Positions 1-37,089 of a stretch of 37,089 nt of DNA are shown in pieces. The notes beneath the pieces were generated by a model. It did not search any database. It saw nothing but the letters and a program-made list of their open reading frames with translations, and had not been told where the DNA came from. Position 1 is the first letter of the stretch. Each line of letters begins with the position of its first letter. The translations under genes and the position numbers were made by a program. The DNA is from Epsilonproteobacteria bacterium tcs-49 (GTDB lineage Bacteria > Campylobacterota > Campylobacteria > Campylobacterales > Sulfurovaceae), in the NCBI GenBank assembly GCA_002049495.1, contig LLYS01000014.1, positions 1-37,089 on the forward strand, in the 5' to 3' direction.

Positions 1-158
1 GGCTTTTAACTACATTTTAAAGGCTTAAAATCAGGATAAAAAAAGGCTTTTAGGCTTTGCGTGAAAAATATTTTTTTTGACAACTCTAAAAAAATTAGTT
101 TCTATTCTCTATAAAGCCCTTAAAATAGGGCTTCTTTTAAAAAGTTCGCTAAAAAATT
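1..158. other. AT-rich non-coding left edge
   Basis: No convincing gene is visible here. The stretch is very AT-rich and contains several copies of the short word AGGCTT (for example near positions 20, 44 and 52) and long A/T runs. It lies just beyond the point where the hamB-like reading frame loses similarity to its family, so it may be the end of an inserted or deleted segment, but no transposase or recognisable terminal inverted repeat is inside the window. Confidence 0.4.
114..138. terminator. Hairpin with T-rich flank
   Basis: AAGCCCT (114-120) pairs with AGGGCTT (127-133) around a six-base TAAAAT loop, and CTTTT follows on the plus strand. The stem is perfect over seven base pairs. 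It sits downstream of the truncated hamB-like gene (minus strand), but the T-run is on the plus-strand side, so it fits better as a terminator for something entering from the left or as a bidirectional element. Confidence 0.45.
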
Positions 159-731
159 CTATTGACATTTCATAGCCCCCTTAACACCTGAAAAACTAAA
201 AGTTTTGGATGTAGTTATTTGTTTATATAGTTCATATTGTACATCTGTGAATACAAACCCTTCTTTGAAAGGTACAGTCTGTATATTTTCTTTTACATTG
301 CCTTGAATGGCTCGTTCGAAAGGTAAGGTTATTTTTTTTATAGTTTCATTTTCTGCTGCTTGTTCATCTACTGGATGTTGTGTACTTGATAGTGCTGGGC
401 TAGAAGTGTTGATGAATTTGGTAGATATGAAATTTCCTAACTTTGCATATATAGCTTGACTAAATTTTTGGTATATCTGATCATCTTTGTATGGCTCGTT
501 TAAAAGGCTAATGATACGCAAGGCTTTATTTCTAAATATTGGCTCAGTTGTACAAGCAAAAATATCTGCAAAACGTAATAAGTCATAAAACTCTTTTTCA
601 CTTAGCTCAATAGAATGATTATTGGAAAATAGGTTATAAGCGTATTGTATCGATAGTTTTGAAAAGAGTGATAAAAAATATTCCTCCGTTACTGCATCTT
701 TAGCAAGTCTGTTGAAAAAGCTTTCATTCAT
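159..731 (-). pseudogene. hamB: Truncated HamB-like helicase, N-terminal part only
   Basis: This 190-residue frame starts with an ATG that overlaps the hamA stop by 4 bp (ATGA), the usual arrangement of Hachiman defence genes. Its helical N-terminal region and the run VQYELYKQITTSKTFSFSG (about residues 165-183) resemble the segment that leads into the Walker A loop of DEAD/DEAH-type HamB helicases, where a proline-threonine-x-x-glycine-lysine-serine motif should follow. Instead the frame continues with nine unrelated residues and stops. HamB proteins are normally several times longer, so all helicase motifs are missing. I infer a broken helicase, cut by deletion or insertion at about position 185. 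The family assignment rests mainly on the hamA neighbour and this short motif lead-in, so an unrelated small partner protein remains possible. Confidence 0.6.
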
Positions 732-1612
732 TGAGTTAGTTCCCTAATGATGTTTTTACGTTGTTTATCCAAGTTTGAGAATGGCATGATGTAGATATAA
801 AAATCATGCCCAAGTATTTCAGATTTTTTAAGTTGGTAATTCAAGGAAGAAACTATATCAGTGACAGCTTCCTCTATTTCTTTTCGCATTTCATTGCGCG
901 CTTCTTGGTTAGCTAATTTACTGATATTTTCAAGTGGGGTATAGTCAAAGCCTAAAAAGATACCAAACGAGTGATCCAGGTTGTATTCATCATCCTGGGC
1001 AGATGGCAAAAGTATATTTTTTAGTGCCACATAACTCTCATCACTAATTGCTTCTTTAGCAAGTTCTGAGCTTACCAGCGCCTTTTCAAATCCAACTTTA
1101 CCATTTTTTATAAATTTTATAATTGATCCAAAGGCTTCATAAATGCCTTGTGTTAAATCTGCATGTAGCTTGGATTCACCGAATATCAATTGATAATTGG
1201 ACGTATCAAGTTTTAAAAGATGTACTCCATCTGCCCCTTTAACATAATCATTATTTGAGGTTTTGATTTCATATTTTGAAAGAATTTTTGGCGCATTTAG
1301 ATGGGATTCTAAAAAACAATACAGCAGTACTTCACCAAACTCGCCTTCGTTTGAAACATATGTTCTAAATGCCTCTTGTGCCTTTCTAAATTTTTTTCCG
1401 CCAAATCCACCAATTTCTTCCATCTGTTTTTTGGATAAAACAAATGGAATAATATTGTCAGTAAGAGCATCTACTAGTTCATCATAAGAAAAGTCATTAT
1501 TGGTAATGCGCAAGATAAATACATCTAGAGTATTGTTATTTTCCAATTCCTTATTAATTGGCGGATAAAACATTTTTAGAAAGTCGTCTTTTATATCTGT
1601 TGAAATTGGCAA
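728..1612 (-). CDS. hamA: HamA-like (DUF1837) anti-phage nuclease
   Basis: The 294-residue product matches the DUF1837/HamA family, the effector subunit of Hachiman (and related AbpAB) defence. Visible family features are GEVLLYCFLE (about 93-102), LSKYEIKTS (111-119), GADGVHLL (126-133, with Asp128) and QLIFGESKLH (141-150, with Glu146 and Lys148). The Asp...Glu-x-Lys pattern is what is expected of a PD-(D/E)xK-type nuclease core. In characterised Hachiman systems HamA is a DNA nuclease held in check by the HamB helicase. The start is a TTG preceded by AGGA at 8 nt; the next in-frame ATG is codon 14. The frame is intact, while the downstream hamB partner is broken. AT content is much higher than in the genes to the right, suggesting horizontal acquisition. 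Confidence 0.8.
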   Translation of the reverse strand: MPISTDIKDDFLKMFYPPINKELENNNTLDVFILRITNNDFSYDELVDALTDNIIPFVLSKKQMEEIGGFGGKKFRKAQEAFRTYVSNEGEFGEVLLYCFLESHLNAPKILSKYEIKTSNNDYVKGADGVHLLKLDTSNYQLIFGESKLHADLTQGIYEAFGSIIKFIKNGKVGFEKALVSSELAKEAISDESYVALKNILLPSAQDDEYNLDHSFGIFLGFDYTPLENISKLANQEARNEMRKEIEEAVTDIVSSLNYQLKKSEILGHDFYIYIMPFSNLDKQRKNIIRELTQ

Positions 1613-1923
1613 TTTTTTATTCCTACTTTATCATAAAATTAAATATGTAATATTCTACCACCCCTCCGTCACAACTAGCGTCACAATTTTGAAAAATCAT
1701 ATAATAAGTGATGACGTTGAAGTATAAAGTAACTTGATGCATTTGACAGTGAAATAGGCCGCAAAGAAAATTATTTTGATACAATAAAGTGAGAATTTGC
1801 AGTACCCCATCCAACATCACAAAACATGAGAGGCAATCCCTACTGCTGACTTCGGGTGATAATGGGGCTTATTGCACATATGATAACTAAAGTTTACTTA
1901 AATCAGCAGCCTCGCAAACACCA
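1613..1923. other. AT-rich intergenic region and island boundary
   Basis: About 310 bp with no supported gene. A 65-codon minus-strand frame (1623-1820) has no ribosome-binding site or family resemblance and is ignored. Just upstream of hamA there is a tandem-like pair of CGTCACAA words (1667-1674 and 1679-1686), 12 bp apart start to start, and several AT-rich -10-like boxes; these may be the hamA control region. Base composition changes from AT-rich to about 50% GC near position 1,900. Confidence 0.4.
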
Positions 1924-2253
1924 CTACACCGCCTCCACAGAAAGATTGGGCCGCCAGTATCCCCTGCCCCCTTTGAGCGAGACGCAGGTATGGTCGGGGA
2001 GTTTTTCGCGGTAAAAGTGCAGATTTTCCAGGGTTTCTTTGCCCGTATCGCAGAAAAAGACGAAAAGCTTATCCGTGGGCATCTTTTTGAGTTCAAAGGG
2101 GTTGTAGCGCATCTGTTCAAACATCGCCGTGTCGATCTCTTTGAGCGTCATGCCCACAAGCACCACGTCCTCTTGCTTGATATCGCCGTTTTTGATGTGG
2201 GTAAAAAGCTCTTTTTGGGTGAGTTCATCAATCTTTTTGAGTGTGTCTGTCAT
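1924..2253 (-). CDS. Rhodanese-like small protein
   Basis: A 109-residue protein if started at the ATG at 2253, which has AGGA five bases upstream; an in-frame ATG at 2286 would add 11 residues but lacks such a site. The sequence LFVFFCDTGKET followed by VSLKGGRGYWRP resembles the active-site strand and loop and the C-terminal region of rhodanese domains, with a cysteine in the expected place. Rhodaneses move sulfane sulfur or act as sulfur carriers in the cytoplasm. The start overlaps the 3' end of the DUF502 gene by 26 bp, so the two are probably co-translated. The family call is moderate because the domain is short and divergent. Confidence 0.55.
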   Translation of the reverse strand: MTDTLKKIDELTQKELFTHIKNGDIKQEDVVLVGMTLKEIDTAMFEQMRYNPFELKKMPTDKLFVFFCDTGKETLENLHFYREKLPDHTCVSLKGGRGYWRPNLSVEAV

Positions 2254-2863
2254 GTTCATCCTTTCGTACCGCCCGTGTGAGTTCATCTTTCTTGCCGTGG
2301 GGGATCACCGCCCCGATAGAGATCACCGCTTTCATCGCGTCATCGATGCTCATATCCACCTTCTGCGCATCCTTTTTGTGCACGATCACCGTAAAGCCCG
2401 AGGTGGGGTTGGGACAGGTGGGCACAAACACGATGTAGTGATCTTCATCCATATAGCTGGTGATAAAGCCAAAGGAGTGCAGTTTTTCGTTGGGGTACGG
2501 CACGAGCACCACTTCGCTAAAGACCCGCTCCTTGCCGTGGCTATTGGAAAAGATTTTCACCAGGTCGTTGGTGAAGTTGTACACCGTTTTGATCAAAGGG
2601 ATCTTTTGCACCCAGTTTTCCACCGTCGTCAGGAAGAAAAAGCGCCCGTACTTATTCAGCGAATAGCCGATAACCACCAGTGAAAAGAGCACCACGGCTA
2701 TGGAGACGGTGACGAGGACGTAGTTGCCGTTGCTGTATTCAAACATCTTGGAAAGGAAATCCCCCAAAAAGCGCTGCATCCAAAACACCAGCTGCACCGC
2801 CACAAACAGCGGGATCACCGACAGTGCCCCGATCCCGAAATAGCGCAATAATTTTTTTAACAT
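2228..2863 (-). CDS. DUF502 family inner-membrane protein
   Basis: The 211-residue product has two hydrophobic N-terminal segments (about residues 10-30 and 48-68) followed by a soluble domain with the signature order IPLIKTVYNFTNDLVK, then VVLVPYPNE and VFVPTCPNPTSGF, which I recognise as DUF502. Members are small membrane proteins of unknown biochemical role found in many bacteria. The highly charged tail after GAVIPHGKK overlaps the start of the rhodanese-like gene. The ATG lies 15 bp beyond the stop of the upstream small membrane protein gene, indicating a minus-strand operon with 2878-3195. Confidence 0.8.
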   Translation of the reverse strand: MLKKLLRYFGIGALSVIPLFVAVQLVFWMQRFLGDFLSKMFEYSNGNYVLVTVSIAVVLFSLVVIGYSLNKYGRFFFLTTVENWVQKIPLIKTVYNFTNDLVKIFSNSHGKERVFSEVVLVPYPNEKLHSFGFITSYMDEDHYIVFVPTCPNPTSGFTVIVHKKDAQKVDMSIDDAMKAVISIGAVIPHGKKDELTRAVRKDEHDRHTQKD

Positions 2864-2877
2864 TCCCGATCCTTGTT

Positions 2878-3195
2878 TTAGCAGCTGCCCTCGCCGATGA
2901 GTTCGCAGGCTTTCTTCCAGATCGCTTCGGTGTCAAACTCCGCGACCCTGTCTTTGAGCAGATAGTGCGGTATCACTTCAAGCAGGATATAAAACAGCTG
3001 CATCATAGGATAAAAGACGATAAACTCCCGGCGGAAGCTTTTGATGCTGTAGCGCTTTTTGAACCACTCCCTGGCCGATTCCACATCATTGAGCAGCAAA
3101 AGCGCCTGCACCGCAAAGACAAAACCCCAGCAGATATAGGTCAGCGCCGAGGCGATGATGATCGCCCACTTCCAAAACTCCCAGTCATACAGCAT
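2878..3195 (-). CDS. Small membrane protein of unknown function
   Basis: A 105-residue protein with a strongly hydrophobic N-terminal stretch (about residues 9-35) and a second hydrophobic stretch (about 60-78), separated by a basic segment containing REWFKKRYSIKSFRREF. I do not recognise a named family. It lies 11 bp downstream of the oligopeptidase gene and 14 bp upstream of the DUF502 gene on the same strand, so it is probably part of a peptidase-membrane protein operon. The spacing and coding character support a real gene; its function cannot be given. Confidence 0.65.
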   Translation of the reverse strand: MLYDWEFWKWAIIIASALTYICWGFVFAVQALLLLNDVESAREWFKKRYSIKSFRREFIVFYPMMQLFYILLEVIPHYLLKDRVAEFDTEAIWKKACELIGEGSC

Positions 3196-3206
3196 GGTTT
3201 CCCCTT

Positions 3207-5165
<1,959 letters not shown>

Positions 5166-5194
5166 CGGTATGTCCTTTTTCTGTTTTTCTAAAG

Positions 5195-5218
5195 ATTTTA
5201 TCGAATTTTTGATAGAAT
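5195..5218. promoter_or_regulatory. Divergent promoter region, oligopeptidase / rplI
   Basis: Between the GTG of the peptidase gene and the ATG of rplI there is a minus-strand TAAAAT (5195-5200), a good Campylobacterota-type -10, and a plus-strand TAGAAT (5213-5218) some 37 bp before rplI. No clear -35 boxes are seen, which is common in this phylum. The two start sites would be close together, so the two directions may compete. Confidence 0.4.
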
Positions 5219-5254
5219 GTAAAAAAACACTATACAACTATATCAGGAGTACAG

Positions 5255-5701
5255 ATGAAGGTTTTATTGATTAAAGAGGTCAAATCTCTGGGAAAAGCCG
5301 GAGAGATCAAAGAGGTCAAAGACGGCTACGGACAAAACTTTCTGATCAAAAAGGGCTTTGCGAAAAAAGCCACCGAAGAGGTGATCAAGGAGTGGGAAGC
5401 CGAGCAGGAGCGCCTCAAAGAGCTGGAAGCGCAAGAGATCGCCGAGCTTAAAAAACAGAAAGAACAGATCGAAAAACTCAAAGTCACTATAAAAAAGAAG
5501 CTCGGGGAAAACGGCGCGCTTTTTGGCGCGGTAACGGGCAAAGATATTGAACAGGTGCTCAAAGACAGCCACAAGATGCAGATCGATAAAAAAACTTTCG
5601 ATTTGAAAAAGCCCATCAAGACCACGGGCAACTTCGACATCGACGTCAAACTGGGTCACGGTATCCACGCCACGCTCAACGTCGACGTCGAAGCGGTATA
5701 G
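5255..5701 (+). CDS. rplI: 50S ribosomal protein L9
   Basis: The 148-residue product has the L9 N-terminal signature ([18 protein letters not shown], then [11 protein letters not shown]), a long charged connecting helix (about residues 45-80) and the C-terminal RNA-binding domain ending in [12 protein letters not shown]9 binds 23S rRNA at the base of the L1 stalk and helps keep the reading frame. The ATG follows CAGGAGTACAG, a good ribosome-binding site. It is the first gene of the long plus-strand run to 17797, with hslV starting only 9 bp after its stop, an order shared with Campylobacter genomes as I recall them. Confidence 0.97.
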
Positions 5702-5710
5702 GGAGCGCCG

Positions 5711-6247
5711 ATGTTTGAAGCGACAACCATACTGGCGTGCAAAGGCGAGGACAAAGCCGTCATCGGCGGCGACGGACAGGTGACTTTCGGCAATACGGTG
5801 CTTAAAAACAACGCCACCAAGATCCGCACCCTGCACGGGGGCAAAGTACTGGGCGGTTTTGCGGGCAGTACCGCCGATGCGTTTAACCTTTTTGATATGT
5901 TTGAAAATATCCTCGAAAAACAAAAGGGCGATCTGCTCAAAAGCGCGGTGGAATTTTCCAAAGCGTGGCGAAAAGATAAGTACCTGCGCCGCTTGGAGGC
6001 GATGATGATCGTGCTGAATAAAGAGCATATCTTTATCCTCAGCGGTACCGGCGACGTGGTCGAACCCGAAGACGGCAAGATCGCCGCAATCGGCAGCGGA
6101 GGCAACTACGCCATCTCCGCGGCGCGCGCGCTGGATAAGCACAGTGATCTGAGCACCGAAGAGCTGGTCAAGGAGAGTTTGAATCTCGCCGGAGAGCTGT
6201 GTATCTATACCAATACCAATATCAAGCTTTTAACGCTCGAAGAGTAA
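5711..6247 (+). CDS. hslV: ATP-dependent protease HslV, catalytic subunit
   Basis: The 178-residue product is the proteasome-beta-like subunit of the HslUV (ClpYQ) protease. Family blocks are [30 protein letters not shown] and the glycine-rich [14 protein letters not shown], with a C-terminal CIYTNTNI. In most bacteria the catalytic threonine follows the initiator Met directly; here the double Thr is at residues 5-6 after a Met-Phe-Glu-Ala leader, so several residues must be removed to free the nucleophile. A leader of this type is known in Campylobacterota HslV as I recall. The partner hslU follows 31 bp later. Confidence 0.96.
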
Positions 6248-6278
6248 CGGAAAATAATATCAAGACAAGGACTATATA

Positions 6279-7610
6279 GTGCAACATATGACACCAAAAG
6301 AGATCGTAAACTATCTAAACAACTATGTCATCGGCCAGGACGAAGCCAAACGCACCATCGCCGTCGCCCTGCGCAACCGCTACCGGCGTATGCAGCTGGA
6401 AAAGTCGATGCAAAACGACGTAATCCCCAAGAATATCCTCATGATCGGCAACACCGGGGTGGGAAAAACGGAGATCGCCAGAAGGCTGGCGAAGATGATG
6501 GGACTGCCCTTTATCAAGGTCGAAGCGAGCAAATACACCGAAGTGGGCTTCGTGGGCCGCGACGTGGAGTCGATGATCCGCGATCTGGTCTCGGTCTCGA
6601 TCAACCTCGTACGCAGCGAATACGATGAGGACAACCAGGACAAGATCGACACCTACGTCACCAACCGCATTTTAGAAAAACTTCTGCCCCCTTTGCCCAA
6701 GGGTGCGAGCGAAGCCAAACAGGCCGAATATGAAAAAAGCTTCGCCAAGATGGAGGAAAAACTGCACAAAGGCGAGCTGGATGAGCGCGTGATCGAGATC
6801 GATCTGCAAAAGATCCAGAATGAACCGATGGATTCCAATATGCCTCCTGAGATGATGAAGGTCCAGGAAAACCTCAGCAATATGCTCAGCGGCCTCAACC
6901 GCGGCCCCAAAACAAAAGAGATCACGGTCAAAGAGGCCAAAAAGAGCCTGCGCCTTGAAGCCAGCCACGAACTAATCGACGAGGAGTCGGTGAAAAACGA
7001 AGCGCTCAAGCGCGTGGAAACGGGCGGCATCGTTTTTATCGACGAGATCGACAAGATCGCGGTGGGTTCCAAATCCAGCCATAACGCCGACCCGAGCAAA
7101 GAGGGGGTACAGCGCGACCTGCTCCCCATCGTCGAAGGCAGCAGCGTGAGCACCAAACACGGCATGGTCAAAACCGACCATATCCTCTTTATCGCCGCGG
7201 GGGCGTTCCATCTCTCCAAGCCTAGCGATCTGATCCCCGAGATGCAGGGGCGTTTCCCGCTGCGCGTGGAACTGGACAGCTTAACCGAAGATGCGCTGTA
7301 TAAGATCCTCACCGAACCCACCAACTCTTTGATCAAGCAATATACCGCACTGCTTGGGGTAGAAGAGGTAAAGCTGGAGTTTGAACCTGAGGCGCTGAAA
7401 GCGATCGCGCACATGTCTTTTCTGGCCAATGAAAAGACCGAAGATATCGGAGCCAGACGTTTGCACACGGTGATGGAAAAGATCGTAGACGAGATCAGCT
7501 TCGAAGCGGAGGAAAAAGCGGGCGAAACCTACCGCATCACCAAAGAGCTCGTCCATGAAAAGCTGGACAGAATCATCGAAAACGAAGATACCACGCGCTA
7601 CATACTCTAA
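6279..7610 (+). CDS. hslU: ATP-dependent protease HslU, AAA+ unfoldase subunit
   Basis: The 443-residue ATPase unfolds substrates for HslV. Walker A GNTGVGKT is at residues 57-64, Walker B is in GGIVFIDEIDKI, and the intermediate I-domain spans about 110-240. The C-terminus ends TTRYIL, matching the conserved hydrophobic tail that docks between HslV subunits. The start is a GTG with AAGGA seven bases upstream; an ATG three codons later is less well spaced. It lies 31 bp after hslV and 8 bp before era, within a single operon. Confidence 0.97.
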   Translation: MQHMTPKEIVNYLNNYVIGQDEAKRTIAVALRNRYRRMQLEKSMQNDVIPKNILMIGNTGVGKTEIARRLAKMMGLPFIKVEASKYTEVGFVGRDVESMIRDLVSVSINLVRSEYDEDNQDKIDTYVTNRILEKLLPPLPKGASEAKQAEYEKSFAKMEEKLHKGELDERVIEIDLQKIQNEPMDSNMPPEMMKVQENLSNMLSGLNRGPKTKEITVKEAKKSLRLEASHELIDEESVKNEALKRVETGGIVFIDEIDKIAVGSKSSHNADPSKEGVQRDLLPIVEGSSVSTKHGMVKTDHILFIAAGAFHLSKPSDLIPEMQGRFPLRVELDSLTEDALYKILTEPTNSLIKQYTALLGVEEVKLEFEPEALKAIAHMSFLANEKTEDIGARRLHTVMEKIVDEISFEAEEKAGETYRITKELVHEKLDRIIENEDTTRYIL

Positions 7611-7618
7611 GGAAAATA

Positions 7619-8503
7619 ATGCACGAAATCGAAACAAAAGCCGGATTTATCGCCGTCGTCGGCCGCCCCAACGCGGGCAAAAGCACCCTTTTGAACCACC
7701 TCGTAGGCGAGAAACTGGCTATGGTTTCAAAAAAGGCGCAAGCGACGCGAAAGCGTATGAACATCATCGTCGAGCACGACGGTTCCCAGCAGATCTACGT
7801 GGATACGCCCGGCATCCACGAAAAGGAGAAACTGCTCAACCAGTTTATGATGGATGAGGCGCTCAAAGCGATGGGCGATTGCGATTTGACGCTGTACCTG
7901 CAACCCGTTCACGACGATTTGGAAAATTATAAAAAGTTCCTGCTCTACCGCAAACCCCACATCGTGGTATTGACCAAAATCGACGAGACAAGCCAGGAAG
8001 CGCTTTTGAAAAGGATCGGCGAATTCAGCGCCTATCAGGAAAAGTTTCTGGAGTTGATCCCCGTCTCGGTCAACAAGGACGTGGGAAAAAAGCAGCTTCT
8101 GGACGCGGTCAAAAAACACTTGCCCGCTTCGCCCTACCTCTTTGACCCCGAGGATATGACCACAAGTACGATCAAAGATATCTACCGCGAATTTATCCGC
8201 GAATCGGTCTTTGACAATCTCAGTGAAGAGTTGCCCTACGAAAGCGACGTCACTATCGAAAAGATTTACGAAGAACCCGATATCGACAAAATCTACGCCA
8301 CGATCATCGTCGAAAAACCGTCCCAAAAGGGGATCATCATCGGTAAAGGCGGTAACACCATCAAACGCATCGGTAAAACCGCCCGACAAAAGCTGGAGTT
8401 TTTCAGCCAAAAAAGGATATTTTTAGACTTAGAGGTCATCGTCCGGCGCGGCTGGTCTAAAAATAAACAGATGCTTGCCGATATAGGTTATATAATAGAT
8501 TAA
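7619..8503 (+). CDS. era: GTPase Era
   Basis: A 294-residue GTPase with G1 GRPNAGKS (15-22), G3 DTPGIHE, and G4 TKID, followed by a C-terminal KH RNA-binding domain around IIIGKGGNTIKRIG. Era binds the 3' end of 16S rRNA and assists 30S maturation and cell-cycle control. Length is normal for the family (about 300). It is preceded by AAGGAAAATA and followed after 28 bp by the first gene of the pilus-type cluster, so ribosome/protease housekeeping genes and the pilus genes appear to share one transcript. Confidence 0.96.
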   Translation: MHEIETKAGFIAVVGRPNAGKSTLLNHLVGEKLAMVSKKAQATRKRMNIIVEHDGSQQIYVDTPGIHEKEKLLNQFMMDEALKAMGDCDLTLYLQPVHDDLENYKKFLLYRKPHIVVLTKIDETSQEALLKRIGEFSAYQEKFLELIPVSVNKDVGKKQLLDAVKKHLPASPYLFDPEDMTTSTIKDIYREFIRESVFDNLSEELPYESDVTIEKIYEEPDIDKIYATIIVEKPSQKGIIIGKGGNTIKRIGKTARQKLEFFSQKRIFLDLEVIVRRGWSKNKQMLADIGYIID

Positions 8504-8531
8504 AAATAGATTAGGTGAAAAGATTAGCGAC

Positions 8532-10055
8532 ATGAAAAAAGAAAAGTTCAGCAAAATAATCACGCTTAACCCCTACGCGGACAGCTATTATAAATTCCAG
8601 AGTAACGAGCTCAACGAATTCAAAAAGTTGACGTACGATAGCTCCAACTACTACATCTCGCTGCTTTATCCCAAAGACTTCATCACAACCGTCGTGGAGC
8701 TGAGCATCAACATCGACAGCAGCGACGTCAAAGACGCCATAGAGATCAAAGCTTACGAAGAGCTGGGGCTGGATCAAAGCGTAGAGTACAAGATCGAATA
8801 TTTTGAGGAACTTTCCCACGCGGAGAAGGACAACCGCGTCTTTAACGTCTTCGTCACCGAACCCGATACCGTCGACGAACTGTTTACGGAGATCGTGGAA
8901 CGAACAAAGTTTATCGACGAGATCGTCCCCGCTCCGCTGCTTTTCCGCCAGGTATACCGCAAGGAGATTCTGCCCAACACCGGCGTGCACTCCTTTTTAT
9001 ACTTTACGAAAAAAGACGCCTTTATCGTTTATTTCCAGGACGGGCGCTACGTCTACTCCAAATCGATCAAATACTCTTTGGAGTATATCTTTGAACAGTA
9101 CTGCTCCCTCATCGGCGAGCGCATCGATATCAACGATTTTTACCAGGGTCTTGAGGATGAGGGGTTAAAATCCCTGGACAACAGCCGCCAGCGAAACTTC
9201 ATGAAACTCTTTGGCGAAGTGTTTATGCATATCAACGATATCAATATCTACTTCAAAAGAGCCTTTGACGTCAAAAAGATCGACAACCTCTACGTCGGAT
9301 CGATGATCGGCAATATCGTCGGTATCGAAGAGTACGCCAAAACCTACCTGGGCATCAGCCCCGACGAGCTGGATTTCAACTTCGATATCAATACCGAATC
9401 GTGGTATATCGACCAGCTGCACTACCTGATGGTACTGCACTCGCTGGATCGGTTTAAGGGGGATGAGGATTTTGTCAGCTGTAACTTTACCAACTTCTTC
9501 CGACCGCCGCCTTTTTATATGCGCAAAAGCGGGCAGGCGATCATCTCCGTGGCAGCTGCCGTGGTTCTTGCCGCCGCATACCCGGTATACAATATGACGA
9601 TGAGTACCTACTTTGATATTTCCTACAGCCAAAAGCGCCAAACACAGCTGGCGCTGCAAAAAGAGGTCAACACCATCAAGGGCAAAATCGCGCAAAAAAC
9701 AAAAGAGAAAAATGAGTGGCAAAAGCGTAAAGACGAGGCGCAGCTGCGCTATGATTCCAAACTGGGATCGCTGGAAACCATCTCGGCCAAGAAGCAGACT
9801 TACATCCCGAAATCAAATACCATACATCAGTTAACCCGGGATTTGAACAAGATCAAAGTCTACGTTTCAAATATCAAATCAGACCATGATATCTATACCT
9901 TAACACTGAAAAGTAAAAGCGATAAAAAGATAACGGAGTTTATCAAATATATCACTTTAAAGCGTGAATCGATCAGCGATATTACGATAGAAAAGATTGA
10001 ACTCGATGAAAAAAGTAGCATTTACACTACGGAAGTAGAGGTACATATACGATGA
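8532..10055 (+). CDS. PilM-PilN fusion (MshI-like) inner-membrane assembly protein
   Basis: The 507-residue protein looks like two T4P platform components joined. Residues 1-330 form a soluble, PilM-like domain (actin-like fold family, strongly diverged: no clean phosphate loops seen). A single membrane segment follows (about 336-358, rich in Ala/Val), then a coiled coil of Lys/Glu/Gln (about 372-430) and a PilN-like ferredoxin-fold tail. In type IV pilus systems PilM and PilN couple the cytoplasmic motor to the periplasmic PilO/PilP-secretin assembly. The position directly before PilO-like, PilP-like and secretin genes supports this role and matches mshI in MSHA clusters. The stop overlaps the next start by 4 bp. 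Confidence 0.75.
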   Translation: MKKEKFSKIITLNPYADSYYKFQSNELNEFKKLTYDSSNYYISLLYPKDFITTVVELSINIDSSDVKDAIEIKAYEELGLDQSVEYKIEYFEELSHAEKDNRVFNVFVTEPDTVDELFTEIVERTKFIDEIVPAPLLFRQVYRKEILPNTGVHSFLYFTKKDAFIVYFQDGRYVYSKSIKYSLEYIFEQYCSLIGERIDINDFYQGLEDEGLKSLDNSRQRNFMKLFGEVFMHINDINIYFKRAFDVKKIDNLYVGSMIGNIVGIEEYAKTYLGISPDELDFNFDINTESWYIDQLHYLMVLHSLDRFKGDEDFVSCNFTNFFRPPPFYMRKSGQAIISVAAAVVLAAAYPVYNMTMSTYFDISYSQKRQTQLALQKEVNTIKGKIAQKTKEKNEWQKRKDEAQLRYDSKLGSLETISAKKQTYIPKSNTIHQLTRDLNKIKVYVSNIKSDHDIYTLTLKSKSDKKITEFIKYITLKRESISDITIEKIELDEKSSIYTTEVEVHIR

Positions 10056-10696
10056 ATTTTTTTGTAGACTTATTGGAACGGCTGGATAACTTTTTTAAAG
10101 GTAAAAAGGCGACGGAAGCGTATATCATCATCTCCTTACCGATCATGGTGATCGCCTATGTAACGTATGAGTTTGCTATCCCTCTAACACAGGAGCGCTA
10201 CGACAATTCATACAAGAGATTGACACAAACGGAAAAAACCATCGCCCAGCTGGAGAAGGAGATGAACCGCCTCACGGTCAACGGCGATAAGATGTACCGG
10301 GTAAAAGAGCTGGAAAGTGAGATCAAAAATTTAAAAACCACAACCGCATCACTCAATGATGCCAGCGATTATATCGATGCAAAAATGGTCGCAATCTCAG
10401 ACATTTTGTTCAATCGCGAAAGTTGGTCCGAGTTTCTTGACTCCATTACCCAAAAGGCAAAAGATAATAAAATCAAAATACAAAGCCTGGAAAACCGTTT
10501 TCTTGACCAAAAAGGTGAATTCGGTCATGTTCTTGAAATCTCTGTAGCGGCTCAAGGTGAATTTAAAAACATGATTTCCTTTCTTGCAACAATAGAACAA
10601 AGCGAACTGCTTGTAGACATCTATGCGATGGATATGAATGCATCGAAAAAAATTGACGGTAAATATGACATATCTGTCTGGGGGTTTAACAAATGA
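10052..10696 (+). CDS. PilO-like (MshJ-like) inner-membrane protein
   Basis: A 214-residue bitopic protein: a short cytoplasmic end, a membrane segment at about residues 24-44, a coiled coil (about 52-100) and a C-terminal alpha/beta domain ending in YDISVWGFNK. This is the architecture of PilO/MshJ, which dimerises with PilN in the periplasm and passes the platform on to PilP. It overlaps both neighbours by 4 bp (ATGA), so translation is coupled. The family call is based on architecture and gene order more than on strong sequence motifs. Confidence 0.7.
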   Translation: MNFFVDLLERLDNFFKGKKATEAYIIISLPIMVIAYVTYEFAIPLTQERYDNSYKRLTQTEKTIAQLEKEMNRLTVNGDKMYRVKELESEIKNLKTTTASLNDASDYIDAKMVAISDILFNRESWSEFLDSITQKAKDNKIKIQSLENRFLDQKGEFGHVLEISVAAQGEFKNMISFLATIEQSELLVDIYAMDMNASKKIDGKYDISVWGFNK

Positions 10697-11130
10697 AACG
10701 GGTATTAGCGCTACTTATCATCTGTAGCGGCGTAGTTTCCGCCGATGAAAACTTGACAAAAAAGATTGATTCTATTATCGATATAATCAGTCATGCGACT
10801 CCTACGGTTTCAAAAACGGAGATATCAAAGCTAGATGATCCTTTTATGAAGATGGAATCAGCCAAAAGCAGCAGTGGAGAAAAGGTCGAAGTATATAAAC
10901 CATCAACGAAAAAGAAAAAAGTGTACTTCACTCTCCATACTATCATCAATAAAAAAGCACGTATAAATGGACAATGGGTTACCGAGGGAGATATTCTTCA
11001 AGGGTATCAAGTAATGTTTATCGGTACAAATTATGTTAAACTTAAGAATAAAACTAATAAAGAGCGATCTTTAGTTCTCAATAAACCCGATAATTCTCAC
11101 ATTCAAAAAGGTGGAAACAATGATAAATAA
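10693..11130 (+). CDS. PilP/MshK-like periplasmic protein
   Basis: The 145-residue product begins with a signal peptide (about residues 1-17, cleavage probably after Val-Ser-Ala), has a disordered charged middle, and ends with a small beta-rich domain containing YFTLHTIINKKARINGQWV and GDILQGYQVMFI. This resembles the pilot-like HR domain of PilP/GspC/MshK, which touches the secretin. Gene position between the PilO-like gene and the secretin fits. Campylobacter ctsR may occupy a similar slot. No lipobox cysteine is seen, unlike classical PilP lipoproteins. Confidence 0.6.
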   Translation: MKRVLALLIICSGVVSADENLTKKIDSIIDIISHATPTVSKTEISKLDDPFMKMESAKSSSGEKVEVYKPSTKKKKVYFTLHTIINKKARINGQWVTEGDILQGYQVMFIGTNYVKLKNKTNKERSLVLNKPDNSHIQKGGNNDK

Positions 11131-12655
11131 AATTATTTTGCAAATGGCAGTTTTGATGGTTGCGGCTCTGGCTTCCTATGCAAATTGCAACTACCAACTC
11201 TTTAATGTAACTGCAAATAACAATACGACTATCAGCGACGTCGTGAAACATATTGCCAATGAATGTAGTTATACCATAGTCGTAAAAGATCAATATGCTC
11301 GCAATATCCTTGATGATAGGCTCTATCTTGTCAACTTACAAGATGCCACCGTCGATGAACTTCTTGATATTGTATTGACGGAAAATGAACTCAATTATAC
11401 GATTGAAAATAATACGCTAAGAATTTCCTACCTTTTTACGAAAACCTTTTATGTGGATTATATTAGTACAGACAGAAGCGGCACCAGCGATACCAGTGTA
11501 TCGCTTTCAAGCTCCAAGGGAAGCGGTGAATCTGCACAGGGCAATAGTGGAGGCAGCTCTTCGGAAAGCTCAAGCGGTATTACGATCACCAGTGATGACT
11601 CTTTTGTATTTTGGAGTAAACTCAAAGATGAGATTAGAAGCATTTTAAACAGACCCCAGGACAGTTACTACCAGCGATACGACAGAGAGGAAGAGGATAA
11701 AAACGACAAACTCTATATGGACACAAACAGCAGTCTGTTTATCAACAAGGAGGCGGGACTCGTCACGGTAACAGGTACAAAAAAACAGATCAACAGAGTT
11801 GAAGACTATATTGATAAACTCCATGAGCGGTTAATGAAACAGGTACTTGTCGATGTGAAAATACTAAGCGTCACAATGGATGACAGTAAAACAACCGGTA
11901 TCGACTGGTCACAGATCTATGGGTTGCAAAATTTTAAAATAGCTTCCATGTCCATGATGCAAAACAATCTCTCAAGCTGGACAATCGAAGATGGTGAAAT
12001 AACGGGTGAAACCACCTTTGCCCAGGGCTCACGTCCTGAACATGCGGACCTTTTAGATATTCGCGGCAGCGCAACAGTCGGTGAAGTAATCAAGTTTTTA
12101 AAAGGAGAAGGGGATGTGCAATCAATTTCCAATCCCAAAGTTTTAACGTTGAACAATCAACCCGCCATCGTGAGTGTAGGGAATGAGTACTTTTACAAAA
12201 TCACGACGGCAACATCAACGGAGAACACCACTTCCGAAGGAGAACAGATCGATTCCGTATTTGCGGGGGTTTTGCTAGACATCACCCCGGAAATTTCCAA
12301 AGACGGGACAATCACTTTAAAAATCAACCCTTCACTGAGTGAAACGGTCAATGCGATCACCTCCAATACAAACAGAACCATGCCGCCGGATTTAACCCGA
12401 AGGCAACTCTCCTCCGTCGTTTCACTGCAAGACGGTGAACACGTCATCCTTGGGGGGTTAATCACGTCCAAAGATGAAGTCAGCTCCTCCAAGGTTCCGA
12501 TTTTGGGTAGCATTCCCATTCTTAGCTATGCGTTTGAGCGAAAAGAGGTAACAAAACAGTTAGAGGAGTTGGTTATCATCATTACACCTAAAATCATCAC
12601 CAATGAGACATCACTATCTCTAGAAGAGTTGGGATACAAAAACCTTGAGCAGTAA
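11120..12655 (+). CDS. mshL: Type II/IV pilus-type outer-membrane secretin (MshL/CtsD-like)
   Basis: A 511-residue secretin. I choose the ATG at 11120 (AAGG eight bases upstream) over the GTG at 11111; it gives a clean signal peptide ending near ASYA. A secretin/TonB short N-terminal domain follows (about residues 22-105), then a Ser/Gly-rich flexible linker (about 125-160), an N1-type domain, and the secretin barrel: IGVDVKI-like block VDVKILSVTMDD, ISNPKVLTLNNQPA, LLDITPEIS and the C-terminal VVSLQDGEHVILGGLI with PILGSIPILSYAF. Secretins form the outer-membrane gate for pili, type II secretion or DNA uptake. It overlaps the PilP-like gene and the following ATPase gene. Confidence 0.88.
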   Translation: MINKIILQMAVLMVAALASYANCNYQLFNVTANNNTTISDVVKHIANECSYTIVVKDQYARNILDDRLYLVNLQDATVDELLDIVLTENELNYTIENNTLRISYLFTKTFYVDYISTDRSGTSDTSVSLSSSKGSGESAQGNSGGSSSESSSGITITSDDSFVFWSKLKDEIRSILNRPQDSYYQRYDREEEDKNDKLYMDTNSSLFINKEAGLVTVTGTKKQINRVEDYIDKLHERLMKQVLVDVKILSVTMDDSKTTGIDWSQIYGLQNFKIASMSMMQNNLSSWTIEDGEITGETTFAQGSRPEHADLLDIRGSATVGEVIKFLKGEGDVQSISNPKVLTLNNQPAIVSVGNEYFYKITTATSTENTTSEGEQIDSVFAGVLLDITPEISKDGTITLKINPSLSETVNAITSNTNRTMPPDLTRRQLSSVVSLQDGEHVILGGLITSKDEVSSSKVPILGSIPILSYAFERKEVTKQLEELVIIITPKIITNETSLSLEELGYKNLEQ

Positions 12656-13457
12656 TACCAGTAGATATGAACAGGTCAAGTCCGTTTTTACGGACTCGAT
12701 CGATACGAACGATTTTATTCAACTTGACAATTCAACCATCTTTTACAATAAGGTTCTTGCCAGTATCGACAAGCCGTTGAAGATGATCCTTCTTTTCGGA
12801 GAACCGGGCACGGGAAAATCGATTTTGCTCAATAAAATTTACTCCGATTTGAAAGATAAGCGCGAAATCCACTATATCCAAACCCCTATCGACCGGGCGG
12901 ACCTGTTTGTCAAAAAGATCTCCGCACTGCTTACCCGCGGCGTTATGGAAACGGACAGTTTTACCAAGCTCAGCGATATCTGCACCAAACTGCGCGGCAA
13001 CAAGGAACATGTGGTGATTTTGGACGAAGCGCAGATGTATCCGCCCGAGATCATGGAAAAGATCCGCCTGCTTTCCGATACGAGATCGGTCAAATTCGTC
13101 GTAACCCTGCATAAAACCGACCAGGAGGAGATTATCGCAAAGCAGCATTTTCAAACCCGCATCTGGGAATCGATCCAGCTGCACAACGCGAATTTTGAAG
13201 ATTTGAAAAAGTATATCCAGAAAAAACTTTTGAACAAAAACCATTACGAAATCTCCGGCGCGATCAAAAACCGCCATATCCATAAAATCCATAAGTTCAC
13301 CAACGGTAATTTTCGCGAAACCAACAAATTTATGTATACGCTTTTTGATCTTTATCAGTACTACGACGAGAACCAACCCTCCAAGATCAATTACAACTCC
13401 CTCTCGATCAAACTCATCGAGATGGCGGCGATCAAACTAGGATATATCGATGCATGA
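12645..13457 (+). CDS. mshM: ExeA/MshM-type AAA ATPase (CtsP-like)
   Basis: A 270-residue ATPase with Walker A GEPGTGKS (about residues 47-54) and Walker B HVVILDEAQ (about 122-130). ATPases of this kind (ExeA, MshM) sit next to secretin genes and are thought to help secretin assembly or peptidoglycan remodelling; here there is no attached peptidoglycan-binding domain. Campylobacter CtsP, needed for natural transformation, is a Walker-box protein in the same slot. The only in-frame start is a TTG overlapping the secretin stop by 11 bp, so expression probably depends on coupling. Confidence 0.8.
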   Translation: MSSNTSRYEQVKSVFTDSIDTNDFIQLDNSTIFYNKVLASIDKPLKMILLFGEPGTGKSILLNKIYSDLKDKREIHYIQTPIDRADLFVKKISALLTRGVMETDSFTKLSDICTKLRGNKEHVVILDEAQMYPPEIMEKIRLLSDTRSVKFVVTLHKTDQEEIIAKQHFQTRIWESIQLHNANFEDLKKYIQKKLLNKNHYEISGAIKNRHIHKIHKFTNGNFRETNKFMYTLFDLYQYYDENQPSKINYNSLSIKLIEMAAIKLGYIDA

Positions 13458-14292
13458 AATTCAGGATCTAGAGCGGCGGTGGCTGCGCTATACGGTCAAA
13501 AAATGGCTCCCCTGGCTGGCACTGGTACCCGTTGCCGCGGTTGTGGTGTTTTTGATACTCTCCCCTTCGGAAAAAAAAGTTTCACACCCCGGCGTAAGCG
13601 CAAAAGAGAAGGTGGAAAAACCCGACCCGGCCCCCCGGCCCGACGACAGCCTGAAAAAGCAGCCTGAAAAAGCAGCCGTAACGGAGCAGAACAAAACGGC
13701 TGCCCCAGATACGGCACAAGTCGCCAAACCGGAAAAAACACAGAGTTCCGACTCCCCTTTGGTACAAACCCCGAATCTGGAACAAAGCGACACTTCCGAA
13801 AAGAAAGCGGTCGTTTTCCTCTCATATGAGGAACCCGCCCTCTCCGTAGCGGAGGAGAAAGCACCCGAAAAACGGGAACTCATCCAGGGAGCAAGCGCTC
13901 CTGAAAGCGAAAAAATAGATCCCGTAACGGTGGAGGAACCTTCCAAGCAGCAGGAGCAAAAAAGCTCCGGTTTGGTAACCAAAAGCGACAAAGCCTTTGA
14001 TCCGGAAGTGATCGAGCGTAAGTTCAACGACTCGAGAAATGTCAAATACGCACGCTTTTTGGCCAACTACTATTACGATCAAAAACAGTATAAAAAGGCT
14101 TCCAGATGGGCATATACGATCAATCAGCTCGACGCTTCGCTTGAAGAGGGCTGGCTGCTTTTTGCAAAAAGCCTTTATAAGCTTGGCCGCAAACAAGATG
14201 CGGTAACCCTGCTGCAAAAGTATCTGCGCCATTACAACTCCAAGCGCGCCCACCTACTGCTACAAAAAATCACGTCAGGAGCTTTACAATGA
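13450..14292 (+). CDS. Membrane-anchored TPR protein in the MshN position
   Basis: The 280-residue product has a short basic cytoplasmic start, one membrane segment (about residues 19-38), a long Pro/Glu/Lys/Ala-rich linker (about 45-185) and a C-terminal TPR-like helical region containing RFLANYYYDQKQYKKASRWAYTIN and FAKSLYKLGRKQDAVTLL-type repeats. MshN of MSHA clusters has the same layout, and the gene order (after mshM, before the motor) agrees. It probably scaffolds the complex across the periplasm. It overlaps the ATPase gene by 8 bp and the next gene by 4 bp. Confidence 0.7.
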   Translation: MHEIQDLERRWLRYTVKKWLPWLALVPVAAVVVFLILSPSEKKVSHPGVSAKEKVEKPDPAPRPDDSLKKQPEKAAVTEQNKTAAPDTAQVAKPEKTQSSDSPLVQTPNLEQSDTSEKKAVVFLSYEEPALSVAEEKAPEKRELIQGASAPESEKIDPVTVEEPSKQQEQKSSGLVTKSDKAFDPEVIERKFNDSRNVKYARFLANYYYDQKQYKKASRWAYTINQLDASLEEGWLLFAKSLYKLGRKQDAVTLLQKYLRHYNSKRAHLLLQKITSGALQ

Positions 14293-14825
14293 AAAAATTG
14301 ATCCTTATCTGCCTATTGGGCACTTTTGGTATGAGTTATTCGCTTACCCAGTTTTACGAAGATTATAAAGAGGAAAACTACCTTCGATCCTGCAAAGACG
14401 GATTGCGCATTTTCAGCAAACACAAAAACGACGAAAAGTTTTTGACCGTTTACGCGTTCTCCTGCTTGAAAAGCGATATGATCGATAGACTCGCCGTCCC
14501 GGTAACGGGTCTGCGCTCGACAAAGGAAGCAAGGGCCAACGCCAGCTACTTCAGCGCCATCTTGCTTCAAAAGAAGCTGCTGTACCATTCCGTAGTCGAC
14601 GGGGTGGATATCTCGGGATTAAACTTTCCGACTACCGATTTTATCCTTTCTAAAGTATTTACATTGTATTCTGATAAGAAATATGAGAAAAAGAACGGCG
14701 CCTACCTGCTTGAGGGCGACGGTGTCACTTATAAAATGTACGTCGAAGAGGGAGCACGTTTTAAAAAGGTCGTTATCGAAGAGTATGAAAACGGCAAGCT
14801 CGTAAAAACGCACAAATACTTTTAA
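14289..14825 (+). CDS. Secreted protein of unknown function in the pilus cluster
   Basis: The 178-residue product starts with a clear signal peptide (MKKLILICLLGTFGMSYS), then a helical region with two cysteines (Cys near residues 36 and 59) that may form a disulfide, and a C-terminal beta-rich part ending YENGKLVKTHKYF. I do not recognise a family and know of no counterpart in the MSHA gene order. A hypothetical gene sits in a comparable place in the Campylobacter cts cluster as I recall. Start overlaps the TPR gene by 4 bp and its stop is 9 bp before the motor ATPase, so it very likely serves this machine. Confidence 0.65.
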   Translation: MKKLILICLLGTFGMSYSLTQFYEDYKEENYLRSCKDGLRIFSKHKNDEKFLTVYAFSCLKSDMIDRLAVPVTGLRSTKEARANASYFSAILLQKKLLYHSVVDGVDISGLNFPTTDFILSKVFTLYSDKKYEKKNGAYLLEGDGVTYKMYVEEGARFKKVVIEEYENGKLVKTHKYF

Positions 14826-14834
14826 GGAGCCAAA

Positions 14835-16550
14835 GTGGATTTCTTACTGAAACTGCTTATTGAAAAACAGATCCTTACAAAAGAACCCATCGCCAAGTTT
14901 TTAAAAGAGAATAAAAATAAAAAGGTCACCCTGGGTGCGCTGATCGAGGAAAACCTCGTCGACGAGGATAAGATCTGGGAATTTTTCGCCCAGCAGCTCA
15001 AGGAGGGGAAACTCTCCATCGGGCAGATCGATAAAGATGATCAGGTCAACCTTGAAAAGATTTACAACAAAATTTCGGGGATCAGCTATATCGACCTGGA
15101 CAACGTAGAGCTAGACACCCGCTTAACCTCGCGCATCCCTTTGGCACAGTTGAAAAAATCCCTCGCCGTCCCCGTAACGGAGGAGGATCTCAGCGTCCAG
15201 GTGGCTTTTGCCGACCCCTTCGATATCGGTTCACAGGAAGCGGTACAGCGGATGTTTCCCAAAAAGCCCCTCTCCATTCTCGCCACCAGCAGTAAGCAGA
15301 TCAACGAATACCTCAATAAACTCGAAATCAGCGAAAGCGTCAAAGAGCTGGTCATTGAGATCCGCAAGGAGCTTTCCAACCTCACCGACGATGATGAGAC
15401 CGCGATCGTTAAACTCATCGATGTTATTTTGAAAAACTCCATCCACAGGGGTGCCAGCGATATTCATATCGAAGCGGGGGAGAAAAACTGTACCGTCAGA
15501 GACAGAAGAGACGGGATGCTCGTGGAGAGCTTTATCTTTGATAAAGATATCTACGCTCCGCTGGCTTCGCGTTTGAAATTGATGGCAAACCTCGATATCG
15601 CGGAGCGGCGAAAACCCCAGGACGGGCGCTTTTCTACGATAGTCAACGAAAAAGCGTATGATTTTCGTATCTCGACGCTGCCCACGATGCACGGCGAATC
15701 GATCGTTATGCGGATTCTGGACAAATCCAAAGCCCTGGTCAAACTCGAAGAGGCGGGAATGAGTAAATTTTGCTATGATCGCTTCAGCACGGGCTTGAAA
15801 GCCCCTTACGGTATTTTGCTCGTCACCGGGCCTACGGGGAGCGGGAAAACCACGACCCTCTACGGAGCGCTTAATGCTATCCGTGACGTCAAAGACAAGG
15901 TGATCACCGTCGAAGACCCCGTCGAGTATCAAATGAATCTGATCCAGCAGGTACAGGTGAGTAAAAAAACGGGACTCACTTTCGCTTCGGCGCTGCGCTC
16001 AATCTTGCGGCAGGATCCCGACAAGATCATGATCGGGGAGATTCGCGACAGCGAAACCCTGCGTATCGCCATCGAAGCGGCATTGACGGGACACCTGGTT
16101 CTTTCGACACTGCACACCAACGACTCCATCAGCGCGGTTACCAGAATTTTGGATATGGGGATCGAATCCTATCTGGTCAGCGGAGCGCTGGTCTGTATCG
16201 AAGCGCAAAGACTGGTACGAAAGATCTGTCCCCACTGTAAAGAGGCGATCACGCTGCCTGAAAACGTTTTAGCCGATATCGGGCACCTCCTTCCCCGGGA
16301 GTACCAATTCTACAAGGGCAACGGCTGTAAGGAGTGCGGCAACAGCGGCTACAGCGGCAGGGAGATGATCGCGGAAGTCTTAACCGTCAGCGATGAGATT
16401 TCGCATATGATCGCCCGAAACGCCAGCAAAGAGGAGTTGACCAAGCAGGCAAAAAAAGAGGGCTTTCTAACGATGTTTCAAGACGGTATGACCAAAGCCG
16501 CTAACGGGGTGACGACCATCGAAGAAGTTTACAGAGTAGCAAGGGTATAG
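14835..16550 (+). CDS. mshE: GspE/PilB/MshE-type assembly ATPase (CtsE-like)
   Basis: A 571-residue hexameric motor ATPase. The N-terminal part resembles an MshEN (GspE-II N) domain: LGALIEENLVDEDKIWEFFAQ (about 33-52) keeps the LG...L...Q spacing of the c-di-GMP-binding family, but the usual Arg before LG is replaced. Walker A GPTGSGKT is at 332-339, the Asp box and Walker B are in RQDPDKIMIGEIRD, and the His box is in GHLVLSTLHTNDS. A zinc site is formed by CPHC and CKEC (about 460-500). It drives pilus or pseudopilus assembly at the inner membrane. Start GTG with AAGGAG upstream. Confidence 0.92.
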   Translation: MDFLLKLLIEKQILTKEPIAKFLKENKNKKVTLGALIEENLVDEDKIWEFFAQQLKEGKLSIGQIDKDDQVNLEKIYNKISGISYIDLDNVELDTRLTSRIPLAQLKKSLAVPVTEEDLSVQVAFADPFDIGSQEAVQRMFPKKPLSILATSSKQINEYLNKLEISESVKELVIEIRKELSNLTDDDETAIVKLIDVILKNSIHRGASDIHIEAGEKNCTVRDRRDGMLVESFIFDKDIYAPLASRLKLMANLDIAERRKPQDGRFSTIVNEKAYDFRISTLPTMHGESIVMRILDKSKALVKLEEAGMSKFCYDRFSTGLKAPYGILLVTGPTGSGKTTTLYGALNAIRDVKDKVITVEDPVEYQMNLIQQVQVSKKTGLTFASALRSILRQDPDKIMIGEIRDSETLRIAIEAALTGHLVLSTLHTNDSISAVTRILDMGIESYLVSGALVCIEAQRLVRKICPHCKEAITLPENVLADIGHLLPREYQFYKGNGCKECGNSGYSGREMIAEVLTVSDEISHMIARNASKEELTKQAKKEGFLTMFQDGMTKAANGVTTIEEVYRVARV

Positions 16551-16552
16551 GG

Positions 16553-17797
16553 ATGAATTATTACAACGTAACCGTAATGGCCCGGGGGAAGAAGGTCCAG
16601 GATCTGCTCAAAGCCAACAACAAGCTCGAAGCAAAACAAAAGGCGATGAAAAAATACCCCAAGGGGATGGTACTCAAAGTCGTGGAAGGAGAAACCCCCG
16701 CCGAGGAGAAGCTGCAAAACCTTTTCCATGCCATAAAGGAGCAGATGACGAAAAAAGATATCAGCCTGCACTCCCAGGTCGCGGCGATGCGCCAGCTTGC
16801 GGTTATGACCAATGCGGGCATATCGATCCACGACAGTGTGGCGGAGGTTGCAAAAAACACTACCGACGAAGGATTAAAAGAGATTTTGAGCAAGGTGGCG
16901 GACGATATCGATTCGGGGCACAATATGAGCGAATCGGTCGAACCGTTCCAGGACCGTTTGGGAAGTATCACCTTAGCGATGATCCAGCTGGGGGAACAGA
17001 CGGGGAACCTGGCAGAATCGCTGCACAAACTCAGCGATATTTTGGAAAATATCCGCGATAATATCGCCAAATTCAAAAAAGCGATCCGCCAACCGCTCAT
17101 CACCCTGGGGGCGATGGCGATCGCGTTTACCATCCTAATCATCGTCGTCGTACCGAAATTCCGCAAAATCTTTGAAGAGTTGGGTGCGGAGCTTCCCCTG
17201 CCTACCCGAATCCTGCTCGATATAGAATACCTTTTTTCCAACTACGGATTATACGTTTTATCCGGCCTTGTTATCGCCCTGTTTTTCCTGCGCTATTTTT
17301 ACACCCACGAGAAAAAGTTCAAATACTCCATGGACAAGCTTTTTTTAAGAATCTATCTTATCAAAGATATCGTCTTTTACTCCTCCATGCACCGCTTTTT
17401 CCTCGTTTTCGGAGAGTTGGTACGCTCAGGTGTACCCATCACGGAAGCCTTGGAAACGGCGACGAACCTCATCTCCAACGATGTCTTGCGCGAAAAGCTC
17501 GAAAGCGTACAGCTCAGTGTTTCCAGAGGTTCCACCCTCGCCCAGGCTTTCCACGATACGCAGCTTTTGGAAAATATGCTTATTCAGATGATCAAAGCCG
17601 GGGAATCGGGCGGAAGCGTCGATGCGATGATAGAAAAGGTCGCCGATTACTACGATATGAAGTTCCAGCATATTCTGGATAACATGTCCAGCTACATCGA
17701 ACCGATTATGCTGGCATTTATTGCGGCGCTGGTTCTGCTTTTGGCACTGGGAATCTTTATGCCCATGTGGGATATGGCACAGGCGGCCAAGGTATAA
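16553..17797 (+). CDS. mshG: GspF/PilC/MshG-type inner-membrane platform protein (CtsF-like)
   Basis: The 414-residue protein has the duplicated GspF fold: first cytoplasmic domain about residues 65-175 (RQLAVMTNAGISIHDSVAEV), membrane segments near 185-208 and 225-250, a second cytoplasmic domain (FLVFGELVRSGVPITEALE) about 270-385, and a last membrane helix ending in MWDMAQA. It is the platform rotated by the motor ATPase to add or extract pilin subunits. It starts 2 bp after the motor gene. It is the last gene of the run: its TAA directly abuts the stop of the convergent peptidase gene, with no room for a terminator, and no pilin gene follows. Confidence 0.93.
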   Translation: MNYYNVTVMARGKKVQDLLKANNKLEAKQKAMKKYPKGMVLKVVEGETPAEEKLQNLFHAIKEQMTKKDISLHSQVAAMRQLAVMTNAGISIHDSVAEVAKNTTDEGLKEILSKVADDIDSGHNMSESVEPFQDRLGSITLAMIQLGEQTGNLAESLHKLSDILENIRDNIAKFKKAIRQPLITLGAMAIAFTILIIVVVPKFRKIFEELGAELPLPTRILLDIEYLFSNYGLYVLSGLVIALFFLRYFYTHEKKFKYSMDKLFLRIYLIKDIVFYSSMHRFFLVFGELVRSGVPITEALETATNLISNDVLREKLESVQLSVSRGSTLAQAFHDTQLLENMLIQMIKAGESGGSVDAMIEKVADYYDMKFQHILDNMSSYIEPIMLAFIAALVLLLALGIFMPMWDMAQAAKV

Positions 17798-18838
17798 TCA
17801 GATACGATAAAGCCCCCGCAATATCCCCACCACCTTCTCCACGCTTTCAAAGGAGGCGGTTTCCTCCGCCGTATGGTATCCGATGGTGGGAAGCTGCAGC
17901 GTCGTACCCTGCACGCTCCCCGCACCGTTTTGTATGATCCTTCCCAGTTCCGTCCGCCCTATGGAACGCTGCACTCCCAAACGCTTATTTTGCGCTTGTA
18001 GGTAGCGATCCTTAAACCCTGAGCGTACCCCCCGCTCTTTACAGATTGCGGCAAGCTTTTGCGTAAACATTTTGTTAAACTCCCCGTGGGCATCCCTATT
18101 GCGCAGGACCACATCCTGCTTGACCATCTCCGCAATATCCGGATAGGGGCTGGTATCAAGGACAAGCAACTCCTCCGTAGAGATATCGAAGCGCTTGAAC
18201 CACTCCAGGATAAACCGCCAACTCTTTCCCGCTTCCTCCCCCGCACTGAAAAAAGCCGTCCCCCTATACCCCAGATGATAAAGATAGATCAATATGGCGA
18301 CACAGATGACGTTATCAAGCTGCGCGGAGAGAAATCCGTCTTTTATGCGCAACCGGTCCATAAAAGCCACGGGAGTATTGGGCAGCAGATGCTCCAAACC
18401 CGCGATTTCGAAAACCAGGTTGCCGCGCTTTTGACAGATAAAGGAGTTCTTGATTTCACCAAGTCCAAGATAGTATCCGCTATAGGGTTCATACGCCTGA
18501 ACCAGCGCTTCGTTGAAGCGATCGGTAATATCGTACAGCAACTCTTCGGAAACGGAATCCCCCGAAAGATCGGCTCTGTTTTGGGCGATAAAGGCTGCAT
18601 ATTGAAACTCGTTGGGACCGGTACAGATCAACCCGTGACGGTCGCAGTGGGCACTGATAAACCCGCTGTCGGGATCATCCCCCTGGGCAACGAGCAACCC
18701 CTCGTAATAGCTTACCCCTACGCCCAACTCTTCAAGTTCGCGTTTGACCGTCAGGAAAAAGGAGTGTTCGTATCCCACAACCGAAGGGGTACGGATCAAC
18801 TGCTTTAAAATATCCAAAAAAGTTTCAAACCGCTGCAT
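17798..18838 (-). CDS. M42/M20-like zinc aminopeptidase
   Basis: The 346-residue product has the metal-ligand order of the M42/M20 co-catalytic zinc peptidases: His-x-Asp in SAHCDRHG (about residue 68), Asp in AQLDNVICVAI, the Glu-Glu pair in SAGEEAGKS, Asp in VLDTSPYPD, and a late His in IGYHTAEETAS. The M42 group forms large cytoplasmic aminopeptidase shells that trim oligopeptides. The sequence differs from standard M42 members in several blocks, so substrate cannot be stated. It is the last of a minus-strand series and its stop codon touches that of the pilus platform gene. Confidence 0.7.
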   Translation of the reverse strand: MQRFETFLDILKQLIRTPSVVGYEHSFFLTVKRELEELGVGVSYYEGLLVAQGDDPDSGFISAHCDRHGLICTGPNEFQYAAFIAQNRADLSGDSVSEELLYDITDRFNEALVQAYEPYSGYYLGLGEIKNSFICQKRGNLVFEIAGLEHLLPNTPVAFMDRLRIKDGFLSAQLDNVICVAILIYLYHLGYRGTAFFSAGEEAGKSWRFILEWFKRFDISTEELLVLDTSPYPDIAEMVKQDVVLRNRDAHGEFNKMFTQKLAAICKERGVRSGFKDRYLQAQNKRLGVQRSIGRTELGRIIQNGAGSVQGTTLQLPTIGYHTAEETASFESVEKVVGILRGLYRI

Positions 18839-18872
18839 CTTTACCTCTTTTCTATCAATGATACCCTAAACG

Positions 18873-20333
18873 CTACCCCGTTACAAACAGCAGCAGGTAA
18901 AGCCATCCAAATACAAGCAGCGGTCCCGCCAAACCGGCGATGATTCCCAGAATTAAAAAGTTTTTTGCATCAAGCAGCCTGCTTGAGTATACGATAGCGT
19001 TGGGGGGCGTGGATACGGGAAGACACATGGCAAAAGAAGCGCTCAAAGCCACGGCGATGGCGGTGTATTGGCTCTGCGTCTGCGAAAGAGTCGCGCCCAC
19101 GGCGACGGCGATGGGCAGGATGATATTGGTTGCGGCGGTATTGCTCATAAAGTTTGAAACCACGACGACAACGTAACTAAACGCCAGAATGATCCATGCC
19201 AGCCCCAGCCCCTGGGTAGGGATCATCTGCGCAAACCAGCCGTCCACCCCGTTTTTAGCCACGGCCATCCCCAGACTCAAGCCTCCGATGATCAAGATGA
19301 TCACATCCCAGCGCAAACTTCGGATATCGTCGGCATCGATAATACCAAGCATCGTAAAGATGACGATAGGCAGCAGGGAAACCACCGTCGTTGGCACATG
19401 GTGCAGCGGCCCGGTCAGCCACAACCCGATAGTAGCCGCAAAAACCGCTATCACCGCTTTTTTCTTCCAGCTGGGCATCTTGGGGATGGGGGAGTAATCC
19501 TTCGTCGAATCGTCAAAATGTTCGATGGATTTGAGGTTGCGCAGACTGATATAGCCTTGCGTCGAAGGGTAGAGTTTCAAAACAACCACGCCCAAAAGTG
19601 CCGCCGTTGCCAGCGCGGGGGGCAGCGCATACCCCATCCACCCCACAAACGAGGGGGCGTTTTCCCCGAGAATACCGACGGCGATAGCATTGGGGGGCGT
19701 GCCGATAATGGTCGCCATTCCCCCCAGGTTTGCCCCGATGACCACGGCTAAAAGCATCGTTTTTTTAAAGGGGTTGTCCTGGCGCACCATCAGCAGCATG
19801 GGACTCAATACGGTCATCATCATCGCCGCCGTTGCGGTATTGGAGACAAACATGGAAAGGGAAAACGTGATCCCCATCAACCCGATGACGATATTTCTCG
19901 GTTTGCCGCCGACAAAAAACAGTACCCGTTTTGCCAACCACAGATCCAGCTTCGTCTTCGATGCGGCCCGCGCCATGATAAACCCCGCAAGAAAAAGAAA
20001 GATCAAGGGGCTGGACCAGGGTTCGAGGTATGCTTTCCACGCTCCGTCGCTGTTTTGAAAATCAAACCCCTCCGCCCCCAGCAGCGTAATCTCCAAGGCG
20101 ATAATAAGCAAAGATACGGCAAAAGCGGGAATCGCTTCGGTCACCCAAAGCCCCGCGGCAAAAAGCAGGATAAACAGCGTATATACCCCTTGATCGCTTA
20201 ACGCATACTCGGGGATAAACGCGATCGCCAAAGCCAGACAGAGGCTTATTAAAAAACTTATAAAAACAAAACTCAGCGGAATCCTGTGTGCCGCATCGAT
20301 AAAACCCCGCAGATGGCGCCTCGTATCAAGCAT
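18873..20333 (-). CDS. DASS (SLC13) family anion:Na+ symporter
   Basis: A 486-residue polytopic protein with about 11-12 membrane spans. Both family Ser-Asn-Thr substrate/sodium motifs are present, SNTATAAMMMTVLSPML (about residue 160) and SNTAATNIILPIAV (about 395), as is the GTPPNA block after each repeat. DASS transporters carry di- and tricarboxylates, sulfate or phosphate with sodium. In a sulfur-oxidiser-like genome either sulfate or a C4-dicarboxylate is plausible; the sequence alone does not decide. The ATG follows AGGAG and lies 15 bp after the stop of the CorA-like gene. Confidence 0.88.
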   Translation of the reverse strand: MLDTRRHLRGFIDAAHRIPLSFVFISFLISLCLALAIAFIPEYALSDQGVYTLFILLFAAGLWVTEAIPAFAVSLLIIALEITLLGAEGFDFQNSDGAWKAYLEPWSSPLIFLFLAGFIMARAASKTKLDLWLAKRVLFFVGGKPRNIVIGLMGITFSLSMFVSNTATAAMMMTVLSPMLLMVRQDNPFKKTMLLAVVIGANLGGMATIIGTPPNAIAVGILGENAPSFVGWMGYALPPALATAALLGVVVLKLYPSTQGYISLRNLKSIEHFDDSTKDYSPIPKMPSWKKKAVIAVFAATIGLWLTGPLHHVPTTVVSLLPIVIFTMLGIIDADDIRSLRWDVIILIIGGLSLGMAVAKNGVDGWFAQMIPTQGLGLAWIILAFSYVVVVVSNFMSNTAATNIILPIAVAVGATLSQTQSQYTAIAVALSASFAMCLPVSTPPNAIVYSSRLLDAKNFLILGIIAGLAGPLLVFGWLYLLLFVTG

Positions 20334-20348
20334 CGTTTCTCCTGTTTA

Positions 20349-21119
20349 TCAAGTTTTGCGTTTATACAGCAGGTACAGCGTCCCCGTCGAAACCGCGGCG
20401 ATAATGCCCAAAACCGCGAAAGTACCGCCGCCGGCTTCGGTAAAGAACAGATCCGTAGTATTCATCCCGAAAAATCCCACTATAAGGTTTAGCGGTAAAA
20501 AAACCGCCGAGATGATAGTCAGGGCATAGATCGTTTTATTCATTTTGTCGTTGGAATCGGTGATATAAAAGCTATAAAGCGAATCCAGCTTCTCCAACCC
20601 CAGCTGCGAAGAGCGCTCGGCGCGCTGGAGGTGTTCGCTCAAATCTTCAAATTCGATCCGGTAGCTATCATCTTCGCCAAGCAAACGGAAGAGGAAGCGT
20701 TGAAACACCTCCAGAGTCAGTGCCAGAACCCGCGACGTGCGCAAAATATCCTTTTTTGCGGCAAACCAGCGGGGCATAAACTCTTGGAGGTTTTGCTGCT
20801 CGTACAACTCCTCCTCCAGAAGCTCCAGACGCTCATGCTGCTGCTTTGTAAGCTGCAGTGCCCGATCGATCACCCCGTCCAGGGTGCGGTAAAGCTGCTG
20901 CAGAGACAGCGGCTCGAAATCGTCACCTTCCCGGCGGTAGCGGTAAAAAGCCCCTTCCTGCCAGATAAAGCCGTAATTTTGCATCTGCAACGTCTTGTCA
21001 ACCTCCAGGGGTAAGCGCAGCAGCAACATGGAGTAGCTTTCCTGTCTGACAAAGATAGAGGGGTGCAGTTCACTACGCAGATCCTCGATATGCAGCGGAT
21101 CGATCGACTCAGGGCGCAT
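20349..21119 (-). CDS. corA: Short CorA-like magnesium/divalent cation transporter
   Basis: The 256-residue product ends with two membrane helices and the family motif Gly-Met-Asn in GFFGMNTTD (about residue 225), followed by a positively charged tail (KRKT). A long central coiled helix (about 95-190) matches the CorA funnel stalk. The N-terminal alpha/beta domain is shorter than in standard CorA (about 310-320 residues in total), so it belongs to a compact subfamily. CorA pentamers admit Mg2+ or Co2+/Ni2+ at the inner membrane. It overlaps the upstream MscS gene by 11 bp. Confidence 0.85.
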   Translation of the reverse strand: MRPESIDPLHIEDLRSELHPSIFVRQESYSMLLLRLPLEVDKTLQMQNYGFIWQEGAFYRYRREGDDFEPLSLQQLYRTLDGVIDRALQLTKQQHERLELLEEELYEQQNLQEFMPRWFAAKKDILRTSRVLALTLEVFQRFLFRLLGEDDSYRIEFEDLSEHLQRAERSSQLGLEKLDSLYSFYITDSNDKMNKTIYALTIISAVFLPLNLIVGFFGMNTTDLFFTEAGGGTFAVLGIIAAVSTGTLYLLYKRKT

Positions 21120-21600
21120 CTTCGGCTTTCTGCGTCTTGACCACCGGTTTTTGCAGCAGTAAACTGTTTGGATAGATGACCCGATCGGTTCCGTTTTCCA
21201 AAATAACGTTAAACAGGGTTATTTCGATGATGGAGCCCTCCACGCTGTTATCGCCGTCTACGATTTTGATACGGTCGCCTATACGCGCCGGAAAATTGAA
21301 AAAGATCAAAATGCTTGCGGTAACGTTGCTTAAGATGGACCACTGGGCAAACAGCGCTACCCCGACAACGGCAAAAACGGAGGAGGTAAAAAGCAGCAAC
21401 CCTTTAAAATCGACGCTATAGATCAGTGCGACGGTGACGGCGGCGGTAAAAACGATCACGATGGTAAAAAACCGCTTGATGTAAAACGCGCGCTTAAGCG
21501 GTACCTCTTTTGCCGAAGCGAACCGGTCCAAAGAGCGCAGTATCAGGGTATGGAGTATAAACGCGCCAGCCAGAACCCCCAGGGAGAGAAGAAGCGCCAT
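21109..21600 (-). CDS. Small MscS-type mechanosensitive channel protein
   Basis: The 163-residue protein has three hydrophobic segments (about residues 1-20, 42-62, 70-105), the last with the Gly/Ala-rich pore-like helix (ALFAQWSILSNVTASILIFF), followed by the beta domain GDRIKIVDGDNSVEGSIIEITLF and VIYPNSLLL. This is the MscS core without the large C-terminal vestibule domain. Such channels open on membrane tension and release solutes in hypo-osmotic shock. Its ATG abuts the TAG of pgpA and its end overlaps the corA-like gene, so the three are translationally linked. Confidence 0.83.
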   Translation of the reverse strand: MALLLSLGVLAGAFILHTLILRSLDRFASAKEVPLKRAFYIKRFFTIVIVFTAAVTVALIYSVDFKGLLLFTSSVFAVVGVALFAQWSILSNVTASILIFFNFPARIGDRIKIVDGDNSVEGSIIEITLFNVILENGTDRVIYPNSLLLQKPVVKTQKAEDAP

Positions 21601-22059
21601 CTAAAGCACCTTTGAGAGCAGGTACTCCCACACGAGCGCGCTGAGCAAGCCCCCCGCGACCCCCGCGACGACATCATCGCCCATAACGCTCAAACCTCCC
21701 CTGCCCGCACGATCGATACGGCCGATCAGCGAAGGCTTCCAAATATCGAATAAGCGGAAAAAGAGAAAGCTCATAGCGATCTGATATATATTGGACGAAG
21801 CGATAATCAGCGCCAGCCACATCCCCACCACTTCATCGATCACGATCGATTTATCGTCGTGAACGCCGGTTCTTTTTTCATACTTGTCCGTTTCACGGAC
21901 CCCGGCAAAGATAAAAAACAGGGTCAATAAAAAAAGGGTCTGGTCACCGATGTAGTACAGTATCGGCACCCCCGTGGCCAAAGCGGCCAGGGAGCCTACG
22001 GTACCGGGGGCTTTGGGGCTGAGCCCGCTGTAAAAAAAGGTCAAAAACAATCGTTGCAT
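21601..22059 (-). CDS. pgpA: Phosphatidylglycerophosphatase A
   Basis: A 152-residue membrane enzyme that dephosphorylates phosphatidylglycerophosphate in phospholipid synthesis. Typical blocks are KAPGTVGSLAAL, HDDKSIVIDEVVGMWLAL and FFRLFDIWKP, in the normal family order with four hydrophobic segments. I start it at the ATG at 22059, which has AAGG seven bases upstream and gives a normal-length N-terminus; the longer frame to 22137 adds 26 atypical residues. It is first in the minus-strand group pgpA, mscS-like, corA-like, DASS, peptidase. Confidence 0.9.
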   Translation of the reverse strand: MQRLFLTFFYSGLSPKAPGTVGSLAALATGVPILYYIGDQTLFLLTLFFIFAGVRETDKYEKRTGVHDDKSIVIDEVVGMWLALIIASSNIYQIAMSFLFFRLFDIWKPSLIGRIDRAGRGGLSVMGDDVVAGVAGGLLSALVWEYLLSKVL

Positions 22060-22106
22060 CAAGCAGCCTTTCACTATTTTTGTAATCTTAGCACAAGATC
22101 CCCTCC

Positions 22107-22139
22107 AAATGCAATAAAGCGGGGCCCCGTTTCGCATTT
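22107..22139. other. Strong hairpin between pgpA and argH
   Basis: AAATGC (22107-22112) pairs with GCATTT (22134-22139), enclosing the self-complementary CGGGGCCCCG (22120-22129) with A/T-rich internal loops. It lies between two divergent genes, so it is not placed as a terminator; it may be a protein-binding site or an upstream structural element. A -10-like GATAAAAT for argH begins near 22154. Confidence 0.45.
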
Positions 22140-22183
22140 ATCAGTTACAATTTGATAAAATCACAACTAAAAAGGCTGTACCC

Positions 22184-23575
22184 GTGTCCAAAGCAAGATC
22201 CAAACGATTCAACGTCGACAGTTCCCGACTGCTCAAAGAGCTCAACGCTTCTCTGCCCTTTGACAAAAAGCTCTACGCAGAAGATATAAAGGGCTCCATC
22301 GCCCACGCGAGAATGCTGTGTTCCCAGGAGATCCTCAGTATCGAGGAGTTAGAACGTATCGTCAACGGTTTGGCACAGGTCAAAGAGGAGATCGAGAAGG
22401 GAAAATTTACCTTTGATATCGCCGACGAGGATATCCACATGGCGGTTGAGAAGCGTTTGACCCAGATCATCGGCCCCGTGGGCGGCAAGCTGCACACCGC
22501 CAGAAGCCGCAACGACCAGGTTGCGCTGGATTTTCGCCTCTACGTACAAAAACACAACCTCCTTATCGCGGGGCTTTTAAAGGGGTTGATCCACTCCTTT
22601 GTCACCATCGCGGAGAAACACACCGCTACGATGCTGCCGGGGATGACGCACCTACAGCACGCCCAGCCCATCAGCTTCGCCTACCATATGCTCGCTTACG
22701 CCAATATGTTCCGCCGGGATTTCGAGCGCTTTATGCAAAGTTACGAACGCAACAACCTCTCCCCTTTGGGGTGTGCCGCGCTGGCGGGAACGCCGCACAA
22801 TATCGACCGGGAGTTCGTGGCCAACGAGCTGGAGTTTGCGGGTACGACGCAAAACTGCCTCGATACGGTCAGCGACCGCGATTTCGCGCTGGAGATATCG
22901 TTTAACATCGCCACGGCGATGATGCATATCTCCCGCTTGTCCGAAGAGCTTATCATCTGGTCCAGCAGCGAATTTAGCTACATCAAGCTCAGTGACAAAC
23001 ACGCCACGGGAAGCTCCATCATGCCCCAGAAAAAAAACCCCGATATCCCCGAACTGCTACGGGGCAAAACGGGCCGGGTCAACGGCAACCTCATCTCCTT
23101 GCTGACCGTACTCAAAGGCTTGACCCTGGCATACAACAAAGATATGCAAGAGGACAAGGAGGGGGTTTTTGACAGTGTTGAAACCATGGAGATGGCCCTG
23201 CGCGTTTTAAAAGAGATGATCGATGAGATGCACGTCAATAAAGACCGCATGCTTGAAGCGACCATGGTAGGCCACCTCAGCGCTACGGATCTGGCCGATT
23301 ATATGGTTCAGAAGCTGGGTATCCCTTTTCGTGAAGCTTACAACACCACCGGTGCCGCGGTCAATCTCGCAGACGAGAAGGGGATCGACGTCAGTCAGCT
23401 AAGTTTGGAGGATTTGCAAAGTATCGACGAGCGCATCGAAAGCGACGTATTGGAAAAGTTGCAGCTGCAAAACTCCATGAACGCGCGAAACAGCCAGGGA
23501 GCCACTTCGCAGACACAGACAAAGCGCCAGATCGAAACACTGCAAAAATGGCTGGAGTCGATTAACTGTGTTTAA
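22184..23575 (+). CDS. argH: Argininosuccinate lyase
   Basis: The 463-residue enzyme splits argininosuccinate into arginine and fumarate, the last step of arginine synthesis. The fumarase/aspartase superfamily signature [12 protein letters not shown] contains the mobile-loop catalytic serine (about residue 281). [17 protein letters not shown] (about 105) and the [13 protein letters not shown] region near the C-terminus are also typical. The start is GTG (AAAGG 10 bases upstream). It is divergent from pgpA and is followed after 48 bp by the first EAL-HDOD gene, which has its own TATAAT box. Confidence 0.97.
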
Positions 23576-23588
23576 ACCGTAACTGTAC

Positions 23589-23594
23589 TATAAT
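23589..23594 (+). promoter_or_regulatory. -10 box of the first EAL-HDOD gene
   Basis: A perfect TATAAT lies 30 bp before the ATG at 23624, in the short gap after argH. No clear -35 is seen, as is usual in this phylum. It suggests the EAL-HDOD gene can be transcribed apart from argH. Confidence 0.5.
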
Positions 23595-23623
23595 AGTATC
23601 AGCTTAAATCCAAAGGCGGTCAC

Positions 23624-24859
23624 ATGAGCGACAGCATCTACATAGGCAGACAACCCATCTTTACCGCCAAAGGCGAGATCTATGCCTATGAGCTGCTTTT
23701 CCGCACCAAAAGCTCCTCTCAAATCATTATCGAAGATGATCTTATCAGTACGATCCGGGTGTTGATCAACGCCCTCAACACCATCGGAACGGAAAACCTG
23801 CTCGGCGGTAAACTGGGCTTTATCAATGTTGATAAGCGCCTTGTGATGAGTGATATGATAGAAATGGTTCCCCCCGACGAGTTTGTTTTGGAAATTCTGG
23901 AACATTGCGAAATAGATAAAGAGTTTCTCGATCGCATCCTTGCGCTCAAACAGAAAGGCTACCGCTTCGCCCTGGATGATTTTGATCTGAGCAAAACCAT
24001 GTTTGCGCGCTTTGAATACCTTTTTGAACACCTCGATATTATCAAAATCGATATCCCCTTTATCGAAAGCAAAGATGACCTGCTGCGCCTGGAGGAGTTT
24101 CCCAACCAGATGATGCTTGCGGAAAAGGTAGAGAGTAAAAAGGATTTTAAAACCTACTCTATGCTGGGCTTTGATCTGTTTCAAGGCTACTTTTTCGAGC
24201 GCCCTTCCACTATCGAATCGCAAAATATCGACCCTTCGAAATCAACGGTTTTACAAATCTCCTCGATGCTTTCCAACGATGAGGAGATCGGTAAAATTAT
24301 TGAAATCTTCCAGCGCGACAGTAAACTTACAATCAATCTGCTGCGCTACATCAACTCCGCGAAGTTCAGCTTCAAACATGAGATCTCCTCCATCAGCCAA
24401 GCGATCTCCATCGTGGGCTATCAGGGGTTACACAGTTGGCTGAAGATGTATCTTTATACCGAGCTCAGCGACGATCCGCTGACCAAAGCGCTCTATGAGC
24501 ACGTGGAGTTTCGCAGCTTTATCATGGAGGAGTTTTTGCGCGAACTGCACAAACCGCACTTTATCAAAAAGGTTTCCATCACCGCGGCACTTTCGCTAAT
24601 CGATGCGATCTTTAACGCTCCGCTAAAGGAGGTTTTGGGTCCCCTGGGCTTAAACCAGAAAGTTACCGACGCCATCTTTCACCACAAGGGCTACCTGGGC
24701 GCTGCTTTACTGATGGCACAAAGTTTGGAAACGTCAAACCTGCGCACCATCGACAAGATTTGTAAAAAAGTGGGGATATCCAAAGCAAAACCCCTGCAGT
24801 GGCAGGAGCAAAGTTACGCGCACCTGGCAAAGGTTTTGCAGCAAAAGAGGGAGGATTAA
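23624..24859 (+). CDS. EAL-HDOD signalling protein (first paralogue)
   Basis: The 411-residue YuxH-type protein joins an N-terminal EAL domain (about 1-200) to a C-terminal HDOD domain (about 205-400). Phosphodiesterase positions are largely kept: Glu in YELLFR (residue 23), Asn in INVD, Glu in LEILE, Asp-Asp in ALDDF, Lys in IIKID, Glu in AEKVES, Gln in FQGYFFERP. The usual Gly after DDF is replaced, altering the dimer loop, so activity on c-di-GMP is uncertain. HDOD domains take part in signalling without known catalysis. A close paralogue lies at 25313. The stop overlaps that of the convergent HIT gene by 4 bp. Confidence 0.88.
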   Translation: MSDSIYIGRQPIFTAKGEIYAYELLFRTKSSSQIIIEDDLISTIRVLINALNTIGTENLLGGKLGFINVDKRLVMSDMIEMVPPDEFVLEILEHCEIDKEFLDRILALKQKGYRFALDDFDLSKTMFARFEYLFEHLDIIKIDIPFIESKDDLLRLEEFPNQMMLAEKVESKKDFKTYSMLGFDLFQGYFFERPSTIESQNIDPSKSTVLQISSMLSNDEEIGKIIEIFQRDSKLTINLLRYINSAKFSFKHEISSISQAISIVGYQGLHSWLKMYLYTELSDDPLTKALYEHVEFRSFIMEEFLRELHKPHFIKKVSITAALSLIDAIFNAPLKEVLGPLGLNQKVTDAIFHHKGYLGAALLMAQSLETSNLRTIDKICKKVGISKAKPLQWQEQSYAHLAKVLQQKRED

Positions 24860-25212
24860 ATATTTTCCGCTTTCGGGTCGGCAACCTGCCGGTCCCATTT
24901 TAGCTGCGTTCCGCCGAGCAGGTGAAAATGCAGATGCTTCACCTCCTGCCCTCCGTCTTCGCCGTTATTGGTAATAAGGCGGTATCCGTCGGCGTCAAGT
25001 CCGAGCTTTTGCGCCACCTCCTGGATAAAAGGCGTCATCTTCGCCATCAACTCTCCCGGCGTATCCTGAAAGCAGGCCACGTGCTGTTTTGGGATCACCA
25101 AGACGTGAATCGGGGCCTGGGGATTGATATCGTGAAATGCAAAAAATTCCTCGTTTTCCGCTACTTTATTACTGGGGATCTCTCCCTCGATAATCTTACA
25201 AAATATACACAT
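24856..25212 (-). CDS. HIT family (HinT-like) nucleotide-binding protein
   Basis: A 118-residue histidine-triad protein: MCIFCKIIEGEIPSNKV at the N-terminus (Cys-x-x-Cys, probably zinc-binding with a later His), PIHVLVIPKQH in the middle, and the catalytic His-x-His-x-His in HLHFHLLGG. HinT proteins hydrolyse adenosine phosphoramidates and aminoacyl-adenylates in the cytoplasm. The ATG has AAAGGA seven bases upstream. It lies between the two EAL-HDOD paralogues on the opposite strand, an arrangement that could have arisen when the paralogue duplicated around it. Confidence 0.93.
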   Translation of the reverse strand: MCIFCKIIEGEIPSNKVAENEEFFAFHDINPQAPIHVLVIPKQHVACFQDTPGELMAKMTPFIQEVAQKLGLDADGYRLITNNGEDGGQEVKHLHFHLLGGTQLKWDRQVADPKAENI

Positions 25213-25249
25213 GCAACTATCCTTTAATATACGATTAACTTCAAACGGC

Positions 25250-25255
25250 TATAAT
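25250..25255 (+). promoter_or_regulatory. -10 box of the second EAL-HDOD gene
   Basis: TATAAT lies 57 bp before the ATG of the second EAL-HDOD gene in an A/T-rich leader, on the far side of the divergent HIT gene. It is the best candidate promoter for the EAL-HDOD plus CDF pair. Confidence 0.45.
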
Positions 25256-25312
25256 TATAACTAAACTAAAGTTCATCTCAAAAACAATTAAACCACTTCT
25301 TTAGGCAGATAT

Positions 25313-26536
25313 ATGGATGAAAAAATCTTTATCGGCAGGCAGCCGATATTTGACGCCAACGGTCAACTCTACGGTTACGAACTGCTGTTTCGTGACGGTA
25401 CGACCAATGTCACCTGCATCGTCAACAACCTCTTAGCAACCGTCCGCGTCATCATCAACGCTTTGAACAATATCGGGATCAAATCGCTGCTTGGCGGTAA
25501 ACTGGGCTTTTTGAACGTTGACCGCGAACTGCTTTTTAGCGATACTATCACCCTTTTACCGCCGAAACACTTTATCCTGGAAATTCTGGAAAGCGTCCGT
25601 ATCGATACGGCAATTATCGAGCGTATCCGGGAACTCAAAGCGCTGGGATACCGTTTTGCGGTGGATGATTTCAACCTCACCCGGGAGATGTTTGACAACT
25701 TCGCGCCGATCTTTGAAATGATGCTGCTGGTCAAGGTGGATCTGCACGATATCAATAAAGAAAACCTCAAAGCCCTCAAAAAGATCAAACAGCCCCTGCT
25801 CGCGGAAAAGGTGGAATCAAAAGAGGAGCTTGACCTGTGTAAAAAACTGGGCTTTAGCTACTTTCAGGGCTACTTTTTCGAACGCCCCTCCGTACTGGAA
25901 TCCAAAAATATCGACCCCGGAAAGATAATCATTTTAAAACTGATTAGTATGATCGGGCAAGACAGGGAGCTGCCCGAACTGATAAAGGAGTTTGAGAAAG
26001 ACAGCAAACTCACCTATAACCTGCTTAAATATATCAATTCGGCAAAACACAGCTTCCGTACAAAGATCAGCTCCCTGACGCAGGCGGTGTCGCTTCTGGG
26101 CAAAAAGGGGTTGCAATCCTGGCTGGAGATGTTTCTGTATATGGGAGCCTCCTCATACGGCAGCGACAACTACGCCGAAGCGCTGTACGAAAATACGGTG
26201 ATCCGCTCCATGGTACTGCACAGCTACCTGGAACAGAAACAAAGCCTCTCCAAAAAAACACAGATATCTCTCGTCGCGACCCTTTCTCTGATCGATGCGC
26301 TGCTGAATCTGCCCATGGACAAGTGTATAGAACACCTCAATCTCGAAGAAGCGCTCGAAAACGCGCTGCTGCACTACGAAGGAGCCCTGGGAGAGGGGTT
26401 GCTGCTGGCGAAATATCTCGAAACCGATCAAAATCACAAACTGGACCTGCTGTGCAAAAAACTCGATATCACACCTTCGACGGCACTCTCATGGTATGAG
26501 CGGTGCCTTATCGATTTAGAAAAGGAAAAACTCTAA
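25313..26536 (+). CDS. EAL-HDOD signalling protein (second paralogue)
   Basis: The 407-residue protein is clearly related to the one at 23624, sharing IGRQPIF at the start, YELLFR, LGGKLGF, LEILE, the DDF segment, LLAEKVES and the FQGYFFERPS block at the end of the EAL domain, and INSAKHSFR in the HDOD domain. The set of catalytic-type residues is the same, with Asn after DDF in place of Gly. The central helices and C-terminus diverge, suggesting an old duplication and different inputs. The CDF exporter gene follows after one base, so the two are co-transcribed. Confidence 0.88.
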   Translation: MDEKIFIGRQPIFDANGQLYGYELLFRDGTTNVTCIVNNLLATVRVIINALNNIGIKSLLGGKLGFLNVDRELLFSDTITLLPPKHFILEILESVRIDTAIIERIRELKALGYRFAVDDFNLTREMFDNFAPIFEMMLLVKVDLHDINKENLKALKKIKQPLLAEKVESKEELDLCKKLGFSYFQGYFFERPSVLESKNIDPGKIIILKLISMIGQDRELPELIKEFEKDSKLTYNLLKYINSAKHSFRTKISSLTQAVSLLGKKGLQSWLEMFLYMGASSYGSDNYAEALYENTVIRSMVLHSYLEQKQSLSKKTQISLVATLSLIDALLNLPMDKCIEHLNLEEALENALLHYEGALGEGLLLAKYLETDQNHKLDLLCKKLDITPSTALSWYERCLIDLEKEKL

Positions 26537-26537
26537 T

Positions 26538-27416
26538 ATGACTTTACAAAAAAAAGCCACCGTCGTCAGCTCCCTCGTTGCTTTCGGGCTGGCGGTTATC
26601 AAACTGATCTTCGGTCTTATCAGCGGCTCCGTTGCCGTACTGGCTTCGGCGATCGATTCTTTGCTGGATCTGGGGATTTCACTCTTTAACTACTTCGCGA
26701 TCAAAAACTCCGAAATGCCCGCGGACGATACCTTCAACTACGGCCGGGGCAAGATCGAAGCGATAGCGGGAGTGATCGAGGGGACGGTCATCACCCTCTC
26801 GGGTCTGTTTATCTTTTACCAATCCATCGACAATATCATCAAAGAAAAGGTGCTTACCGCCCTGGATCAATCCCTGATCGTGATGACTATCTCCTTTCTC
26901 GTCACCCTGGCACTGGTACTGTTTCTCAACTACGTGGCAAAAAAAACCGACAACCTCGTGATCAGATCCGACGCCCTGCACTACAAAACCGACCTCTACA
27001 GCAACGGCATTATCCTGATCTCGCTGTGCGTTATCACTTTTACGGGCTTTTTCCTCATCGACAGTATCCTGGGGATCGTGATTTCGCTTTATATTATCTA
27101 CTCAGCCTTTGGCATCATTAAAGAGGGGGTGCTCAATCTCATGGATGTGGCACTTGACGACGGCGTGGTGGAGCAGATCACCTCCATCATTGAAAACAGT
27201 AAGAACGTCACCGATTACCACAACCTGCGTACCCGCGCTTCGGGAAGCGTCAACTTCGTGGACGTGCATCTGGTCTTTAACGAACAGATGCTGCTGCGCC
27301 ACGCCCACAGTATCTCCGATGAGATCGAGCGCAAGATCAAGCGTATCGACCCGGAGAGGGAGTGGATCTTTAACATGCACCTTGATCCCCACGACGACAG
27401 TGAGGAGCAAAGCTGA
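26538..27416 (+). CDS. Cation diffusion facilitator (FieF-like) metal exporter
   Basis: A 292-residue CDF transporter with six membrane spans and a C-terminal cytoplasmic domain. The metal site residues are Asp-x3-Asp in AIDSLLDLG (helix 2) and His-x3-Asp in HYKTDLYSNG (helix 5), the DD-HD pattern of zinc/iron type FieF/YiiP. The C-terminal domain contains VNFVDVHLVFNEQM and RHAHSISDEIERKIK, the usual dimeric metal-sensing fold. It exports excess Zn2+ or Fe2+ against protons at the inner membrane. It follows the EAL-HDOD gene with a 1-bp gap. Confidence 0.92.
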   Translation: MTLQKKATVVSSLVAFGLAVIKLIFGLISGSVAVLASAIDSLLDLGISLFNYFAIKNSEMPADDTFNYGRGKIEAIAGVIEGTVITLSGLFIFYQSIDNIIKEKVLTALDQSLIVMTISFLVTLALVLFLNYVAKKTDNLVIRSDALHYKTDLYSNGIILISLCVITFTGFFLIDSILGIVISLYIIYSAFGIIKEGVLNLMDVALDDGVVEQITSIIENSKNVTDYHNLRTRASGSVNFVDVHLVFNEQMLLRHAHSISDEIERKIKRIDPEREWIFNMHLDPHDDSEEQS

Positions 27417-27437
27417 TCAAGGTTTTTACCGGCAAAC

Positions 27438-27466
27438 TTGACAAGAGTTCACTAAAGTTGTATAAT
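27438..27466 (+). promoter_or_regulatory. Consensus sigma-70 promoter of clpB
   Basis: TTGACA (27438-27443), a 17-bp spacer and TATAAT (27461-27466) form a perfect consensus. The predicted start of transcription falls inside the CIRCE element that begins at 27471, so a bound HrcA repressor would block it directly. Confidence 0.85.
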
Positions 27467-27470
27467 ATTT

Positions 27471-27497
27471 TTAGCAATCAGCAGTTATAAGTGCTAA
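27471..27497. promoter_or_regulatory. CIRCE element (HrcA operator)
   Basis: TTAGCAATC, nine bases, AAGTGCTAA matches the CIRCE consensus TTAGCACTC-N9-GAGTGCTAA with one change in each arm and the exact 9-bp spacing. CIRCE is the binding site of the HrcA heat-shock repressor. It lies 21 bp before clpB, between the -10 box and the ribosome-binding site AAAGGA. Confidence 0.88.
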
Positions 27498-27517
27498 AAC
27501 AACGTAAAGGATAGTGA

Positions 27518-30091
<2,574 letters not shown>

Positions 30092-30097
30092 CCCGGC

Positions 30098-30120
30098 CTA
30101 AAGGGAGCTTCTCCCTTTGG
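30098..30120. terminator. Hairpin between convergent clpB and small ORF
   Basis: AAAGGGAG (30100-30107) pairs with CTCCCTTT (30111-30118) around a 3-base loop; two further G-C pairs form across a bulge. No T-run follows on either strand, so it is a weak intrinsic terminator at best, but its position between two converging genes fits. Confidence 0.55.
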
Positions 30121-30125
30121 TGGTG

Positions 30126-30227
30126 CTAGGATGCGTTTAAGATACTCAGATAAAGAGCGACACCAAAAAGTGCCGCTGCCGCAAGGGGTAAAGCCAGAAT
30201 ATAGGTATAACGCTCGATCACGCTCAT
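30126..30227 (-). CDS. 33-residue single-span membrane peptide
   Basis: A short frame starting MSVIERYTYILALPL and ending in LSILNAS. It is a short polar start plus one hydrophobic Ala/Leu-rich helix of about 20 residues. Support for translation: AGGAG five bases before the ATG, and upstream on the same strand TTGCAG, an 18-bp spacer and TATAAT (30259-30264). I do not recognise a family. Such peptides often sit in larger membrane complexes. It converges on clpB and is divergent from arsC; it is not next to a gene encoding an obvious partner complex. Confidence 0.65.
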   Translation of the reverse strand: MSVIERYTYILALPLAAAALFGVALYLSILNAS

Positions 30228-30258
30228 AGGTTCTCCTTTTTTCTTCCTTATACTTTTC

Positions 30259-30288
30259 ATTATATGCTTATTCTTTACGGGACTGCAA
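30259..30288 (-). promoter_or_regulatory. Promoter of the 33-residue membrane peptide
   Basis: Reading the minus strand, TTGCAG (30288-30283), 18 bp, then TATAAT (30264-30259), about 32 bp before the ATG at 30227. A GTTACAA word (30293-30299) lies just upstream of the -35 and recurs nearby. Confidence 0.6.
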
Positions 30289-30324
30289 GAAAGTTACAAA
30301 GATATCGACCGGTCCGACTTTGCG

Positions 30325-30351
30325 GTTACAATTTGTAACTTTTATTGTAAC
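30325..30351. promoter_or_regulatory. Palindromic candidate operator upstream of arsC
   Basis: GTTACAA-T-TTGTAAC (30325-30339) is a perfect 7-1-7 palindrome. A further half-site TTGTAAC follows at 30345-30351, and GTTACAA is at 30293-30299. They lie between the divergent small membrane peptide gene and arsC. The pattern suits a dimeric transcription factor, but no regulator gene is adjacent. Confidence 0.5.
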
Positions 30352-30398
30352 TGTGTTGTTATCTTCAATGGTTAAGATTACGCAAAAAAGGAAAACCG

Positions 30399-30872
30399 GT
30401 GGCAAAGAAAGTCCTGTTTTTGTGCACGCACAACAGTGCCAGAAGTCAGATTGCGGAAGCGTTGTTAAAAAAGTACGGAGAGGATCGGTTTATCGTAGAG
30501 AGTGCGGGGTTCCAGGGGGATAAGATCCTGCCTTTGGCGATCAACGTCTTAGCTGAGGAGGGGATCGATATCAGCGATAAAAAACCCAACGATATTTTTG
30601 AATTTTTCAAACAGGGGCGACAATACAACTACGTCATCACCGTTTGTGACAGCGCTCGGGCAAAACAGTGCCCCATCTTTCCCGGACTTGATGCGAGGAT
30701 CCACTGGGATTTTGACGATCCCAGGGATTTCACCGGAGACGAAATCCAGAAAATGGCGCAGATGCGCATCCTCAAAGACGGCATTAAAGAGGAGGTACTG
30801 CGCCTCATAGAGCTGCATGAAGGCGAGGGTTTGAAAGAGCGCCTTCCCAAACACTGGATCCTTCAGCAGTAA
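30399..30872 (+). CDS. arsC: Arsenate reductase, thioredoxin-coupled (LMW-PTP type)
   Basis: The 157-residue product has the LMW phosphatase loop Cys9-x5-Arg in FLCTHNSARSQ, which binds arsenate, and the two redox cysteines Cys83 and Cys91 in VCDSARAKQCP that relay the disulfide to thioredoxin, as in pI258-type ArsC. HWDFDDPRD provides the catalytic Asp. It reduces As(V) to As(III) in the cytoplasm. Start is GTG with AAGGA six bases upstream. No arsenite pump or ArsR gene lies in this window; the gene stands alone. Confidence 0.9.
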   Translation: MAKKVLFLCTHNSARSQIAEALLKKYGEDRFIVESAGFQGDKILPLAINVLAEEGIDISDKKPNDIFEFFKQGRQYNYVITVCDSARAKQCPIFPGLDARIHWDFDDPRDFTGDEIQKMAQMRILKDGIKEEVLRLIELHEGEGLKERLPKHWILQQ

Positions 30873-30878
30873 GCCACC

Positions 30879-31268
30879 CTACTGCACAAGCTCTTTGATC
30901 CAACCCTCGAGGAGTTCGTGCAGCTTTTCGTTGGGAACTTCGAGGATACTGATCTCAAAATGGTCCTCATACTCGCACACCCCGATTGATCGGGGGCGAA
31001 CTGCTAAAATTTTGCTCGTGGGGATCTCCTTGCCGAAACAAAAGATCAAATTTTTCGCATCGATAAGGTCGGGTTGGATCTGTGCGTCTTCCAAACTTTT
31101 CGTATGGGTATAGTGGTCAAACTCGGCGATAAACTTCGCTACGGGGTGGTTATCCACCTTCTCTTTCAAAAACTTGATCACTTCATCGGTATTTCTACAC
31201 GCGGTTTCATCTTTTTTAACGCATAACTCGTAGATGGGATACTTCTCTTTAAACATCATCTGTTTCAT
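30879..31268 (-). CDS. Conserved hypothetical cytoplasmic protein (DUF6858-like)
   Basis: A 129-residue soluble protein with no signal peptide or membrane segment. Visible blocks are FKEKYPIYELCVKKDET at the N-terminus, FIAEFDHYTHTKSL in the middle, NLIFCFGKEIPTSKILAVRP and an acidic C-terminus. From memory it resembles the small family labelled DUF6858; this is uncertain. Function is unknown. It is the last gene of the cyd-linked minus-strand operon: its ATG is 4 bp past the stop of the TDT channel gene, with GGAG seven bases before it. Confidence 0.65.
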   Translation of the reverse strand: MKQMMFKEKYPIYELCVKKDETACRNTDEVIKFLKEKVDNHPVAKFIAEFDHYTHTKSLEDAQIQPDLIDAKNLIFCFGKEIPTSKILAVRPRSIGVCEYEDHFEISILEVPNEKLHELLEGWIKELVQ

Positions 31269-31272
31269 TGTT

Positions 31273-32247
31273 TTACTCCTGTATACATATCTCTTTTTTT
31301 CTCATGTGCTGCAGTGTTCTTACCGCAACGATAGCGACTACTACGGTGGTAACGGCGATAAAAATATAAGCCAATACGCTATAAAGCGCGATCCCCGTTA
31401 CCTTGTACGCCAGCATCGAAGCGATGGTCACCGCCGCCAGCGGGAAGGTAAATGCCCACCATGAGATGAAAAATTTCAAATTTAAAAAGTTTTTATACAT
31501 AAAAAACAGTAAAAAAGTAAAAAACAGCGCCAGATTATACAGCGCGCTGGCAAACATATCATACTCGCCGTACATCTTCATATACGCGATAAACGAGATT
31601 GCGGGAGGGGCGATAAAGATAAACAGCGTAGGGATAAACTTCACCGCCATCTGATGGTGGAAGATGATACGGTTGATCAAAACCGCCGTCAAAACGATCC
31701 AGAAAAACACCCCGATGGAAAAATAATACATCAAAAGCGCATTATCAAACATCCCGGCACCCGCTACGGGAACGAGGACGTTGCCGACGATAGGGATGAA
31801 CCATGCGGGGTTGGAGTGTTTGATCTCGAGGTTTCTATTGATCCAGAAACTGATCGTATACAGCGTAAAAAAGGTTTGCATCGCCGTACCGATGATAAAG
31901 CTGTAGTAACTCACCGCATGGTTCATGGGGTGGTACACGATCGAAATCAGCAAAAACGAGATCGCGCTTGCGGCAAAAAAGTTGATGCGTACCGGGTGGG
32001 CAAACTCCTTTTTCACCTCCTCAAAATAGCGCGTCATCTTTAGCAGATAAAAGATGATGATCGCGGCAAAAATAACGCTGTCGATGTAAGCCAGCACCGT
32101 TCCCACGCCGGGGGCAAAGCCCAAAATTTCCCAGGCTTTTTGATACACGATCGTCAAGCCCGATAACCCCATGACGATGGCAAACATCATAATAGGCATA
32201 AACTGCAGACGATTGCTTGGAACCGTTTCGCAATTTTCTTGTTGCAT
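31273..32247 (-). CDS. TDT/SLAC1-type (TehA-like) membrane channel or transporter
   Basis: The 324-residue integral membrane protein has about ten hydrophobic spans, in five pairs as in the TehA/SLAC1 fold. The opening MMFAIVMGLSGLTIVYQKAWEILG and the internal AWFIPIVGNVLVPVAGAG block are typical of the tellurite-resistance/dicarboxylate transporter family. Members conduct anions (chloride, nitrate, sulfite, malate) or confer tellurite tolerance. In this operon after a bd oxidase, a role in sulfite or other anion exit is possible but is only inference. AAGGAG precedes the ATG. Confidence 0.82.
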   Translation of the reverse strand: MQQENCETVPSNRLQFMPIMMFAIVMGLSGLTIVYQKAWEILGFAPGVGTVLAYIDSVIFAAIIIFYLLKMTRYFEEVKKEFAHPVRINFFAASAISFLLISIVYHPMNHAVSYYSFIIGTAMQTFFTLYTISFWINRNLEIKHSNPAWFIPIVGNVLVPVAGAGMFDNALLMYYFSIGVFFWIVLTAVLINRIIFHHQMAVKFIPTLFIFIAPPAISFIAYMKMYGEYDMFASALYNLALFFTFLLFFMYKNFLNLKFFISWWAFTFPLAAVTIASMLAYKVTGIALYSVLAYIFIAVTTVVVAIVAVRTLQHMRKKEICIQE

Positions 32248-32256
32248 ACTCTCTCC

Positions 32257-32799
32257 TTATTTAGTAATGGTTTGTAGTGATGTGACCGCACAGTCGATCC
32301 GCTTGGCGATATCGCGCCCCTGCATATCCATAAAATCGATTTGGAACTTATAAACAAGCTTTCCATCCAGTTTATAGTCAAATAGCAGATACCCCGCGTA
32401 AAGCTTTGCTTTTTTCGTCTTTTTCTTGGGATCTTTTTTATCGTTTTCATAGATAAGCACATTGAGTTCCACATCGCCGCTTTGGACAACGTTGATATCG
32501 TCTTGACCCAATCTTTTGACGATCAAGTCCCGGATCTTACGCTGACTGATCCGTTCAAAAAGTTGCGATTGCATATAGTGCGACTTTTGCACCCTCGTAT
32601 GCAGCGTTACGCCCCTTTGCAACGCTTTACCCAAAAGTTGCAAACGCTTCGGGTCAAATACCTTTTCAAAGGTTACCACCTCTTTATGGCAAGGGATCCG
32701 ATCACTCTTTGGCCCCTTTTTCGTCAACTGTTTATACACTTCCACGCCCAAAACGGTAACGATTGCCGCAATCAGCAGAGGATAGAAAAAACGTTTCAT
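32257..32799 (-). CDS. Membrane-anchored hypothetical protein
   Basis: The 180-residue product has one N-terminal membrane segment (about residues 4-20) followed by a soluble, lysine-rich domain with a single cysteine (about residue 37), probably facing the periplasm. I see no known family. I place the start at the ATG at 32799, six bases after AGGAG, rather than the GTG one codon upstream. It lies 10 bp from each neighbour in the cyd-linked operon. Confidence 0.65.
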   Translation of the reverse strand: MKRFFYPLLIAAIVTVLGVEVYKQLTKKGPKSDRIPCHKEVVTFEKVFDPKRLQLLGKALQRGVTLHTRVQKSHYMQSQLFERISQRKIRDLIVKRLGQDDINVVQSGDVELNVLIYENDKKDPKKKTKKAKLYAGYLLFDYKLDGKLVYKFQIDFMDMQGRDIAKRIDCAVTSLQTITK

Positions 32800-32809
32800 C
32801 ACCCTCTCC

Positions 32810-33172
32810 TTAGTGCGAACTGCACGTGCCCCGTGCCCCCGCGCTTTCTAACATGCCGTCGGCGAAGGCTTTGACCGATTGCGCCACCGTATCGGAGCGG
32901 CTATCGCGGTAAAGTTTCACCCCCGCTTGCACAAACCCGGCGGCGGGCTTGGCACCGATACCCGATACGACCAAAGCGTCGGGACGGAGGTTGAGGATGT
33001 TTTGTACCGCATCCTTGCAGCCGCCGCCGTGTCCGGGGTTGGCCACGCTTTCAACGTTGATCACCATGCCGCCGGTAAGGGTGACGACGGTGTAGTATTT
33101 CGCCCTGCCAAAATGTGCGCCGAGCGTAGCCTTGTGCCCCTTGTCCTCATTGGTTGGAAAAATCAGTTTCAT
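32810..33172 (-). CDS. NifX/NifB-like (dinitrogenase Fe-Mo cofactor family) protein, second copy
   Basis: A 120-residue protein with the family pattern: MKLIFPTNEDKG at the start, AHFGRAKYYTVV, the NPGHGGGCKDAVQNI segment and SGIGAKPAAGFVQAG. NifX, NafY and the NifB C-terminal domain bind iron-sulfur or Fe-Mo cofactor precursors; many stand-alone members occur in organisms without nitrogenase. The protein ends in a Cys-Ser-Ser-His tail. It is paired with a related gene at 33184-33588, 11 bp away. No nif genes are in the window, so a link to the bd oxidase or metal handling is more likely here. Confidence 0.82.
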   Translation of the reverse strand: MKLIFPTNEDKGHKATLGAHFGRAKYYTVVTLTGGMVINVESVANPGHGGGCKDAVQNILNLRPDALVVSGIGAKPAAGFVQAGVKLYRDSRSDTVAQSVKAFADGMLESAGARGTCSSH

Positions 33173-33183
33173 CTTGTATCCTT

Positions 33184-33588
33184 TTAGTGTTTGTGGGCAC
33201 CGTGGTGGTGCTCTCCCCGTTTTGCGTGGCTGTGCATGGAGCTTTGCTCCACATATGCGGCCATATTGCTACCGTCCACCCTCTCTAGCTCACCGCTTTG
33301 GAGTTTCTCGACCGCCCGGGAGAGCGTGATGCGCTCCTTTCCCGCATGATAGCACAAAATGCCCGCTTTTTGCAGCAGCATAAAGGGGTTGCCGCCCATA
33401 TGGGCAAAGATCAACCGTTTTACCCCCTTTTCCTGCAGCCAGCCGACCACGTCGCGTCCGCTTTGCAGCCTGTTTTGCGCCACCTCTACCGCTCCGGCAG
33501 CATCGATAAAGGCAAACCATTTGGCCTTACCAAAAAGCGGAGCCACGGGGGCGTCGTTTCTATCTGTTTTTACCGGTATCGCTATCAT
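33184..33588 (-). CDS. NifX/NifB-like protein with His-rich tail, first copy
   Basis: The 134-residue product shares the fold of its neighbour: MIAIPVKTDRND, APLFGKAKWFAFID, LQEKGVKRLIFAHMGGNPF, and LQKAGILCYH. The last ~20 residues are rich in His (SMHSHAKRGEHHHGAHKH), suggesting metal binding. The cofactor loop is less glycine/cysteine-rich than in the second copy. The ATG follows AAAGGG at 6 bp, and the start lies inside the 3' end of the 46-residue small protein gene (29-bp overlap), so translation is probably coupled. Confidence 0.8.
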   Translation of the reverse strand: MIAIPVKTDRNDAPVAPLFGKAKWFAFIDAAGAVEVAQNRLQSGRDVVGWLQEKGVKRLIFAHMGGNPFMLLQKAGILCYHAGKERITLSRAVEKLQSGELERVDGSNMAAYVEQSSMHSHAKRGEHHHGAHKH

Positions 33589-33700
33589 TGTTTACCCTTT
33601 TTTCATAATTGCTGATATTTTTCAATACAAGCCGGTATGATCCGTAGATCACGATGGGCCACAGCGTCAGCCAGATCAGTGAAGTCGTATAATCTACCAT
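33560..33700 (-). CDS. 46-residue bd-oxidase-associated membrane peptide (CydX-like candidate)
   Basis: A short frame starting MVDYTTSLIWLTLWPIVIYG, with one membrane helix (about residues 6-26) and a polar, basic C-terminal tail. AAGGA lies six bases before the ATG. The gene starts 12 bp after the cydB stop and overlaps the next gene by 29 bp. Its size, topology and place resemble the CydX/CbdX/CydY accessory peptides of bd oxidases, which stabilise the haems of CydAB, although the sequence does not obviously match CydX. A CcoQ-like accident or an unrelated small membrane protein is also possible. Confidence 0.7.
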   Translation of the reverse strand: MVDYTTSLIWLTLWPIVIYGSYRLVLKNISNYEKRVNNDSDTGKNR

Positions 33701-33712
33701 TGTCTATCCTTT

Positions 33713-34846
33713 TTAATAGTTGTGCGTTTCGGGATCTTCGATCTCCTCTTGCGTCATCTTCACCCGGTCCATGGCGTACCACACATAGGCGATATACGCC
33801 AAAACGAAAGGCACCATCAAAGAGACGTAACTCATCGCCGTCAGCGTGTATTCGCTGCCGGAGCTGTTTTCGATGGTGAGCGAACTTTGCAGATCATATA
33901 CCGAAGGGTAGTACGCCGTGTTGTTCAGTCCCACGTTTAAAAACAGCGCCATCACCGTCAGTACGATTCCCACGCCCTCGGTTTTGATGCAGCAGCTTTT
34001 TTTCTTGACAACCGTATTGTAAACGGCGTAGATCACCATCAAAACGCCGATGACAAACATCGCACCCGCAACGGGCATCTCGATAAAGTTCCAAAAGTAT
34101 TTGTTCGCTTCCATCACCACTGTGCCCCGCCCATCGTAAGCAAAGCCCTCTTTTACAAAGATCCACGCCAAAAACCCAAGAAAGAGAACCAAAAAGGGTA
34201 CAACATCCTTTTTGATACTGCCCACGGCGTTTTCGCGGATCACCCGATCGTCGATATTGTTGATAAAATACATCGCCCCGGCGATGCGAACTAAAAAAAA
34301 CAGCGCAAACCCAAGCAGATAGTTGTAGGGGTTAAACAGCGCTTCCAAGCCCCGCAAAGCGTGCTGCCAGTGCGAAAAGTTGTTGCTATCCACCGTAAAG
34401 AGCGAACCGCTGAAAAAGGTGCTGATAGCGATACCGAGTAAAATCACGCCCAGGGAGCCGTTGATATATAAAAAGGTTTCATAGACCTTTTGGCCCAGAA
34501 AGTTGTCGGGCTTTTTACGGTACTCGTAACTCACAGCCTGGATGATAAAGCAAAACAAAATCGCCATCCACACCCAGTACGCTCCGCCGAAACTGGTGGC
34601 GTAAAACAGCGGGAACGCCGCAAAAAGCGCCCCGCCAAAGAGAACGAGCGTGGTAAAGCCAAGCTCCCACTTGCGTCCAAGGGAGTTAACGAGCATCGTT
34701 TTTTTCACTTCATCTCCTCCCGAAACTCTGCCCAGGATCGTTTGACCGCCCTGGACAAACATGATAAACGCGAACAAACCGCCCAGCAGGGAGATGATGA
34801 TCCACCAGTACTGCTGCAACTGTAAAAATGATAATTGTTCAAACAT
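33713..34846 (-). CDS. cydB: Cytochrome bd quinol oxidase subunit II
   Basis: The 377-residue membrane protein has about eight to nine spans and the family opening LQLQQYWWIIISLLGGLFAFIMFVQGGQ, which is a divergent form of the CydB start. It partners CydA and forms the quinol-oxidase heterodimer. A Cys-Cys pair in KKKSCCIK lies on a loop. The ATG directly follows the cydA TAA, its ribosome-binding site AAAGGA lying inside the end of cydA. Divergence from the enterobacterial type is typical of Campylobacterota and Bacteroidota bd oxidases. Confidence 0.92.
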   Translation of the reverse strand: MFEQLSFLQLQQYWWIIISLLGGLFAFIMFVQGGQTILGRVSGGDEVKKTMLVNSLGRKWELGFTTLVLFGGALFAAFPLFYATSFGGAYWVWMAILFCFIIQAVSYEYRKKPDNFLGQKVYETFLYINGSLGVILLGIAISTFFSGSLFTVDSNNFSHWQHALRGLEALFNPYNYLLGFALFFLVRIAGAMYFINNIDDRVIRENAVGSIKKDVVPFLVLFLGFLAWIFVKEGFAYDGRGTVVMEANKYFWNFIEMPVAGAMFVIGVLMVIYAVYNTVVKKKSCCIKTEGVGIVLTVMALFLNVGLNNTAYYPSVYDLQSSLTIENSSGSEYTLTAMSYVSLMVPFVLAYIAYVWYAMDRVKMTQEEIEDPETHNY

Positions 34847-36370
34847 TTAGTGTCCTTTCGGTCCGATTTTAATCTGGCGCAGCATGATCTTGATCTCTGC
34901 AAGAAGCAGCGCCGTAAATAAAAAGGCAAAGAGCCAGAAGGTGATCTGAACGTTGCTCGTACCGATATCGGTCGCCGCGACGCCTACGGGCATCAAGTCC
35001 TGGATAGCCCAGGGTTGGCGCCCCACTTCCGCTACGATCCAGCCCGCTTCCGCTGCGATCCACCCCAGGGGGATGGAGTACAGCGACGCTTTAAGCCAGA
35101 AGCGGCTTTGGGCGATATCTTTTTTCGTAGACAGATACAGCACCGCCGCAAAGAGCACCAAAAACCAGCCTCCAAGCAGCACCATCACGTGAAAGCTGTA
35201 AAAGGTCAGCGCCACGGGCGGTACCACGTCTTCGGGTTTTTCCAGGTGCCCATATCCGAAGTACTCCATATTCTTTTCCAAAACAGCGCGGTTTTTCACC
35301 TGCGCCGCGGTGTCGCCGCTCTCTTTGGCCGCTTTGTACGCTTCCAGTGCGGCGATCGCTTTGTTACCCTTTTCTATCTTCGAAGCCGCCGATTCAAAGC
35401 CGCGCTCCTCGTTGCCGTACACCAGATCGTGCAAGCCCGGGACATACGCATCCCAAACGTGATAGCCCAGAATGGAAAGCGCATAAGGCACTTCGATCTC
35501 AAAGTCGTAGGTCGGTTCATCGCTTAAGAGTTTTTTATTGCTGTTAAGTATCCCAAAAGCCACGATCCCCGCGGCTTCCTTGCCGTCATACATCCCCTCC
35601 ATCGCCGCTAACTTCACCGGCTGCTTCTGCGCTACCTGGTGGGCGGATTCATCTCCGCTGACGACGATAAAGATCGAAACGACAAGCCCGAAGGTCGAAC
35701 CGATGATCATGGACTTTTTGGCAAACTCCACTTCGCGCTTTTTGAGCAGATACCACGCACTGATGCCGATGACAAACAGCGCGGCGATGACGTAGCCGCT
35801 GCCGATGGTGTGCAAAAACTTCGCAATGGCGACGGGGCTAAGCGCCACGTCCCAAAAGCTTGCCATCTCGTTGCGCACCGTATCGGGATTAAACTCCATC
35901 CCCACGGGAAACTGCATCCAGCCGTTTGCCACGAGGATCCAAAACGCCGAGAGGTTGGACCCTACGGCAACCAGCCACGTAGAGAGCAGGTGAAACTTTT
36001 TGCCCACCTTGTTCCAGCCAAAAAACATCACCGCAAAGAATGTGGATTCCATAAAGAAGGCTAAAATCCCCTCCACGGCCAAAGGCGCGCCGAAGATATC
36101 GCCCACAAACCAGCTGTAATTGGCCCAGTTGGTCCCAAACTCAAACTCCATAATCAGCCCCGTCGCCACGCCGATGGCGAAGTTGATGGCAAACAGCGTC
36201 ATCCAAAACCTGGTCATCTCTTTGTATTTAAGATCCCCCGTTTTGACATAGATCGTTTCCATGATCGCTACGATAAAGGATAATCCCAAAGTCAAAGGGA
36301 CGAATAAAAAGTGGTAAATGGCCGTCAACGCAAACTGCGCCCGCGACCAGTCGATTAATTGCTCTTCCAT
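34847..36370 (-). CDS. cydA: Cytochrome bd quinol oxidase subunit I
   Basis: The 507-residue subunit carries all three haems and oxidises quinol at the periplasmic face, reducing O2 to water with high affinity. Visible residues: haem b595 ligand His20 (AIYHFLFVPLTLG), proton-path Glu100 and Glu108 (APLAVEGILAFFMEST), haem b558 ligands His187 (FLHTIGSG) and Met396 (YSFHVMVLLGG), Q-loop Lys253 and Glu258 (KQPVKLAAMEG), and GRQPW near 450. The residue two before Met396 is His394, where the E. coli enzyme has Arg391. AAGGAG precedes the ATG. Second gene of the operon, after DUF4492. Confidence 0.96.
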   Translation of the reverse strand: MEEQLIDWSRAQFALTAIYHFLFVPLTLGLSFIVAIMETIYVKTGDLKYKEMTRFWMTLFAINFAIGVATGLIMEFEFGTNWANYSWFVGDIFGAPLAVEGILAFFMESTFFAVMFFGWNKVGKKFHLLSTWLVAVGSNLSAFWILVANGWMQFPVGMEFNPDTVRNEMASFWDVALSPVAIAKFLHTIGSGYVIAALFVIGISAWYLLKKREVEFAKKSMIIGSTFGLVVSIFIVVSGDESAHQVAQKQPVKLAAMEGMYDGKEAAGIVAFGILNSNKKLLSDEPTYDFEIEVPYALSILGYHVWDAYVPGLHDLVYGNEERGFESAASKIEKGNKAIAALEAYKAAKESGDTAAQVKNRAVLEKNMEYFGYGHLEKPEDVVPPVALTFYSFHVMVLLGGWFLVLFAAVLYLSTKKDIAQSRFWLKASLYSIPLGWIAAEAGWIVAEVGRQPWAIQDLMPVGVAATDIGTSNVQITFWLFAFLFTALLLAEIKIMLRQIKIGPKGH

Positions 36371-36417
36371 TGTTTTCTCCTTAGACGAAGGCTCAAAAAA
36401 CCGGTTCAGGGTTCATG

Positions 36418-36633
36418 CTATCTGCTTTTTCCTACCAGATTGCCGTGAACAAATTCGATCTTTTGCGCCTCGTTTTCATACTCCGTATCGATCGAGCGGT
36501 CATACACAAAATAGTTCAGCACGATCAAAATCACGGCGACCTTGATAAAGATCAGCCGCCACAATGTTTTGCCGGTTGTCATACTTTTAAACCCCTGGGC
36601 ATAAAAGTCGTATACGTTTTTAATCAGTTTCAT
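36418..36633 (-). CDS. DUF4492 protein, first gene of the cyd operon
   Basis: A 71-residue protein with the DUF4492 pattern: YDFYAQGFKSMTTGKTLW followed by one membrane helix (about residues 26-45, LIFIKVAVILIVLNYFVY) and a short polar tail. The family regularly precedes cydA in Campylobacterota and Bacteroidota, so a role in bd oxidase assembly or stability is suspected, though unproven to my knowledge. AAAGG lies seven bases before the ATG, and the operator/promoter region lies immediately upstream. Confidence 0.85.
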   Translation of the reverse strand: MKLIKNVYDFYAQGFKSMTTGKTLWRLIFIKVAVILIVLNYFVYDRSIDTEYENEAQKIEFVHGNLVGKSR

Positions 36634-36649
36634 TTTACAACCTTTTTAA

Positions 36650-36689
36650 ACATATGTTCATTATAATACCATTTTTTATGAACATATGT
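36650..36689. promoter_or_regulatory. Inverted operator pair of the cyd operon
   Basis: ACATATGTTCAT (36650-36661) and its exact reverse complement ATGAACATATGT (36678-36689) flank the promoter. Each holds the palindrome ACATATGT, and their centres are 32 bp apart, about three helical turns. One covers the expected transcription start, the other overlaps the -35 box: a classic repressor layout. The regulator is unknown. Confidence 0.7.
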
Positions 36690-36692
36690 CAA
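36663..36692 (-). promoter_or_regulatory. cyd operon promoter
   Basis: Reading the minus strand, TTGACA (36692-36687), an 18-bp spacer and TATTAT (36668-36663); a perfect TATAAT overlaps 3 bp further (36665-36660). The start would be about 20-30 bp before the DUF4492 ATG at 36633. Confidence 0.65.
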
Positions 36693-36758
36693 GTATAACA
36701 GAGGTGGATTACATCCTCGACACCTGTGACAAAACAATTACGAATTTGGGAAAACGGA

Positions 36759-36782
36759 GGGTGCCGCATCTGCGCGGCGCCC
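36759..36782. terminator. GC-rich hairpin, upstream of cyd promoter
   Basis: GGGTGCCGC (36759-36767) pairs with GCGGCGCCC (36774-36782), with one T-G wobble and a six-base loop. It lies downstream of the partial minus-strand gene at the right end and is probably the second of two stops before the cyd promoter. No T-run follows. Confidence 0.5.
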
Positions 36783-36802
36783 TTTGGGAGAGAGTTATGT
36801 TT

Positions 36803-36826
36803 CCTTGGCGGGCGCTCCCGCCAAGG
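36803..36826. terminator. Ten-bp GC-rich hairpin after the right-end gene
   Basis: CCTTGGCGGG (36803-36812) pairs perfectly with CCCGCCAAGG (36817-36826) around a CGCT loop, six bases after the stop codon of the minus-strand gene. The tail is not T-rich, but position and strength support a terminator. Confidence 0.65.
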
Positions 36827-36831
36827 CGGTC

Positions 36832-37089
36832 TTACTGTTCGATCTCTTCGAGGTAGATATCGTATCTGGGATAGATAAAGGTACTGTCCCGGTATACGAA
36901 GACGCGTTCGGGTTCGTCAACTGCGTACGCTTTGATCTTGATAGGCACGGGCGTATCTTTACGCTCATCCTCTACCAACACCTCCTTTGTCGAAAGGATC
37001 ACGATCTCTTTGCTCTTTTTACCGGCATCAAGCTCAAAGCGTACGCAGTTGACGAACCCGAACGCGTCTTCGTATACCGGGACAGTACC
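36832..37089 (-). CDS. Unknown protein, C-terminal part (runs off the window)
   Basis: An open frame without a start inside the window, 85 residues to a TAA at 36832-36834, ending with YPRYDIYLEEIEQ. I recognise no family; the segment is beta-rich and charged. Two points weaken it: the first ~19 codons (37089 to about 37034) are an exact reverse complement of codons near the end, so that portion may not be the true upstream sequence (see the inverted repeat). The C-terminal ~65 residues, followed by a terminator-like hairpin, look like a real gene end. Confidence 0.5.
   Translation of the reverse strand, partial: GTVPVYEDAFGFVNCVRFELDAGKKSKEIVILSTKEVLVEDERKDTPVPIKIKAYAVDEPERVFVYRDSTFIYPRYDIYLEEIEQ
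36880..37089. repeat. 56-bp perfect inverted repeat at the window edge
   Basis: Positions 36880-36935 and 37034-37089 are perfect reverse complements over 56 bp; after a single mismatch (36936/37033) six more pairs match. The 3' arm ends exactly at the last base of the window. The loop is about 98 bp. Both arms lie in an open coding frame, which a natural gene would hardly allow, so a fold-back artefact at a contig end is the leading explanation. Confidence 0.9.

Follow-up and report, generated by a model that had tools for sequence, protein, structure and literature searches.

Why a cytochrome bd operon should carry NifX-like proteins and an anion-channel-like protein, and what joins them to the oxidase, is the question raised by the right-hand part of the window, i.e. 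the whole stretch of DNA that was analysed (37,089 nucleotides). Nine tightly spaced open reading frames occupy positions 30879-36633 on the minus strand. The ORF list and a family search of the window recovered all ORFs and families of the original prediction, with gaps of at most 47 bp, the widest lying between DUF4492 and cydA. In the order of transcription these are:

36418..36633, minus strand: DUF4492, small membrane protein (PF14899, 5e-22)
34847..36370, minus strand: CydA, bd oxidase subunit I (PF01654, 2e-166)
33713..34846, minus strand: CydB, bd oxidase subunit II (PF02322, 4e-69)
33560..33700, minus strand: 46-aa single-helix peptide, CydY/CioY-like oxidase subunit, without family match
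33184..33588, minus strand: NifXa, NifX-domain protein with a His-rich C-terminal tail (PF02579, 2e-13)
32810..33172, minus strand: NifXb, NifX-domain protein with HFGRA, GHGGGC and C-terminal TCSSH (PF02579, 2e-13)
32257..32802, minus strand: anch181, one N-terminal membrane helix and an alpha/beta domain, two invariant Cys
31273..32247, minus strand: TDT/SLAC1 anion-channel-like membrane protein, TehA-like (PF03595, 2e-50)
30879..31268, minus strand: DUF6858, soluble, predicted DUF302-like fold (PF21651, 9e-55)

The genes for the 46-aa peptide and NifXa overlap by 29 bp, and a convergent arsC-like gene (LMWPc, 30399-30872) is located 6 bp beyond the operon end. The strongest promoter-like site of the region (36692-36663, 11 of 12 matches) precedes DUF4492, while a promoter and terminator scan of the gaps after cydB gave no match; internal matches all fell within coding sequence and were barely commoner than in shuffled sequence. 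This agrees with the claim that one promoter serves all nine genes, which would form a single transcript. The right end of the contig (window 36879-37089) is an inverted repeat with perfect arms of 56 bp and a spacer of about 100 bp, in which the same peptide is encoded on both strands; it resembles a fold-back at a contig end and is perhaps an assembly artefact.

The oxidase core

DUF4492, cydA, cydB and the peptide are the ordinary, already known core common to all cyd loci checked. CydA is of the long-Q-loop (E. coli-like) type, and GRQPW as well as the H, H, M and E positions that we take to be the haem ligands are conserved. Residues 5-505 of CydA align with residues 4-502 of E. coli bd-I (6rko_A, E 7e-138), the Q-loop region being covered. 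Among 60 relatives, DUF4492 was present in all 17 genomes with a CydA above cut-off, and it was always linked to cydA in the sampled taxonomic order. Its presence at the 76 cyd loci examined is partly due to selection, since these were mostly retrieved via DUF4492 matches in a sample of 249 genomes of the order. The peptide, which was no selection criterion, directly followed cydB at every one of these loci save one ended by a contig edge.

The original prediction had treated this peptide as a possible new factor, but it corresponds to an already described subunit: by its sequence (a single helix within the range of 30-60 aa, placed after cydB in an operon without CydX, with conserved W and P) it is CydY/CioY, which is known from Campylobacter as part of the oxidase. 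In long-Q-loop bd oxidases CydY/CioY is the small subunit (Allen 2014, PMC4325964; Froschauer 2025, PMC11955535), with physical binding to CydA/CioA demonstrated solely for C. jejuni CioY. Ahead of such cydAB genes, a small hydrophobic protein has also been remarked on (Allen 2014, PMC4325964), and DUF4492 fits this description. Like its counterparts in Campylobacterota, the small window peptide has a single helix, is encoded immediately downstream of cydB and keeps the W, P and Y residues; no tested feature distinguishes it, and in the window its gene overlaps NifXa. A longer CydY-like form (about 70 aa), apparently with a signal peptide, occurs in two families (f12 and f15; L078, L079 and L156).

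Accessory genes and their neighbourhoods

The NifX pair belongs to the Nitro_FeMo-Co/ORP-MTH1175 superfamily, with 50.7 and 51.1 bits against a PF02579 gathering score of 26.3, and among solved structures it comes closest to Thermotoga NifB-like proteins, MTH1175 and D. gigas ORP. Assignment to the NifX of the nif system was rejected, as NifXb reached 16.6 bits against the NCBIfam nifX equivalog cut-off of 112 and NifXa gave no match; membership in a nif cluster was likewise rejected, nifH being on another contig. The earlier statement that nif genes are absent holds for the window but not for the genome, where nifH is found at full score (C13:145878-146732) with a NifX-domain gene close by (C13:148632). 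Both are located within C13:145878-148916 (in L344), and their presence makes nitrogen fixation by the source organism probable.

For anch181 neither Pfam nor NCBIfam gave a family; its listed structure matches were PelC, TraT and TolB-like proteins with moderate Z, and no DUF302 structure was among the matches listed, so that kinship of anch181 with DUF302 gained no support. TDT scored 172 bits against the PF03595 gathering score of 27.9, while remaining under the stricter NCBIfam tdt cut-off (168.7 versus 237). For DUF6858 a DUF302 fold is predicted, which denotes fold and not sequence membership: its predicted structure (pLDDT 96) matched the DUF302 proteins 1q9u_A (Z 12.4, 2.5 A over 109 residues) and 1j3m_A (Z 10.5), with a Foldseek E of only 0.011, and the top structural match was 7tj1 (Z 12.8), annotated as a CrcB homologue. 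Unlike DUF302 proteins, DUF6858 has no significant sequence match to that family and no membrane anchor as in the module's DUF302 proteins. DUF302 accompanies TDT in sister modules, and DUF302 genes occur in sox and sqr operons (PMC5037610, PMC5061849).

A survey of the 76 cyd loci for at least one of DUF134, NifXa/b, TDT, DUF6858, anch181, DUF302 and mem67 (a membrane protein of 67 aa outside the known families) near cyd found such genes at 32 loci, the window counted, in about eight families and in shuffled order, while the remaining 44 loci had none. The order in G055 and G165 was TDT, DUF6858, <DUF134, NifXa, NifXb, DUF4492, cydAB, peptide; in G191 it was <DUF134, DUF6858, NifXb, TDT, DUF302, DUF4492, cydAB, peptide; and in G125 <DUF134, DUF4492, cydAB, peptide, NifXa, anch181, DUF6858. 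The same accessory set was often present without cyd, and most NifX/TDT/DUF6858/DUF134 modules were free of cyd. Within 5 kb of 90 DUF134 genes (a set from which 13 NifX-domain proteins matching via the NifX-like half of the profile were left out) we found NifX (58), TDT (19), cydA (17), DUF6858 (15) and a MinD-like ATPase (14). The five downstream genes are not hitch-hikers, but belong to a module that has taken in cyd in some lineages.

The possibility that the linkage is confined to this genome is refuted, since the accessory genes are linked to cydAB in many others. Tight same-strand runs do arise by chance in compact genomes, and unrelated genes could have come to lie downstream of a standard cydAB operon; however, the recurrence of the same families beside cyd in other orders, together with a shared operator, leaves chance co-location hardly credible, and it was rejected on the strength of the neighbourhood survey. 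A module that assembles the oxidase, as the original prediction proposed, fared poorly as well. The single operon, its tight spacing and the overlap of the peptide and NifXa genes would suit a NifX-like pair that, with its neighbours, matures or protects the bd oxidase itself, but most of the cyd loci surveyed have no such module, and most of the modules lack cyd, which weakens the idea. To our knowledge, bd oxidase contains haems and no metal-sulfur cluster, which further counts against oxidase maturation, and we consider this explanation very unlikely.

The operator and its candidate DUF134 regulator

Two copies of the palindrome TGAACATATGTTCA bracket the promoter of the window:

36679..36692, minus strand: operator site 1, TTGACATATGTTCA, containing the -35 hexamer TTGACA
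36663..36668, minus strand: -10 hexamer TATTAT, between both operator sites
36647..36660, minus strand: operator site 2, TGAACATATGTTTA, just past the -10 hexamer and spanning the expected transcription start

Most relatives with two sites exhibit the same layout, with a spacing of 30-34 bp around the -35 and -10 hexamers and a ribosome-binding site close behind. When counted with up to two mismatches in the region from -350 to +120 of a gene, the palindrome was near 70 of the 90 DUF134 genes versus 27 of the 797 remaining genes at these loci, some of these 27 sharing one intergenic space with DUF134 genes. The 700 bp upstream of cyd contained it at 13 of 43 loci in DUF134-bearing genomes versus none of 33 in genomes without DUF134, while many cyd operons of DUF134-bearing genomes have no such site. 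Exact copies of TTGACATATGTTCA occurred 31 times in 30 whole genomes: 27 were no more than about 300 bp from a DUF134 gene, one was the window promoter, one preceded TDT-DUF6858 and two were elsewhere; the genes facing these sites include DUF4492-cyd, NifX, TDT and anch181. Related genomes are taken separately in these operator counts, so that their independence is overstated. An ArsR-type repressor was dropped as owner of the palindrome once the sites were found at DUF134 genes, and the association of palindrome and DUF134, taken by itself, is very probably real.

The genome of the window has one DUF134 (UPF0251) gene (C1:364-966), on another contig than the operon, and the window operon thus combines the two marks of the regulon, a DUF134 gene in the genome and the palindrome at its promoter. 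Long DUF134 proteins (about 195 aa) possess a NifX-like second half and are alignable throughout, and this half gave a PF02579-like match of 3e-7 in G004, 0.002 in G055 and 0.08 in the genome of the window. The palindrome upstream of the genome's own DUF134 gene is degenerate (TGGACATATGTCAA, three mismatches); on the opposite strand it reads TTGACATATGTCCA, a -35-bearing site with one mismatch that faces a truncated ccoG (cbb3 oxidase accessory gene; TIGR02745, 5e-15; L129, G000:C1, 1-364) divergent from DUF134. This ccoG was found beside DUF134 in the genome of the window only. Among the control genomes, those of Bacteroides and methanogens also gave matches to DUF134 (PF02001).

A pattern search of the same genome located further matches. 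One operator at C14:50249 is about 25 bp before the start of mem67 (L130, G000:C14, 4019-4263). In G070 and G096, relatives of mem67 neighbour NifXa on the upstream side of cyd; in G052 a relative follows cyd, and in G242 one is beside NifXa or cyd. Another match (C17:76656) is inside a coding region and is probably due to chance.

From these patterns we infer DUF134 to be the palindrome-binding protein and a repressor. Our strongest results are the operator, its tie to DUF134, and the membership that cyd and the accessory genes have in common. The link that joins the genes, a shared operator and a DUF134-NifX regulator, is the new part and had been missed by the original prediction. Cytochrome bd has apparently been packaged repeatedly in Campylobacterota with NifX-like and anion-channel-like proteins under one DUF134 repressor. 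A search of the open-access literature returned no earlier description of this regulon and no characterised role of DUF134.

Candidate signals and related systems

Within four genes of DUF6858 at 80 loci, the neighbours included TDT (16), SQR-like (14), MetY (8), DsrE-like (5) and MsrB-like (5) genes, with Aquifex SQR as the closest solved structure of the SQR-like proteins. DUF6858 relatives also occur in named sulfur oxidisers, e.g. Thiothrix and Ectothiorhodospira, and in G172 and G141 TDT-DUF302-SQR gene runs are opposite DUF134 and its sites. These neighbours (SQR-like, MetY, DsrE-like and DUF302) lend independent support to the sulfide connection suggested in the original prediction and favour sulfide as the signal; of the readings considered, a module that would respond to sulfide or metal sulfide has the most support. 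Resistance to sulfide is documented for the bd oxidases of E. coli (PMC4815019).

We put at about one half the probability that an autoregulated DUF134-NifX repressor controls a sulfide/metal-sulfide stress module including the bd oxidase. Against this reading stand the location of the genome's own DUF134 gene on another contig, the degenerate palindrome before it, the low score of its NifX-like half, the many cyd operons lacking a site in DUF134-bearing genomes, and neighbours such as Hcp that suggest NO. The repressor would consist of the helix-turn-helix domain of DUF134, joined in long proteins to a NifX-like ligand domain. It would bind TGAACATATGTTCA, and since the window sites cover the -35 hexamer and the region just past the -10 hexamer, the bound protein should block transcription. 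Repression would be lifted by a signal, most likely a metal-sulfide cluster or excess sulfide, felt via the NifX-like domain. The derepressed cell would then produce a sulfide-insensitive quinol oxidase (CydAB, CydY and DUF4492) together with presumptive NifX-like metal-cluster binders, the TDT anion-channel-like protein, an envelope protein with a membrane anchor, and DUF6858 with its predicted DUF302 fold. More tentatively, and in our estimate rather improbably, the NifX-like domain of the regulator might bind a Cu-, Fe- or Mo-sulfide cluster and so gauge sulfide and metal, swapping copper-dependent cbb3 for copper-free bd; this swap is suggested because TTGACATATGTCCA, a variant of the cyd promoter-operator, precedes ccoG, divergent from DUF134.

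The same DUF134-controlled operon could instead answer NO or Fe-S damage, sensed by the NifX-like sensor as a damaged or nitrosylated cluster, with the bd oxidase giving NO-tolerant respiration and the NifX-like proteins holding or repairing clusters. A run of DUF134, NifX, cytochrome c, Crp-like and Hcp (prismane) genes in G058 begins at a double operator (L132 3994-7433), NifU-like, flavin reductase and cytochrome c genes are near DUF134/NifX in G032 and G051, and bd oxidases protect against NO too (C. violaceum CioAB, PMC11837568), but Hcp appeared in one genome only and sulfur-metabolism neighbours are commoner, and we regard NO or Fe-S damage as a rather unlikely signal. Copper or another metal, handled as Cu or Cu/Mo-S by the NifX-like proteins and the sensor during an exchange of cbb3 for copper-free bd, would accord with the His-rich NifXa tail, the Cys/His motifs of NifXb, the one-mismatch site facing ccoG and the Mo-Cu-S cluster bound by ORP, a relative of the NifX pair (PMC6345978). 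Since ccoG adjoins DUF134 in this genome only and the survey recognised no copper transporter or chaperone family, a metal signal of this kind seems unlikely.

If control by DUF134 in response to sulfide holds, the regulon would explain when bacteria of sulfidic habitats turn on a sulfide-proof oxidase. It would also connect respiration and sulfur stress with NifX-like proteins that have no part in nitrogen fixation. The operator and target list in Campylobacterota make the widespread DUF134 a testable regulator, and a readable operator makes the coupling of respiration to sulfide or metal-cluster status testable. A cluster-sensing DUF134, if true, would represent a cofactor-binding fold recruited to report on respiratory metal-sulfide status at the level of transcription.

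As proposed here, a dedicated repressor is located at or acts on the bd oxidase in the CioR/CioAB system of C. violaceum (PMC11837568) and the CydE-controlled bd of Alishewanella (PMC6096048), both of which are linked to sulfide, metal and NO tolerance. CioR and CydE are of the GbsR/MarR type, whereas the candidate for the window is a DUF134 protein that includes a NifX-like domain and goes with a palindrome of its own and a different set of target genes. The Desulfovibrio ORP cluster (PMC6345978, PMC3897727), whose orp genes are sigma54/DVU2106-controlled, resembles the window operon in its NifX-domain proteins of the ORP/MTH1175 kind. Unlike that cluster, the window operon has no MinD-like ATPase; such ATPases are present in sister loci (e.g. 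L019 and L025), and ORP-like sister clusters of other Campylobacterales carry two ferredoxin-domain MinD-like ATPases under the same DUF134 operator.
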